This document shows, piece after piece, positions 1-51,327 of a stretch of DNA of 51,327 nucleotides. The notes under the pieces are model-generated. The model was not told where the DNA came from. It worked only from the letters and a program-made list of their open reading frames with translations, and searched no databases. The stretch is from Syntrophomonadaceae bacterium (GTDB lineage: Bacteria > Bacillota > Syntrophomonadia > Syntrophomonadales > DTU052). Location: NCBI GenBank assembly GCA_012728655.1, contig JAAYEQ010000048.1:1-51327 (forward strand). The letters run 5' to 3'. A program made the translations under genes and the position numbers. Within the stretch, counting starts at the first letter, position 1. Every line of letters starts with the position of its first letter.

Positions 1-16
1 ACAAGTTAATTTCTGT

Positions 17-45
17 TTTTCAGCAGAAGTAAAATCAGGTATAAT
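17..45 (+). promoter_or_regulatory. Possible sigma-A promoter of the EF-G-like gene
   Basis: A perfect TATAAT hexamer lies at 40-45 with TTTTCA (4 of 6 to the -35 consensus) 17 bases upstream at 17-22. Transcription would begin near 52, about 60 bases before the start codon. The -35 is weak, so the call rests mainly on the -10 and the spacing. Confidence 0.45.
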
Positions 46-112
46 TAAGAGGATTTGCTGTGGGAGTGGCCAAGAGCAAATCGGTTTGGATTACTAGCAA
101 GGAGGGAACTTG

Positions 113-2122
113 ATGAAGGTATACCCAACCCCCAAAATAAGGAACATAGCTTTAATAGCTCATGGAGGCTCGGGAAAGACCACCTTAGCCGAGGCCATGC
201 TCTACAATACCGGCGCCACCACCAGGCTGGGCAAGGTAGATGATGGCAATACGGTATCCGACTTTTTGCCCGAGGAGATTAAACGCAAAATCAGCATCAG
301 CACCAGCCTTGTGCCCTGTGAGTACCGGGATCACAAGATTAATATTCTTGATACACCCGGTTTCGCCGACTTCCTGGGGGAGGTCAGGGCGGCATTGAAG
401 GTGGCGGACAATGCCCTGGTAGTGGTCTCAGCCGTGGCAGGGGTTGAGGTTCAAACTGAGATGTTTTGGGAAGAGGCGCAGGACCTTCCCAAGATAGTCT
501 TTGTCAATCGGATGGACCGTGAAAACGCCAATTTCTATAGGACCCTGGATGATCTCAGAGACAAGTTCTCCGGTACTATCGTTCCCCTGCAGCTCCCCAT
601 CGGTGCGGAGGCCAGTTTCAAGGGAGTTGTCGATCTGCTGAAGATGAAGGCCCTGATATTTGAACCCGGCAGCGGGAAGTACAAGGAAGAGGAAATTCCC
701 GCCGATATGATGGCCGAGGTGGAGAGTTATAAAGAACAACTGATTGAAGCGGCGGCCGAAGGTAATGACGAACTCCTGGTCAAGTATCTGGAGGGCGAGG
801 AACTGACCGATGAAGAGATAAGGACGGGAATAGCGGAAGCGGCCTCCAAAGGGGCGGTGGTTTTCGTGTTCTGCGGTTCCGCTCTGAATAATATCGGGGT
901 GCTTCCGGTTATGGATTTCATCGTGGACTGCATGGCGGCGCCCAAGGATATGTCCAAGGAACCTCTGGCCGCGCTGGTATTCAAGACCATAGCCGACCCC
1001 TACATCGGACGCTTGAACTTCTTCAAGATTGTCCAGGGAGAATTGAAGTCCGATTCGGCTGTTTACAACGCCACCAAAGAAAGAGAGGAGAAGATCGGGC
1101 AGATATTGGTAATGCGAGGCAAGGAGCAGCAACCGGTGCCCGAGGCCAAAAACGGCGATATCGTAGCGGTCGCCAAGCTGGCGGTAACTGCCACCGGCGA
1201 TACCCTGACGGTTAAGGCCAATCCCGTCAAGCTGGAGGGAATTGAATTCCCCGAGCCTACTCTGGGAACCGCCATTGAACCGAAAGCCAAGGGAGACGAA
1301 GACAAGCTCAGCAACTCCCTGCAGAGAATTATGGAAGAGGACCCGACCATCAGGCTGGAGAAGAATACCGAGACCAAACAGATCATCCTCCGCACCATGG
1401 GCGAAAGCCATACCGACATAATAGTGGAGCGCCTGCAGCGCAAGTTCGGAGTGGAGGTAAAGACGGCCGAGATGCGCATTCCTTACCGTGAAACCATCCG
1501 TGCCCAGGTGCAGGTGGAAGGAAAACATAAGAAACAGACCGGAGGCCATGGGCAGTACGGTCACGTCTGGCTGCGGCTCGAGCCCTCTGAAGAGGAGTTC
1601 GAATTCAGCGAAGAGATCTTTGGCGGGGTTGTTCCCAAACAGTACGTTCCGGCGGTGGAAAAGGGTATCCGGGAAGCCATGGCCGAAGGGGTTGTGGCCG
1701 GTTACCCGGTAACCAATGTCAAGGCCGTCCTCTATGACGGTTCCTACCATTCGGTTGATTCATCGGAAATGGCTTTTAAACTGGCCGCCATCCTGGCATT
1801 CCGCAAGGGCATGGAACAAGCCAAACCGGTTTTGCTGGAGCCGATATACAACGTAGAGGTGGAAATACCGGAGCAGTTCATGGGTGACATAATCGGCGAC
1901 CTCAACAGCAAGCGGGGACGGGTTTTGGGCATGGAACCTCGCGGCAAGAATCAGGTGGTCAGGGCCCAGGTCCCGTTAAAAGAGATGGTCCGTTACAGTA
2001 TCGACCTGAAATCTATCACCCAGGGACGCGGCAAGTTCAAGATGGAATTCGACCATTACGAAGAAGCGCCTCCCAAAGTGGCGGAAGAGATAATCGAAAA
2101 GGCCAAACGGGAAAGAGAATAA
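113..2122 (+). CDS. Elongation factor G-like translational GTPase
   Basis: This is a 669-residue protein with the EF-G domain order: GTPase domain (about 1-270), beta-barrel domain II, then domains III, IV and V. The P-loop reads AHGGSGKTT instead of the AHIDAGKTT of canonical EF-G. DTPGF (G3) and NRMD (G4, with Arg for the usual Lys) are present. These departures and the short length fit the EF-G-like paralogues (FusA2/EF-G-2 type) found beside a normal fusA in many Firmicutes. Their job is not settled; ribosome-dependent GTP hydrolysis is the family activity. ATG at 113 is preferred over TTG at 110 because AAGGAGGG at 99-106 is then correctly spaced. It is monocistronic, with its own promoter and terminator. 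Family certain, exact role unknown. Confidence 0.93.
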   Translation: MKVYPTPKIRNIALIAHGGSGKTTLAEAMLYNTGATTRLGKVDDGNTVSDFLPEEIKRKISISTSLVPCEYRDHKINILDTPGFADFLGEVRAALKVADNALVVVSAVAGVEVQTEMFWEEAQDLPKIVFVNRMDRENANFYRTLDDLRDKFSGTIVPLQLPIGAEASFKGVVDLLKMKALIFEPGSGKYKEEEIPADMMAEVESYKEQLIEAAAEGNDELLVKYLEGEELTDEEIRTGIAEAASKGAVVFVFCGSALNNIGVLPVMDFIVDCMAAPKDMSKEPLAALVFKTIADPYIGRLNFFKIVQGELKSDSAVYNATKEREEKIGQILVMRGKEQQPVPEAKNGDIVAVAKLAVTATGDTLTVKANPVKLEGIEFPEPTLGTAIEPKAKGDEDKLSNSLQRIMEEDPTIRLEKNTETKQIILRTMGESHTDIIVERLQRKFGVEVKTAEMRIPYRETIRAQVQVEGKHKKQTGGHGQYGHVWLRLEPSEEEFEFSEEIFGGVVPKQYVPAVEKGIREAMAEGVVAGYPVTNVKAVLYDGSYHSVDSSEMAFKLAAILAFRKGMEQAKPVLLEPIYNVEVEIPEQFMGDIIGDLNSKRGRVLGMEPRGKNQVVRAQVPLKEMVRYSIDLKSITQGRGKFKMEFDHYEEAPPKVAEEIIEKAKRERE

Positions 2123-2129
2123 ACGGCAG

Positions 2130-2153
2130 AAGGGCTCCAAGCGAGCCCTTTTT
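2130..2153 (+). terminator. Rho-independent terminator of the EF-G-like gene
   Basis: An 8-bp perfect stem (AAGGGCTC at 2130-2137 with GAGCCCTT at 2143-2150), a 5-base loop and a run of five T ending at 2153 begin 8 bases after the stop codon. It separates this gene from the OLE RNA transcription unit. Confidence 0.9.
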
Positions 2154-2176
2154 AATATTCAGGAGATAATTACCGG

Positions 2177-2205
2177 TTGACGTTTATTTGATGCCGGTGT
2201 AGAAT
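2177..2205 (+). promoter_or_regulatory. Upstream sigma-A promoter of the OLE RNA unit
   Basis: TTGACG at 2177-2182, 17 bases, then TAGAAT at 2200-2205: five of six at each hexamer. It lies just past the preceding terminator and would start a transcript near 2212, about 50 bases before the closing stem of the RNA. It could act in tandem with the second promoter at 2235. Confidence 0.55.
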
Positions 2206-2234
2206 GGGCCTTCGTGTAAGCAAAACGATTTTTG

Positions 2235-2243
2235 TGCTATAAT
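2235..2243 (+). promoter_or_regulatory. Extended -10 promoter adjoining the OLE RNA
   Basis: TGCTATAAT is a perfect extended -10 (TGnTATAAT). The -35 position (2215-2220) is poor, as is usual for extended -10 promoters. Predicted initiation near 2250 is about ten bases before the 13-bp stem that closes the RNA, so this is the best candidate for the mature 5' end. Confidence 0.6.
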
Positions 2244-2249
2244 CTTAAA

Positions 2250-2830
2250 TTAAGAATTATAAGTGGAGGTTGCAGTATTCTAGTCAATCTCACCAGTTCT
2301 GAAGACGGGCCTAAAAATCCGTCGCGGGCACATCGATGAAGATTCTGGTGTCAGCTTTCGACGCCCAGTTGGGGGTTGGTGCTGGAAGTTAAGGGTGTCG
2401 GGGCAGCCCGCAATGGCATGCGGGAACTGACCCCCCACCCGTGGAGGCTCCGGGGAGAAATCCCTGGAGAAAACCTGCATCTGGTTGGAAGCTGGGTGCA
2501 GTGTAGCCTGCCTTGAGTGGTATGGGCGGATGAGCCAAAGAAGGGCGGTGACCGATGGCCACGGCGCCGTCTGTTCTTCTGAAACCCATACTGCAAAAGA
2601 GGCTAAGAACTGGCCGGGGTTGTCGGGGAAATCCCCTAGACTGTGTGCGAAGGCACAGCCCTCTGGGGATTAAAGTGTGCACTAAGTGGTAATCCAGCCT
2701 CGTATACGGCGACGTTACGGGTTGAGCGTAAAGGGAAACCGCCTGCTTGGCGACAAGCAGGATGTTCAACGGGAAAACCTGCTGGACCTAAGTCACAGCG
2801 TTTACTCAGAGGGCAACCTCCACTTTCGTG
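2250..2830 (+). ncRNA. ole: OLE RNA (ornate, large, extremophilic RNA)
   Basis: This is a protein-free stretch of about 580 bases between the EF-G-like terminator and oapA. The ends pair perfectly: AAGTGGAGGTTGC (2261-2273) with GCAACCTCCACTT (2813-2825), 13 bp, the hallmark of a closed, highly structured RNA. Inside are further hairpins, for example CCTGCTTG (2742-2749) and CAAGCAGG (2754-2761) around a GCGA (GNRA) tetraloop, and short purine-rich internal loops. No intrinsic terminator follows; the stem ends 13 bases before the oapA ribosome site, so RNA and mRNA are probably one primary transcript. OLE RNA is known from extremophilic and anaerobic Firmicutes, is about 600 nt long, lies directly upstream of oapA and the dxs/tlyA/nadK genes, and forms a membrane ribonucleoprotein with OapA. 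Size, partner and gene order all match. I could not align it to the published consensus. Confidence 0.88.
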
Positions 2831-2851
2831 TATTTAACAGGGAGTGTATTT

Positions 2852-3433
2852 TTGTCGAAGCCTAAAGATAGTAACATACTTATACCGGCCCTTTGGGTTG
2901 CATTCTTCACCTTTTTATCCGGTTTGATTATCAGCCTGGGACTGGAGTCGATTATCAGTGCGGTTCGGGACCTGTTCATCTCTTTTGTGCTCCTGGGACT
3001 GGTAATACTGTCGGGTATCGTTTCCGATGCCATTGGCACCGCAGCGGCGGCGGCGGATATAGTTCCGTTTAACGCCATGGCGGCCAAGAAAATACCGGGG
3101 GCCTCCCAGGCGGTCAGACTGGTTCAAAATGCGGATCTGGTCGCCAACCTGACGGCCGATGTGATCGGAGATATTGCCGGAACCTTAAGCGGAGCGATTG
3201 GTGCTTCGATAGTATATACATTCAACACCCGATTTGCCATGTATTCATTTGTGGATACCGTATTCCTGGGAGCTGCTATGACCAGCTTGATAGCCGCCCT
3301 GACGGTTGGCGGAAAAACCGTAGGGAAGAGCATTGCCATCAACAATGCCAACACCATAATCTTCAAGGTGGCCGGAATACTAAGGTGGTTTGAAAACATA
3401 ACCGGGTTCGAGGTGTTCCCGGGAAGAAGGTGA
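2852..3433 (+). CDS. oapA: OLE-associated membrane protein OapA
   Basis: A 193-residue hydrophobic protein begins two dozen bases after the closing stem of the OLE RNA. It has an N-terminal membrane segment (about 7-32), a second (about 40-70) ending in an Ala-rich stretch, and a C-terminal hydrophobic segment (about 140-160), separated by a polar middle part containing DVIGD, a DxxxD motif. Family knowledge: OapA binds OLE RNA at the membrane and resembles the DUF21 part of magnesium-transport proteins; the RNP has been linked to magnesium homeostasis and to cold and alcohol stress. The TTG at 2852 is chosen because AGGGAG (2839-2844) is correctly spaced; the GTG at 2828 has no ribosome site and would sit against the RNA stem. 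Identification rests on position, size and topology. Confidence 0.85.
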   Translation: MSKPKDSNILIPALWVAFFTFLSGLIISLGLESIISAVRDLFISFVLLGLVILSGIVSDAIGTAAAAADIVPFNAMAAKKIPGASQAVRLVQNADLVANLTADVIGDIAGTLSGAIGASIVYTFNTRFAMYSFVDTVFLGAAMTSLIAALTVGGKTVGKSIAINNANTIIFKVAGILRWFENITGFEVFPGRR

Positions 3434-3439
3434 TCGAGT

Positions 3440-5329
3440 ATTCTACAGAGCATAAATAATCCCTCCGATTTGAAAAGGCTCCCGCCGGCGAAACTCAAGG
3501 ATTTATCCCAGGAGATCAGAGAACTTCTGATCAATACCGTTGCCCGGACCGGAGGTCATCTGGCGGCCAATCTGGGTGTGGTCGAACTTACCCTGGCCCT
3601 GCATTATGTGTACGATCTTCCCAAGGACAAAATCGTGTGGGACGTTGGGCACCAGACTTATGTACACAAGATGCTGACCGGCAGGCTGAAAAGAATAAAC
3701 AGCCTGCGCCAATATCAGGGTCTGAGCGGGTTTCCGCGGGTGGATGAAAGCCCGTACGATATTTTTAATACCGGACACGCCAGTACCTCGATTTCAGCGG
3801 CAGTCGGATTGGCCCTGGCACGTGATATAAGGCAGGAGAACCATTCCGTGGTGGCGGTAATTGGGGACGGAGCCTTAACCGGAGGACTGGCCTTTGAAGC
3901 GATGAACCACGCTGGTCATCTCGGGCTTGATTTTACCGTGGTTCTTAACGATAACGCCATGTCCATCTCTCCCAATGTGGGGGCCCTGGCAGGTTATCTC
4001 CGCAAGCTGCGAATGGATCCCGCCTATTCCCAGACCAAGGAAGAGGTGGAGCAGGCTCTCTTGCGCATTCCCGGGATCGGTGCCAACCTGGTGAAAGCCG
4101 CAGGCAAGATCAAGGATATGGTGAAGTACCTGGTGGTGCCGGGGATGCTGTTTGAGGAGTTGGGATTCACATATTTGGGCCCCATCGACGGTCACAATAT
4201 CGAAGAGATGATAATGGTGCTGCGGAGATCCCGCCATATCAAAGGCCCGGTGTTGGTCCATGTGATTACGGAAAAAGGAAAGGGTTATCCTCCCGCGGTC
4301 GAGAACCCGGATGTTTTTCACGGGATAGGGCCCTTTGACGTGGCCACCGGGAAGGCCATCAAATCCGGAATCAAGACCTATACCCAGGTTTTCGGCGAGT
4401 TCATGGTGAGAAAAGCCGAGAGTTCTCCGGACTTGGTAGCAATAACTGCCGCCATGGCCAGCGGAACCGGACTCAGCGTCTTTGCCGAAAAATACCCGGA
4501 TCGCTTTTTTGACGTGGGCATCTGTGAGGAGCACGCTGTGACCATGGCCGCCGGCCTGGCCAGCGGAGGACTGAGACCGGTAGTGGCGATTTATTCCACT
4601 TTCCTGCAGCGCAGTTTTGACCAAATTATCCACGATGTATGCCTGCAGAACCTGCCGGTAGTGTTTGCCGTCGACCGCGCCGGGCTGGTGGGCGAGGACG
4701 GTCCGACTCATCACGGGGTGTTTGACCTCTCCTACCTGCGGCAGATACCGAACATAATTGTTATGGCTCCTTCCAACGAAGATGAGTTAAACGATATGCT
4801 GGACTCGGCCCTGAGATACGGGCAGCCGGTGGCAGTACGCTACCCGCGGGGCAGCGGGGAAGGAGTGCAGATCAAGACCAGCCCGGAATACATTCCGCCG
4901 GGGACAGCACGGCTCCTGCAGGAGGGCGATCAGGTTCTGCTGGTGGCTATCGGCCGGATGGTTAACATCGCCGTGAAAGCCGCCGCTTATCTGCGTGAAC
5001 GGGGGATTTCAGCGGCGGTAATCAACGCCCGTTTCGCCAAACCGCTGGATGCGGATATGATAGGGATCTGGGCCGCTCGCTGCCGCCGCGTGGTGACCCT
5101 CGAAGAGAACGTCCTTATGGGAGGTTTCGGCGGAGCGGTGGCGGAGGCGATGAATTGCAAAGGGATAAGTGCGGAGTTCCTGCACCTGGGAATACCCGAC
5201 GCTTTTGTGGACCATGGTGCGGTAAACCGCCTCCTGGAGGATTTGGGGCTTGATGCTCCTTCGGTAGCGGCTTCGATCGTCAGCCGCTGGCCGGAGTTGC
5301 TTAAACAAAAAGCTGTCCGGGGGTTGTAA
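3440..5329 (+). CDS. dxs: 1-deoxy-D-xylulose-5-phosphate synthase
   Basis: Dxs condenses pyruvate and glyceraldehyde 3-phosphate with thiamine diphosphate, the first step of the MEP isoprenoid pathway. The thiamine-binding GDGALTGG...NDNAMSIS block, the EEHAVTMAAG glutamate motif and DRAGLVGEDGPTHHG are all present; about 629 residues is normal. The start is odd. In this frame the only codons after the oapA stop (3431-3433) are TCG, AGT, ATT, CTA and so on, and no ATG or GTG occurs. The residues after ATT at 3440 (LQSINNPSDLKRL) match the conserved Dxs N-terminus, and AAGGTGATC at 3427-3435 is a good ribosome site for it. TTG at 3470 has no ribosome site and would delete this conserved part. 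I therefore call an ATT start, coupled to oapA. The 3' end overlaps tlyA by one base (TAATG). Confidence 0.95.
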   Translation: MLQSINNPSDLKRLPPAKLKDLSQEIRELLINTVARTGGHLAANLGVVELTLALHYVYDLPKDKIVWDVGHQTYVHKMLTGRLKRINSLRQYQGLSGFPRVDESPYDIFNTGHASTSISAAVGLALARDIRQENHSVVAVIGDGALTGGLAFEAMNHAGHLGLDFTVVLNDNAMSISPNVGALAGYLRKLRMDPAYSQTKEEVEQALLRIPGIGANLVKAAGKIKDMVKYLVVPGMLFEELGFTYLGPIDGHNIEEMIMVLRRSRHIKGPVLVHVITEKGKGYPPAVENPDVFHGIGPFDVATGKAIKSGIKTYTQVFGEFMVRKAESSPDLVAITAAMASGTGLSVFAEKYPDRFFDVGICEEHAVTMAAGLASGGLRPVVAIYSTFLQRSFDQIIHDVCLQNLPVVFAVDRAGLVGEDGPTHHGVFDLSYLRQIPNIIVMAPSNEDELNDMLDSALRYGQPVAVRYPRGSGEGVQIKTSPEYIPPGTARLLQEGDQVLLVAIGRMVNIAVKAAAYLRERGISAAVINARFAKPLDADMIGIWAARCRRVVTLEENVLMGGFGGAVAEAMNCKGISAEFLHLGIPDAFVDHGAVNRLLEDLGLDAPSVAASIVSRWPELLKQKAVRGL

Positions 5330-6153
5330 TGTCCCGCGAAAGGGCCGATATCAGATTGTATAAAGCAGGCCTGGCTCCCAGCCGCGAGAAGGCCCGGGCC
5401 TTAATCCTCGCGGGGCTGGTCTTTGCCGACGGGCAAAGGGTTGACAAACCGGGGCAGATGATAAGCGAAAGCGCGGAACTTCAGGTAACGGACAACAGCC
5501 AATCTGGTTTTGTCAGCCGCGGCGGGATGAAACTCCTGGGAGCGATCGAGGCCATGAAGCTGGATTTTGCGGATAAGATCGTCCTCGATGTGGGAGCTTC
5601 CACCGGCGGGTTTACCGACTGTGCTCTGCAGCACGGTGCCCGCAAGGTTTATGCGGTCGATGTGGGTTACGGGCAGCTTGACTGGAGACTGCGCCAGGAC
5701 CCGCGGGTGGTCGTAATTGAAAGGACCAATATAAGACACGTGACCCCGGAGGATTTTCCGGAACAGATGGATATAGCTACAATTGATGTGTCGTTCATTT
5801 CCCTGCGGCTGGTGCTGCCGGCGGTAACTCCGCTGTTGACCGCTGCCGGGGAGATAGTGGCCCTGGTCAAACCCCAGTTCGAAGCCGGCCGTGAACAGGT
5901 GGGGAAAAAAGGGGTGGTCAAGAGCCCGGAAATCCACGAAGAGGTTCTCCGGGGGGTGACCCGGCAGGCTGAGGAATGCGGCCTGACGCTGGTGAATGCC
6001 TGCTACTCACCCATTAAGGGCCCGAACGGCAATATCGAGTTCTTCCTTCATCTTAAGAAGGGGGCGGTTCCCGCCTGCGATCATTCATTGCTTTCTCTCG
6101 TGGTGGCATCTGCTCATCGTGAGTTGGGTAAACCGAATGCCAACCGGGAATAA
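5329..6153 (+). CDS. tlyA: TlyA-family rRNA methyltransferase (hemolysin A family)
   Basis: This 274-residue protein has an N-terminal S4 RNA-binding domain (about 3-60; RADIRLYKAGLAPSREKAR) followed by an FtsJ/RrmJ-like Rossmann methyltransferase domain. The SAM motif is LDVGASTGGFTD, with DVGYGQLDWRLR and DVSFISLR downstream. Mycobacterial TlyA 2'-O-methylates 16S and 23S rRNA; the hemolysin name is historical. The activity of the Firmicutes branch is less well tested. The start ATG overlaps the dxs stop, so translation is probably coupled. Its place between dxs and nadK is the usual one in spore-formers. Confidence 0.93.
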   Translation: MSRERADIRLYKAGLAPSREKARALILAGLVFADGQRVDKPGQMISESAELQVTDNSQSGFVSRGGMKLLGAIEAMKLDFADKIVLDVGASTGGFTDCALQHGARKVYAVDVGYGQLDWRLRQDPRVVVIERTNIRHVTPEDFPEQMDIATIDVSFISLRLVLPAVTPLLTAAGEIVALVKPQFEAGREQVGKKGVVKSPEIHEEVLRGVTRQAEECGLTLVNACYSPIKGPNGNIEFFLHLKKGAVPACDHSLLSLVVASAHRELGKPNANRE

Positions 6154-6255
6154 CGAGTTGGGGGTGCAGGCGAGCCAAAGCCCTTAATACCGGGATGTTA
6201 ACGGGATAGCGTTCGAGAACGAAATATACAAAACTTTTTTAGTAGGAGCTTGGAA

Positions 6256-7050
6256 ATGATAGTTGGTTTGGTATCAAACTCCCACCGGAACGCAACTCGC
6301 AAGGTGGCCAACGAGGTAGCCCTGGTTATGGAATCACAGGGACTCCAGGTGGCTAGGGACTGGAAGGAAGGTGACACGGTTCCCGATTTGCTGGTTGTAT
6401 TTGGCGGGGACGGAACCATTCTGGGTACCGCTCGCAGGTGCGGGCACCTGGGCATTCCCCTGTTGACCATCAATCTGGGGCGGGTCGGCTTTCTGGCTGA
6501 GTTGGAGGCCCACGAACTGGGTCAGTACCTGCCGCGGATAATTGCCGGGGATTATCACCTGGAGAAGCGAATGATGCTGAAGGTAACCGTACGGCGCGAG
6601 GACAACCTCATCTTTCAGAGCGAGGCGCTGAACGAGGCCGCCATCCTGCGACCGGAAGTTGGCCGCATGATCCGCCTGCAGGTGCTTATTGACCGGAAAC
6701 CTTTGGCCAGGTATGCCGCCGACGGAATAATCTGCGCCACCCCTACGGGTTCCACCGCTTACTCCCTGTCGGCGGGAGGCCCGGTGCTGATGCCGGATAC
6801 ACAGTTGATGGTTCTTACCCCCGTGTGCCCGTATATGCCGGCTTTAAAACCCCTGGTAATGGGGGGCGACCACAATCTGACCATTATTCCGGAGAGCGAA
6901 AAGGCGATTCTTACCGTGGACGGACAGGATACCGTCACCCTGGTGGAGGGGGACGAGGTAGAAATCGAGCGTTCCCCCTACCATATCAACCTGGTCAAAC
7001 TGAAGGAACAAAGCATCCTTGAGGTTCTGGGAAGGAAATTGCAGCAGTGA
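6256..7050 (+). CDS. nadK: NAD kinase
   Basis: NadK phosphorylates NAD to NADP with ATP or polyphosphate. The diagnostic GGDGTILG motif (around residue 55), NLGRVGFL and the ATPTGSTAYSLSAGGP block are all present, and 264 residues is normal. ATG at 6256 has AGGAG (6244-6248) seven bases upstream; the TTG at 6250 would be too close to it. A 102-base gap separates it from tlyA and contains no clear terminator, so it probably belongs to the same operon. Its stop overlaps the next start (GTGA). Confidence 0.96.
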   Translation: MIVGLVSNSHRNATRKVANEVALVMESQGLQVARDWKEGDTVPDLLVVFGGDGTILGTARRCGHLGIPLLTINLGRVGFLAELEAHELGQYLPRIIAGDYHLEKRMMLKVTVRREDNLIFQSEALNEAAILRPEVGRMIRLQVLIDRKPLARYAADGIICATPTGSTAYSLSAGGPVLMPDTQLMVLTPVCPYMPALKPLVMGGDHNLTIIPESEKAILTVDGQDTVTLVEGDEVEIERSPYHINLVKLKEQSILEVLGRKLQQ

Positions 7051-7619
7051 GCCTTCGCAATGCGGTTGAACTTTCCCATTATTGTGTAAAAATGGTGGTA
7101 AGACCGGATGACACGGTTATAGACGCCACCTGCGGCAATGGGCATGATACCCTATTTCTGGCCCGGCTTGTGCCCGAGGGGCGGGTTCTTGCGTTTGATA
7201 TTTCGCCCCTGGCCATAAACAATACCGCCGCCAGGCTTGAAGAACACGGGGTATCGGAACGGGTGGAACTGTTCCAGGAGGATTTCCGCAACCTCCGGGA
7301 TTATGTTAAGTCACCGGTGGCGGCCATCATGTTCAACCTGGGGTATCTGCCCGGAGCATCCCGGGAAACCGCCACCAAAGCCGAGCATTCCAGACAGGCG
7401 GTGGAGAGGGCGGTTAAGCTGGTGCGCCCGGGAGGGGTGGTAACCGTGGTCTGCTATCGCGGCCATCAGGGAGGCCCCGAAGAGACGAGTGAGATTTTCG
7501 CGGTGACCGCAGGCTTGAGCCAGAAAGAATTCAAGGTTTTGAAGATTGATTTCCTGAACCAGGTTAATAACCCTCCGCTGCTGGTGGCGGTTTACAGGCT
7601 GGAAGGAGATAGAGCATGA
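7047..7619 (+). CDS. mnmM: YtqB/MnmM-type SAM-dependent methyltransferase
   Basis: This 190-residue class I methyltransferase has motif I DATCGNGHDTLFLA (about residues 26-39), an acidic strand-2 end (AFDIS) and the family signature MFNLGYLPG...T...S. It belongs to the putative rRNA methylase family that includes B. subtilis YtqB, which was recently assigned as MnmM, the tRNA wobble-uridine (mnm5s2U34) methyltransferase; that function is transferred here by similarity. The GTG start overlaps the nadK stop by four bases, and its own stop overlaps argR by four, so nadK-mnmM-argR are tightly coupled. Confidence 0.85.
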   Translation: MSLRNAVELSHYCVKMVVRPDDTVIDATCGNGHDTLFLARLVPEGRVLAFDISPLAINNTAARLEEHGVSERVELFQEDFRNLRDYVKSPVAAIMFNLGYLPGASRETATKAEHSRQAVERAVKLVRPGGVVTVVCYRGHQGGPEETSEIFAVTAGLSQKEFKVLKIDFLNQVNNPPLLVAVYRLEGDRA

Positions 7620-8065
7620 AAGCCAGACGTCACATGGCGATACGAGAGATCGTGTCCAATCAAAAGATATCAACCCAGGAGGAGCTGTGTGCAGCCTTAT
7701 CCGCCCAGGGTTTCATGGTGACCCAGGCCACGGTTTCCCGGGACATCAAGGAGTTAAAACTGGTGAAGGTGCCGGGACCGGAGGGATACCATTATGCCCT
7801 GCCGGATGCTTCGCCCCCCAGGTCATCATTGGACCGGATGCGAAGGATCTTTCTGGACACGGTGGTGGAGATAACCGACAGTGAAAACCTGGTGGTGGTC
7901 AAGACCATTCCCGGTTCGGCGCATCTGGTGGCCTCAAACATTGATGCCGCGGAGATACCCGAGATAGTGGGAACCGTGGCCGGCGATGACACCATTATCG
8001 TGGTGGTTAAGCCCACCAAAGCGGTTCCTGAAGTATTGAAATGGTTCCGTTCTCTGTTGACTTAA
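7616..8065 (+). CDS. argR: Arginine repressor ArgR/AhrC
   Basis: ArgR is a hexameric arginine-dependent repressor and activator of arginine metabolism genes. The 149-residue protein has the winged-helix DNA-binding half (about 1-70), including TQEELCAALSAQGF and the recognition segment QATVSRDIKELKLVK. The C-terminal arginine-binding and oligomerization half contains the GSAHLVASNIDA and GTVAGDDTIIVV motifs. It overlaps the previous gene by four bases (ATGA). argR upstream of recN is the standard Firmicutes order. A 7-bp stem (CCGGTCC at 8066-8072 with GGACCGG at 8080-8086) starts right after the stop but lacks a T-run, so it is not called a terminator. Confidence 0.96.
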   Translation: MKARRHMAIREIVSNQKISTQEELCAALSAQGFMVTQATVSRDIKELKLVKVPGPEGYHYALPDASPPRSSLDRMRRIFLDTVVEITDSENLVVVKTIPGSAHLVASNIDAAEIPEIVGTVAGDDTIIVVVKPTKAVPEVLKWFRSLLT

Positions 8066-8185
8066 CCGGTCCCGGCTTTGGACCGGCCCTGATGCTGCCG
8101 GCGGTATTCTTCCGGAGTAAGAGCATGGATTTTAGCTTTGCAAGCCGGGATCAGCCATACCGTCGATGTTAAGGGCTGATGTATA

Positions 8186-9856
8186 ATGCTTAGGGAACTG
8201 TACATAAAAAACATAGTCTTAATCGATGAACTGCGGCTGCAGTTCGGTGCGGGGCTGAATGTCCTGACCGGGGAGACCGGTGCCGGGAAATCGATTGTGG
8301 TTGACTGCCTGGAACTTCTGGTGGGCGAGCGCTTCAACTCCGAGGTGATTCGCAACCGGGAGCACAAAGGCATAATCGAGGGAGTGTTTGAAGTAACGCC
8401 CGACTCCCCCCTGGCGCAATTCCTGCAGGAGAGGGATCTGTGGGAGGATGACGATGAGATCCTGATAATCCGCCGTGAAATAACGCCGCAGGGGAGGAGC
8501 ATCAACCGGGTCAATGGACACACGGTCACTGCGGCCATGTTGAGAAGCCTGGCCGAGTACCTGGTAGATATACATATGCAGAACGATTCCCAGCAGGTTT
8601 TGAACCCGCGGTTTCACCGCCAGTTCCTGGACAGCCTTTCTCCCGAGATCAAAGAAATATTGCCCCGTCTGGAAAAAACCTACCACGAATGGCAGTCGAC
8701 CGTTAGCCGCATTGAGGAATTGAAAGCCCTCAGGGAACAGAAAACCAGGGATTTGGATTTTATCGAATACCAGATCGCCGAGATTGAATCCGCCGCCCTG
8801 GTGGAGGGTGAGGATGAGGAACTGCTGGCGGAACGATCCCGGCTCCTCAACTGGGAAAAGGCAGTAGGTGCCCTCTCCCGGGCTGATAACCTGCTGTTTG
8901 AAGATGGTAACGGTGCGCTGGTGCGGCTGGCCCAGGCCCGGCAGGCCTTGAACGGTATCGATGACGGCTTTTTCAAGGAATTGGCCGCCGCTATCGAGGA
9001 GGCCTACTATTTGCTGGAGGATATCAGGCCCCGGATAGCCCGTTTCCGGGACGAAGAGGAGTATGATCCGGCGCGCCTGGAGGCTATCGAAGAACGATTG
9101 CAGGTGCTGAACAAGATCAAACGCAAGTACGGCGGTTCCATTGCCGCGGCTTTGGATTTCCTGACGGAACTTAAAAATCAGAGGTCGTCTCTGGAAGACC
9201 TGGAGTTTCGGACTCAGGAACTGGAGGAGAGAAAGCGGGAGTGCTGGCAGGAGTACCAGGAGCTGGCGACCAGGGTTTCAGAATTTCGTCACCAGGCCGC
9301 TCGTGTTCTTGAGGCCAGAATAGAGGAGGAACTGGCTCAGTTGTCCATGCCGGGGGTTACTTTCAAGATAGACATTAATCCGGCTGATCCCGCCGCTTCC
9401 GGGATTGACGAGGTGGTCTTCCAGTTTTCCGCCAACCCCGGTGAGGCCCCCCGTCCCATCAACAAGATCGCCTCCGGGGGCGAATCTTCCCGCTTCATCC
9501 TGGCCTTGAAGACCGCCCTGGCGGATGTTTACCGCGTACCGGTCCTGGTCTTTGATGAGATCGACGCCGGAGTGGGGGGACAGGCCTTGCTGCAGGTCGG
9601 CGCCAAGCTAAAGGAGTTATCCCGTCATCACCAGGTGATTCTGGTGACCCACTCCCCCCAGATCGCCTGTCTGGCTGACAGCCATCAACAACTGGAGAAG
9701 GTCTTTGAATCCGGTGAGACCCGCGTAACCGCCCGGGTTCTTGACTTCGAAGGAAGGGTCGTCGAGCTTTCCCGCATGCTGGCCGGGGATAATGCCAATG
9801 CTATCGCATGGGAACACGCCCGCCAGATGTTAATGAACGCCTCTGATAACAGGTAA
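8186..9856 (+). CDS. recN: DNA repair protein RecN
   Basis: RecN is an SMC-like ATPase that acts early at DNA double-strand breaks. The N-terminal Walker A (TGETGAGKS, about residues 29-37), the long central coiled coil (about 150-370), the ABC signature region KIASGGESSRF and Walker B VLVFDEIDAGVGG followed by the H-loop VTHSPQIA are all seen. The 556-residue length is typical. A 120-base gap from argR holds a stem-loop but no T-tract, so read-through is likely. No recognizable LexA box was found in that gap. AAGG at 8171-8174 is a loosely spaced ribosome site. Confidence 0.97.
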   Translation: MLRELYIKNIVLIDELRLQFGAGLNVLTGETGAGKSIVVDCLELLVGERFNSEVIRNREHKGIIEGVFEVTPDSPLAQFLQERDLWEDDDEILIIRREITPQGRSINRVNGHTVTAAMLRSLAEYLVDIHMQNDSQQVLNPRFHRQFLDSLSPEIKEILPRLEKTYHEWQSTVSRIEELKALREQKTRDLDFIEYQIAEIESAALVEGEDEELLAERSRLLNWEKAVGALSRADNLLFEDGNGALVRLAQARQALNGIDDGFFKELAAAIEEAYYLLEDIRPRIARFRDEEEYDPARLEAIEERLQVLNKIKRKYGGSIAAALDFLTELKNQRSSLEDLEFRTQELEERKRECWQEYQELATRVSEFRHQAARVLEARIEEELAQLSMPGVTFKIDINPADPAASGIDEVVFQFSANPGEAPRPINKIASGGESSRFILALKTALADVYRVPVLVFDEIDAGVGGQALLQVGAKLKELSRHHQVILVTHSPQIACLADSHQQLEKVFESGETRVTARVLDFEGRVVELSRMLAGDNANAIAWEHARQMLMNASDNR

Positions 9857-10031
9857 AACCAGAACCCTCAGCTACATATCTCCCCTTGCGTGAGGTTAAA
9901 TTAACCGAAAGCATCTCGAAGTCCTGTGATATCATCCATTTCCAGGTATTAATGGGCCTGACGTTATTATGGCCGTTTGAACTCATTTTTCATTTTCGGG
10001 TGATTCACCGGTCTTTTCAGGGGTTTGAGCT

Positions 10032-11351
10032 TTGTCACGGCAAGAGATTCGCAAGATAATCGGAGTTATTCTGGTCCTGTTGTTGTTTGCCGCATCCTTG
10101 ACCCCGCCCGTAAATCGGTTTCTGTGCCTGCCAGATTCGGCACGTCTGGTGGTAGGGGAGCAGATGAAGGTAAGCCTCCCTTTGCCCGATGCGATTAAAA
10201 ACGGGTTGAAGCTCTCGGTGGGTGATCCCCTGCAGTCCAGCCAGCCGGCGGTAGTCATTGAAAGCGAAGAAGAAGGCTACCAACTGAAAGCTATGAAGCC
10301 GGGCCGCGTTGACATAACCCTTAAGCTCTGGGGGTTGATTCCACTGAAATCAATCCGAGTGGAATCGCTTCCTCCTTACCGGCTACTGCCCGGCGGCCAC
10401 TCCATCGGTATCATGCTGCAATCTCAGGGGATTATGGTGGTGGGTTTTGCCCCCATCACCGGATCCAAGGGGCAGAAGTACTACCCGGCCCGCGATGCGG
10501 GGATTGAGATTGGCGATCGTATAATGGAGGTAAACGGGCAACCGGTCAAGACCGAGCTTGAACTGGCTGAAATCATTGACCGGCAGGGGAGGAAAGGCTT
10601 GGCGGCCAGCTTCCTGGTCAACAGGGAGGAGCGGCTGATAAACATTGACGTAAAGACCACTTACTGTCAGGAAACGCAAAGGTACCGGGTGGGTCTGTAT
10701 GTGCGGGACGGGGTGGCGGGAGTCGGGACCTTAACCGCATGGGACCCTGAAACCTACCGCTTCGCCGCTTTGGGTCACGTGATTGTGGATACCGATACCC
10801 GACAGGTGATCAAAATGAGGGAGGGGAGGATCGTCAGCGCTTCGATTCGAGCCATTCAACCCGGCAGACCGGGAAAACCTGGAGAGAAAATCGGGGTTTT
10901 TGACCGTGAGGGCGGTATCAGCGGAAAGATTACATCCAATTCCCAGTATGGTGTATTTGGGGTTACAGATGGCAAACTGGAAAACAACCTCTATTCCAGC
11001 CCCCTGCCGGTAGCCTACGCTCACCAGGTAAAAAAAGGGAAAGCCCATATCCTTACCGTGATTAATGATTGCAGGATTGAGTGTTTTGATATAATGATTG
11101 AAAAGGTGTATCCTTACCGTCGCAACGGCAAAGGCATGGCCTTGCGGGTTACTGACGAGAGGCTGCTGACGGCGGCCGGCGGTATTGTTCAGGGCATGAG
11201 CGGCAGTCCCATAATTCAGGATGGACGCATAGTGGGGGCGATTACCCATGTCTTCTTAAACAATCCGGAAAAGGGTTATGGGATACTGATGGACACCCTC
11301 TTGGAGGAGATGAATAACCAGCAAGTTTTTCCTCGACAAATTGCACGGTAA
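10032..11351 (+). CDS. spoIVB: Stage IV sporulation protein B, SpoIVB serine peptidase
   Basis: SpoIVB is the forespore-secreted signalling protease that crosses into the intermembrane space and triggers pro-sigma-K processing. The 439-residue protein has an N-terminal membrane anchor (about 8-25), a PDZ domain (about 120-195, with the ligand-loop region around ARDAGIEIGDRIMEVNGQPV) and the S55 peptidase domain. The catalytic histidine is in ALGHVIVD and the nucleophile in GMSGSPII. The TTG start has GGGG about eight bases upstream. It stands between recN and spo0A, as in B. subtilis. The 175-base leader contains a 13-base perfect inverted repeat (GGTTAA-A-TTAACC, 9894-9906); no convincing sigma-F or sigma-G promoter was found. 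Confidence 0.97.
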   Translation: MSRQEIRKIIGVILVLLLFAASLTPPVNRFLCLPDSARLVVGEQMKVSLPLPDAIKNGLKLSVGDPLQSSQPAVVIESEEEGYQLKAMKPGRVDITLKLWGLIPLKSIRVESLPPYRLLPGGHSIGIMLQSQGIMVVGFAPITGSKGQKYYPARDAGIEIGDRIMEVNGQPVKTELELAEIIDRQGRKGLAASFLVNREERLINIDVKTTYCQETQRYRVGLYVRDGVAGVGTLTAWDPETYRFAALGHVIVDTDTRQVIKMREGRIVSASIRAIQPGRPGKPGEKIGVFDREGGISGKITSNSQYGVFGVTDGKLENNLYSSPLPVAYAHQVKKGKAHILTVINDCRIECFDIMIEKVYPYRRNGKGMALRVTDERLLTAAGGIVQGMSGSPIIQDGRIVGAITHVFLNNPEKGYGILMDTLLEEMNNQQVFPRQIAR

Positions 11352-11582
11352 GGCGACATTTTGGAGGGGTTATCCAATCCATAAAATGGAAAATTAAGGC
11401 TGCAGTGCTTGTGAACTGACGATTATCAACCGCTATTTTTTGTTCATAATTTCACAGGATTATACGATTATCTGTAATATATTAGGAAATTTTCACCGCT
11501 ACAAAATAAAGGGAATTACGGGGGGGCGTCGAAAATGCTTTTGTAGGAGTTTTCAAGTCTAAGCACGATGGGGAGGTTTGTT

Positions 11583-12347
11583 ATGACGGGTGCGATAAAG
11601 GTACTTATAGCCGATGACAACCGTGACTTCTGCAGTATCTTAAGGGATTTCTTTTCCAATAACCCTGACTTTGAGTTGGTGGATGTCTGCTCAAACGGTT
11701 TGGAGGTTTTGGAAGCGCTCAATAAGAAGGAGACTGATGTCCTGGTTCTGGACCTGATCATGCCCCATATGGATGGGATCGGGGTTTTGGAAAAGATGGT
11801 TGACATGAAACCAAGGCCCAAGGTTATCATCCTGACGGCTTTTGGCCAGGAGAATATAACCCAGAAAGCAGTTCAGTTGGGTGCTGATTACTATATCCTC
11901 AAACCGTTTAATCTCCAGGTTCTGGGAGACCGGGTCAAACAGGTGGTCAGGGACAGGGTTGATTCGGTACCGAGAGCAATCCCGGTTACCAAACGGGACC
12001 TTGAGGTCGATGTTACCCGCATCATTCACGAGATCGGAGTCCCCGCCCATGTTAAGGGTTACCAGTACTTGAGAGATGCTATAATGCTGGTGGTTGAAGA
12101 GATTAATTACCTGGGGGCTGTGACCAAGGAACTCTACCCGGCTATTGCCGAAAAGTATGACACCACCCCCAGCCGGGTTGAACGGGCTATCCGCCATGCA
12201 ATCGAGCTGGCATGGGACCGGGGTGACCTGGAACGCATCAACAAGTTCTTTGGATACACGATAAACGGTGATCGGGGCAAGCCTACCAATTCGGAGTTTA
12301 TTGCCATTATAGCGGACAAGCTGAGACTGGAAACGAAAGTCAGTTAA
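11583..12347 (+). CDS. spo0A: Sporulation master regulator Spo0A
   Basis: Spo0A is the phosphorelay-controlled response regulator that commits the cell to sporulation. The receiver domain (1 to about 120) carries the acidic pair in IADDNRDF, the phospho-acceptor Asp57 in [12 protein letters not shown] and the Lys in ILKPFN. The C-terminal Spo0A DNA-binding domain includes [11 protein letters not shown], the recognition helix region [15 protein letters not shown] and the conserved end [15 protein letters not shown] at 11583 is preferred because GGGAGG (11571-11576) is ideally spaced; ATG at 11568 would include its own ribosome site. The AT-rich 230-base leader has an imperfect 0A-box (CGTCGAA, 11527-11533), which would suit autoregulation but is too weak to call. 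Confidence 0.98.
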
Positions 12348-12763
12348 CCGGATTAAAACGACAATCGTGAATGCGGATTGAAAAAGACCTCAAGGACTGG
12401 ATTACAGGATTAGTGCACAGTTGCGCCAACACCTCCGCTCGAATTAAGAGATAGACTTGGACCTGAAAAATCCTCATTTGTGCAATATACTTCGAAACAC
12501 TATCAGAACGGGTTTATATTCTTGCTGCGATGGATATATACTAAGAAAAACCAGGGATATCCAGGTCAATAAAGGATGACCATACACCGCTGGGGGCTAT
12601 GCGGGCGAAATAATAAAAATAAATAATAAGTGCTATTCTGTTCCGGATTCGACGTCGATTAACCTCCAAATCCCTGTGATTTAACAGCCTCAAGCAAACA
12701 GAAATGGCTCTCTCGCCTGATCTACAGGCTTTTTTTTTGACCGGCATATTGGGGAGTGATAAT
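12348..12763 (+). other. Gene-free region between spo0A and steA
   Basis: The 416 bases hold no supportable gene. The sequence is more AT-rich than its surroundings, especially at 12600-12640. The only clear structure is the hairpin and T-run at 12715-12738 just before the steA ribosome site. No tRNA, riboswitch core or long inverted repeat was recognized. The longest forward frame merely extends steA upstream through the terminator. Confidence 0.5.
12715..12738 (+). terminator. Intrinsic terminator upstream of steA
   Basis: A 5-bp stem (GCCTG, 12715-12719, with CAGGC, 12725-12729) is followed directly by nine T. It lies only 12 bases before the steA ribosome site, so it either ends spo0A-region transcription or acts as a leader attenuator for steA. 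Its presence shows that the longer upstream start of steA cannot be right. Confidence 0.65.
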
Positions 12764-13885
12764 ATGTACCATAAGGGCAAAGCCAGACTGGACCGACGCA
12801 CCAAAAACCTGGTGAAACGGCTGCGCCGGGGTGAAATCGCCATAATCGACCATGATGACATTGACGAGGTGGCGGCGAAGAGCCTGATCGAGATTCATCC
12901 CCAGGCGATCATCAATGCCCGGCCCTCAATAACCGGAAGGTATTCGACCAAAGGGGTTTACAAGATCCTGAAAGCGGGTATACCGGTTATCGACAATGTG
13001 GGGGATGAGATATTTGACCGGGTTAAAGAAGGCTCACTGATCGAGATTAGGGATGGTGCGGTAGTTGCGTCCGGGCAGACGGTGGCCCAGGGCAAGGTTT
13101 TGACCCTTGAATATGTTCGGGAAAAGCTGTTGGAAGCCAGGGAAAACCTCAAACTGGAACTGGACAGTTTTGTTGAAAACACCCTTGATTACGCCCGGCG
13201 GGAAAAGGATATCATTCTGGGCTACATTGAACTGCCGGAACTCGAAACCAAGATCGAAAACCGTCACGTGCTTATCGTAGTCAGGGGCAAGAATTACAAG
13301 GAAGACCTGCGAGCCATAAGGGGTTATCTGCAGGATGAGAAACCCGTGCTCATCGGGGTTGACGGGGGGGCCGATGCCCTAATCGAGTTCGGCTACACCC
13401 CGGATATCATTGTCGGAGATATGGACAGCGTTTCCGATGAGGCTCTGCGCTCAGGTGCCGAGATCGTGGTGCACGCCTATTCCAACGGTGACGCACCGGG
13501 TCTTTCCCGATTAAATGAAATGGGAATAACGGGCAAGATTCTGGCGATGCCCGGAACCAGTGAAGATGTGGCCATGATCATGGCCTATGAAAAAGGTGCT
13601 TCATTGATTGTGGCGGTGGGAACCCATTCCAATATGGTGGATTTCCTGGAAAAAGGGCGCAAGGGCATGGCCAGCACCTTCCTGGTGCGCCTCAAGGTTG
13701 GTTCCATTCTGGTGGATGCCAAGGGGGTAAGCCAGCTTTATCCCAAAAACCTTAAGGCCAAGTACTTGATTCAACTGTTGGTGGCCGCGCTGGTTCCGAT
13801 AGTGATTATACTGTGGGCTGCGCCGTCAACCAAGCCGTTTTTCCGCTTGATTATTCTGCAGCTCAAACTGCTTTTTAATATATAA
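12764..13885 (+). CDS. steA: SteA family protein (putative cytokinetic ring protein)
   Basis: This 373-residue protein has a thiamine-pyrophosphokinase-like middle region with the GVDGGADALIEFGYTPDIIVGDMDS motif (about 200-225). It ends with a membrane segment (about 333-350) and a short tail. SteA was described in Corynebacterium as a cell-division-associated partner of SteB, and homologues near spo0A in Clostridia are paired the same way. The enzymatic activity, if any, is unknown; the TPK-like fold does not establish thiamine use. ATG at 12764 has GGGGAG at 12751-12756. The start codon lies directly behind a terminator, so expression may depend on read-through or a nearby promoter. Confidence 0.85.
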   Translation: MYHKGKARLDRRTKNLVKRLRRGEIAIIDHDDIDEVAAKSLIEIHPQAIINARPSITGRYSTKGVYKILKAGIPVIDNVGDEIFDRVKEGSLIEIRDGAVVASGQTVAQGKVLTLEYVREKLLEARENLKLELDSFVENTLDYARREKDIILGYIELPELETKIENRHVLIVVRGKNYKEDLRAIRGYLQDEKPVLIGVDGGADALIEFGYTPDIIVGDMDSVSDEALRSGAEIVVHAYSNGDAPGLSRLNEMGITGKILAMPGTSEDVAMIMAYEKGASLIVAVGTHSNMVDFLEKGRKGMASTFLVRLKVGSILVDAKGVSQLYPKNLKAKYLIQLLVAALVPIVIILWAAPSTKPFFRLIILQLKLLFNI

Positions 13886-14001
13886 AACGGGGACATACTG
13901 CAGTCAGAATGTGTTCGGGCAAGGCGTAATACAGAGGAGGGGTACAACCATCCGGGCATAGAACCGTCCCGTATTGCTGATTTGGAGTGGGGTGCTATTT
14001 A

Positions 14002-14904
14002 ATGCTCGATATACGTTATCACGTAGCTTCCCTGGTTGCGGTCTTTATTGCCCTGGGGGTGGGGATTCTAATCGGAAGCACTCTCGTGGGCGGGGATGTT
14101 ATGATTGAGCAGCAGCAGAAGATGATATCTCAACTCGAGTCCCAATTTAACGAATTGAGACAACGGGAGAGTGAAATGGAGGAAGAAAACGAATTTCTAG
14201 ACAGGTTAACCCGTTATTACGAGGAATTCAGCAAGGCAGTAAGCCCTCCTCTGATTAAGAACCGCTTGAGCGGGTATCGAATTGCCATCATCGTCACCGG
14301 GGGACAGGAGATCCCCGCCGGATTATTGAACAGCCTTACCCTGGCGGGTGCGCGGGTTGATTCCACCACGGTGATACTCCCGGGCATCCAGCTTCGCGAT
14401 TCCGAACTGCTGATAAAAATCTGCGATTTTTACCAGTTGGACCACAGCACTCCGCCGGACGAACTCCGAAAAATGGTGGCCCTGAGTACGGCGGGAATCG
14501 TGGTCAAGGGCGGAGATACCGAGGTTCGTGAGTTCCTGGAGGATAACAACCTGGTCAAATTTGACGGGGACTACGGAAGAGAGCTGAACCAGGTGATCAT
14601 TCTGGGGGGCACTCAGGACGAGCGGTATTATCATCCGGGAAGCGTTGATGCCTGGTTGATAAGAAGTTTCCAGAACTACAATAAGAACGTCCTGGGCTGT
14701 GAGACCTCAAGAGTTGCCATGAGCTATATATCCACCTACCAGGAGTTTGAGATCAGTACCGTTGACGATATTGACCTGACGCCGGGGCAGATTTCGCTGA
14801 TCAGAGCGATTGAAGGCGAGGTTGGGGATTACGGCATCAAGGACAGCGCCCGGAAGTTTATTCCCGCCCTGCCGGCGGAATATCTGCGGGGAGATTTTAG
14901 ATGA
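14002..14904 (+). CDS. steB: SteB/MctB-family copper transporter-like protein
   Basis: This 300-residue protein starts with LDIRYHVASLVAVFIALGVGILIGS, the diagnostic N-terminus of the MctB (DUF3186) family: one membrane segment followed by a coiled coil (about 38-75, rich in Gln and Glu) and an extracytoplasmic domain. Mycobacterial MctB affects copper levels; the corynebacterial homologue SteB works with SteA at division. The pairing with steA supports the second role here. ATG at 14002 is used because GGAGTGGGGTG lies just upstream. The gene ends in a 4-base overlap (ATGA) with the next. Confidence 0.82.
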   Translation: MLDIRYHVASLVAVFIALGVGILIGSTLVGGDVMIEQQQKMISQLESQFNELRQRESEMEEENEFLDRLTRYYEEFSKAVSPPLIKNRLSGYRIAIIVTGGQEIPAGLLNSLTLAGARVDSTTVILPGIQLRDSELLIKICDFYQLDHSTPPDELRKMVALSTAGIVVKGGDTEVREFLEDNNLVKFDGDYGRELNQVIILGGTQDERYYHPGSVDAWLIRSFQNYNKNVLGCETSRVAMSYISTYQEFEISTVDDIDLTPGQISLIRAIEGEVGDYGIKDSARKFIPALPAEYLRGDFR

Positions 14905-15563
14905 GGGTGGCGGCGATAGTCCCGGCGTATAATGAGGAAAGTCGCCTGGCATCAACCCTGAAGGCCATCCAGGAGATCCCGGAGATAGACTTAATTCGGG
15001 TTGTGAACGACGGCTCAACCGATCGTACCCCCGAGATCGCCGGGGAATGCGGGGTGGAGGTTCTGAATCTTCCCGCCAACATGGGGAAGGGTGAGGCGAT
15101 AAACCGCGGGGTACAAGGGGTCGAGGCCGATATATTTGTTTTCCTGGATGCGGACCTTGGAGATACGGCTCGGGAAGCGATCAGGATTCTCATGCCGGTG
15201 CTGAACGGAGAGGCGGACTTATGTATAGCCAAATTTCCCCCCCCCCAAAAAAAAGGGGGCATGGGGATGGTGAAGCGCCTGGCATCCTGGGGCATAGCCC
15301 GCGAAGGGATGATTGCCCGGGAGCCGCTGAGCGGTCAGCGAGCCATGACTTCCAAGGTTTTGCAGGATGTTCTGCCTTTTCACTCCGGCTTTGGCATTGA
15401 GGTCGGCATGACCATCCGCGCACTGCGTAAGGGCTACCGGGTTATCGAGGTCCCGGTCCAGATGAGCCATGCCGAAACCGGACGCGACCTCAGGGGATTC
15501 ATCCACCGCGGGCGGCAGTTTTTGGATGTGGCCCGGGTGATACTGGCGGAGAACAGGAGGTAG
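14901..15563 (+). CDS. Family 2 glycosyltransferase
   Basis: This 220-residue cytoplasmic GT-A enzyme shows PAYNEESRLASTLKAI at the nucleotide-binding end, VVNDGSTDRT, and the metal-binding FLDADLGDT (DxD-type). The fold resembles dolichyl-phosphate-mannose or poly-prenyl-phosphate glycosyltransferases, but no C-terminal membrane segments are present. The donor and acceptor are unknown. It overlaps steB by four bases and is followed closely by an MraY-like gene, so the pair may build a lipid-linked sugar. The coding sequence contains an unusual run of ten C followed by eight A and five G at 15237-15259. Confidence 0.9.
   Translation: MRVAAIVPAYNEESRLASTLKAIQEIPEIDLIRVVNDGSTDRTPEIAGECGVEVLNLPANMGKGEAINRGVQGVEADIFVFLDADLGDTAREAIRILMPVLNGEADLCIAKFPPPQKKGGMGMVKRLASWGIAREGMIAREPLSGQRAMTSKVLQDVLPFHSGFGIEVGMTIRALRKGYRVIEVPVQMSHAETGRDLRGFIHRGRQFLDVARVILAENRR
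15237..15259 (+). repeat. Consecutive homopolymer tracts (C10, A8, G5) inside a glycosyltransferase gene
   Basis: Ten C, eight A and five G follow one another within the coding frame, encoding Pro-Pro-Pro-Gln-Lys-Lys-Gly-Gly between the catalytic DxD half and the C-terminal half of the enzyme. The frame is intact as read. Such tracts are prone to replication or transcription slippage, and also to sequencing error. Confidence 0.9.
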
Positions 15564-15567
15564 CAGA

Positions 15568-16410
15568 TTGGGCTGGGATCCTGGATACCTGGCAGCCTTT
15601 GTCCTTATTGTGGCCTTTTTGCTGGAGACGATAGGGGTACATATGATACTGCCGATGCTGGCCAACTATGGTGCATTGAGGGAAAACTATCGCGGTGACC
15701 TTATACCGGTCGCCGGAGGGATAACGTTTCCCATAACCATCCTGCTCTGCTACATACTTGTCCAACTGTCTGACGGCTATACCGGGAACAGCTTTAACCT
15801 TTACCTCCTGGCGGTGATGGGGATGGCTCTTTTGGGATTGGTGGACGATATGCTGGGGCAGCGAGATTCCCTGGGGTTTCGCGGGCATTTCGGCCGCCTG
15901 TTCAAAAAGGGAGAGCTGACCACCGGAGCCTTGAAGGCATTGGGAGGAGGCATAATCGCGGTTTATGTCTCCCTTTTTTATTCCCGTTCCCTGGGAGAAT
16001 TTCTGGTAAATGTCCTGGTTATAGCTCTTTTCACCAATTGCATGAATCTTTTCGACCTGCGCCCCGGACGGTGTATAAAAGCCTTCGCACTCTTTTTTCT
16101 CCCCATGCTGGCGTACTCCGACAGCTATTTTATCCTGTTTATTCCCATCGCCGGTGCGGTTTTGGCTTATTTCCCATACGATGTAAAGGCCCGGGTAATG
16201 ATGGGGGATACCGGTTCCAATGTGCTGGGGGTAACCCTGGGCATTATGGCGGTCTATGGACTGGAACTGCCCACCAGGCTTATGCTCCTGGTGGGATTAA
16301 TACTGCTGCATATTTTTACGGAAAGGTACTCGCTGAGTAAAATTATTGATAACAACCGTTTCTTACGTTGGTTGGACCGATTGGGAAGGGGTGACGGCAG
16401 TACTGGTTAA
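15568..16410 (+). CDS. MraY/WecA-like glycosyltransferase family 4 membrane protein
   Basis: This 280-residue polytopic membrane protein belongs to the polyprenyl-phosphate sugar-phosphate transferase superfamily. It has the LVDDMLGQRD aspartate pair (about residues 91-98) and FPYDVKARVMMGDTGSN near residue 210. The usual NxxNxxDGxDG active-site segment reads NCMNLFDLRPGR, so the second part of that motif is altered, as in the steAB-associated branch. It probably transfers a sugar phosphate to a lipid carrier, but the substrate is unknown. The TTG start at 15568 has CAGGAGGT six bases upstream. The 3' end overlaps the next gene by 20 bases. Confidence 0.82.
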   Translation: MGWDPGYLAAFVLIVAFLLETIGVHMILPMLANYGALRENYRGDLIPVAGGITFPITILLCYILVQLSDGYTGNSFNLYLLAVMGMALLGLVDDMLGQRDSLGFRGHFGRLFKKGELTTGALKALGGGIIAVYVSLFYSRSLGEFLVNVLVIALFTNCMNLFDLRPGRCIKAFALFFLPMLAYSDSYFILFIPIAGAVLAYFPYDVKARVMMGDTGSNVLGVTLGIMAVYGLELPTRLMLLVGLILLHIFTERYSLSKIIDNNRFLRWLDRLGRGDGSTG

Positions 16411-17527
16411 CAGGGACAGATTGGTTGAGAGCTTTTTGACTCTGGTCAGGATTGATTCGGAATCGGGGCAGGAAGGTGCTTTGCGTGACTACCTGCGGGA
16501 ACGGCTGCAGAACCTGGGAATGGAGGTCTATGAGGACGAAGCCGGCAAGGTCCTGGGGGGTGAGGCGGGCAACCTGATTGCCTGGAAGCCGGGAGAGCTA
16601 TCCGGACCGTCCATCTTCCTGGCGGCTCATATGGACACCGTGGTGCCGGGCAAGGGTGTAAAACCGGTGTTGGAGGGGGAGATCATCCGCTCTTCCGGGG
16701 ACACCATTCTCGGCGGCGATGACAAGGCCGGGATCGCGGTCATATTGGAAGCGCTGGAGGTAATTAAGGAGCGGAATATACCGCACTCCCCCTTGGAGGT
16801 AATATTCACCGTCAGTGAGGAGCAGGGGTTGATGGGATCCAAGCACCTGGATTTCTCCCGGGTCAGGTCCAAACTGGGGTTTGTTCTGGATGCCGATGGG
16901 GAAACCGGTCATATCGTGGTGCGGGCTCCCACCCAGAATGAGTTTACGGTTACGGTGCTGGGCAGGGCCGCTCATGCGGGAATGAATCCGGAAGAAGGGC
17001 TGAATGCCATATGCCTGGCGGCTTACGCCATCAATCACCTCAATATCGGAAGGATTGATGAGGAAACCACCTGCAACCTGGGTGTTATCAGCGGGGGACG
17101 GGCGCGAAACATCGTGGCTGACCGGGTGGAACTGAAAGGAGAAGTCAGGAGCCTGACCCCGGCCAAACTGGATGCTGTTACCGGTGAGATGATGGCGGTC
17201 TTCCAGGAGAAGGTTGGGGAAAAGGGAGGACGGTGTGAGGTGGAAGTCAGACATCTCTATCCCGCCGTCAATCTGGATCCGGAGGAACCGGTGGTGCAGA
17301 TTGCGGTAAGGGCCGCCCGCACCCTGGGCAAAGAACCGGTTCTGGCGCGCACCGGGGGCGGCAGCGATGCCAACATCTTCAACGGTCAGGGTATACGGTG
17401 CGCCAACCTGGGGATCGGCATGAAAAAGGTTCACACTACAGAGGAGTATATTGAGGTGAAGAGTTTGGTGGACAGTACCCGCTATATCCTGCAGATTATT
17501 GAAGAGGCAGGGAAAATGGGATTATGA
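16391..17527 (+). CDS. M20 family metallopeptidase (tripeptidase T-like)
   Basis: This 378-residue enzyme has the dinuclear zinc aminopeptidase motifs: AAHMDTVVPG (first metal His and Asp), GGDDKAGIAV, the catalytic EEQGLMG, DADGETG and a C-terminal HTTEEYI. The family fit is PepT/PepT2-like, hydrolysing small peptides in the cytoplasm. GTG at 16391 is chosen because the following residues (NRDRLVESFLTLVRIDSESG) give the usual N-terminus. The ribosome site GGGAAGGG lies very close to it, and TTG at 16421 is an alternative. The 20-base overlap with the membrane transferase implies coupled translation. Confidence 0.9.
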   Translation: MTAVLVNRDRLVESFLTLVRIDSESGQEGALRDYLRERLQNLGMEVYEDEAGKVLGGEAGNLIAWKPGELSGPSIFLAAHMDTVVPGKGVKPVLEGEIIRSSGDTILGGDDKAGIAVILEALEVIKERNIPHSPLEVIFTVSEEQGLMGSKHLDFSRVRSKLGFVLDADGETGHIVVRAPTQNEFTVTVLGRAAHAGMNPEEGLNAICLAAYAINHLNIGRIDEETTCNLGVISGGRARNIVADRVELKGEVRSLTPAKLDAVTGEMMAVFQEKVGEKGGRCEVEVRHLYPAVNLDPEEPVVQIAVRAARTLGKEPVLARTGGGSDANIFNGQGIRCANLGIGMKKVHTTEEYIEVKSLVDSTRYILQIIEEAGKMGL

Positions 17528-18615
17528 TGGAGACCCGAATCGGAGATGTACGGCGGGTTACGGAGCGAAGGCCGGGTTTGGCCGAGATTGAAGTTGAGGT
17601 GGAAGGCACCACCCGCCGGGCCGTGGCCTATGAGGATGTTACCGGCCTCATCGAGGTCGGCGACCGCGTGGTTTTGAATACCACCGCCACCACCCTGGCC
17701 CTGGGAAGCGGCGGTTATGACTTTGTCATCGTTAACCTGAATCGGCCGGAGCTCGAATTGCAGGGTTCCGGTCACATTATGAAGATGAGGTACACTCCCT
17801 GGCAGTGCCGGGTATTGAGTGTGGAAGAGGAGGCCAGTCCCTATCACGAGTTGCTTAAGTCGGCAGAGGATCTGGGGGGGACACCGGTTCTGGTGGCGAC
17901 CCTGCATTCGATGCTGGCTCCTCTGTGCGCCTGTCTGGCGCTCTATGAATTGCAGGTGGCTTATGTGATGACCGATGCCGGCAGCCTGCCTCTGCCGTGG
18001 AGCCGCACGGTTGAGCAGTTAAAGCGCTCCGGGCTGCTCAAGGGGACGGTTACGGCCGGGAATGCCTGGGGGGGCGACCTGGAGGCGGTCAACATCTTCA
18101 GCGGACTTCTGGCCGCCAAAGCTGTCTTTGACCCCGACGTGATCATTGTCGCCATGGGTCCGGGCATTGTCGGCACCGGGACCAAATGGGGGTTCAGCGG
18201 CGTTGAACAGGGGGTGATCCTCAATGCGGTACACAGCCTGCGAGGGCTGCCGGTGGCCGTACCTCGGCTTAGCTTTGCCGATAAGCGGGAGAGACACCGC
18301 GGCCTGAGTCACCATACCATCACGGTTTTGGAGGAGGTATGCCAGGTTAGAGTCCGGGTTCCGCTTCCCCTGCTGGAACCGGAAAAGGCCCAGGTAATTG
18401 CAGCCCAGGTCGCTGCCGGCAAGCTGGCGGACAAACACGAGATCATTTATCGGGACGGAAGCCTGGTTGAAAGGGCCCTGGAGCGCTACGGGTTAAACCC
18501 CACCACCATGGGGCGAACCCGGGAAGAGGACCGTGAGTTCTTCCTGGCCCTGGGGGCCGTCGCCCGGTTTGCCCTTGAGGTGACGGGAGCAGAATCTTCG
18601 CCGGCTCGTGAGTGA
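17524..18615 (+). CDS. DUF3866 family protein
   Basis: This 363-residue protein has a short N-terminal beta domain (about 1-90; GDRVVLNTTATTLALGSGGYDFVI) and a larger Rossmann-like domain containing VATLHSMLAPLCACL, VMTDAGSLPLPWSR, VAMGPGIVGTGTKWGFSG and RLSFADKRERHRGLSHHT. These segments are characteristic of DUF3866, a family found mainly in Gram-positive bacteria with no assigned biochemical role. It overlaps the peptidase stop by four bases (ATGA), with a second ATG at 17527 that is equally possible. The M20-DUF3866-nudF neighbourhood recurs in spore-formers, which suggests operon use rather than a shared pathway. Confidence 0.85.
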   Translation: MMETRIGDVRRVTERRPGLAEIEVEVEGTTRRAVAYEDVTGLIEVGDRVVLNTTATTLALGSGGYDFVIVNLNRPELELQGSGHIMKMRYTPWQCRVLSVEEEASPYHELLKSAEDLGGTPVLVATLHSMLAPLCACLALYELQVAYVMTDAGSLPLPWSRTVEQLKRSGLLKGTVTAGNAWGGDLEAVNIFSGLLAAKAVFDPDVIIVAMGPGIVGTGTKWGFSGVEQGVILNAVHSLRGLPVAVPRLSFADKRERHRGLSHHTITVLEEVCQVRVRVPLPLLEPEKAQVIAAQVAAGKLADKHEIIYRDGSLVERALERYGLNPTTMGRTREEDREFFLALGAVARFALEVTGAESSPARE

Positions 18616-18962
18616 GCGTAGCGGCGGGATGCCGGCTGCAGGGTGGGTTCGGTTTATCTGCAGGCGACCAACCGGATCGTACCTTCGGTTTCGGAACTGT
18701 CGGAAAGGTTTCTAATTGAGATTTTGACGGATGAAAGCGCCGACGGTTAAGTGGGGAGGGAGTTTCTTCAGTTCCCGCATCAGAAATCTTACCTTGCCCA
18801 CATACACCAGACGGTTGTTAAGGATCAAAAGGCTCAATTTCTCACCCCCAAACAGCTTATGCAAAACGAACCGGGTTATGCACCGCCGGGGACTGCCCGC
18901 GGATGCAGAGCCTTCTTCGGCGACGGTGCCGGTTAGCGCATATACTGAAAGGAGACGCTATC
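18616..18962 (+). other. Gene-free region upstream of nudF
   Basis: These 347 bases contain no gene I can support. A 61-codon open frame (18751-18936) has no ribosome site, no conserved motif and overlaps the nudF leader. TATACT at 18941-18946 could be a -10 for nudF but has no fitting -35. No terminator was found after the DUF3866 gene. Confidence 0.4.
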
Positions 18963-19493
18963 GTGGATTTTGCCGAGGTCAAAAAGAGCAGTCGCGAGAT
19001 ATTTAACGGCAAAATTATCAGGGTCAGGGTGGATACGGTGGAACTTCCCAACGGCAGGGAGGCGACCCGGGAGTGTGTCGAGCACCCGGGAGCCGTAGCG
19101 GTTATTGCCCGGGATGACCAAAACCGGGTCTGTTTGGTCCGGCAGTACCGCTACCCGGTGGGGGAGGTGCTGTGGGAGATCCCCGCCGGCAAGCTCTCTC
19201 CCGGGGAGGATCCCCTGGAGTGTGCCCGCCGCGAGCTTTTGGAAGAAGCCGGGATAACCGCCGCCTCCTGGGAAAAACTCTACTCCTATTACACCACCCC
19301 CGGTTTCACCGATGAGGTACTGCACCTGTATCTGGCCACCGGTTTGACCCGGGGTGACAACCAACCGGACGAGGATGAGTTCCTGGATATGGAAATGATT
19401 CCCTACCCCGAAGCCTGCGCCATGATGAGGCGGGGCGAGATCAAGGACGGCAAGACCCTGATTGCCTTGCTGCACCTGGCGACAAGGGTATGA
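18963..19493 (+). CDS. nudF: ADP-ribose pyrophosphatase (Nudix hydrolase)
   Basis: NudF hydrolyses ADP-ribose to AMP and ribose 5-phosphate. The full Nudix box is present: G-x5-E-x7-REL-x-EE-x-GI, read as GKLSPGED...RRELLEEAGI, around residue 80. The upstream VRQYRYPVGEVLWEIPAG and downstream YYTTPGFTDEVLHLYLA are typical of the ADP-ribose subfamily. The GTG at 18963 has AAAGGAG (18948-18954) eight bases upstream; the longer frame start would lack a ribosome site. In B. subtilis nudF also lies upstream of spoIIM. Confidence 0.93.
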   Translation: MDFAEVKKSSREIFNGKIIRVRVDTVELPNGREATRECVEHPGAVAVIARDDQNRVCLVRQYRYPVGEVLWEIPAGKLSPGEDPLECARRELLEEAGITAASWEKLYSYYTTPGFTDEVLHLYLATGLTRGDNQPDEDEFLDMEMIPYPEACAMMRRGEIKDGKTLIALLHLATRV

Positions 19494-19533
19494 TGGGACT
19501 TCGACGGCTGCATGGTCGGCAAGGAGAGTTGAA

Positions 19534-20709
19534 GTGCAGGTATATTATGCTGACTTGCATGTTCATATCGGGCGTGCTCAGGGACAGAAGATCAAGGTAA
19601 CAGCTTCCGATAAAATGAACCCGGCCTATATCCTGAAGTACGGGGCCATGGAGAAGGGCCTGCAGATGGTGGGAATTGTGGATTGCGGCAGCCCTCCTGT
19701 TCTGCAGGATATCGAAGAGCTGATCGAAGCGGGCGAACTCCAGCCCACCCGGAACGGGGATCTCATAAGCCGGCAGGGGGTTATGCTCCTGTTGGGAGTG
19801 GAGATCGAGAGCCGGGAGGGGGTCCATTTCATTATCTATCTCCCCGACCTGGATGCGGTAAGGACCTGGCAGAAAATCATGCAGAGAAAAGTCACCAACC
19901 CCATCCTGTCCACGCAGAAAACCTCCATGAAGGCAACGGAGTTGATCGATCTGGCGGCGGTTCTGCGGGGGATCTTCGTGATCGCCCATGCCTTTACCCC
20001 CCATCGGGGCGCATACGGCTGCTGGGTTCAACGTTTGTATGAGGGGCTGGGGCAGCGGGTGCACCACGTTATGGCCATTGAACTGGGACTGTCAGCGGAT
20101 ACGGATATGGCGGATACGATTAGGGAGACCCGCAATTATGCGTTTTTATCCAACTCGGACGCCCATTCGCCGGCGAACCTGGCCCGGGAGTACAATCTTA
20201 TAAGGATGGGCAGCCTGAGCTTTGCGGAGTTCAGGATGGCGTTGCTCGGTGAGAGAGGGCGCAGAATTATGGCCAACTATGGGATGCATCCCCTCCTGGG
20301 CAAGTACCACCGCAGTTATTGCCCCCAGTGCCGGGTAATCGCCCAAACCGATCAGGCAACCTTTACCTGCGACACCTGCGGGCAGGACATGATCCCGGGG
20401 GTATGGGACCGTATCCTCGCCATCAGGGATTATGACGTACCGCATCATCCCATCGGCAGGCCTCCCTACCACTACCGGGTCCCGCTGCAGTATATTCCCG
20501 GATTGGGGCCCAAAACCTATGCCCGGCTGCGCCGGGCGTTCGGGAGTGAGATCCAGATCATTGAGCATGCTGACCTTGAACGGATGAAGCGCATTATAAA
20601 CCCTTCCGTAGTAAACTATATCGAGAAAATGCGTAAAAATGAGCTCGAGATAATACCCGGGGGAGGTGGTTATTACGGAAAGGTTAAAAAAAGTAGTGAT
20701 GACCACTGA
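19534..20709 (+). CDS. Endonuclease Q family protein (PHP domain, zinc finger)
   Basis: This 391-residue protein has an N-terminal PHP metallo-hydrolase domain: DLHVHIG, IVDCGSPP, VEIESREGVHFIIY, VIAHAFTPHRG and NSDAHSPAN. A zinc ribbon (CPQC...CDTCG, about 269-290) and a helix-hairpin-helix-like segment (YIPGLGPKTYARLRRAFG) follow. This order is that of the TIGR00375/EndoQ family. Archaeal and some bacillar EndoQ nick DNA 5' of deaminated bases (uracil, hypoxanthine); the activity here is inferred. GTG at 19534 has AAGGAGAG just upstream. The 3' end overlaps the next gene, suggesting coupled production of the two proteins. Confidence 0.85.
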   Translation: MQVYYADLHVHIGRAQGQKIKVTASDKMNPAYILKYGAMEKGLQMVGIVDCGSPPVLQDIEELIEAGELQPTRNGDLISRQGVMLLLGVEIESREGVHFIIYLPDLDAVRTWQKIMQRKVTNPILSTQKTSMKATELIDLAAVLRGIFVIAHAFTPHRGAYGCWVQRLYEGLGQRVHHVMAIELGLSADTDMADTIRETRNYAFLSNSDAHSPANLAREYNLIRMGSLSFAEFRMALLGERGRRIMANYGMHPLLGKYHRSYCPQCRVIAQTDQATFTCDTCGQDMIPGVWDRILAIRDYDVPHHPIGRPPYHYRVPLQYIPGLGPKTYARLRRAFGSEIQIIEHADLERMKRIINPSVVNYIEKMRKNELEIIPGGGGYYGKVKKSSDDH

Positions 20710-21397
20710 TGCCAGCGGGGCGGTATTAGCCGCCCGGCAGGGTTTGGCGGTTATGATCGTGGATGTTATTGATATGTCAACCACCCTGGAGAGCGCCCTC
20801 GATGCCGGGGCCTTGAAAGTCTTCGGTGCCAGTCCCGATTTTACCCGCGCGCCGGTCAAAGTGGACCCGGAACGGATCGGTAGGATTGCCGCCCGTACCG
20901 CAAAGGCTGAAGGGGTGGGAGTAATTGTGGTATCCGAACCCCGGGCCGGCGGAGATGAGGAGCGCCTGCAGCGGTGTCAAAAACTGATGGAGGGGCTGAA
21001 CAGCGAAGGCGTTATCATCGAAGCCGTAGTGCCCAACCTGGGAGCCGAGACCCCGTTGCTTACCCATTTTGAAAACCGGGTGGTGGTGGCGGTGACCGAT
21101 ACCGGTGGGGTAGCCTTTGACGCCGCTTACCAGATTACCGATCAGGTGATTACCGGAACGATTGCCCGGACGCTCCGCCAGAAGGGAACCGCTCCGGCTA
21201 CTACCGCCGCTTTGCGCGCACTCAGCCTGATGGAACACGCACCCGGAATCGCGGTGGTGGCTGCCAGCCGCAATTCCCAGGAGGATATCCTGGCTGCTCG
21301 TTACATACTGGATCTTATTAAAGAACTGGCCGGTACCAGAGACATGGTATGCGAAGACCTGACGAACTCGTTTGAAAACCCACGGGACACCGGATAG
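20666..21397 (+). CDS. ComB-like (2-phosphosulfolactate phosphatase-related) protein of unknown role
   Basis: This protein of about 243 residues has an N-terminal core, IVDVIDMSTTLESALDAGALKVFGAS, that resembles the ComB motif (DVLRATTT...AL..GA), and ends with a Rossmann-like half containing VVAVTDTGGVAFDAAYQITDQVITGTIART. Coenzyme M synthesis is improbable in this organism, so I do not propose that substrate. It overlaps the EndoQ-like gene by 44 bases. The start is uncertain: GTG at 20666 abuts the ribosome site GGGGGAG (20659-20665), ATT at 20672 is ideally spaced from it, and ATG at 20699 is 15 bases from a weaker GGAAAGG. Confidence 0.7.
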   Translation: MVITERLKKVVMTTDASGAVLAARQGLAVMIVDVIDMSTTLESALDAGALKVFGASPDFTRAPVKVDPERIGRIAARTAKAEGVGVIVVSEPRAGGDEERLQRCQKLMEGLNSEGVIIEAVVPNLGAETPLLTHFENRVVVAVTDTGGVAFDAAYQITDQVITGTIARTLRQKGTAPATTAALRALSLMEHAPGIAVVAASRNSQEDILAARYILDLIKELAGTRDMVCEDLTNSFENPRDTG

Positions 21398-21997
21398 GAG
21401 CCGACGGATCGAGTTAGACCAAAAGAATCATTCCCCGGTATTCGTTGTTTCCCTCAGGAACCTTCAACTCGGCAGCAGACGGGAATTGCAGCAAATCTAA
21501 TTATGCAGTCTGAATCATCACGGTTGTCTGGTTCGGGACCAGAAGGTCGTGGTTTATTTGCAGCATATCTATGTGCATTCTGAGCCCTCACTGCCTGGCG
21601 GCTTACACCATGTTCCCTTCCTTCATTCTACCGCCCATGCTCTTGGAAGGTACACCCGCAGCACCGCTTCCGGGAATTGGAACCGGTATTCGGCCGTGTG
21701 TGGCGAAATAGTGCTGCCCGGTTCCCGAACGATAATCTTTCACCTGCTTTTTCCTCCCCTTGGTGCTTTTTGGGCATAAAGTTGGGATTGAAAAAATATG
21801 AATGCATCAGAGGCTAGTCCGGGAATTGCCAGGTCGGAAGCAAATAACCGCTCAGGGATCGGGCAGTATTTTATCCGACCGCTCCTGGAGGCAGCCGGGG
21901 AGCGCATAACCCTGGTATTTGAAATCGGGTAGTGTATTTGTCCGACTGTTCCCACTTGAGAACAGGCCGCGGCCGTGCCGGTTTTGAGGAGGCGGGC
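21398..21997 (+). other. 600-base region upstream of spoIIM without a firm gene
   Basis: No recognizable gene, RNA family or mobile element was found. Small features are a 5-bp hairpin (CTGGT/ACCAG around 21531-21545) without a T-run, a CATAAAGT (21775-21782) that resembles a sigma-E -10 but lacks a -35, and a 44-codon open frame at 21798-21932 listed separately. The forward frame at 21549-21779 has no ribosome site and no family features. Confidence 0.4.
21798..21932 (+). CDS. Possible 44-residue small protein
   Basis: ATG to TAG gives a 44-residue product with an amphipathic middle (GQYFIRPLLEAAGERITLVF). Upstream is AT-rich (GATTGAAAAAATATG) but the ribosome site is poor. No family is recognized. 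It could equally be a chance frame or the remnant tail of a lost gene in the long gap before spoIIM. Confidence 0.2.
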   Translation: MNASEASPGIARSEANNRSGIGQYFIRPLLEAAGERITLVFEIG

Positions 21998-22609
21998 ATG
22001 AATCCGAGGACCGTGTACAAACAGCATATCAAGACCAACCTCTTCAAGTACTTGCTGATGATCGTGATCTTCGGTCTGGGTATCGCGGCCGGCGAGTTTA
22101 AGTCAGGGGATCTGGGGGCGGAAACCAGGAACCATCTGCTGGGGCTGATTGATCAAATGATACAACAGGGGATCGCTTTGACTGCCGGTGAAGGCGCGCT
22201 GCTTTCGGCGGCGGCGAGCCAGATAAAAACCGCGGCCCTGATGTGGTTTCTGGGAATGACCGTGGTCGGGGTTCCGCTGATCCTGGGACTTGTTTTCGCT
22301 CGTGCGTTTTCATTGGGATTTACCCTGGGTTTTCTCGCCGAGGAAAAAGGCAGTCTGGGTGTTTTGATGGGTATTTCTTCGGTCATTCCCCAGAACCTGA
22401 TCTATGTTCCTTTCTTGCTGACCGCAGCGGTGGTATGTGTAAATTTCTCCCTGTTCCTGGTGCGGGGACGTTTTTATTCCCGGGCCGAACTGTGGCAGAA
22501 CTTCGTCTTGTACACCCTGGTAATGATAGGGATCACGTTTATGCTCCTGGTGGGGGCTGTGGTTGAATCGTACCTGTCTCCCTGGCTGCTGTCTTTAGTA
22601 CTCAGTTAA
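21998..22609 (+). CDS. spoIIM: Stage II sporulation protein M
   Basis: SpoIIM is the membrane scaffold of the SpoIIDMP peptidoglycan-degrading machine needed for septal thinning and engulfment. The 203-residue protein has an N-terminal membrane segment (about 16-32) and four further hydrophobic segments. FLGMTVVGVPLILGLVFARAFSLGFTLGFL and the SSVIPQNLIYVPFLL motif are characteristic of SpoIIM. ATG at 21998 has GAGGAGG (21986-21992) at five bases; the longer frame from 21932 is not supported. It opens the spoIIM-xerD-deoB-pdp-dacF-spoIIA block seen in many spore-formers. Confidence 0.95.
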   Translation: MNPRTVYKQHIKTNLFKYLLMIVIFGLGIAAGEFKSGDLGAETRNHLLGLIDQMIQQGIALTAGEGALLSAAASQIKTAALMWFLGMTVVGVPLILGLVFARAFSLGFTLGFLAEEKGSLGVLMGISSVIPQNLIYVPFLLTAAVVCVNFSLFLVRGRFYSRAELWQNFVLYTLVMIGITFMLLVGAVVESYLSPWLLSLVLS

Positions 22610-22621
22610 GGAGGGGGCTGT

Positions 22622-22885
22622 ATGTATGTTATCATCGGCAACCTGGGGAAAAAGCTCAGGAATTTGGCCAAGGTCCTGGTGTTGCTGCTGGCCCTGGGGG
22701 TGTTAGTCCCGGGGGCGATTGCTCTGTACAACCGTTACGGACCGGCGGTTTCAACCTGGCTGCAGGAGAAAAGTCAGGAGGTGGGGCCGATGCGAACCGA
22801 GCCCCTGGAGAAAACCTGGTTTGAACGGGCAATAGACCAGTACGTTATCAAACTGCAGGATTTCTATTACGAGGAGAGAGAATAA
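22622..22885 (+). CDS. Small single-pass membrane protein, YqzK-like by position
   Basis: An 87-residue protein with one N-terminal membrane segment (about 17-35) and a polar, charged C-terminal half. AAGGAGGGGG (22608-22617) gives it a very strong ribosome site. It sits between spoIIM and xerD, where B. subtilis has yqzK (DUF4227), a protein of similar size and topology. I see no sequence motif that proves homology, and no function is known for either. It starts 12 bases after spoIIM and is clearly in the same operon. Confidence 0.75.
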   Translation: MYVIIGNLGKKLRNLAKVLVLLLALGVLVPGAIALYNRYGPAVSTWLQEKSQEVGPMRTEPLEKTWFERAIDQYVIKLQDFYYEERE

Positions 22886-22947
22886 AAGCAGGAAATCACA
22901 GGGGACTGTCAAACTACTCTGGAAAGGCTGGGTGGGGAGAGGAGCGC

Positions 22948-23835
22948 ATGAAAGCGTACCTGAATGAATTTCTGGAGTACCTCAAATTTGAGAAAGGCCT
23001 TTCCGAGAATACCCTGGAGGCCTATGGCCGCGATCTTTCAAAATTTCTGGCCTACCTGCAGCAGAGGAAGATTGAAACCCCGGGCGATGTTAAGAGGTCT
23101 GACATTTTGGCTTTCATCAGCCACCTGCTTGATGAAGGGGCCGCGTTTTCCAGTTCGGCTCGCCACCTGTCAAGCATAAAGTCCTTTTTCCGCTTCCTGA
23201 TACTCGAAGGACATATTACCATCAATCCGGCGGACAACCTCGAAAGTCCCAAGATCCGGCGCAAACTTCCGGAGGTACTGACGGTGGAGGAGATAGAGCG
23301 CTTGATGGCCAGCCCCAATGTGGTTTCCCCGACCGGCCTGCGTGACCGCGCCATGTTTGAGTTGATGTATGCCGCCGGACTCCGGGTGTCGGAGTTGTTG
23401 GCATTGGAGGTGGACGATATCAACCTTACCGCCGGCTATGTCCGCTGTATGGGGAAGGGGCGCAAGGAACGGATTGTACCGGTGGGCAAGACTGCCAGTT
23501 TTTGGGTGGAACGCTACCTGGGACGTTCCCGGCAAAAACTTGTCAAGGGTACCTTTAATCGCACCCTATTTGTAAATGCTAAAGGCGGAAAGATGACGCG
23601 CCAGGGTTTCTGGAAGCTGCTTAACAAACACGTAGCTCGGGCAGGGATAACCAAAGAGGTAACACCTCATACCTTGCGGCATTCATTTGCCACTCACTTA
23701 TTGGAAAACGGTGCCGATCTCCGTTCGGTACAGGAGATGCTGGGACATGCCGATATTAGCACCACCCAGATCTATACACACCTGACCAGAAACCATCTGC
23801 GGGAGGTTTATCAGAGGAGTCATCCCCGGGCTTGA
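22948..23835 (+). CDS. xerD: Site-specific tyrosine recombinase XerD
   Basis: XerD resolves chromosome dimers at dif together with XerC/CodV. The 295-residue protein has the SAM-like core-binding domain (about 1-90) and the catalytic domain. The Arg is in AGLRVSELL, the Lys in GKGRKER, HxxR in [12 protein letters not shown], and the second His and nucleophilic Tyr in [15 protein letters not shown]. These residues and the location between spoIIM and deoB identify the chromosomal XerD rather than a phage integrase. GGGGAGAGGAG precedes the ATG. Confidence 0.96.
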
Positions 23836-23852
23836 ACAGGAGGCGATGCAAA

Positions 23853-25028
23853 ATTATTGACCGCGTTATCGTTGTAGTCCTGGACAGTATGGGAGTAGGG
23901 GAGTTGCCGGATGCCGCCGAGTACGGCGATGAAGGGAGCAATACCCTGGGCAATATCGCCCGGGCTCTGGGCGGGTTGAACCTCCCCCATTTTGAGAGCC
24001 TGGGATTGGGAAACATAACCGCGATAGAGGGGGTAAAACCGGTACCGGATTGTCAGGCTGCATGGGGCAAGATGGCAGAGAGGTCCCGCGGCAAGGATAC
24101 CACCACCGGTCACTGGGAATTGATGGGGCTCATAACCGAGCAGCCATTTCCGGTTTATCCCCGCGGATTTCCGCCGGATTTGATCGAGAGATTTGAGCAG
24201 GCTATTGGCCGGCGGGTGCTGGGAAACAAGGTAGCGTCAGGAACGGAGATAATTGATGAACTGGGCGAGGAGCATGTTAAAACCGGTCGCCCTATTGTAT
24301 ACACCTCCGCCGACAGCGTTTTTCAGATTGCCGCCCACGAAGAAGTGATACCCCTGGAAGAGCTCTACCACATATGCCGGACAGCCCGGGAGATGCTTAC
24401 CGGCGTTCACGGAGTGGCCCGGGTAATTGCCCGCCCCTTTCGCGGGGAACCGGGCAGGTTTGCGCGCACTGAAAACCGAAAGGACTTTTCCCTGGAACCG
24501 CCCGGAGTCACCGTCCTGGACCTACTGGTAAAACACGGCTATGAGACCACCGGGATCGGCAAGATAAAGGATATCTTCGCCGGACGCGGGATCACCCGTC
24601 ACATTCCCAGCAAGAATAACACCGAGGGCATCAGCCACATCATCGACGTTATCGATTCCCAGGTGCGGGGCCTGGTGCTGGCCAACCTGGTGGATTTTGA
24701 CATGAAGTACGGCCACCGCAACGACCCGCAGGGTTACTCCCTGGCCCTGGAGGAGTTTGATCGGGCCCTGCCGGATATAATCGGGCGGTTGCGGGATGAT
24801 GACATCCTGGTCATTACCGCCGACCACGGTTGCGACCCGACTACCGCCAGCACGGACCACTCCCGGGAATATGTACCGCTCCTGGTGGCGGGGGAAAAAG
24901 TGCGGGCCGGAACCAGGCTGGGAGTAAGGGAGAGTTTTGCCGACCTGGGGAAAACTGTGCTTGAGCTGCTGGGGGTATCGGGAGAAGGGATGCCGGGACA
25001 GAGTTTTGCCGGCCTCCTCTTGGGTTGA
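23853..25028 (+). CDS. deoB: Phosphopentomutase
   Basis: DeoB interconverts ribose or deoxyribose 1-phosphate and 5-phosphate in nucleoside breakdown. It is an alkaline-phosphatase-superfamily metalloenzyme: [15 protein letters not shown] (first metal Asp), the phospho-acceptor Thr in [21 protein letters not shown] and [10 protein letters not shown] are all present. The start is debatable. TTG at 23832 overlaps the xerD stop but has a ribosome site 12 bases away and adds seven atypical residues. ATT at 23853 is nine bases from a perfect AGGAGG (23838-23843) and gives [12 protein letters not shown], the family N-terminus. I favour ATT; the TTG remains the conservative alternative. Confidence 0.95.
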
Positions 25029-25176
25029 CTGAGCCGCCGTGTGCTTTCGTGAGAACCAGGTTACTCGGACGGGAACCGGCAACGGCTTTCTCGTTATCGC
25101 CGTAACCAACAAACGCTTGCTTTTTCATGGAAAGAGCTCAAGCCTATAGACCTTGACACCGGGAGAAGGTGAGAAT

Positions 25177-26484
25177 GTGAATGCCGAGGATATTATCCGG
25201 GCCAAACGTGACGGCCGGGAACTTACCAGGGATGAAATAGACTACTTTATCCAGGGCCTGGTCAGCGGCAAGGTGGCCGATTACCAGGCTGCGGCCTGGG
25301 CCATGGCGGTGTACTTTCAGGGTATGACTCCACGGGAAACCAGCGATTTGGCCATGGCTATGGCCTATTCCGGCGAGGTTATGGATCTGTCGGCCATTGA
25401 GGGCATAAAGGTTGACAAGCACAGCACCGGGGGAGTTGGCGATAAAACCACCCCGGTGGTAGTTTCTCTGTGTGCAGCCGCCGGGGTGCCGGTGGCCAAG
25501 ATGTCCGGCCGGGGTCTGGGCTTCACCGGCGGCACCATCGACAAATTTGAGTCAATTCCCGGATTTCGGACGGAGCTGAGCCGACAGGAGTTCATCGACC
25601 AGGTCAACCGCATCAAGGCGGCGGTGGTATCGCAGACCGGCAATCTGGTGCCGGCCGATAAAATACTCTATGCCATACGGGATGTTACCGCGACTGTGGA
25701 CAGCATACCGCTGATCGCCAGCAGTGTTATGAGCAAAAAGATTGCCTCGGGAGCCGATGGCATCGTGCTCGATATCAAGGTGGGTCAGGGAGCCTTCATG
25801 AAAGACCTCGATTCTGCCACCCAGTTGGCGGAGAGCATGGTGGCCATCGGGCGGCAGGCCGGGCGCCAGGTAGCGGCCATCCTCAGCGATATGAACCGCC
25901 CGCTGGGCTGGGCAATCGGGAATGCCCTGGAGATCCAGGAGGCGGTAGATACTTTACGGGGCCGGGGCCCCGAGGACCTCACCGAGCTCTGCCTCATTCT
26001 GGCTTCACATATGGTTTACCTGGGAGGGGCGGCGGCGAGCGTTGAGGAAGCCCGTGCAACGGTGGAAGAGATCCTGGCCGGCGGCAAAGGCTACCGCAAG
26101 CTGTGTGAGATGGTGGACCGCCAGGGCGGACGGGCGGAAGACCTGGAGAGGATAGCTGAGATTAATCCGGCTCGGCTGCAGGTGGAGATCCGGGCCGACC
26201 GCGCCGGTTACATCCAGGGACTGCGTACCGATGAAATCGGAAGGATTGTAATGCGTCTGGGCGCAGGCAGAGAAAGAGCCGGAGAACCCATTGACCATGC
26301 CGTGGGAGTCAAGCTGCGGTACAAAACCGGAGACCGGGTGGAAATCGGCGATACCCTGGCGGTGATTTATGCCAATGACCGGCAGCGGCTGGAGGGGGCC
26401 ATAAAGGCCTGGCCGCAGGTGTATACCTGGGGTGAGGAACCGCCGCCACCGGCACCGATAGTCCTGGGCATAATCGCCGACTAG
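25177..26484 (+). CDS. pdp: Pyrimidine-nucleoside phosphorylase
   Basis: Pdp cleaves uridine, deoxyuridine and thymidine with phosphate, giving the sugar 1-phosphate that DeoB uses. The family signature KHSTGGVGDKTTP (phosphate site), SGRGLGFTGGTIDK and SSVMSKKIASGAD are present, and the 435-residue length is typical. GTG at 25177, preceded by GAAGGTGA, gives the conserved start NAEDIIRAKRDGRELT; TTG at 25153 would include the ribosome site. A 148-base gap follows deoB with no terminator. In B. subtilis the purine enzyme pupG occupies this position. Confidence 0.95.
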   Translation: MNAEDIIRAKRDGRELTRDEIDYFIQGLVSGKVADYQAAAWAMAVYFQGMTPRETSDLAMAMAYSGEVMDLSAIEGIKVDKHSTGGVGDKTTPVVVSLCAAAGVPVAKMSGRGLGFTGGTIDKFESIPGFRTELSRQEFIDQVNRIKAAVVSQTGNLVPADKILYAIRDVTATVDSIPLIASSVMSKKIASGADGIVLDIKVGQGAFMKDLDSATQLAESMVAIGRQAGRQVAAILSDMNRPLGWAIGNALEIQEAVDTLRGRGPEDLTELCLILASHMVYLGGAAASVEEARATVEEILAGGKGYRKLCEMVDRQGGRAEDLERIAEINPARLQVEIRADRAGYIQGLRTDEIGRIVMRLGAGRERAGEPIDHAVGVKLRYKTGDRVEIGDTLAVIYANDRQRLEGAIKAWPQVYTWGEEPPPPAPIVLGIIAD

Positions 26485-26567
26485 CACCACCGGCGGCCAA
26501 CAATCGACGGCATAATGAACGGGGAAAGCCAATAGATATACTCTAAAAGACAAAGGAGGATCCTCTC

Positions 26568-27713
26568 ATGTTCTTTAGAAAATGGCTTTCCTTGTTGCTT
26601 CTTACCGCTATGATCGCAGTACTGTGCGGGCCCGCCGTGGGAGCGGCTGAAGCCCTGGACATCACAGCCGAATCCGTGATCCTGGTTGATGCTGATTCCG
26701 GCAAGGTGCTTTATCAGAAGAACCCTGACAAACGATTGCCACCGGCCAGTATGACCAAGCTTATGACCCTGGTGCTGGGGGTGGAAGCCTTGAGAGCCGA
26801 CCGGGTCGAATATGATGAAACCGTTGTTGCCAGTGAAAACGCCTGGCGCCTCGGAGGCTCGCAGATTTACCTGGAGCCGGGGGAAAAGATGAGCTACCGC
26901 GATATGATGGTGGCGATTGCCGTGGGCTCTGCCAACGATGCCTGTGTAGCCGTGGCCGAACATCTGGAAGGCAGCCATGAGGCCTTTGTGGAGAAGATGA
27001 ACAAAAAGGCTGCGGAACTGGGTATGAAGAATACTCACTATGTCAACTCCTATGGGCTCCACGATCCCAACCACTACAGCACCGCCCGCGATATGGCCAT
27101 CCTGGGGCGGTATGCCCTAAACTTCCCCGAACTTTTGGAACTGACTTCCATCAAAGAGTATGACCTGCGCGGCGGGGAATTCAAGCTCTACAACACCAAC
27201 AAACTTCTCTGGTGGTATGAGGGGGCCGACGGGTTCAAAACCGGATGGCACAACGAGGCCAAGTATTGCCTGGTGTCCACCGTGAAACGGAACAACCTGC
27301 GCCTGGTGGCCGTGGTGATGGGTTGTCCGGAGCCAAGAGGCAACTTCAGCGATTCGATGGCTATCTACAATTACGGGTTTGCTCGTTATGCCTACAAAGG
27401 TTTTGTAGACCCGGGTGCGGTGTGCGGCCTGACCAGAGTGGGCAAAGGAACCAGCGAGGCAGTGGAGGTGGTGACTCAGGGGAGCATCGGTGCCATCTGC
27501 GAAAAAGGTCAGGAAAAACAGGTGACCTGGAAGCCGAACATAAAATCCTATGTAAATGCGCCGGTGAAAAAGGGAGACCGCCTGGGAGAAGCTCAGGTGT
27601 TCATCGACGGCAAGCTGGTGAAGAGGGTACCATTGGTGGCCGCCAAGGACGTTCCCCTGGCCTCACCCCTGAATACCGTAAAAAAAGCCTGGATGAAAAT
27701 ATTCCTGCTGTAA
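26568..27713 (+). CDS. dacF: D-alanyl-D-alanine carboxypeptidase DacF
   Basis: This low-molecular-weight penicillin-binding protein trims the last D-Ala from peptidoglycan pentapeptides. The 381-residue precursor has a signal peptide (about 1-25, cleaved near AVGAAEA), the SxxK motif PASMTKLM, SAN, and KTG in DGFKTGWH, then a C-terminal PBP5-like beta domain and an amphipathic tail. AAAGGAGGAT is an excellent ribosome site. Its position directly upstream of spoIIAA identifies it as DacF, a forespore-associated enzyme affecting cortex cross-linking. I found no convincing sigma-F promoter in the 83-base leader. Confidence 0.95.
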   Translation: MFFRKWLSLLLLTAMIAVLCGPAVGAAEALDITAESVILVDADSGKVLYQKNPDKRLPPASMTKLMTLVLGVEALRADRVEYDETVVASENAWRLGGSQIYLEPGEKMSYRDMMVAIAVGSANDACVAVAEHLEGSHEAFVEKMNKKAAELGMKNTHYVNSYGLHDPNHYSTARDMAILGRYALNFPELLELTSIKEYDLRGGEFKLYNTNKLLWWYEGADGFKTGWHNEAKYCLVSTVKRNNLRLVAVVMGCPEPRGNFSDSMAIYNYGFARYAYKGFVDPGAVCGLTRVGKGTSEAVEVVTQGSIGAICEKGQEKQVTWKPNIKSYVNAPVKKGDRLGEAQVFIDGKLVKRVPLVAAKDVPLASPLNTVKKAWMKIFLL

Positions 27714-27728
27714 ATTCCAAAATATGGG

Positions 27729-27754
27729 AGGACAAAGCCTTGCCTCCGTAGAAT
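27729..27754 (+). promoter_or_regulatory. Sigma-H promoter of the spoIIA operon
   Basis: AGGACAA at 27729-27735 and GTAGAAT at 27748-27754 are separated by 12 bases. This fits the sigma-H consensus (AGGAwWW, 11-12 bases, RnnGAAT) with one mismatch. Transcription would begin just before the spoIIAA ribosome site. The B. subtilis spoIIA operon has a sigma-H promoter in the same place, between dacF and spoIIAA. Confidence 0.75.
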
Positions 27755-27783
27755 AAATCATAAAAGCAAAGGAGGGAAGGCTT

Positions 27784-28116
27784 TTGCATGTAGAAATTGA
27801 AGCAATCCGTGATACGCTCATGGCCCGGATAAAAGGTGAGATTGACCTGGCGACGGCGGATGAACTGAGGGAGATAATTGACGGGAGATTGAAGAATAAG
27901 GGATACAAAGCGGTGATTCTGGAATTGAGCGGAGTTTCGTTCATCGACAGTTCCGGGTTGGGGTTTATCCTGGGGAGATACAAAAAGATTAAGGGGCAGG
28001 GGGGCATGATGTACATAGTGGGGGCCAGGCCTTCCGTTTCCCGGTTGCTGGAGGTCTCTGGGATCACGAAACTGATACCCGTTTATGCCAGCGAACACGA
28101 GGTTATTCAAAGATAA
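27784..28116 (+). CDS. spoIIAA: Anti-sigma-F factor antagonist SpoIIAA
   Basis: SpoIIAA is the anti-anti-sigma factor that, when dephosphorylated by SpoIIE, pulls SpoIIAB away from sigma-F. The 110-residue STAS-domain protein has the phosphorylation loop FIDSSGLGFILG, with Ser57 as the likely target of SpoIIAB. The TTG start has AAAGGAGGGA at the right distance. It is the first gene of the spoIIAA-spoIIAB-sigF operon behind a sigma-H promoter. Confidence 0.97.
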   Translation: MHVEIEAIRDTLMARIKGEIDLATADELREIIDGRLKNKGYKAVILELSGVSFIDSSGLGFILGRYKKIKGQGGMMYIVGARPSVSRLLEVSGITKLIPVYASEHEVIQR

Positions 28117-28129
28117 GGGGGGGGTTGCA

Positions 28130-28582
28130 TTGAATACAGGAGTCAAGAATTGGGTGAGGTTTGAGTTTCCGAGCATCTCCGAGAACATATCTTTTGCCCG
28201 CGCCTGCGCCGCTGCCTTTGCCTCTCAGCTTGACTGCACCCTGGAACAGATTGAGGAACTCAAACTGGTGGTCTCGGAAGCGGTGTCCAACAGCATCATA
28301 CACGGTTACGCCAAAGACCCGAAAGGGGTAGTGGTACTGGAAATCAAACTGGGGGAAGAAAAGACCGTCGAAATCATTGTGGAAGATCGGGGGTGCGGTA
28401 TAGCCGATGTGGAGCAGGCCATGCAGCCGGCCTACTCATCGGAGTCGGAAAGGATGGGCCTGGGGTTCGTTTTTATGAGGTCGTTCATGGATGACCTGGA
28501 GGTTACCTCTGAAGTGGGGGTCGGAACCAGGGTGCGCATGGTTAAATCCTTGCTTCCCGGCAAGGAAGAACTCGGGGAGTAG
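28130..28582 (+). CDS. spoIIAB: Anti-sigma-F factor SpoIIAB
   Basis: SpoIIAB is the serine kinase and anti-sigma factor that holds sigma-F inactive before septation. The 150-residue GHKL-type protein has the N-box ELKLVVSEAVSNSIIHGY, the G1-like EDRGCGIAD and the ERMGLGFVFMRSFMD G2 region. TTG at 28130 is preferred over the earlier ATG at 28085: it lies behind a run of eight G serving as ribosome site and gives the usual length. It begins 13 bases after spoIIAA. Confidence 0.97.
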   Translation: MNTGVKNWVRFEFPSISENISFARACAAAFASQLDCTLEQIEELKLVVSEAVSNSIIHGYAKDPKGVVVLEIKLGEEKTVEIIVEDRGCGIADVEQAMQPAYSSESERMGLGFVFMRSFMDDLEVTSEVGVGTRVRMVKSLLPGKEELGE

Positions 28583-28594
28583 GGAGGACGGGTA

Positions 28595-29353
28595 ATGGCC
28601 GACACTCCTCATAAACAGCCGATGCTGAGCCATGAGGAGACGCTCCGCCTGATCAGGGCCGCCCAGGCGGGTGACCAGGAAGCCAAGGAAAAACTGTACC
28701 AGGCAAACGTCGGTCTGATTTACCTGGTGATGGAGAGATTCAAGGGAACCAGGAATGAGTACGAAGACCTGTTTCAGGTGGGAAGCATAGGGTTGGTCAA
28801 AGCTATCGAGAGGTTCGACCCCGACTACGAGGTCAAGTTTTCCACCTATGCGGTACCGATGATCATCGGCGAAATCAGAAGGTTCCTGCGTGATGACGGC
28901 ATCCTCAAGGTGCAGCGAGGCTTGAAAGAGATATATTACCGGGTGAAGTGGGCGGCGGAGAAGATAAGCGCTGAAACAGGGCGTGAACCGACCATTGGCG
29001 AAATATCAGAAATGCTGGGGATAGACAAGGAGGAGATCGTGCTGGCCATGGAAGCCTGCCAGTCGCCCACCTCCATCTACGACCTTCTGTCCAATCAGGA
29101 ACGGGACAAGCTCAAACTGATTGATACCATCGGCGGTGATTTTGAAAAGGAAGACTTTTTGGAACAGGTGGCTTTACGAGAAGCCCTGGAAAAGCTGGAT
29201 TATCGTGAACGGGAAGTCATTTTGCGGCGCTTCTTCAAGGATGAAACCCAGGTGGCCATTGCCAACGACTTGGGCATCTCCCAGGTTCAGGTATCCCGCA
29301 TTGAGAGAGCGGCTCTCAAGCGATTGCGGGGATTTCTCTCCGAGATCGGGTAG
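28595..29353 (+). CDS. sigF: RNA polymerase sigma factor sigma-F
   Basis: This is the first compartment-specific sigma factor, active in the forespore after asymmetric division. The 252-residue sigma-70 protein has region 2 (EDLFQVGSIGLVKAIERFDP, KFSTYAVPMIIGEIRRFLRD), region 3 (around REPTIGEISEMLGI) and the region 4 helix-turn-helix (TQVAIANDLGISQVQVSRIERAALKRL). AGGGAGG sits nine bases before the ATG. sigF ends the operon; in many Clostridia spoVAC follows immediately, but here the next gene is on the other strand. Confidence 0.97.
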   Translation: MADTPHKQPMLSHEETLRLIRAAQAGDQEAKEKLYQANVGLIYLVMERFKGTRNEYEDLFQVGSIGLVKAIERFDPDYEVKFSTYAVPMIIGEIRRFLRDDGILKVQRGLKEIYYRVKWAAEKISAETGREPTIGEISEMLGIDKEEIVLAMEACQSPTSIYDLLSNQERDKLKLIDTIGGDFEKEDFLEQVALREALEKLDYREREVILRRFFKDETQVAIANDLGISQVQVSRIERAALKRLRGFLSEIG

Positions 29354-29370
29354 TCGTATGGCGACATCAG

Positions 29371-29403
29371 AAAAAAACCAACCCGGGTTTTACAGCCCGG
29401 GTT
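29371..29403. terminator. Bidirectional terminator between sigF and the DNRLRE gene
   Basis: An 8-bp stem (AACCCGGG, 29380-29387, with CCCGGGTT, 29396-29403) is flanked on the left by seven A. On the minus strand this reads as stem plus T7, a strong terminator for the convergent DNRLRE gene. On the plus strand the tail is only CGCTTTA, so it is weaker for sigF. Confidence 0.75.
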
Positions 29404-29563
29404 CGCTTTACAAGATTATTTCACGGGGACCGCAGAAGTTTCCGGCCAGCTATGCCCGGTATAAACTGGTTCGTTCTGCAAGATAATTTCACCAGATTGC
29501 CGGCTTTTCACGGCTGATGACCATACCAACAGGGGATTTTACTGCCTGCCTTCCGATTAATTC

Positions 29564-30412
29564 TCACTCATCACGGGTTGCGGCACTGACCAGATAGGCT
29601 CCCTGTTCTCCGGCTGAGGTGAAATTAAGGCTTGCTGCCCTTACCGCGGCCGAATAAGTAATCACCCGCTCCATCTGAGGGGGGATGGTGAACGCTGTAC
29701 TGGGATCAATAACCCTTACTCCCACCGGTTGCACAACCTCAACCGCGCCTACCAGGTTTCCATTTGTCTGGTTCCGAACCAGAAATGTGATCTGTTCTTG
29801 CCCGACCATGTTAATGAATGATGACTGCCTGGGAGCCCCAGTAAGGATTTCGAATGGATAGAATGTCGTGGTTCCATGGTACCAACGCACGGTTAATGAC
29901 GGCCACAGCCGACTGTCCGGAAAACGGGTGCTCCTAAAACCAAGGATATTGTTATTGGCGTTTTCAAGACCCCGCAGTGCGAAACCATTATTGGGTCTGG
30001 AACCGTTATACCAATTGATTACTATGCTAGTGACAATAGAAGATACTGTGGAGGGTGCAGGACCAGGAACCCCCTGCGACCCAATATCGGATACTGCCGG
30101 CTGGTTGTTGAAGGTAACAGTACTTTGATTCCAGGGCTCAAGTACATCTGTGACCCGTAACTCGGCAACACCGGGATTGTCATTGCGGTACATGGTTAGC
30201 TGCAGAGTTGCATCTTCAATGCTGCTGTTAGGCGGAATCCCATGATAAGGCGTGAATAAGTCAAACTGCAGTAAGCTGCGATAGATATCATTCTCGTTCG
30301 TAAAAGAACCAACAAACAGGACATCCCCCTGGGTCCGGTTAAGGAAATTCCTGTCCGGATAAGCCGATGCAATATATACGTCCTGAACTGGAGAAAAGGT
30401 TGTTTCAGGCAT
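29564..30412 (-). CDS. DNRLRE domain protein with C-terminal DUF6385-like domain
   Basis: A 282-residue protein without signal peptide or membrane segment. The N-terminal part (about 8-180) is a DNRLRE-type beta-sandwich: QDVYIASAYPDRNF, a YRSLLQFDL core, LQLTMYRNDNPG, WNQSTVTFNNQPA and NNGFALRG. The C-terminal part (about 185-282) looks like the DUF6385 beta-domain that often follows it; that assignment is from memory of the family pattern. DNRLRE domains are probably surface or carbohydrate-related modules. AAGGAGGTGAT, a near-perfect ribosome site, precedes the ATG. The protein is rich in Asn, Thr and Ser. It shares its N-terminal domain with the protein at 32335-33702. Function unknown; a spore-surface role is my inference from context. 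Confidence 0.8.
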   Translation of the reverse strand: MPETTFSPVQDVYIASAYPDRNFLNRTQGDVLFVGSFTNENDIYRSLLQFDLFTPYHGIPPNSSIEDATLQLTMYRNDNPGVAELRVTDVLEPWNQSTVTFNNQPAVSDIGSQGVPGPAPSTVSSIVTSIVINWYNGSRPNNGFALRGLENANNNILGFRSTRFPDSRLWPSLTVRWYHGTTTFYPFEILTGAPRQSSFINMVGQEQITFLVRNQTNGNLVGAVEVVQPVGVRVIDPSTAFTIPPQMERVITYSAAVRAASLNFTSAGEQGAYLVSAATRDE

Positions 30413-30623
30413 AATATCACCTCCTTCTTAGCTATCCTATTCAATAAAAATGGAAGGTGATACCATATATGGTCCTGTGGCGCTTCGGGATGGCTATGGA
30501 GGCGCTGGCCGGGATTGCTTAACGAAATTGGACCATCAGACGGGAGGCCCGTTTATTGTTGCCTTGTGTTTCTTGACCGGCAACAGGCGCAGGATTGTTT
30601 GATTTCCAGGGTCCGTCTGCAGT

Positions 30624-31352
30624 CTACCGGGTAACGGGGGTTATAAAGTCCCGGGTCTTCCAGCATCTGATACAGTAGCTCAAGTATTCGTAGTCTCCCA
30701 GGGGATAGGTATGGGGATCTGATGAATGATGGCGGATGGTCACGTAATTGTACTTGTCGACCGAAAAGATCTTCCGGCCCGCAGCCAGGCAGTCCTTTTG
30801 AAACTCGGTGTCCTCGCCGACAGTAATATCACGGAATCTTAGGTGCCGAAAGACTTCTTTTCTCACGATCATGGTGGCACCGATGACATATGAGACATAT
30901 GAGAACTGGGGATAGGCCTCATGGTAAGCCAGGATGGAAAGGTCCTGGAAGTATATGAACCGGGCTGATTTACCCACAATATCCGCGTAAGTGTAATCGA
31001 AGGCTGCCATCTCTCCGGTCAGGAAGTTGGGGGCATAATAATCGTCATCGTCAAACTTGGCCACATAATCAAAAACGGTGTGTTCCACCGCGAAATTGTA
31101 ACACTCTCCCAAAGAGACATTTTCGTCAAGCTGAAATACCTTAATTCCGCTATGTTTACCGACCCGCAATTGCCATTCTTTCCTGTTCATGCTGTTGTTG
31201 TTGAGGATAATGATAAGTTCTTTGGGCTGGTAGCGCTGGCGCAGGTAATTCCGAATTACATTCTCCATGCGGGAGGGGCGATTGGTGCAGGTCACAACGG
31301 ATACCCCCGGATAACCAATTGCGTTTTCCTGCTGACCACCGATTCTTGCCAA
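30624..31352 (-). CDS. Family 2 glycosyltransferase
   Basis: This 242-residue GT-A enzyme has VSVVTCTNRPSRMENVIRNYLRQ at the donor end, LIIILNNNSMN, the metal-binding YVAKFDDDDYYAPNF (DxD within DDDD) and GEDTEFQKDCLAAG in the acceptor half. No membrane segment is present. TTG at 31352 has GAGGTG six bases upstream on the minus strand. It is read divergently from the glycosyltransferase at 31524; the region between carries opposed sigma-K-like sites. A 211-base gap separates it from the DNRLRE gene downstream. Sugar and acceptor are unknown. Confidence 0.88.
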   Translation of the reverse strand: MARIGGQQENAIGYPGVSVVTCTNRPSRMENVIRNYLRQRYQPKELIIILNNNSMNRKEWQLRVGKHSGIKVFQLDENVSLGECYNFAVEHTVFDYVAKFDDDDYYAPNFLTGEMAAFDYTYADIVGKSARFIYFQDLSILAYHEAYPQFSYVSYVIGATMIVRKEVFRHLRFRDITVGEDTEFQKDCLAAGRKIFSVDKYNYVTIRHHSSDPHTYPLGDYEYLSYCIRCWKTRDFITPVTR

Positions 31353-31395
31353 GTATTACACCTCGAAAAAGATTCCCTTCGGGGCTGGTAATCTA

Positions 31396-31423
31396 AGTAT
31401 ATGGTGCCGCGGTAAGGACAGTT
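31396..31423 (-). promoter_or_regulatory. Possible sigma-K promoter for the leftward glycosyltransferase gene
   Basis: On the minus strand AACT (31423-31420), 16 bases, then CATATACTT (31403-31395). The mother-cell sigma-K consensus is mACm, 16 bases, CATAnnnTA; this site departs at the last -35 base and the last -10 base. The motif is short, so the call depends on its mirror-image partner at 31454-31481. Confidence 0.35.
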
Positions 31424-31453
31424 ACCGTCCGAGGACTGGAAGCCAATAGTTTG

Positions 31454-31481
31454 CACCACCATAGTAGGCGTTTCATAACAT
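31454..31481 (+). promoter_or_regulatory. Possible sigma-K promoter for the rightward glycosyltransferase operon
   Basis: CACC at 31454-31457, 16 bases, then CATAACAT at 31474-31481. This fits the sigma-K pattern (mACm, 16 bases, CATAnnnT) except for the last base of the -10, which is G. Initiation near 31489 would leave a leader of about 35 bases with AAGGAGAG before the TTG at 31524. Confidence 0.4.
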
Positions 31482-31523
31482 GGGAAAAGGAAGGCCTTTT
31501 GTTGAAAAAAAGGAGAGAAGTGT

Positions 31524-32300
31524 TTGCTCCAGGTATCAATTCTTATAACCGCTTTTATGAGACCGCACCTCCTGAAATGGAATCTGTTTTCTTTGGCCCG
31601 GCAGGAAATCGGGCTTGACTTCGAAACCATAGTATTGAACGACGGTATCCCGGACGAAACCGAGGCCCTCTGCCGCGAATACCAGGATATATTAAACCTT
31701 AAATATGTTTTCACGGGACAGAGAAATCTGAAGGGAGAACTGATTTACCGGGTGCCCGGTTTCGCGATCAATATCGGAGCCCGTATGGCCTCGGGGGACG
31801 TCCTGATCATCTCGTGTGCGGAAATGTTTCATATCAATAACACCATCGGACTGCTCGCCGCCCCTCTGCACTACGATCCGCGGCTTTTGGCAACCGCTAT
31901 CGGTATGGACGATGACGGCTCCTTTCTCGATTACCTCAATGAAAACGACGGCAGATTCGACTACCAGGCCTACCACTACCGGTATCCCCGCTTGAACACC
32001 AGTCTACCCTTCCTGATGGCGGTTCACCGACATGAATTCTTCGCCATCGGCGGCTACGACGAGGATTTTACCGGTTTCGCCTATGACGACAACGATTTTG
32101 TGGAGCGGCTGCAGGCCAACGGCTGCCGTCTCTGTTTAACCCAGGCCAAGACCATCCACCTCTACCATGTAAGGCATGATTTGGGGCGGGAACAGTCTCC
32201 GGAATACTTGTATAACCGGAGTCTTTATCTCGGCCGCAAGGGTCAGATTGTGCGCAACATCGGCAAAATATGGGGCAGGATCATACCTTACACTGCTTAG
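31524..32300 (+). CDS. Family 2 glycosyltransferase
   Basis: This 258-residue GT-A glycosyltransferase shows VSILITAFMRPHLLKWNL at the nucleotide end, IVLNDGIPDETEAL, and a C-terminal acceptor region GGYDEDFTGFAYDDNDFVERLQANGC, with a YDDNDF acidic cluster typical of GT2 enzymes that build surface polysaccharides. The region at the usual DxD position reads VLIISCAEMFHIN, so the classical DxD is missing and metal binding may depend on other residues. The TTG start has AAGGAGAGAA. It is the first gene of a three-gene operon with a DNRLRE-methyltransferase and an epimerase. Confidence 0.85.
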   Translation: MLQVSILITAFMRPHLLKWNLFSLARQEIGLDFETIVLNDGIPDETEALCREYQDILNLKYVFTGQRNLKGELIYRVPGFAINIGARMASGDVLIISCAEMFHINNTIGLLAAPLHYDPRLLATAIGMDDDGSFLDYLNENDGRFDYQAYHYRYPRLNTSLPFLMAVHRHEFFAIGGYDEDFTGFAYDDNDFVERLQANGCRLCLTQAKTIHLYHVRHDLGREQSPEYLYNRSLYLGRKGQIVRNIGKIWGRIIPYTA

Positions 32301-32334
32301 CCGGAATACTGATGAACAGGGAGGGACTATTACC

Positions 32335-33702
32335 ATGCCGATATATATTCCGGCCAGCGGGGCGACTCACATATCCGAGTATTACGGCGACCGTAACCCG
32401 ATGGCTGTGGATTGCAATCTCTATATTAGCCGGTTTCAAGGAGCAGGCGATAGATACCGCTCGCTGGTAAAGTTTGATCTCCGCCACCTGGCCGAGCTTC
32501 TGCCGGCCGGTGCCGCTATAGGCAGTGCTTACCTGCAGTTGACGGTTATACGCAACGACATCCCGTCGGGGAGCATTAATGCCGGTATCTGGCGCTGCCG
32601 TGAAGACTGGGATGAGGCCGGCGTGACCTGGAACCGCCAGCCGGCTACGGCGGAGAACCCTGATATTGTTTTTACCATTCCCGCAGGGTGGACGGGAATG
32701 ATGACTGTGGACGCAACTCCTCTGGTCAGGGACTGGGTGGACGGCCATTATTCGAATTACGGGTTTCTGCTGCGGGGCGACGAAGACAACAACCGGATAG
32801 TAGCTTTCAGTCCCGAGGTGCATCTGGTCATTGTGCCCTCAACCGCAGGAGCCAAAGGCCCACAGGTGCTCGGTGACACCGTGCTGATCGATTACCCGCT
32901 GCGGCCCGAGCCCCGGTATGGATACGGCAAACCCCCCCATCCCCGGATAAATCGCCTGCTCAACCACAACCGGCAAACTTACATTGGAAACCCCGAATAT
33001 ATCCGGGGGCTTGGGACTTTGTTCCGGGAAATACCGGAGGCCGCCGAGGATGACGCCGTTCCCCGGTGGCACAATCCGTGGATTTCCGGCTTTGACGCCG
33101 TAACTCTCTGCAGTTTTCTGGCTTTGAACAACCCCGGGCGGTATGTGGAAATAGGATCCGGGGAGTCAACCCGTTTTGCCCGCTGGACCGTCAACCGCCT
33201 GCGGCTGCGGACCACGGTAACCTCCATTGATCCCCACCCGCGGGGTGAGATCGACAGCCTGTGTGACCGCCTGCTCAGGAATCGAGTCGAAAACATCGAT
33301 CTGAGCGTCTTTTTTGAGCTCCAGCCCGGCGACATCGTCTTTGTTGATTCCTCCCACCGGGTCCTGATGAATTCTGATGTCACCGTGGTCTTTCTCGATA
33401 TCCTGCCCAACCTCCGGCCGGGAGTGCTGGTCCATTTCCATGACATATTCCTTCCCGATGATTACCCCCCGGACTGGATCGGCCGTTATTACTCGGAACA
33501 GTATCTTCTGGCCGTCTATCTGCTGGCCGGGGGAAAGACCGTCGAGGTACTGCAGCCCAATTACTTCATCAGCCGTGATCCCGAGCTGTCGAGATTCCTG
33601 GAACCGCTTTGGGAGGATTTGCCCCATATTTCCAGGCACGGGGCATCTTTCTGGCTTATGACCGGTTTCGGATCGGCAAGGACAGCCGGGGAAGCGGTAT
33701 AA
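32335..33702 (+). CDS. DNRLRE domain fused to a SAM-dependent methyltransferase
   Basis: A 455-residue two-domain protein. Residues 1 to about 165 form a DNRLRE beta-sandwich closely like that of the protein at 29564-30412 (ATHISEYYGDRNP, YRSLVKFDL, LQLTVIRNDIPSG, GVTWNRQPA, NYGFLLRGDEDNN). After a proline-rich linker (about 170-240) comes a class I methyltransferase of the Methyltransf_24 type: motif I YVEIGSGEST, VTSIDPHPRG, DIVFVDSSH and VLVHFHDIFLPDDYP. No signal peptide is seen. The fusion suggests that the DNRLRE part brings the enzyme to a surface or glycan substrate, which is inference. It begins 34 bases after the glycosyltransferase and has AGGGAGGG upstream of the ATG. Confidence 0.85.
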   Translation: MPIYIPASGATHISEYYGDRNPMAVDCNLYISRFQGAGDRYRSLVKFDLRHLAELLPAGAAIGSAYLQLTVIRNDIPSGSINAGIWRCREDWDEAGVTWNRQPATAENPDIVFTIPAGWTGMMTVDATPLVRDWVDGHYSNYGFLLRGDEDNNRIVAFSPEVHLVIVPSTAGAKGPQVLGDTVLIDYPLRPEPRYGYGKPPHPRINRLLNHNRQTYIGNPEYIRGLGTLFREIPEAAEDDAVPRWHNPWISGFDAVTLCSFLALNNPGRYVEIGSGESTRFARWTVNRLRLRTTVTSIDPHPRGEIDSLCDRLLRNRVENIDLSVFFELQPGDIVFVDSSHRVLMNSDVTVVFLDILPNLRPGVLVHFHDIFLPDDYPPDWIGRYYSEQYLLAVYLLAGGKTVEVLQPNYFISRDPELSRFLEPLWEDLPHISRHGASFWLMTGFGSARTAGEAV

Positions 33703-33745
33703 GCCAACCGTCGGAAGAGATGGAATTGAAGTTGGGGGTGTTGTT

Positions 33746-34666
33746 TTGAAGATCCTGGTTACCGGGGGCAAGGGTGTTATCGGTTCTGCGCTGGTCAGGT
33801 GTTTGGAGGGCCGGGGACACGAGGTATGGGTGTGCGACCTGAAGCACAGCCATGAGGAAAGGTATATCCGCTGTGATGTCGGCAAATACCGGCAGCTGCT
33901 TCAGGTTTTCGAAAAGCAGGAGTACGACCTGGTTTACCACCTGGCGGCCGAATTCGGCAGGTGGAACGGTGAGGATTATTTTGAAGACCTGTGGGTGACC
34001 AACTGCATCGGTACCAAAAACATGCTGCGGCTGCAGGAGAAATACGGATTTAAGATGGTTTTTGCCAGCAGTTCCGAGGTATATGGCGATTACCGGGGGC
34101 TTATGAGAGAAGAGGTGATGGATACCGAGGAGATCCGGCAATTGAACGATTACGCCCTGTCCAAGTGGGTCAACGAACTGCAGATCATGAATGCCGAACG
34201 GATGTCCGGCAGCCGGACCGTCAGGGTCAGACTGTTTAACACTTACGGGCCGGGCGAATACTACACCCCTTACCGGAGTGCGATCAGCATCTTCGCTTAT
34301 AAAGCTCTGCATAACCTGCCTTACACCGTCTACCTCGGCCACCGTCGGACCTCCCTGTATATCGACGATTGTGTTGAGTGTCTGGCGAATATTGTTGACA
34401 ACTTTCAAGCCGGTGAGGTCTACAACCTGGCGGGACAGGAGCTCCACGACATGAAAACCGTGTCCGACCTGGTTCTCGAGTACCTGGGCAAAGACGACCG
34501 CCTGGTAAATTACGTTCCCGAGGAAAAATTCACGGTTAGGGTCAAGATTCCCGATAACAGCAAAGCGGTAAGATTCCTCGGTCTTAACCCCAGAGTCGGT
34601 TTGCGTGAGGGCATAGCCCGGACCGTTGACTGGATGAGGGAAGTGTATCAGCCGGCCCGGGTTTGA
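33746..34666 (+). CDS. NAD-dependent nucleotide-sugar epimerase/dehydratase
   Basis: This 306-residue extended short-chain dehydrogenase has the NAD-binding GGKGVIGSALV, DVGKY (where most family members have D-x-x-D), VYHLAAEFGRW, the catalytic Ser in FASSSEVYG and YxxxK in YALSKWVNE. The RLFNTYGPGEYYTPYRSAIS block is typical of enzymes acting on UDP-, dTDP- or GDP-sugars. The substrate cannot be told. It is the third gene of the glycosyltransferase operon, 43 bases after the methyltransferase fusion, and may supply the sugar donor. Confidence 0.88.
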   Translation: MKILVTGGKGVIGSALVRCLEGRGHEVWVCDLKHSHEERYIRCDVGKYRQLLQVFEKQEYDLVYHLAAEFGRWNGEDYFEDLWVTNCIGTKNMLRLQEKYGFKMVFASSSEVYGDYRGLMREEVMDTEEIRQLNDYALSKWVNELQIMNAERMSGSRTVRVRLFNTYGPGEYYTPYRSAISIFAYKALHNLPYTVYLGHRRTSLYIDDCVECLANIVDNFQAGEVYNLAGQELHDMKTVSDLVLEYLGKDDRLVNYVPEEKFTVRVKIPDNSKAVRFLGLNPRVGLREGIARTVDWMREVYQPARV

Positions 34667-34717
34667 AGCGACAAGGGGGGCGGCTGCGGGAAATGCCCTT
34701 TCTGTTGGGACCTCTGA

Positions 34718-34746
34718 GGATAAGTTTGCGAAAAACGTGCATAATA
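34718..34746 (+). promoter_or_regulatory. Sigma-G promoter of spoVAD
   Basis: GGATA at 34718-34722, 17 bases, then CATAATA at 34740-34746. Both halves match the forespore sigma-G consensus (GHATR-like -35, CATWHTA -10) apart from G at the second -35 position, with a permitted spacing. spoVA genes are sigma-G-dependent in B. subtilis, so location and sequence agree. The resulting leader of about 140 bases contains the tandem hairpin repeat. Confidence 0.7.
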
Positions 34747-34806
34747 CCTAAAGGGAATTTGCCCGAACTCGGGAAAGCAGGGAAACCTTGAATTGGCTTA
34801 ATCCGG

Positions 34807-34865
34807 GGACGGTTTTTAACTGTCTTGCTGCAACGGGGCGGTTTAAAACCGTCCTGCTGTATCGG
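34807..34865 (+). repeat. Tandem imperfect repeat with two stem-loops in the spoVAD leader
   Basis: Two copies of about 30 bases (34807-34836 and 34837-34865) lie head to tail. Each has a GRCGGTTT...AACYGTC hairpin followed by YTGCTGYA and CGG. The base changes between copies keep each hairpin paired (G-C becomes G-U in copy one), which hints at selection for RNA structure. No T-run follows. Confidence 0.6.
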
Positions 34866-34894
34866 CGACCAATTATGGGAAAGGCTGAATCCAT

Positions 34895-35896
34895 ATGGCC
34901 GGCAAGAAGATTGGCATGCAGAGTATAGCCTTCAGCAGTCCCCCGCAGATCGCTTCCTGGGCTTCAATTGTCGGTCCCATGGAAGGCGAGGGCCCGTTCG
35001 GCAGTAAGTTCGACTGGGTGATGGAAGATTATTTTTTCGGTACGGGGTCCTATGAAGAAGCCGAGGGCAAGATGCTCAAAGAGGCCGTGCGGTTGGCCGC
35101 CCGCAAAGAGGGGCTGCAGGTAAAAGATATTGAAGTGGTATTGGCCGGAGATTTCCTGAACCAATCCCCGGCATCCAATTATGCGGGGCGCGAACTGTCG
35201 CTGCCGTTTCTTGGCATCTATGGAGCCTGCACCACGTTGGTCGAGGGCATGATACTGGCAGGGATGCTCATCGATGGTTCATTTTACGACCGCGTTGCGG
35301 TAGGTGCGGTAAGCCATTATCATACCGCCGAACGTCACTTCCGCCTGCCCGTCGAACTCGACGGGGGCAAGCTGGCCTCGGCGCAGTGGCCGGTAACCGG
35401 TGCCGGCGCGGTAATAGTGCAGCGCTTGGGAGACCGGCCTCGAATCACCGTGGCTACCATTGGCAGGGTGGTGGAAGGGGAGCTTTCGGGAGTCAGCGAC
35501 CTGGGAGCGGCCATAGCCTCGGCCGCTGCCGACACCGTAATAACTCATTTTAAAGACCTGGACCGAGGACCGGATTACTATGACCTGATTGTTACCGGGG
35601 ATCTGGGGAAGCTGGGCTCCGCTTTAATGGAGGAATTATGCCTGGCGGCCGGTTATTCCCTGGGGGAGAAGTACACCGACTGCGGGGTTGAAATCTATGC
35701 CCGCCAGCAGCAGAACATAATGGCGGGCGGCAGAGGATGTGGGAGCCTGGCGGCCATGACATGCGGGCCTTATCTGGGCAGCTTAACCGCAGGAAGGATA
35801 AGACGCCTTCTCCTGGTCGGCACCGGCGCCATGATGGTGGAGCAGGGTGCTTCCATCCCCGGAATTGCTCATGCGGTTGCCGTCGAAGCCGAATGA
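34895..35896 (+). CDS. spoVAD: Stage V sporulation protein AD
   Basis: SpoVAD is a thiolase-fold protein of the SpoVA channel that binds dipicolinic acid for uptake into the forespore. The 333-residue protein shows the family segments ASWASIVGPMEGEGPF, LAGDFLNQSPASNYAGRELSLPFLGIYGACTT, SHYHTAERHFR and the C-terminal LLLVGTGAMMV. The ribosome site AAAGGCTG is modest. A sigma-G promoter precedes it. The partners SpoVAC and SpoVAEb, usually adjacent, are not in the window. Confidence 0.96.
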   Translation: MAGKKIGMQSIAFSSPPQIASWASIVGPMEGEGPFGSKFDWVMEDYFFGTGSYEEAEGKMLKEAVRLAARKEGLQVKDIEVVLAGDFLNQSPASNYAGRELSLPFLGIYGACTTLVEGMILAGMLIDGSFYDRVAVGAVSHYHTAERHFRLPVELDGGKLASAQWPVTGAGAVIVQRLGDRPRITVATIGRVVEGELSGVSDLGAAIASAAADTVITHFKDLDRGPDYYDLIVTGDLGKLGSALMEELCLAAGYSLGEKYTDCGVEIYARQQQNIMAGGRGCGSLAAMTCGPYLGSLTAGRIRRLLLVGTGAMMVEQGASIPGIAHAVAVEAE

Positions 35897-36142
35897 TTTG
35901 CCCGCCCAAAGCTTGCCTGTCCGGCATCGGCCCCCGGAACCGAGCAAGGAAACCACGGTCCGGCACCGGGTCAAAATCCTTAACTCCGGCGTTCGGCAAG
36001 CGTTTGGCGGCTGACCGGGGTTCTATTCCCAGCCCATTGGTGGTCTCCGGCTTTGGGGCCGGATGAGGTACATATCGTTTCCCCGTTTTCCTTCCCGGAT
36101 GCTGAGTATATGGTTACACCTGAACCTGGAAAGGATGAAAGC

Positions 36143-36694
36143 TTGAAAAAGCGGGTAATTCTGGTTACCGACGGTGACGAAAACGCACAGGAGGCTGTTA
36201 TTCAGGCCTGTAAGACTTTGGGTCTTTACCCTTTGCTCAGTTCGGGAGGAAATCCCACCCCTTTGACCGGAGAAAGGTTGATCTGGGAGATCAAGCAGGC
36301 TCCATACGACCCGGTGGTGGTATTGCTGGATGACCGGGGGGAGGCAGGAAAGGGCAGGGGGGAAAGGGCTTTGGAGAAACTGCTGCTCGCCGACAGTCTT
36401 GATGTACTTGGGGTTATTGCCGTAGCCTCCAATACCGACCGGGCCCGGGGGATTGAGGTGGATGAGTCGGTGGACCGCCGCGGACGTGTTACCGACCGGC
36501 CGGTGGATAAGTATGGAGAACCGGAACCGCTCGGCCACCGCTATCTGGAAGGGGATACCGCTGAAATCCTGGCCCGTTTCCCCGAAGTCAGGGTTATAGG
36601 AGTGGGGGATTTGGGAAAGATGAAGGGTGGAGATGACCCGGCCCATGGAGCGATGATAACCACCAGGTGCCTGCAAGAGTTGATCGGCGATTGA
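36143..36694 (+). CDS. spoVAE: Stage V sporulation protein AE (SpoVAEa type)
   Basis: This 183-residue soluble protein has VILVTDGDENAQEAV, the GGNPTPLTGE motif, IKQAPYDPVVVLLDDRGEAGKG, VIAVASNTDRARG and VIGVGDLGKM, all typical of SpoVAEa of the spoVA operon. Its exact biochemical role is unknown. TTG at 36143 is preferred because GGAAAGGATG is well spaced and gives the family N-terminus (KKRVILVTDGDE); an ATG at 36110 in the same frame would add 11 unconserved residues. A 246-base gap from spoVAD contains no gene or clear promoter. Confidence 0.9.
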   Translation: MKKRVILVTDGDENAQEAVIQACKTLGLYPLLSSGGNPTPLTGERLIWEIKQAPYDPVVVLLDDRGEAGKGRGERALEKLLLADSLDVLGVIAVASNTDRARGIEVDESVDRRGRVTDRPVDKYGEPEPLGHRYLEGDTAEILARFPEVRVIGVGDLGKMKGGDDPAHGAMITTRCLQELIGD

Positions 36695-36752
36695 CGTTAA
36701 ATGGCGCTTGCTGCCGAGCCCGACCCTTTACGGCAAAGGAACAGGGTGAAAC

Positions 36753-37757
36753 ATGAGAGTTGGAATTCCCAGAGGGCTGTTCTTTTATCACTTCTACCCG
36801 CAGTGGAAAACGTTTTTTAACCGTCTGGACTGGGAGGTGACAACCTCTCCTCCCACCAACAAGAAGATGGCCGGGGGCGGGATACTGACGGCGGTGAGCG
36901 AGGCCTGTTTCCCGGTAAAGGTGCTCTACGGTCATGTCCTGGAGCTGGCGGGCAGGGGAGTTGATTACATCTTCATGCCCCGCCTGGTTAGCATTGAGCA
37001 GCGAAGTTATATCTGTCCCAAGTTTATGGGAATCCCCGATATGCTGAGGGCCCAGATCCCAGGGATACCGCCCCTGATCGACCTGTGCATCGATGTGAGC
37101 CGTAACGAAGGGAACCTTTATCGAGAGCTGGATCGCTGGGCCAAAAAGATGGGGCTGAGACCGGGAAGGGTCAGGAAGGCCTGGAATGATTCCACCCGTG
37201 CTACCTGCGAACTGGAGGCCATATGCCGCCGGGGCTATACTCTGGGGGAGGGTATAGCCATCTGGGAGGGCAAAACGGCAGTTGAACCGGGCCCCGGTGA
37301 TCTGACCGTCGGGGTGCTGGGACACTGCTATGCCCTGAATGACCCCTTGATCAGTCTGGGTTTGTTCGAACGTTTGCGGGAGATGGGAGCCGCCGTCGTT
37401 ACCAGCGAGATGCTCGATCCCCAGAAAATAGAAGCGGCTGCCGCCAGGCTGCCGAAAAGGGTCTTCTGGACGGTGGGACGGAAGATGGTGGGTACCGCGC
37501 TTATGCTCGATGAGGACCCGGAGGTCGACGGACTCATATATCTCACCTGCTTTGGCTGCGGACCGGATTCCATGATCGCCAGGATTATCGAACACCGTGT
37601 GAACAAACCCTTTATGTTGCTTACCGTTGATGAGCACAGCGGTGAAGCCGGTGTAGTAACCCGGCTGGAAGCATTCTGCGACATGCTGCGGAGAAAAAGG
37701 AGGCTTGAGCTTGCGCATAACCTTTCCCCATATGGGGAATTCCTATATAGCCATTAG
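36753..37757 (+). CDS. DUF2229 protein, acyl-CoA dehydratase activase-related
   Basis: This 334-residue protein has the DUF2229 signatures VGIPRGLFFYHFYPQWKTFF, SEACFPVKVLYGH and PRLVSIEQRSYICPKFMGIPD, with conserved cysteines that may bind an iron-sulfur cluster, and a C-terminal TCFGCGPDS...DEHSGEAGVVTRLEAF. This domain is found in the large proteins related to 2-hydroxyglutaryl-CoA dehydratase and its activator. The reaction is not known. It opens a three-gene run and overlaps the next gene by 47 bases. Confidence 0.85.
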   Translation: MRVGIPRGLFFYHFYPQWKTFFNRLDWEVTTSPPTNKKMAGGGILTAVSEACFPVKVLYGHVLELAGRGVDYIFMPRLVSIEQRSYICPKFMGIPDMLRAQIPGIPPLIDLCIDVSRNEGNLYRELDRWAKKMGLRPGRVRKAWNDSTRATCELEAICRRGYTLGEGIAIWEGKTAVEPGPGDLTVGVLGHCYALNDPLISLGLFERLREMGAAVVTSEMLDPQKIEAAAARLPKRVFWTVGRKMVGTALMLDEDPEVDGLIYLTCFGCGPDSMIARIIEHRVNKPFMLLTVDEHSGEAGVVTRLEAFCDMLRRKRRLELAHNLSPYGEFLYSH

Positions 37758-38868
37758 CTCGCTGTTGAAGGAACTGGGACTTGATGTGGTGGTTCCGCCG
37801 CCGTGCAGCAAGCGGACTCTGGAGCTGGGGACTCGTTATTCCCCCGAGTTTGTCTGCCTGCCGTTTAAGATCAACCTGGGAAACTACCTGGAAGCCATGG
37901 AGCGGGGAGCGGACGCTATTCTGATGGCAGGCGGCTGGGGGCCGTGCCGGTTTGGCTATTATGCCCAGGTGGAACGGGATATTCTCCGGGAACTGGGCCG
38001 GGAATTTAATATGGTGATAATCGAAGCCCCCGACTCGAGGCTGACCAGCCTGCTAAATCAGGTGCGCCGGATGGGAATCAAAACCTCCTGGTTTCAGGTT
38101 TGGTCGGCAATACGCCTGTCCTGGGAAAAACTGAAAGCGGTTGACCGATTGGAGGCGCTGCAGCACTACTGGTTGCCGCGGGTGACTGACAAAGGCCGTT
38201 GCGAAAAAATGATTGACGCCGGGCTGAAGGCGGTAGATGGATGCGACGACCTCCGACGGATGGCGGAGGTTGTCGACAGAGTGGAGCGGGATTTGTCCGG
38301 GTTGGAAAGGGATGTGGATAACGGCAGCCCGCTCCGGATAGGGTTGGTTGGTGAGATTTATACCCTTTTGGAGCCTTTTGCCAATTACTGCCTGGAACGT
38401 CAACTGGGCAGAATGGGGGTCGAAGTAGTAAGGGATGTAAACCTTACCCAGTGGGTAAATGACCATCTTTTTGGAGGGTTCCTGCCATCTGCTCCCAGCC
38501 TGCACGCGACCCTCTCGCTGGCCGAACCCTACCTGCAGTACTGGGTAGGCGGGCATGGACGGGAAACCGTGGCGAGCACCGTCGGTTATGCGCGCCGGGA
38601 ACTGGATGGGGCAATTCAAGTGGCTCCCCTGACCTGCATGCCGGAGATTGTTGCCCAATCGGTGTTGGAGAGGGTTCAGGAGGAAGAAGGGATTCCGATT
38701 ATGACCATGTATTTTGATGAGCATGCCGGAGAAGTTGGGATTATCACCCGGCTGGAGGCGTTCCTGGATATGATCAGATGGCGAAAAATGAAAACGGGAG
38801 ATACCGATGCAAAAAATTTATTTGGGAGTAGATGTAGGTTCTGTCAGCACGAATTTGGTGGCTCTTGA
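37711..38868 (+). CDS. Acyl-CoA dehydratase activase-related protein (HgdB-like)
   Basis: A 385-residue protein paralogous in pattern to its upstream neighbour: ITFPHMGNSYIAI, RYSPEFVCLPFKINLGNYLEA, GGWGPCRFGYYAQVE, LVGEIYTLLEPFANY, VAPLTCMPEIVAQSVL and FDEHAGEVGIITRLEAF. The conserved cysteines in VCLPFK, GPCRFG and LTCMPE are candidates for cluster ligands. TTG at 37711 is seven bases after AAGGAGG; TTG at 37705 is too close to it. A CRFCQ pair near the C-terminus lies in the 62-base overlap with the next gene. Function unknown beyond the family link to (R)-2-hydroxyacyl-CoA dehydratases. Confidence 0.85.
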   Translation: MRITFPHMGNSYIAISSLLKELGLDVVVPPPCSKRTLELGTRYSPEFVCLPFKINLGNYLEAMERGADAILMAGGWGPCRFGYYAQVERDILRELGREFNMVIIEAPDSRLTSLLNQVRRMGIKTSWFQVWSAIRLSWEKLKAVDRLEALQHYWLPRVTDKGRCEKMIDAGLKAVDGCDDLRRMAEVVDRVERDLSGLERDVDNGSPLRIGLVGEIYTLLEPFANYCLERQLGRMGVEVVRDVNLTQWVNDHLFGGFLPSAPSLHATLSLAEPYLQYWVGGHGRETVASTVGYARRELDGAIQVAPLTCMPEIVAQSVLERVQEEEGIPIMTMYFDEHAGEVGIITRLEAFLDMIRWRKMKTGDTDAKNLFGSRCRFCQHEFGGS

Positions 38869-39808
38869 TACCCGGCTGCAGGTTCTGGAGACGGTTTACC
38901 TCAGAACTATGGGACATCCGGTGAAGGCCACCCAGGAGGGTTTTCGGGAGTTGCAGTCCCGATTGCCGCAGTTCGAGGTGCTGGGAGTCGGGGCCACCGG
39001 CAGCGGTCGCAACCTGGTGGCGGCGATGTTGGGAGCCGACGAGGTCAAGAATGAAATCACCGCCCATGCGGTTGGGGCTGCTCATTTCCACCCCGAGGTT
39101 CGTACCGTCTTTGAGATCGGCGGACAGGATTCAAAGCTCATTCTGCTGCGGGATGGGGTGGTGATCGACTTCGCCATGAATACCGTATGCGCCGCCGGGA
39201 CCGGTTCATTTCTGGATCAGCAGGCCCTGCGCCTCGGTATACCGATTGAGGAGTTTGGCCACTGGGCGATCAGGGCTCGGCAGCCGGTACGGATTGCCGG
39301 TCGGTGCGGTGTTTTTGCCGAGTCCGATATGATCCACAAGCAGCAGATGGGGTACCCAACCGAGGAGATAATTGCGGGGCTGTGCGAAGCTCTGGCCCGC
39401 AACTACCTGAACAACCTGGGCAAAGGGAAGGAGATCCTGCCCCCGGTGGTATTCCAGGGAGGGGTGGCCGCCAATCTGGGCTTGAGGCGGGCTTTTGAGA
39501 AAATGCTCAATATGGAGATCATGGTCCCTGAGCACTACAATGTCATGGGAGCTATCGGAGCCGCGCTGCTGGCCGCCGAATCCATGAAAGATCGCCCATC
39601 CTCCTTCCGGGGTGCCGATTTCATTCTCGATGGCGAGTTTGAGACTCGGAGTTTGGAATGCAACGGGTGTCCCAACCAGTGCGAAGTGGTTTCAATTCAC
39701 CGCCAGGGACAGGTGCTGGCTTACTTCGGAGATCGCTGCCGCCGCTGGGATGCTTCATTGAAGAGCAGCAAGGTAGTCAGCCGGGAGTTAAAGAAAGCAG
39801 CCCGGTAG
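38807..39808 (+). CDS. BadF/BadG/BcrA/BcrD/HgdC-type activase ATPase
   Basis: This 333-residue actin-fold ATPase has YLGVDVGSVSTNLVALD (phosphate 1), GVGATGSGRNL, FEIGGQDSKLI (phosphate 2) and GGVAANLGLRRAFE. The two cysteines that hold the dimer-bridging 4Fe-4S cluster in HgdC are conserved, in NTVCAAGTGSF and GRCGVFAESD. A C-terminal extension holds CNGCPNQC and GDRC, perhaps a second metal site. Family members use ATP to inject a low-potential electron into a dehydratase. Together with the two preceding genes it forms a three-gene set, but the true catalytic partner is not evident. Confidence 0.9.
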   Translation: MQKIYLGVDVGSVSTNLVALDTRLQVLETVYLRTMGHPVKATQEGFRELQSRLPQFEVLGVGATGSGRNLVAAMLGADEVKNEITAHAVGAAHFHPEVRTVFEIGGQDSKLILLRDGVVIDFAMNTVCAAGTGSFLDQQALRLGIPIEEFGHWAIRARQPVRIAGRCGVFAESDMIHKQQMGYPTEEIIAGLCEALARNYLNNLGKGKEILPPVVFQGGVAANLGLRRAFEKMLNMEIMVPEHYNVMGAIGAALLAAESMKDRPSSFRGADFILDGEFETRSLECNGCPNQCEVVSIHRQGQVLAYFGDRCRRWDASLKSSKVVSRELKKAAR

Positions 39809-39917
39809 CCGGTTTACGAAACGCGGGAGCGCCTAAGCCGGCAGCATTGAGGGATGACGAAAGGTCCGGCTCTTTCAGACGGCGGCGGGCGGGTTGGCGA
39901 ATTGGTCACAAAATTTG

Positions 39918-39946
39918 TTGCCACCGCTAAGGTCTGATGCTAAAAT
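39918..39946 (+). promoter_or_regulatory. Sigma-A promoter of trpB
   Basis: TTGCCA at 39918-39923, 17 bases, TAAAAT at 39941-39946, with TGC directly upstream making an extended -10. Initiation near 39953 leaves a leader of about 32 bases. The trpB gene is therefore its own transcription unit. Confidence 0.75.
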
Positions 39947-39984
39947 AGAAAAGTCTAATAAAAATTTTAGCTGAGAGGAGATTA

Positions 39985-41346
39985 GTGGAGATGAGATCAG
40001 ATTCGCTTTCCAAGATCGTCCTGCCTGAGGAGAAGCTGCCGAAATTCTGGTATAACGTTCAGGCGGATATGCCCAACCTACCCGCACCCGCGCTGAATCC
40101 GGTTACCAAAAAGCCCTTGACTCCAGAGGATCTGTTGCCGATCTTCCCCATCGGGGTACTCGAGCAGGAAGCGTCGACTGAGCGCTACATCGAGATACCG
40201 CCGGAAGTGAGGGAGATTTACAAGCTCTGGAGGCCATCGCCTCTATACCGGGCTCGGCGTCTGGAAAAGGCCCTGGATACACCCTGCCGGATTTATTACA
40301 AGTATGAGGGTGTAAGTCCGGTTGGCAGCCACAAGTTGAACAGTGCCGTACCCCAGGTGTTTTACAACAAGATCGCCGGCAAGAAACGGCTGTCGACGGA
40401 AACCGGTGCCGGCCAGTGGGGAACCGCACTGGCTTTGGCCACCCAAATGTTCGGACTGGAATGTACCGTTTATATGGTCAAGGTAAGCTATGAGCAAAAA
40501 CCTTACCGGAGATCGATTATGGAGGTTTACGGCGCCGAGGTTATTGCCAGTCCCAGTAACCGTACCGAAGCCGGGCGCCGGGAGCTGGAGAGGAACCCCA
40601 ATTCCACCGGCAGCCTGGGAATGGCCATCAGCGAAGCGGTGGAGGATGCCTTAGGACGCGAAGACACCAATTATTCCCTGGGCAGCGTTCTGAATCACGT
40701 ATGCCTGCACCAAACGGTTATCGGGCAGGAGGCCAGGATGCAGTTGGAGATGGTTGATGAGTACCCGGATGTTATAATCGGCTGCTGCGGAGGCGGTACC
40801 AATTTTGCCGGGCTTGCGTTCCCCTTTGTTCCCGACAAACTCGCAGGAAAGAACATAAGGCTGATTGCGGTTGAACCGTCAGGTTGCCCAACCCTTACCC
40901 GCGGTAAGTTTGCCTATGATTACACCGATGTGGCCTGCCTGACACCGATAAGCCAGATGTATACCCTGGGGAGAAACTATGCGCCGCCTTCAATCCATGC
41001 CGGCGGCTTAAGATACCACGGGGACTCCCCTCTGGTAAGTCAGCTTTACCACGATGGCATAATTGAGGCGACCGCGGTCGACCAGCGTGCGGTATTCGAA
41101 GCGGCCGTTCTGTTTGCCCGCAATGAAGGAATTTTACCGGCACCGGAATCATCCCACGCCATCCGTACGGCTGTCGATGAGGCCCTCAAGTGCAAGGAGA
41201 GCGGTGAGAGCAAGTGCATCGTCTTCGGACTGAGCGGCCACGGTCACTTTGACCTCAGTGCCTACGATGAGTACCTGTCGGGTAGAATGGTGGATGTGGA
41301 GATCACGGATGAGATCATTGAAAAGAGCCTGTCGGAACTGCCCTAA
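39985..41346 (+). CDS. trpB: TrpB2-type tryptophan synthase beta chain
   Basis: This 453-residue PLP enzyme belongs to the TrpB2 branch (longer N-terminus than TrpB1). The PLP lysine is in VGSHKLNSA, the phosphate-binding loop in [10 protein letters not shown], and TETGAGQWG is the catalytic-glutamate region. TrpB2 enzymes join indole and serine (or phosphoserine) without a dedicated alpha subunit. No trpA or other trp genes are nearby, so indole salvage is plausible, by inference. GTG at 39985 and ATG at 39991 both fit GAGAGGAG upstream. A promoter and a terminator frame the gene, so it is monocistronic. Confidence 0.93.
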
Positions 41347-41386
41347 GATTGCATAAGGGCGACCGGGCAAGGTAACGAAAATAATG

Positions 41387-41422
41387 AGGAGAGAAGTTCG
41401 GTAATCGGCTTCTCTCCTTTTT
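41387..41422 (+). terminator. Rho-independent terminator of trpB
   Basis: A 10-bp perfect stem (AGGAGAGAAG, 41387-41396, with CTTCTCTCCT, 41409-41418) and a T-run to 41422 begin 40 bases after the stop codon. Confidence 0.92.
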
Positions 41423-41789
41423 GTATGTCGCGTAATACTGATCCGGACCAGACATAAATTTGAAAATCTGGTATCATTGGCATGCGGGACTGCAAATATC
41501 GCCGCTGTCATATTCGCCTTTTTCTTCCTGAGTTCGTTTTATAAGACCGAAACCGGTTCCGAATAGGATCGTCAACGGGCAACCATTGATATTGAAGTCC
41601 GCATAAGATCCTGAATTTAACGTGGGTTACTTTCCTGTTGTCAGCGGGCAACCATTAAATTGAAGCCGTCCCTCATCGCATTTCAGGACCTGGAAATGTC
41701 CCCGGTCGGAGGAGTAATAGGATCCGATCCCTGTTTATATAATAATGGTGTGACGGGGTCAAGTTGGGTCCGGGGGTGGGGGAATCGAA
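41423..41789 (+). other. Gene-free region between trpB and the patatin gene
   Basis: This 367-base stretch has no gene. It holds two copies of a 26-27-base repeat (listed separately) and an AT-rich TATATAATAAT at about 41735-41745 that may be a -10 for the patatin gene, with no good -35. Confidence 0.4.
41571..41665 (+). repeat. Two-copy 26-27-base direct repeat
   Basis: Copies at 41571-41597 and 41640-41665 share GTCA(A/G)CGGGCAACCATT and ATTGAAG, differing by two substitutions and one gap. The period is 69 bases. There is no third copy at the same spacing on either side. It could be a duplicated operator upstream of the patatin gene or a worn remnant of a larger array. Confidence 0.6.
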
Positions 41790-42755
41790 ATGATTAAGGT
41801 ACTCTCACTGGACGGCGGGGGAATAAGAGGGATCATCCCGGCCACGGTGCTGGCCGAAATCGAGAAACGCACCCGCAAACCGGTAGCGGAATTGTTCGAT
41901 CTGATCGCCGGCACTTCAACCGGCGGGCTTTTGGCATTGGGACTTACCAAACCGGGCCCGGGAGGCGGACCTGAATTTACGGCCGCGGACATGGTCAGGC
42001 TTTATGAGACCGGCGGTCCTGAGATTTTTTCACGTTCCTGCTGGTACCGGATTGCCTCCCTGGGGTTTCTGGCCGAAAGCAAGTACCCCTCTGAAGGGAT
42101 GCGAAAGGTGTACGCCCGCTATTTTGGAGATGCCCGTCTAAAGGAAGCCCTGTGTGATGTACTGGTTACCGCTTATGAGATTGAGCTCCGCACCCCGTTC
42201 TTTTTCCGCAGCCGCCGGGCCCGGGAAATGCCGGAGTACGACTTCGCTCTGCAGGATGTGGCCTTTGCTGTCACCGTAGCCCCTACTTACTTTTCCCCTT
42301 ATAAAATTGACATTGAAGACGGGTCCCGCTACTATGCTCTGATAGATGGCGGAGTGTACGCCAATAACCCCGGGATGTGCCTTTATGCCGAGGCCTGTAA
42401 AACCTTCCCCGGTGAGGATATTCTGATGCTTTCCCTGGGAACCGGGCAGCATGAAACGGTCTTTCCGTATAGGGAGGCAAAAAAATGGGGATTGGCCGGC
42501 TGGGCGCGACCGCTGTTGAACATAGTATTTGACGGGGTGAGCGATACCGTGGATTACCAGCTGCGCCTGCTGCTTCCAGAGTCAGCAAATGACGGTCCCC
42601 GCTATTACCGGTTACAGCCGCAGCTGAGACAGGCAAGTCAATTGGATGATGTCAGTCCGCAGAACATCAAAAGGCTGAAGATGATCGCCAGGAAGCTGAT
42701 CGAGGAGCACAGCACCTCACTCGACCGACTGTGCCGCCGATTGCTGCATCAATAA
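41790..42755 (+). CDS. Patatin-like phospholipase
   Basis: This 321-residue lipid acyl hydrolase has the oxyanion-hole motif DGGGIRG (residues 8-14), the nucleophile elbow GTSTG (Ser near 43) and the catalytic Asp in IDGGVYANNPG. These are the complete active-site elements of the patatin family, and no signal peptide is present. Substrate unknown. Some relatives (CapV) act as CBASS anti-phage effectors, but no nucleotide cyclase lies nearby, so a stand-alone lipid role is more likely. A poor ribosome site (GGGGGTGGGGGAA) precedes the ATG. Confidence 0.9.
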   Translation: MIKVLSLDGGGIRGIIPATVLAEIEKRTRKPVAELFDLIAGTSTGGLLALGLTKPGPGGGPEFTAADMVRLYETGGPEIFSRSCWYRIASLGFLAESKYPSEGMRKVYARYFGDARLKEALCDVLVTAYEIELRTPFFFRSRRAREMPEYDFALQDVAFAVTVAPTYFSPYKIDIEDGSRYYALIDGGVYANNPGMCLYAEACKTFPGEDILMLSLGTGQHETVFPYREAKKWGLAGWARPLLNIVFDGVSDTVDYQLRLLLPESANDGPRYYRLQPQLRQASQLDDVSPQNIKRLKMIARKLIEEHSTSLDRLCRRLLHQ

Positions 42756-42784
42756 AAAGCCTACGGTTTTCGCAGCGGCACAAT

Positions 42785-42814
42785 TTGACACTGATTTTAG
42801 GTGAATGTTAAAAT
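42785..42814 (+). promoter_or_regulatory. Sigma-A promoter of lysA
   Basis: A perfect TTGACA at 42785-42790, 18 bases, TAAAAT at 42809-42814, with TGT directly upstream completing an extended -10. Initiation is expected near 42821, just ahead of the hairpin at 42831. Confidence 0.8.
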
Positions 42815-42830
42815 AACCCCGTGATTTTTG

Positions 42831-42864
42831 ACGGCTATTGGCAGTAACAATAGCCGTTTGTTTT
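42831..42864 (+). terminator. Terminator-like hairpin in the lysA leader
   Basis: A 10-bp perfect stem (ACGGCTATTG, 42831-42840, with CAATAGCCGT, 42848-42857) is followed by TTTGTTTT. It lies between the lysA promoter and its ribosome site, about ten bases after predicted initiation. It may end patatin transcription, but lysA transcripts from the promoter at 42785 must also pass it, so it could be an attenuator. Confidence 0.7.
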
Positions 42865-42881
42865 GGGGGTTGGAGTAATAA

Positions 42882-44192
42882 GTGAAGCTGCAGGGAACCA
42901 TGAGGATAAATGAGGCTGGTCATCTGGAGATCGGTAGAGTTGACACCCTGGATCTGGTCAGGGAATTCGGTACTCCGCTCTGGGTACTGGATGAAGAGGT
43001 CTTTCGGGAGAATTGCCGGAAGCTGAAAGAAGCCTTTGCATCTGCAGGGGACAGCCAGGTGCTTTACGCCGCCAAGGCATTGTGCACCAAGGCTATCTGT
43101 ATTCTGGTAAAAGAAGAAGGACTGGGGCTGGATGTGGTGTCCGGCGGAGAATTATACACCGCCCTGGCCGTAGATTTTCCGGTGGAAAAGATATATTTCC
43201 ACGGCAACAACAAGACCCCGGAAGAGATTGCGATGGCGGTTAAAAATCAGGTCGGGGTTATCGTGGTTGACAATTTTTATGAGATGGAACTCCTAAACCG
43301 GATCTGCCAAAGAGAAGGGCGGGAGCAGAAAATAATCCTGCGTATCAGCCCGGGGATTGAAGCTCACACCCATGAGTACATCAAGACCGGTCAAATCGAC
43401 TCCAAGTTTGGGTTCACCCTGCCTACCGGTCAGGCCCTGGAAGCGGTTAAACGCTTGAAGGATTTTCCTTTCCTGATTTATGCCGGTCTTCACTGCCATA
43501 TTGGTTCGCAGATATTTGAGATGGAATCGTTCGCCCACACCGCCGAGGTTATGATGGCTTTCGTTGCCCGGATCAAAAAGGAAACGGGGCTTGAAACCAC
43601 GGAACTGAACCTGGGCGGCGGGCTTGGAATCTATTACTATGAAGGGGACACACCGGCCCCTCCGGAGGCCTGGGTGCAGGCGGTCATGCCCTGTGTTAAG
43701 CAAAAGGCGGCCGAATACGGGGTGCCGGTACCTCGGGTATTAGTGGAACCGGGAAGGGCCATCGTGGGACCCGCCGGAACCACCCTTTACACCGTGGGTT
43801 CTTACAAGGATATACCGGGAATCCGCAAGTATATCGCGGTTGACGGGGGAATGGGGGACAATCCCCGCCCGGCCCTTTACGGTTCGAAGTATGAGGCGAT
43901 GCTGGCCAACAAAGCCAATCAGGCACCGGAGGAAACCGTATCCGTAGCCGGCAAGTGCTGTGAATCCGGGGATATGCTGCTTTGGGACATACAACTCCCC
44001 CGGGTGGAACCCGGCGACATCCTGGCGGTTTTTGCGACCGGAGCCTACAATTATGCCATGTCCATGAACTATAACCGCATTCCCCGCCCGGCGATGGTCC
44101 TGGTGGGAAATGGCCGGGCCGATCTCATCCTGCAGCGTGAAACCTATGAGGACCTGATACGCAATGACGTAGTACCGGCTTGGCTGCGATAG
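42882..44192 (+). CDS. lysA: Diaminopimelate decarboxylase
   Basis: LysA removes carbon dioxide from meso-diaminopimelate to give lysine. The 436-residue PLP enzyme (alanine racemase fold) has the Schiff-base lysine in YAAKALCTKA, the HCHIGSQIF motif, the phosphate-binding ELNLGGGLGIYY, VEPGRAIVGPAG and the catalytic Cys in GKCCESGDML. The GTG start has TTGGAG upstream. It is a single-gene unit between its own promoter and terminator. Confidence 0.97.
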   Translation: MKLQGTMRINEAGHLEIGRVDTLDLVREFGTPLWVLDEEVFRENCRKLKEAFASAGDSQVLYAAKALCTKAICILVKEEGLGLDVVSGGELYTALAVDFPVEKIYFHGNNKTPEEIAMAVKNQVGVIVVDNFYEMELLNRICQREGREQKIILRISPGIEAHTHEYIKTGQIDSKFGFTLPTGQALEAVKRLKDFPFLIYAGLHCHIGSQIFEMESFAHTAEVMMAFVARIKKETGLETTELNLGGGLGIYYYEGDTPAPPEAWVQAVMPCVKQKAAEYGVPVPRVLVEPGRAIVGPAGTTLYTVGSYKDIPGIRKYIAVDGGMGDNPRPALYGSKYEAMLANKANQAPEETVSVAGKCCESGDMLLWDIQLPRVEPGDILAVFATGAYNYAMSMNYNRIPRPAMVLVGNGRADLILQRETYEDLIRNDVVPAWLR

Positions 44193-44220
44193 TCGACAAA
44201 CATATACTTATAACTGTTGA

Positions 44221-44252
44221 TTAAGCAAGGGATTGTTCCCTTGCTTAATTTT
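44221..44252 (+). terminator. Rho-independent terminator of lysA
   Basis: A 12-bp perfect stem (TTAAGCAAGGGA, 44221-44232, with TCCCTTGCTTAA, 44237-44248) with a 4-base loop is followed by TTTT. It begins 28 bases after the stop codon. Confidence 0.9.
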
Positions 44253-44368
44253 GGGGACGCTTTCATCCGCTCTCATCCGGTTATGAATGACGTGCACAAG
44301 GTTTAACAGTAGGGTATACTTATGTTGGACAAAATACGCTCGGCTTTTTGGGAGGAATAATTTTTCCC

Positions 44369-46036
44369 GTGGATATAACACAAATCCTGTTTTTGTTTAT
44401 CGGCGGTCTGGGATTGTTCTTATTCGGCCTCCGTTTCATGTCCGATGGTCTGCAATCGGTGGCCGGAGACCGAATGCGGATGATTCTCGAAAAAGGAACC
44501 CGCAGCCCGATTAGAGGAGTCTTTACGGGTATGCTGGTAACGGGTCTGATCCAGAGCAGCAGCGCTGCGACGGTGCTCACCGTCGGGCTGGTAAACGCGG
44601 AAATGCTTACCCTGCGCCAGGCCATCGGCGTGATAATGGGAGCAAACATAGGTACTACCGTGACCGCCTACCTGATTGGTTTCAACCTGCAGGATTACGC
44701 CCTGCCCATACTGGGGCTGGGGGCTCTGATATACCTGTTCGCGAAGGTCAAAAGGACCCAGATGGTTGGACAAACACTGTTCGGTTTCGGCGTTCTGTTC
44801 TTTGGGCTGTCGCTGATGGGAACCGGGATGGAGCCGCTCAAGGACAGTCCCAGCTTTACCTCCCTGATGACCAGTATCGAAAATAATGCTTTAATCGGAG
44901 TGCTCATCGGAACCCTGACCACCATGGCTTTACAGAGCAGCAGTGCAACCATCGGTGTACTGCAGCAGCTGGCGTATCAGGGAGCCATAACCTATCACCA
45001 GGCAGTACCCATTCTTTTCGGCGACAATATCGGTACTACCATTACCGCCTTGCTGGCGGGCATTGGAACCAGCGTCGCCGCCAGGAGAGCGGCCTTGAGC
45101 CATACCCTGTTCAATACGGTAGGCACCATGATTTTCCTTCCCCTGTTCCTGATGGGTTATTTTGAAAAAATAGTTGTTTTGTTCACCAATTATTTGTTTG
45201 TTTTCCTGCCCGGCTTTACCGGCACCTGGGAGACCCTGAATATAAAACTGCAGATCGCCCAAACCCACGCTGTCTTCAATATCAGCAACACCATAATACA
45301 GTTACCGTTTGTGGCGGTGCTGGCGTTAATAGTCACGAAACTGATACCGGACCGGGAAGAAGAACTCGATCCTTACCGACCAAAGTTTATCGACCGCAGG
45401 TTCTTGAACAATCCGCCCCTGGCCTTGGCCCAGGCCAAAAGGGAGACTCTGCATATGGCAACCATGGCTTTTGAGGCTTTCAACAATGCCATTGAACACT
45501 TCTATAACCCCCGGGAGGAAACCCTGGAGAAGAGCATAGCACTGGAAGCCGGGATCGATCGGCTGGAAAGAGATATAACCGATTTCGTGGTGGTGGCCTC
45601 GCGGAAGCAGTTCTCGGCGGCGGAATCGGTCAGCGCCAATATAATTCTGCAATCCCTGAATGATATCGAGCGGATTGGCGACCACTGCGAAAACATCATC
45701 GAACAGGCGGATTATGCCCAGAAGAACCAGGTCAATTTCTCCGGAGAAGCCCAGAAGGAACTGCAGAACATAATAGAGCTGACGAAAGAGGCGTTGGTAT
45801 TGGCCTACCAAACTCTGGAAAACAACGATATCTCGGCGGCGAAACAGGTGCTTCCTATTGAAGAAAAGATAGACGAGCTGCAGGAAGCTTACCGCAAAAA
45901 CCACATTCGCCGGCTTAACGAAGGCATATGCAACGGCAGCAACGGGGCCGTGTTCCTGGATATGCTGACCAACTTGGAACGGATCAGCGACCATTGCCGC
46001 AATATTGCCCAGTATATTCTGGAGGAAGCGTCATAG
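44369..46036 (+). CDS. Na/Pi cotransporter family protein with PhoU-like domain
   Basis: A membrane protein of about 555 residues. The transport part (about 1-310) holds two inverted Na_Pi_cotrans repeats with their QSSSAATVLTVGLV and QSSSATIGVLQQLA signatures and the GANIGTTVTAY and GDNIGTTITALLAG partners. A cytoplasmic PhoU-like helical domain (about 345-555) ends the protein. Members import phosphate with sodium; the PhoU part may regulate this. GTG at 44369 is 13 bases from GGGAGG (44350-44355); ATT at 44360 is only four bases away, and the TTG at 44348 overlaps the ribosome site. The exact start is open. Confidence 0.9.
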   Translation: MDITQILFLFIGGLGLFLFGLRFMSDGLQSVAGDRMRMILEKGTRSPIRGVFTGMLVTGLIQSSSAATVLTVGLVNAEMLTLRQAIGVIMGANIGTTVTAYLIGFNLQDYALPILGLGALIYLFAKVKRTQMVGQTLFGFGVLFFGLSLMGTGMEPLKDSPSFTSLMTSIENNALIGVLIGTLTTMALQSSSATIGVLQQLAYQGAITYHQAVPILFGDNIGTTITALLAGIGTSVAARRAALSHTLFNTVGTMIFLPLFLMGYFEKIVVLFTNYLFVFLPGFTGTWETLNIKLQIAQTHAVFNISNTIIQLPFVAVLALIVTKLIPDREEELDPYRPKFIDRRFLNNPPLALAQAKRETLHMATMAFEAFNNAIEHFYNPREETLEKSIALEAGIDRLERDITDFVVVASRKQFSAAESVSANIILQSLNDIERIGDHCENIIEQADYAQKNQVNFSGEAQKELQNIIELTKEALVLAYQTLENNDISAAKQVLPIEEKIDELQEAYRKNHIRRLNEGICNGSNGAVFLDMLTNLERISDHCRNIAQYILEEAS

Positions 46037-46235
46037 GCTTTTGTCTATAGCTACAATTAATACTCCTCATTGGGTGTATCCTGTCGTCCTCGCCCACTCT
46101 CCTGTATCTTTGGCAGAGGTCGATGTTCTTCCCAAGCGCCCTTGAAACTATGGATTCTTTTTTGTATCCAACCTTGACAATGCCATTTGCCCGTCAGCCC
46201 TGCGGGCGCTCATCCCCGGGAACCGGAGTCACCGC

Positions 46236-46264
46236 TTGAATTCAGGAAAGATTTGAGATATATA
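46236..46264 (+). promoter_or_regulatory. Sigma-A promoter of htpG
   Basis: TTGAAT at 46236-46241, 17 bases, TATATA at 46259-46264 in an AT-rich stretch. Initiation near 46271 leaves a leader of 50 bases. No CIRCE element (TTAGCACTC repeat) is present, so HrcA control is not indicated. Confidence 0.55.
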
Positions 46265-46320
46265 TATTTATCGGAAAAATACCCGTTGCGGGGCCCAATA
46301 GTAATTTTGAGAGGTGTTTG

Positions 46321-48213
46321 GTGGTGGAAAAGATTCAATTCAAAACTGAATCAAAACGACTATTGGACCTAATGATTAACTCGGTTTACACCAACCGGGA
46401 AATCTTCTTACGGGAATTAATCTCCAATGCCAGTGATGCTATCGACAAACTGTATTATCGCTCTCTGACCGACCCCGAGGTGAAACTGAACCGGGAAGAC
46501 TTTTTTATCAAGATTGAGATTGATAAAGAAAAGCGGACCCTCACCGTAATCGATAACGGCATCGGCATGACCCGGGAGGAACTGGAAGACAATCTGGGAA
46601 CTATTGCCCACAGCGGCTCCCTGGCATTCATGAAGGAAAACCAGGAGGTCGAGGACATCGAAATCATCGGCCAATTCGGGGTTGGTTTTTATTCGGCCTT
46701 CATGGTCAGTAAGCGCCTTACCGTCATTTCCCGCGCCTATGGTTCCGATGAGGCCTACAAATGGGAATCCGAAGGACTGGACGGCTACACCATAACCCCC
46801 GCCGACAAGGATAGCGTGGGGACGGTTGTTATTCTGAGCCTTAAGGACAACACCGAAGATGACAACTACGACGAGTATTTGGATACTTACTGCATCAAGT
46901 CGCTGGTTAAGAAGTACTCCGATTATATCCGCTATCCCATAAAAATGGACATTGAGAAGCGACGCCCCAAAGAAGGCAGTGAAAATGAGTATGAAAGCTA
47001 CATTGAGACCGAAGTCCTCAACAGCATGGTTCCCATCTGGCGTCGCCAAAAAAGCGAATTAAGCAAAGATGACTACCATTACTTCTACCGGGAGAAGTTC
47101 TCTGACTTCGAAAACCCGCTGTGGGTTATCCACAGCAGCACCGAAGGCAAGGTAACCTATAATGCGCTCCTGTTCATTCCGGCCAGGATTCCGTTCAATT
47201 ATTACACCAAAGATTATGAAAAAGGCCTGCAGCTCTATTCCAACGGGGTTTTGGTCATGGAAAAATGCGCCGACCTCCTGCCGGATTATTTCAGCTTTGT
47301 CAAGGGGCTGGTCGACTCACAGGACCTTTCCCTGAATATATCGCGGGAGATGCTGCAGCATGACCGTCAGTTAAAGCTCATCGCTCAGAGTCTGGAAAAG
47401 AAGATCAGGAGCGAACTCCTGGCCATGCTGAAAAACGAGCGCGAAACCTATGAGAAATTCTACAAAAACTTCGGCCTGCAGCTGAAATGGGGCGTTTACC
47501 ATAACTTCGGCGCCAACAAAGAACTCCTGAAGCCCCTGCTTATGTTCTACTCCTCCCGGGAAAAGAAGCTGGTCACCATTGAGGAATATATTGCGCGGAT
47601 GAAGGAAGATCAAAAGTATATCTATTATGCCTGCGGCAAGAACATCGACAACATTGATCGCCTTCCCCAAACCGAACTGCTCAAGGACAGGGGCTATGAA
47701 ATCCTGTATCTGGTCGACGATGTTGATGAGTTTGCGCTGAAGATGCTCCACAACTACGATGGCAAAGAGTTTAAATCCGTTTCCAGCGGCGACCTGGGTT
47801 TGGAGACCGAGGAGGAGAAAGAGTCGGCTCAGAAACAGGCTGAGGACTACAAAGAGCTGTTCAACTTCATGAAGGACGCTCTCAATGGCAAGGCCAAGGA
47901 AGTGCGCCTTTCCCCCAGGCTTAAAACCCATCCGGTCTGCTTGACCAGTGACGGCGTATTGTCACTGGAAATGGAAAAGATAATAAACTCATTGCCCTCA
48001 GAACATAAGGTTAAAGCCGATCGGATTTTGGAGATCAACGGCGACCATCCCATTTTTGAGACCCTTAACAAGCTGTTCGAGGAGGATAAGGACAAGCTGA
48101 AAACCTATACTGAACTCCTCTACAATCAGGCGGTCTTAATTGAGGGCCTGACGCTTGAGGATCCGGTGGCCTTTTCCAATGCGATCTGCGATTTGATGGC
48201 GGAAAAGGCGTAG
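46321..48213 (+). CDS. htpG: Chaperone HtpG (Hsp90)
   Basis: This bacterial Hsp90 is a dimeric ATP-driven chaperone of about 630 residues. The GHKL ATP site is complete: [32 protein letters not shown] and [12 protein letters not shown]. The middle domain has [10 protein letters not shown] and [10 protein letters not shown] with the catalytic Arg, and the C-terminal dimerization domain follows. GTG at 46321 or 46324 fits GAGAGGTG (46309-46316) better than TTG at 46318. It is framed by its own promoter and a strong terminator. Confidence 0.97.
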
Positions 48214-48255
48214 TCGGGAGGGCGATAAAACGACCGCATGGCGGTGTTAACGGAC

Positions 48256-48291
48256 AACGAGGGAACCCGTGAGTGGGTTCCCTCGTTTTTT
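48256..48291 (+). terminator. Rho-independent terminator of htpG
   Basis: An 11-bp perfect stem (CGAGGGAACCC, 48258-48268, with GGGTTCCCTCG, 48275-48285) is followed by six T. A second hairpin (CGGCGGT/ACCGCCG, 48292-48308) follows at once and may serve the convergent minus-strand gene, though it lacks a T-run in that direction. Confidence 0.93.
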
Positions 48292-48360
48292 CGGCGGTAT
48301 AACCGCCGGAGCCGTTTTTCATTTTTTTCTTAAATCAGCGGGTACTTCCCGATGGACGGA

Positions 48361-50313
48361 TTAATCCTCTTCCAGGTGAATCAGGAATTTCCCGGTACTT
48401 CCCTGCCAGTTGGTGTCAACCACCTCATATTCGACCCCGGCGATGCGTATCCTGGCCCCGATCAGGTTGTAGCTGGTCCCCTTGTAGCTGTAACTGGTGG
48501 GACTGAGAACAGTCACATCGTCAAAGTCTCTCCAGTTCCCGCCGGTGTATATGTAAACCGGGTTGGTGAGGCTGGTCTGCAGCAGCAGACCCTTGTTGTA
48601 GAAAAGGTAACTTGTCGGCTCTTCAGAACCGGTGGACGATTCCGAAACCTCGATTACCACCATGTTCAGGTTGGTGTCATAATCAATCTGCTTTATATCA
48701 TGGATCTGACCGTCTATGCGGCACTTAAAGGAGGAATCGAGGGTGTACTGTTTGCCGCCGATACGCACCACATTGCGTTTTACCACCAGCACCTCATCCA
48801 GGTCATACCGGATGCCATCCCTTACAATCTGAACCCGATTGACATCGTAGTACTTAGAGTTTATACGCACCTTGTCAAAGTCGGTCAGCTTACAGTAAAA
48901 GGTGAATTTCTGATCGTAGATCCTGATGTCTTCAATGGTGTAGTACTCGCCGTCGATGATCATGGTAACCTCGTACGGTTTGTAGGTCTTGTTGTCAACA
49001 CTGAAATTGCCGGAAGCATCAATGGTGACCTCGTTGAGGTAGTACCGAGTGTTGTCGATGATAAAATCAATGCGGGAGATGCGGCTCATGTTAAGCCTTG
49101 AGTTCCCGACATATATATCCTCAATATCCGACATGGTAAGGCGGTTATAGATTACCGGATCGGTTTCGGTTAGCTCCAGCGCGGTGTCGTTTTCACTCAG
49201 GATAACCCTTTCCACAATATAGTACCGGTTGCCCGGGGCAATGACGACCGAATTGTCGCGAAGGTCAATCTCTTTTCCATCTACCCTGACCGTGTACTGG
49301 TCGACGATTTCCATATCGTAGAGGTAGTAATCGCCGTAAGCCCGTCCAACGTAAAGCTTAACGTATTCCGGGTTATACCGCAGTTCGCCCAGAACCAAAC
49401 GGTTAAGCCGCATGGATTCAGGAACCACCACCAGGTTGCTGCCGGATATGGCGAAGCTTTTAACCACATAACGGTTATTATTTACGATCAGGTCGGGGTA
49501 GCCGGCACCGGCCTTCAATGAATAGATATAGGCGTTATTATTGACGAGGAGGAAATTGTCCGTGTATCTGAGGTTGGTTATCCGGACCTCGTCGAATCCA
49601 ATTTTAAAGTACACCGGTGTGGTCAGGTAATCATAAGTGCGGCCGCCCACAACGATTCGGCTTAGAATCCCCGAACCCGAAACGGGAGCAGTATCAAGTT
49701 TCTTGGAGAAATTGCTGAGCATGGTGCAGGCCTGAGCGCGGGTGACCAAGTTAAACGGCCTGAAGGTTCCGTCATTATAACCGGTGATCAATCCCAGATT
49801 GTAGGCCGCTATAATGTAATCACGATAAATGCTGTTTTGTACATCGGATTTGTCGGCAAAGGTTATGGTACCGCTGCTGGGGGACTGCCCCAGGGCCCTT
49901 ACCATCATGGCGGCGGCCTCGCTGCGTTTCAAGGCCTGATCGGGTTTAAAGGTGCCGGAGTACTCGCTTTTCACCACAATGCCCTCACTCACGGCCCGGT
50001 TAATCAGGTCCCGGGCCCAGTGATTCTTGATATCGCTGAAGCTGTCGGTTCCCGAAGTGGACCCTTTTAGCCCTCTAATGTTCATGATTATGGTCACGAA
50101 TTCAGCCCGGCTGATCGTGCGGTCGGGGCGAAAGGTGTTGTCGGTATAGCCTTTTATGTACCCCTCGTTTACCAGGGCATTGATATACGGTTCCGCCCAG
50201 TGCCCCTTAATGTCAGTAAAGGCGGCGGCCGTCACCCCGGCAACCGGAGCCAGCACAAACAGGGCGATTGCCAGACCCACCAAAAGCAACCTCACTCTAG
50301 TTTGTTTCAGCAT
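48361..50313 (-). CDS. S-layer homology domain surface protein
   Basis: A 650-residue secreted protein. After a signal peptide (about 1-30, ending near GVTAAA) come three SLH domains: FTDIKGHWAEPYINAL...GYTDNTFRPDRTISRAEF, FSDIKNHWARDLINRA...GTFKPDQALKRSEA and a third with YNDGTFRPFNLVTRAQA. SLH domains anchor proteins to pyruvylated secondary cell-wall polymer. The remaining 430 residues are beta-rich and repetitive, with recurring V-x-I plus G/D-x-x-Y-x-L/V-x-E/D-V segments and no recognized enzyme domain. ATG at 50313 has AAGGGGG upstream; GTG at 50346 is in frame but adds a charged leader. It may be an S-layer or structural wall protein. Confidence 0.9.
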   Translation of the reverse strand: MLKQTRVRLLLVGLAIALFVLAPVAGVTAAAFTDIKGHWAEPYINALVNEGYIKGYTDNTFRPDRTISRAEFVTIIMNIRGLKGSTSGTDSFSDIKNHWARDLINRAVSEGIVVKSEYSGTFKPDQALKRSEAAAMMVRALGQSPSSGTITFADKSDVQNSIYRDYIIAAYNLGLITGYNDGTFRPFNLVTRAQACTMLSNFSKKLDTAPVSGSGILSRIVVGGRTYDYLTTPVYFKIGFDEVRITNLRYTDNFLLVNNNAYIYSLKAGAGYPDLIVNNNRYVVKSFAISGSNLVVVPESMRLNRLVLGELRYNPEYVKLYVGRAYGDYYLYDMEIVDQYTVRVDGKEIDLRDNSVVIAPGNRYYIVERVILSENDTALELTETDPVIYNRLTMSDIEDIYVGNSRLNMSRISRIDFIIDNTRYYLNEVTIDASGNFSVDNKTYKPYEVTMIIDGEYYTIEDIRIYDQKFTFYCKLTDFDKVRINSKYYDVNRVQIVRDGIRYDLDEVLVVKRNVVRIGGKQYTLDSSFKCRIDGQIHDIKQIDYDTNLNMVVIEVSESSTGSEEPTSYLFYNKGLLLQTSLTNPVYIYTGGNWRDFDDVTVLSPTSYSYKGTSYNLIGARIRIAGVEYEVVDTNWQGSTGKFLIHLEED

Positions 50314-50437
50314 TACGCTTATAACCCCCTTGTTCCTTTTGATCACTTTATTTATGATAATACGTTACCAAACCGACGGTTCTTTCGCCAGTAAATGACA
50401 ACGCCGCCGGATATTGACAATACAGTGGTTCAAGCCG

Positions 50438-50950
50438 CTACCTTTCTGAGGCTCGTTTCTGCGGCCGGATCTCCGGGTGCACCCGTTCCAGGGTTTCTGC
50501 AGCCTCCGGCTGGGAGTAGTGGATACAGCGGCCCAGGTAGAGCTTTTCCCAGGATTTCCAGTGGTGAGCGTAATCCTCCTTGCTGATCCAGTCGGGGATT
50601 TGGCGAGCCGTGGCCTGCAGACCGGCGCTGACTGCATTCATAATCAGCTCTTCCAGATGGAAACACCCCTCGGAGTTGATAAGGGCCTGTTTGACCGCGC
50701 GGCTGAAACCGGGGCCGATCTTGGCACCGATCAGCTTTTTAATGGATTTCATGCCTTCTTTGCAGATGGGGAAGGGAGTGTTAAGTGCTTCCGCGTGGGC
50801 TTCTATGATCTCGCCGTTGAAAAAATCGATCACCATATCCACTTTCAGGTGATGCAGGTCGTCTTTTAACTCCCCCTCCACCCGGTATCCCCGGTTGGGT
50901 ATATCGGTACACCTTACTACCACTTCGCGGACGTAGGACAACACTATCAT
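50438..50950 (-). CDS. DUF2889 family protein
   Basis: This 170-residue soluble protein has segments VEGELKDDLHHLKVDMVIDFFNGEIIEAHAEALNTPFPIC and IGAKIGPGFSRAVKQAL...GCFHLEELI, characteristic of DUF2889. The invariant Cys, His and Glu residues suggest a possible metal or catalytic site, but no function is established. AGAAGGG abuts the ATG, so GTG or TTG two or three codons later may be the true start. On the minus strand TATACT (51027-51022) with TGG upstream gives a possible extended -10. Confidence 0.8.
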   Translation of the reverse strand: MIVLSYVREVVVRCTDIPNRGYRVEGELKDDLHHLKVDMVIDFFNGEIIEAHAEALNTPFPICKEGMKSIKKLIGAKIGPGFSRAVKQALINSEGCFHLEELIMNAVSAGLQATARQIPDWISKEDYAHHWKSWEKLYLGRCIHYSQPEAAETLERVHPEIRPQKRASER

Positions 50951-51056
50951 CCCTTCTGTACATTTGAATTTGACAACAGGTCGGGAGGTGCGCCATACCC
51001 AGTTCGTACCTGTTTAATATAAGTATACCAGCAACCCAATTTAAGGGATAGGCCGG

Positions 51057-51085
51057 TTGGGTAAGTAAAGGTACTGTGATATAAT
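51057..51085 (+). promoter_or_regulatory. Sigma-A promoter of the DHH-family gene
   Basis: TTGGGT at 51057-51062, 17 bases, TATAAT at 51080-51085, with TGA directly upstream completing an extended -10. Initiation near 51092 leaves a leader of about 24 bases containing GGGGAGAAG. Confidence 0.75.
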
Positions 51086-51115
51086 GCGGGTATCTGAACG
51101 GGGGAGAAGAAAGAT

Positions 51116-51327
51116 TTGGACATAATCACTTCTCATAACAGCCTTGATTTTGACGGCCTGGCCGCCATGGTGGCGGCGTCAAAGCTGTTTCCACATGCTA
51201 TTCCGATAATACCGGGTACCCTGTCCAAGAACGTGCGCCGTTTCATGGGACTCTATAAAGACAGCCTGGCGTTCCGGAGCCCTCGTGAAATCAATTTGGA
51301 TGCGGTGGAGCGGGTTATTCTGGTGGA
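51116..51327 (+). CDS. DHH-family phosphoesterase, 5' part (possible tRNA nucleotidyltransferase fusion)
   Basis: Only the first 70 residues lie inside the window. They read like the N-terminus of DHH phosphoesterases: IITSHNSLDFDGLAAMVAASKLFPHAIPIIPG. Proteins with this start in Clostridia are often long fusions of DHH, CBS and CCA-adding/poly(A) polymerase domains. Whether that is so here cannot be seen. The TTG start has GGGGAGAAG about ten bases upstream and a good promoter. The gene runs off the window edge. Confidence 0.8.
   Translation, partial: MDIITSHNSLDFDGLAAMVAASKLFPHAIPIIPGTLSKNVRRFMGLYKDSLAFRSPREINLDAVERVILV

Follow-up and report, generated by a model that had tools for sequence, protein, structure and literature searches.

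A complete OLE RNA with its oapA partner gene in a Syntrophomonadaceae genome

Introduction

What is the long noncoding stretch that lies between an EF-G-type gene and a small membrane-protein gene in a Syntrophomonadaceae bacterium (GCA_012728655.1, contig JAAYEQ010000048.1), and is it an OLE RNA, as an initial annotation made from the sequence alone had proposed? OLE is a large bacterial noncoding RNA that is located at the cell membrane together with the protein OapA. To our knowledge, it ranks among the largest RNAs of bacteria for which no biochemical function is known, model species included. The question was addressed in the whole stretch of DNA analyzed, a window of 51,327 nucleotides, and in related genomes. 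Positions below are those of the window unless a contig is named, and all window features lie on the + strand.

Identity and Extent of the RNA

In a cmscan search against Rfam 15, positions 2251-2836 (+) matched RF01071 (OLE) with 497.8 bits (E = 3.9e-143; gathering cut-off, 50). The match covered the model end to end (1-616 of 616) without truncation and spanned the closing stem P1, which bears out the proposed identity, and the OLE-like size also agreed, being 586 nt by Rfam and 565 nt from P1 to P1. RF01071 was the only Rfam match anywhere in the 51-kb window, and no other OLE was found in this genome. We regard it as practically certain that 2251-2836 is a complete, ordinary OLE RNA with an OapA partner gene. 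As in the full-length OLE class (Fernando and Breaker 2024, PMC11332333), the full model match, the published stems, the P9 loop, the k-turn and P13 sites, and the downstream oapA and dxs genes are all present; unlike that class, this copy has a short P8 region, and in this family an EF-G gene, not ispA, lies upstream.

The short P8 region, together with some model pairs that are unpaired here, might be read as the mark of a decayed, non-functional copy. However, the copy scores with the best of the order, every near-invariant position and partner site examined in an alignment of 40 OLE RNAs is retained, and both OapA and the promoter are intact, so that decay is scarcely credible. The identity of this intact copy is settled, and it is one more OLE of an already known kind. 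GTDB-wide searches for OLE exist in the literature (PMC11332333), and their tables probably list OLE for this group already.

Conserved Structure of the OLE RNA

The perfect 13-bp closing stem described in the initial annotation was recovered by sequence and by covariation. Specifically, the P1 5' strand, AAGTGGAGGTTGC (2261-2273), is the exact reverse complement of the 3' strand (2813-2825), and shuffling the two flanks 2000 times never produced a match as long as P1. In the alignment of 40 OLE RNAs, both sides had changed in 8 of the 10 P1 pairs counted, the strands being GUGGAGGUUG/CAACCUCCAC in this genus and CUGGCAAAAGGUUG/CAACCUUUUGCCAG in most of the order. Note that the bases of the two innermost pairs, G2272-C2814 and C2273-G2813, are also claimed by P10 and P2, which leaves P1 with about 11 bp in the mature fold. 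Over the whole structure, 86.8% of the cells of this alignment were paired and 913 were changed on both sides, as against 311 in shuffles, and the covariation signal was destroyed when the pairing partners were slid. A conserved secondary structure with covariation, closing P1 included, is present in the OLE alignment.

P1 and P3.1 are unpaired or absent in Rfam's structure, yet both covary in the 40 sequences. The 5' strand of P3.1 (2293-2300), a proposed membrane-spanning helix, pairs with 2606-2613, and 7 of its 8 pairs covary. The P2 core CUAG (2280-2283) pairs with 2636-2639 and CAGU (2273-2276) with 2640-2643, and this helix is nearly invariant, with no broken pair in the 40 sequences. 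The A-rich loop of P4, CUAAAAAU (2311-2318), is identical in 40 of 40 and corresponds to a published dimer contact (PMC12265935). The segment CGAUGAAG (2334-2341) of the k-turn region, to which OapC has been assigned in the literature (PMC9723947), is likewise identical in 40 of 40. The alignment also located the kissing loops of P5.1 (GCC; 2361-2369) and P6.1 (GGC; 2411-2420), as well as the self-complementary P9 loop UGGCCA (2556-2561), whose GGCC occurs in 39 of 40. At the sequence level, all dimer-contact loops (P4 A-rich, P5.1/P6.1 kissing and P9 palindrome) are present.

Two internal GNRA hairpins, instead of the single one initially noticed, were found by the Rfam match and the alignment. 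They are P13 (2699-2720), which is the published OapB-binding site, and P14 (2742-2761), with GCGA loops within 2708-2716 and 2749-2757, respectively. At each of the two sites, the commonest loop sequences among the 40 aligned RNAs are GNRA.

As a separate observation on P9, an OLE of about 557 nt in Clostridia M55B163 (contig L021, 7424-7980) has a shortened P9 that lacks the GGCC dimer loop and resembles published shortened variants.

Promoter and Transcription Signals

An extended -10 element had been noted ahead of the RNA, and comparison across relatives supports it. This element, TGCTATAAT (2235-2243), ends 8 nt before the start of the Rfam match at 2251; it has no good -35 (3 of 6 positions), and the -35 is poor across the genus. 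When OLE genes of the order were aligned on their conserved GCAGUAUNCUAGUC start, TGNTATAAT was found 24-31 nt upstream of this anchor in 29 of 30, this one included, and the remaining gene has TGATATACT. In more distant Eubacterium relatives the element is the same as in the order, and Marinococcus has TGCTAAAAT. An own ole promoter has already been reported in H. halodurans (PMC9723947).

Farther from OLE, at 2177-2205, the site TTGACG-17-TAGAAT resembles a sigma-A-type promoter and is shared across the genus. Further upstream, between the EF-G gene and OLE, a hairpin resembling an intrinsic terminator, AAGGGCTC-CAAGC-GAGCCCTT with a T-run (2130-2153), recurs in two further congeneric genomes; it was read by eye and was not returned by the consensus scanner.

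The 193-aa Protein Downstream of OLE

A DUF21-like membrane protein and dxs had been described directly downstream of the noncoding stretch, and both were found there. The first gene (2852-3433; 193 aa, TTG start) begins 15 nt past the end of the Rfam match, and its Shine-Dalgarno sequence, AGGGAG (2839-2844), lies 13 nt after P1. The protein scored 24.5 bits against Pfam CNNM, just below the cut-off of 28.4, and the open frame scored 28.9 bits, above it. It matched no NCBIfam model, and no PDB or PHROGs match identified it as OapA.

Homologues of the 193-aa protein directly follow OLE throughout the order. A count over 61 genomes of the order gave 47 with both OLE and OapA, 10 lacking the two and 4 with OapA alone; OLE without OapA was found in 0 of the 61. 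The four OapA-only genomes are explained by contig edges, beyond which OLE would lie: oapA is 107 bp from the contig end in one (G039; no OLE in that contig), at the first contig bases in two (G030 and G042) and 211 bp into the contig in another (G045). Judging from its position, this strict co-occurrence and the weak CNNM (DUF21) match, the protein is OapA, as initially proposed. Its size of about 190 aa is also that of OapA, and the conserved PFNAxAAKK motif occurs in its homologues. MpfA/CorC-type Mg2+ exporters (CNNM-CBS-CorC_HlyC) are probably distant CNNM relatives of OapA, the profile comparison with MpfA being weak (30.8% probability, E 5e-4); unlike these exporters, OapA has no CBS or CorC domains.

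On spacing, an OLE at 5638-6285 of contig L024 is about 1.7 kb upstream of oapA and does not adjoin it.

Cis Leader or Free-Standing RNA

Given that the oapA Shine-Dalgarno sequence follows P1 by only 13 nt and that sequence reading and a consensus scan of the window showed no terminator separating OLE from oapA, OLE might act mainly in cis, as a riboswitch-like leader controlling oapA and dxs on one transcript. Against this, a length of 586 nt, combined with several sites for protein binding and dimerization, goes far beyond a leader, and a separate RNA of about 630 nt accumulates in H. halodurans (PMC9723947). In addition, the distant Bacillaceae MAG GB_MAG13_007 (G061) has an OLE of 537.6 bits with a canonical intrinsic terminator at its end (AAGCCGCT...AGCGGCTT and T6; L108 ~2137-2163), with dxs next and no oapA between them. 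The oapA relative found in this genome (L019 7914-8597) lies on the same contig about 0.9 Mb off, with no OLE within 8 kb of it. OLE can thus be a free-standing transcript without linkage to oapA, which speaks against its being a leader alone; this arrangement disfavors the cis-leader explanation, which we consider improbable. The free-standing RNA is the reading preferred below, and a genome with unlinked OLE and oapA can help to tell roles in cis and in trans apart.

In several relatives, the P1 3' strand is followed within 20 nt by T-runs of 5-9, where only TTT is found here. In these relatives, such runs could possibly serve as a long-range terminator or bring about partial termination before oapA.

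The Upstream EF-G Gene and the Surrounding Cluster

The upstream gene (113-2122) encodes, as had been stated, an EF-G family GTPase (NF009381, 963.9 bits). It is of the EF-G2-like type, and the genome encodes three EF-G paralogues, this one included. The initial annotation had hinted that this neighbor matters. A functional tie, with translation control linked to the OLE particle, would be in line with the adjacency of the two genes in all three other family genomes whose OLE-upstream stretch was compared, and with the link of OLE to translation through bS21 in H. halodurans (PMC12054373). However, the terminator-like hairpin and two promoter-like sites separate EF-G from OLE, orthologues occur in genomes that lack OLE and, in G005, far from OLE, and the adjacency was seen only in this family, ispA occupying that place in most relatives outside it. 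On these grounds EF-G was rejected as an OLE partner; a tie is most improbable, the adjacency is incidental, and the gene is placed outside the OLE unit.

Specifically, xseB-ispA (or nusB-xseA-ispA) precedes OLE in most of the neighboring family, in Marinococcus and in other clostridia, and the ispA gene of this genome is on another contig, with EF-G in its place at OLE. Since ispA precedes OLE in most relatives outside the family, ispA-OLE-oapA-dxs is probably the ancestral order. Downstream of oapA, the genes run dxs (3440-5329), tlyA-type methyltransferase (5329-6153), NAD kinase, rRNA methylase, argR (7616-8065), recN, spoIVB and spo0A, a cluster type described for OLE. The presence of argR, recN, spoIVB and spo0A agrees with the spore-former part of the anaerobic spore-former cluster that had been proposed. 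Note that in H. halodurans, ArgR has been reported as a protein linked to OLE (PMC12265935).

Partner Proteins and a Proposed Working of the OLE Particle

Homologues of OapB, OapC and bS21 are encoded in this genome away from the OLE locus. The OapB homologue is a 110-aa KOW-like protein whose gene lies between map and infA in the ribosomal cluster; its best PDB match was 7k9b, "OLE-associated protein B" (E 1.8e-14), ahead of eL14, and the P13 site of the RNA is intact. The OapC homologue is a YbxF-like L7Ae protein encoded just before rpsL, with the YbxF-type L7Ae proteins 3v7e and 4lck as best PDB matches. The k-turn nucleotides are intact, and a YbxF-type match alone is no proof of OLE binding. 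No MpfA was found in this genome, the sole CNNM match genome-wide being OapA itself. The identity and fold of the RNA, the promoter motif, the full set of partner genes and the lack of a detectable MpfA are observations on this genome, and this copy adds to the known OLE RNAs one from a Syntrophomonadales genome that encodes every known partner and in which no MpfA was detected.

These observations would fit the following working. OLE would be transcribed from its own extended -10 promoter (2235-2243), with a start near 2250 and a transcript running into oapA, and an RNA of about 580 nt, stable and with P1 as its closing stem, would be released from this transcript. It would dimerize via the P4, P5.1/P6.1 and P9 loops, be held at the membrane by OapA, and bind OapB at P13, OapC at the k-turn and bS21 at P6. 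The particle may then help the cell to cope with energy, Mg2+ and membrane stress, a role that would overlap with that of MpfA-type Mg2+ exporters. Processing, dimerization, membrane placement and the stress role are inferred from published work on H. halodurans and from cryo-EM work on a clostridial OLE. Taken as a whole, an OLE and OapA locus that gives a membrane RNP with a stress role is very probably the right explanation, and its physiological part, considered separately, is somewhat favored.

Loss of OLE and oapA and Its Possible Relation to MpfA

OLE and MpfA were anticorrelated in a published survey (PMC11332333). One genome, G028 (L093), lacks both OLE and oapA, although three other sampled members of its genus have OLE. 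It encodes two MpfA-type proteins (CNNM, CBS, CorC_HlyC), and its OLE-bearing congeners encode none or one. This pattern fits the published anticorrelation and is suggestive only, because well over half of the nearly complete OLE genomes of the order also carry one MpfA; for the same reason, the anticorrelation was dropped as an order-wide statistic.

OLE and oapA may behave in evolution as a single cassette, open to clean removal and replaceable by MpfA-type Mg2+ exporters, a proposal that we advance tentatively, at slightly less than even weight. If it is true, cassette-less genomes are natural knock-outs for probing the role of OLE, and genome pairs with and without the cassette let the OLE/MpfA replacement idea be tested. 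In a third family, four genomes (G006, G008, G010 and G012) all lack OLE and OapA, and ispA is followed by dxs with no trace of OLE in three of the four, as read in the sequence. At the ispA-dxs junction of G028, about 80 bp replace about 1.3 kb, as examined by blastn against a relative, which G028 matches as far as the end of ispA and then from the ribosome-binding site of dxs onward.

With regard to the start of dxs in the window, the open frame reads ILQSINNPSDLK 7 nt past AAGGTG, with ATT at 3440-3442. ATT stands at that position in all genomes of the genus compared, and GTG stands there in a sister genus; dxs thus likely starts at a rare ATT codon at 3440.

Follow-up and report, generated by a model that had tools for sequence, protein, structure and literature searches.

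A conserved cassette of DNRLRE, glycosyltransferase and epimerase genes between sigF and spoVAD is a probable spore-surface glycosylation system in a Syntrophomonadaceae bacterium

What is a set of glycan-related genes doing between two sporulation operons? We addressed this question for a 51,327-nt stretch of Syntrophomonadaceae DNA (the window), in which five genes separate dacF-spoIIAA-spoIIAB-sigF from spoVAD-spoVAE1 (Table 1). We consider it probable (roughly 75%), judging from sequence, that these genes form a spore-surface glycosylation system whose expression occurs in the mother cell at a late stage of sporulation. A sequence-only reading had placed five genes here, with sporulation genes on both flanks, and had named their products; all five reading frames were open, the flanks were as described, and the domain matches exceeded the curated Pfam or NCBIfam cut-offs. 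The cassette is transcribed in two directions, with DNRLRE1 and GTa on one strand and GTb, DNRLRE-MT and the epimerase gene on the other. The scan that located a terminator-like hairpin next to sigF was overall not above chance (eight found, 7.1 expected). At the other border, an element resembling what we take to be the forespore promoter consensus would supply spoVAD with a promoter separate from the cassette.

Table 1. Features of the cassette and its borders (positions within the window).
Feature	Position	Strand	Basis or remark
sigF, left border	28595..29353	+	profile matches
Terminator-like hairpin, DNRLRE1 transcript end facing sigF	29380..29403	-	consensus scan
DNRLRE1, 282 aa	29564..30412	-	ORF and domain match
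GTa, family 2 glycosyltransferase	30624..31352	-	Glycos_transf_2 match
Sigma-K-like promoter for GTa, AC-N17-CATATACT	31396..31422	-	equal spacing in 4/4 genus genomes
Sigma-K-like promoter for GTb, AC-N17-CATAACAT	31455..31481	+	70 nt upstream of start codon
GTb, cassette marker gene; family 2 glycosyltransferase carrying a Glyco_transf_7C motif	31524..32300	+	
DNRLRE-MT, DNRLRE/CBM96 fused to class I methyltransferase (predicted start)	32335..33702	+	
NAD-dependent nucleotide-sugar epimerase/dehydratase	33746..34666	+	147.6 bits, NAD epimerase match
Forespore-promoter-like element, GGATAA-N16-CATAATA	34718..34746	+	core invariant in 3 genomes
spoVAD, right border	34895..35896	+	profile matches

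The DNRLRE/CBM96 domains of DNRLRE1 and DNRLRE-MT scored 51.8 and 49.4 bits, respectively, with Pfam (cut-off 26), and the two domains scored 104.1 and 87.8 bits with NCBIfam NF033679 (cut-off 34). Profile comparison matched the domain to the solved entries 8wab (6.2e-10) and 7vbo (2.6e-9), and 8wab was the best Foldseek match of a low-confidence model (pLDDT just 55.7). In DNRLRE1, the domain spans approximately residues 3-175 and precedes a 107-residue C-terminal domain that matched no Pfam entry or known family and was seen, among the ORFs examined, in this genus only. Kinship of this C-terminal domain with the 114-aa 'TTGL' domain of Desulfosporosinus was rejected (hhalign probability 0.1%), and a structure model of DNRLRE1, built from five close sequences, was discarded (mean pLDDT 43). 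The synonymous divergence of DNRLRE1 was four to five times lower than that of neighbouring genes; high-expression codon bias was rejected as the cause (effective codon number 52.8, GC3 0.50). The fusion ORF was first listed as opening at 32176, inside GTb, and comparison with relatives puts its true start at probably about 32335; its counterparts measure 446 aa in G001 and 447 aa in G003. The methyltransferase part scored 42.5 bits with Methyltransf_24 and has an O-methyltransferase-like fold; a sequence comparison of this domain with the PDB gave nothing useful. DNRLRE and methyltransferase are separate genes in genus g20. With Glycos_transf_2 (cut-off 23.3), GTa scored 49.4 bits and GTb 38.9 bits. 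The sequence of GTa contains an intact acidic motif, FDDDDYY, which we take to bind metal, while GTb also matched Glyco_transf_7C (36.6 bits) and is distantly similar to chondroitin synthase and beta-1,4-galactosyltransferase.

The earlier reading had treated the five genes as one block, and in relatives they were not scattered: the block was kept in all four genomes of the genus, which are not independent of one another. Because it occupies the same sigF-spoVAD interval in three genomes (G001, G002, G003) besides that of the window (G000), and because its five genes are under purifying selection (dN/dS 0.07-0.30), the block is not a product of chance. The cassette had further been said to interrupt the order sigF-spoVAC-spoVAD. 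That order is kept in four relatives (G006, G014, G018, G026), but in the window spoVAC is missing rather than displaced; the only spoVAC and spoVAEb of the genome (two SpoVAC/SpoVAEb-family genes) lie on contig C27 in a spoVA2mob-like operon. In genus g5, the gap between sigF and spoVAC contains another glycan island.

Base composition raises the possibility of selfish or foreign DNA at a tolerant site, with a function not tied to its place. GC content drops to 0.485-0.51 across the first half, GC3 of DNRLRE1 is 0.50 against 0.60-0.71 in 29 other genes compared, and neither the sister genus, G004, nor f3 has a GTb. However, no tRNA or convincing flanking direct repeat was seen and no integrase was present among the identified ORFs. 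Retention in all four genus genomes, dN/dS far under 1 and the different island of g5 in the sigF-spoVAC gap likewise speak against an origin of this kind, which we regard as improbable.

Elsewhere in the order, the core unit recurs as divergent GTa and GTb followed by DNRLRE and epimerase genes, beside spoVA in some genomes and at unrelated sites in others; in total, the core cassette was found in six genera (g1, g5, g14, g16, g20, and g21). We defined type I loci as those in which GTb is accompanied by GTa and the epimerase gene. A DNRLRE domain was present in 11 of 11 such loci, in line with the expected co-occurrence of DNRLRE, family 2 glycosyltransferase and epimerase genes, and given the definition, this DNRLRE count is its only independent part. 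Together with the conservation of the block across the genus, it supports the proposal of a module that modifies the spore or cell surface. A WecC-like dehydrogenase is a cassette member in g14 and g20; as part of the window's system it was rejected (just a 35% match, elsewhere in the genome).

Strong GTb was found in 23 genomes from 11 genera, two of 25 matches (G061 and G015; E 2.6e-4 and 6.9e-4) having been excluded, and its distribution is almost entirely confined to spore-forming Bacillota. The linkage of this glycosyltransferase to spore genes is conserved, though only in 11 of the 23 genomes: in these, from four of the 11 genera, no more than 15 kb separates GTb from spoVAD, and in the other 12 it was not seen near that gene. 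In the cultured species Syntrophomonas palmitatica (JCM 14374, locus L143), the distance between cassette and spoVAD is approximately 10 kb. Since nearly all relatives sporulate (spoVAD is present in 56 of 61), non-sporulators are too few for an association of GTb and spoVAD by co-presence to be demonstrable.

The type I cassettes of g5, g14, g16, and g21 stand amid other, mostly housekeeping genes, with an SLH-domain gene approximately 4 kb away in one of these genera, and DNRLRE was originally described in cell-surface proteins (PMC2447325). Such settings would suit a cassette for an S-layer glycan or a surface polysaccharide of vegetative cells, placed between sporulation operons by chance. 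We judge this unlikely and favour the spore on account of the genes neighbouring GTb cousins, the lack of export signals in DNRLRE proteins, and the sigma-K-like rather than sigma-A-like promoters.

In Desulfosporosinus and its relatives, GTb cousins adjoin genes for collagen-like, BclA-type exosporium proteins. We examined 44 loci, leaving out L178-L181, where the match to GTb was weak or short. Of the 44, L176 and a pair of contig-end fragments from a single genome (L151 and L175) belonged to neither type, and L177, with a truncated GTb, was counted among the 30 type II loci. A collagen-like ORF lay within 5.4 kb in 17 of these 30, a collagen-like or TTGL-domain gene was present in 21, and three others were beside sigF. 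The BclA_C domain in L163 scored 68.8 bits (cut-off 38). A single protein in L157 combines DNRLRE, collagen, and BclA_C, and DNRLRE is also combined with collagen in G016 and G004. In contrast to these BclA-type glycoproteins, the DNRLRE proteins of the window have neither collagen repeats nor a BclA_C domain in a domain search. Convincing collagen or BclA genes were absent from the genus (no match in G001-G003), so that naming an acceptor amounts to a guess; one match in G000, on a 3.9-kb contig and antisense within another ORF, was not counted. In a simple hydropathy test, not SignalP, we looked for a hydrophobic N-terminus in 57 DNRLRE sequences representing 47 distinct ORFs, DNRLRE1 included, and detected none, which is consistent with assembly from the mother-cell cytosol.

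The region between GTa and GTb carries conserved promoter-like elements in both directions, labelled by what we take to be the sigma-K consensus. Such an element was located 62-73 nt upstream of GTb in seven of 13 cassette loci, representing three genera, and upstream of GTa in four; in six loci GTb had none. A strict form of the motif preceded seven of 61 cassette genes, compared to 0.59 expected (at most two) in shuffles, one of 177 other genes of the cassette loci, and none of 198 genes of control loci. It also occurred on the wrong strand of 5/61 cassette upstream regions, for which divergent genes may account. Patterns for sigma-E, sigma-G and sigma-A were not enriched upstream of cassette genes, the sigma-A-like TTGA..TA...T pattern being found at 4/61 cassette genes versus 17/181 others. 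A search of five genomes with the strict GTa promoter recovered the GTa site alone, once each in G001, G002, and G003, and thus gives no regulon; the G000 promoter differs in its last base and did not match.

Flagellin glycosylation islands, too, typically consist of rows of glycosyltransferase and sugar-nucleotide genes, and by content the cassette could be one of them. No flagellin was found in the carriers G000, G001, and G033, which is weak evidence because the assemblies are incomplete, and in G002, G003, G021, G027, G030, G048, and G062 flagellin is encoded on contigs other than that of the cassette. A role in flagellin modification is in our view very improbable.

In the spore-surface glycosylation system that we favour, the epimerase would produce an unusual nucleotide sugar, and GTa and GTb, both cytosolic, would transfer sugars to a protein in the outermost layer of the spore. 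DNRLRE1, with no signal peptide, is a candidate acceptor or structural protein of the spore surface. The methyltransferase may O-methylate the glycan, its DNRLRE domain, of the carbohydrate-binding CBM96 family, holding it on the substrate or on the spore layer.

Mother-cell sets of glycosyltransferase and nucleotide-sugar genes for a spore-surface glycan exist in Bacillus subtilis (sps, cge, and yfn); the window cassette presumably differs from them in both gene families and place, and of their enzymes only a CgeB-like one (PF13524) was seen, in the g5 and g3 islands. A parallel in arrangement is sgtA-bclA3 of Clostridioides difficile, where the gene of an O-GlcNAc transferase likewise adjoins that of a spore-surface protein, a collagen-like exosporium glycoprotein; SgtA glycosylates BclA3 peptides (PMC7157674), and bclA1-3 are sigma-K-dependent (PMC3789822). 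The window cassette differs in having DNRLRE proteins, an epimerase, and a fused methyltransferase but no collagen protein. The CBM96/DNRLRE member TM6-N4 binds alginate (PMC9971899); the window domains belong to the same Pfam family, and the low-confidence model suggests a fold similar to that of 7vbo and 8wab. Whereas these known members belong to polysaccharide-degrading enzymes, the domains considered here belong to spore-linked genes, have no export signal, and are fused to methyltransferase or collagen. The module had been called undescribed, and this stands within the literature searched, in which no DNRLRE paper was about spores by title or abstract.

More tentatively, DNRLRE might be a general spore-surface module of anaerobic spore formers. 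It would head collagen/BclA filaments and form the outer layer alone in genera without collagen proteins; its fusion to a methyltransferase would put a glycan-modifying enzyme on the spore, where the surface sugar would be modified in situ. On this view, exchangeable islands for spore glycans would repeatedly occupy the sigF-spoVA junction. If our interpretation is correct, the cassette would be a first candidate for a spore-surface glycan system in syntrophic anaerobes and would provide a function for DNRLRE, annotated until now only as cell-surface or alginate-binding. GTb would become a marker enzyme for locating exosporium glycan clusters across Bacillota, and DNRLRE-MT a testable case of a carbohydrate-binding domain that anchors an enzyme at the spore surface.

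The window's contig is 118,050 bases long and belongs to a 2.31-Mb, 96%-complete genome. The gene order was, from 5' to 3', dacF, spoIIAA, spoIIAB, sigF, the cassette, spoVAD, spoVAE1 and three 2-hydroxyglutaryl-CoA-dehydratase-type genes; the identities of spoIIAA, spoIIAB and the last three are presumed from their sequences. Within the cassette, DNRLRE1 and the glycosyltransferase gene GTa are on the reverse strand, and the second glycosyltransferase gene GTb, the DNRLRE-methyltransferase fusion and the epimerase gene are on the forward strand, with the GTa and GTb promoter regions meeting in the gap between them. The domain scores of the cassette proteins exceeded the curated cut-offs, and the two DNRLRE domains shared 35% identity over 151 aligned columns.

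In four relatives without the cassette (G006, G014, G018 and G026), sigF was followed directly by spoVAC and spoVAD; in a fifth, G008, the sigF-spoVAC interval held approximately 3 kb of small ORFs. In the window's genus, spoVAC is gone from this locus. A conserved forespore-promoter-like element was found 5' of spoVAD, so transcription of spoVAD need not run through the cassette. Elsewhere in the window's genome is a spoVA2mob-like operon, with counterparts in G002 (L074) and in G004 (L068), a genome of a sister genus. Pfam domains were analyzed for the copy in the window's genome alone, which encodes DUF1657, DUF421+DUF1657 ("2Duf"), SpoVAC, SpoVAD, SpoVAEb and a YhcN-type lipoprotein. As this operon contains the only SpoVAC and SpoVAEb genes of the genome, the native SpoVA channel of the lineage seems to have been replaced by the spoVA2mob type, which in Bacillus has been described as tied to high heat resistance (PMC5133452, PMC10126465).

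Coordinates of features in the window and at loci of related genomes
Feature	Genome and contig	Locus	Positions
DNRLRE1 gene (reverse strand)	G000:C77 (window)		29564-30412
Second DNRLRE protein	G000:C46	L070	41306-41800
spoVA2mob-like operon	G000:C27	L069	7680-11148
Cassette interrupted by extra genes	G001	L064	2013-11396
Glycan island in the sigF-spoVAC gap, genus g5	G019:C3	L124	4156-14973
ORF with TTGL domain		L160	12400-12744
ORF with TTGL domain		L163	11384-12493

The remaining three genomes in the genus (G001-G003) all carried DNRLRE1, GTa, GTb, the fusion and the epimerase gene, in this order, in the sigF-spoVAD interval, and dN/dS for the five genes was 0.07-0.30. In G001, approximately 6 kb of additional genes split the cassette; they encode a SpoIIE-type phosphatase sensor, a GGDEF-HD protein and two PnrA-like lipoproteins, and a duplicated DNRLRE1 and a metallo-beta-lactamase-fold gene have been added with them. 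The synonymous divergence of DNRLRE1 from its counterparts in the genus was 4-5 times below that of neighboring genes, in the coding region only: dS was 0.10-0.11 against G002 and G003 (0.34-0.61 for nine other genes) and 0.42 against G001 (1.3-1.7 for sigF, GTa, GTb, the fusion and the epimerase gene). DNA identity was 96% for DNRLRE1, 71-87% for both flanking intergenic regions and 83-91% for neighboring genes. Its codon bias was weak, and its GC3 was 0.50, compared with 0.60-0.71 for 29 other genes. Either interspecies exchange within the genus or constraint on synonymous sites would account for the low dS.

GTb, the cassette marker, had a strong match in 23 of the 63 genomes of the class and was found in 12 of 398 genomes across the phylum; it was not found in G004, which belongs to the window's family, or in the genomes of f3. 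Carriers among named organisms were Syntrophomonadia, Desulfosporosinus and other Peptococcaceae, Desulforudis, Pelosinus, Halanaerobiales and unnamed Bacillota, the exceptions being one MAG labeled Desulfovibrio, one labeled Methanocellales and some weak hits. GTb neighborhoods were of two types. In type I (genera g1, the window's own, g5, g14, g16, g20 and g21), divergent GTa and GTb are followed by DNRLRE and epimerase genes and at times by a methyltransferase and a UDP-ManNAcA-type dehydrogenase, the latter in g14 and g20. DNRLRE was present in all 11 named-organism loci having both GTa and the epimerase, and type I GTb formed a single clade (13 rows, support 100/99). The cassette travels as a unit. 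The fusion was found in 4/4 genomes of g1; beyond g1, a cassette methyltransferase was detected in G027 alone among 61 genomes, and neighborhood analysis added G062. In g20 (S. palmitatica and one MAG), the cluster encodes DNRLRE and the methyltransferase in two distinct genes, and the window's fusion therefore joins partners that adjoin elsewhere. Type II loci combine FnlA/FnlB/WecB-type nucleotide-sugar genes with large methyltransferase-glycosyltransferase proteins, many of which have GTb as the last domain. At many loci of Desulfosporosinus, Peptococcaceae and Pelosinus (L150-L173), single proteins of ~930-1120 aa comprise methyltransferase, GT2 and GTb and adjoin UDP-sugar genes and often collagen-like genes.

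Position, gene neighbors, domain fusions, export and kinship point to a link between the cassette and the spore. GTb lay no more than 15 kb from spoVAD in 11 of the 23 genomes and 4 of the 11 genera (g1, g3, g5 and g20), in differing arrangements, and elsewhere or on another contig in the other 12; chance proximity was roughly estimated at ~1-2% per genus, counting 30 kb for each copy in a genome of 2-4 Mb. In g5, the sigF-spoVAC gap holds a different glycan island of >10 kb (in G019:C3, G007:C78 and G013:C43), with two GTb-family genes, a CgeB-like enzyme, a heparinase-like protein and UDP-FucNAc/ManNAcA-type sugar genes.

The sigma-K consensus is mACm and CATAnnnTA separated by 16-17 nt. The putative elements upstream of GTa (AC-N17-CATAnACT) and GTb (AC-N17-CATAAnnT) fit it and are kept in 4/4 genomes of the genus, with a diverged spacer in G001. 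Across 13 cassette loci, a sigma-K-like element preceded GTa in four and stood at -62 to -73 of GTb in seven (three genera), being missing before GTb in six. A strict motif occurred upstream of 7/61 cassette genes against 0.59 expected from 100 dinucleotide shuffles (maximum 2), one of the 177 non-cassette genes at these loci and none of 198 control-locus genes; the type II count was 40/412 (3.0 expected, shuffle maximum 8). It also occurred on the opposite strand of these upstream regions (5/61 cassette, 31/412 type II), which divergent genes could explain, yet this weakens the count. Sigma-A-, sigma-E- and sigma-G-like patterns were not enriched before cassette genes.

Exported surface proteins require a signal; spore-coat and exosporium proteins, built from the mother-cell cytosol, do not. 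None of 47 distinct DNRLRE ORFs (57 sequences) had a hydrophobic stretch near the N-terminus, and in most the domain started within the first 20 residues. A second DNRLRE protein of the window's genome consists of a single domain (188 aa) and likewise lacks a signal peptide; its gene has conserved surroundings and orthologues in G001-G003. Judged by title or abstract, none of the DNRLRE papers found concerned spores.

A collagen-like ORF lay 0.4-5.4 kb from GTb in 17 of 30 type II loci (0.45 kb in the one-contig genome of Acididesulfobacillus). Type II species have several collagen genes per genome, which makes this adjacency suggestive, not unique. Counting TTGL-domain genes as well gave 21/30, with three others beside sigF. 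The collagen protein of L163 scored 68.8 bits for BclA_C (cut-off 38); a 434-aa protein of L157, 1.5 kb from GTb, combines DNRLRE, collagen and BclA_C, the last under the cut-off (29.1 bits, E 1e-6). Further DNRLRE-collagen proteins were found in G016 (780 and 1322 aa) and G004 (419 aa). The 114-aa TTGL domain (consensus start M..LTTGL..N) of Desulfosporosinus and relatives, found in 52 ORFs besides those tabulated, forms small single-domain proteins or the N-terminal domain of collagen/BclA_C proteins; the L160 copy had no Pfam match. By analogy with endospore appendages (PMC11952670), these proteins look like a pair of filament subunit and tip protein, and the domain may be a new family of that type. 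No literature was found on spores, collagen-like proteins and glycosyltransferases in Desulfosporosinus, or on spore coat and glycosyltransferases in Syntrophomonas.

In C. difficile, a glycosyltransferase encoded directly upstream of bclA3 is reported to start the BclA3 O-glycan (PMC7157674), and bclA genes are described as sigma-K-dependent (PMC3789822). The window's cassette would resemble that system at the level of function, but lacks a collagen protein. The nearest solved relative of the epimerase was 8w3u/9ar1, titled dTDP-glucose 4,6-dehydratase related protein (E 1.6e-108); distant relatives of GTb include chondroitin synthase and beta-1,4-galactosyltransferase. Probably, the epimerase would supply a modified nucleotide sugar for a glycan built by GTa and GTb and capped by the methyltransferase. 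The low-confidence model of the fusion (pLDDT 55.7) had Foldseek matches to class I O-methyltransferases and to a carbohydrate-binding module of the CBM96 kind. The DNRLRE domain belongs to the CBM96 family. Alginate and chondroitin sulfate are uronic-acid polymers. Among solved CBM96 members, one is described as binding alginate (PMC9971899), and 8wab binds chondroitin sulfate according to its entry title. Because these CBM96 members bind such polymers and g14 and g20 cassettes carry the UDP-ManNAcA-type dehydrogenase, the DNRLRE domain may tether the methyltransferase to an acidic or amino-sugar glycan on the spore surface.
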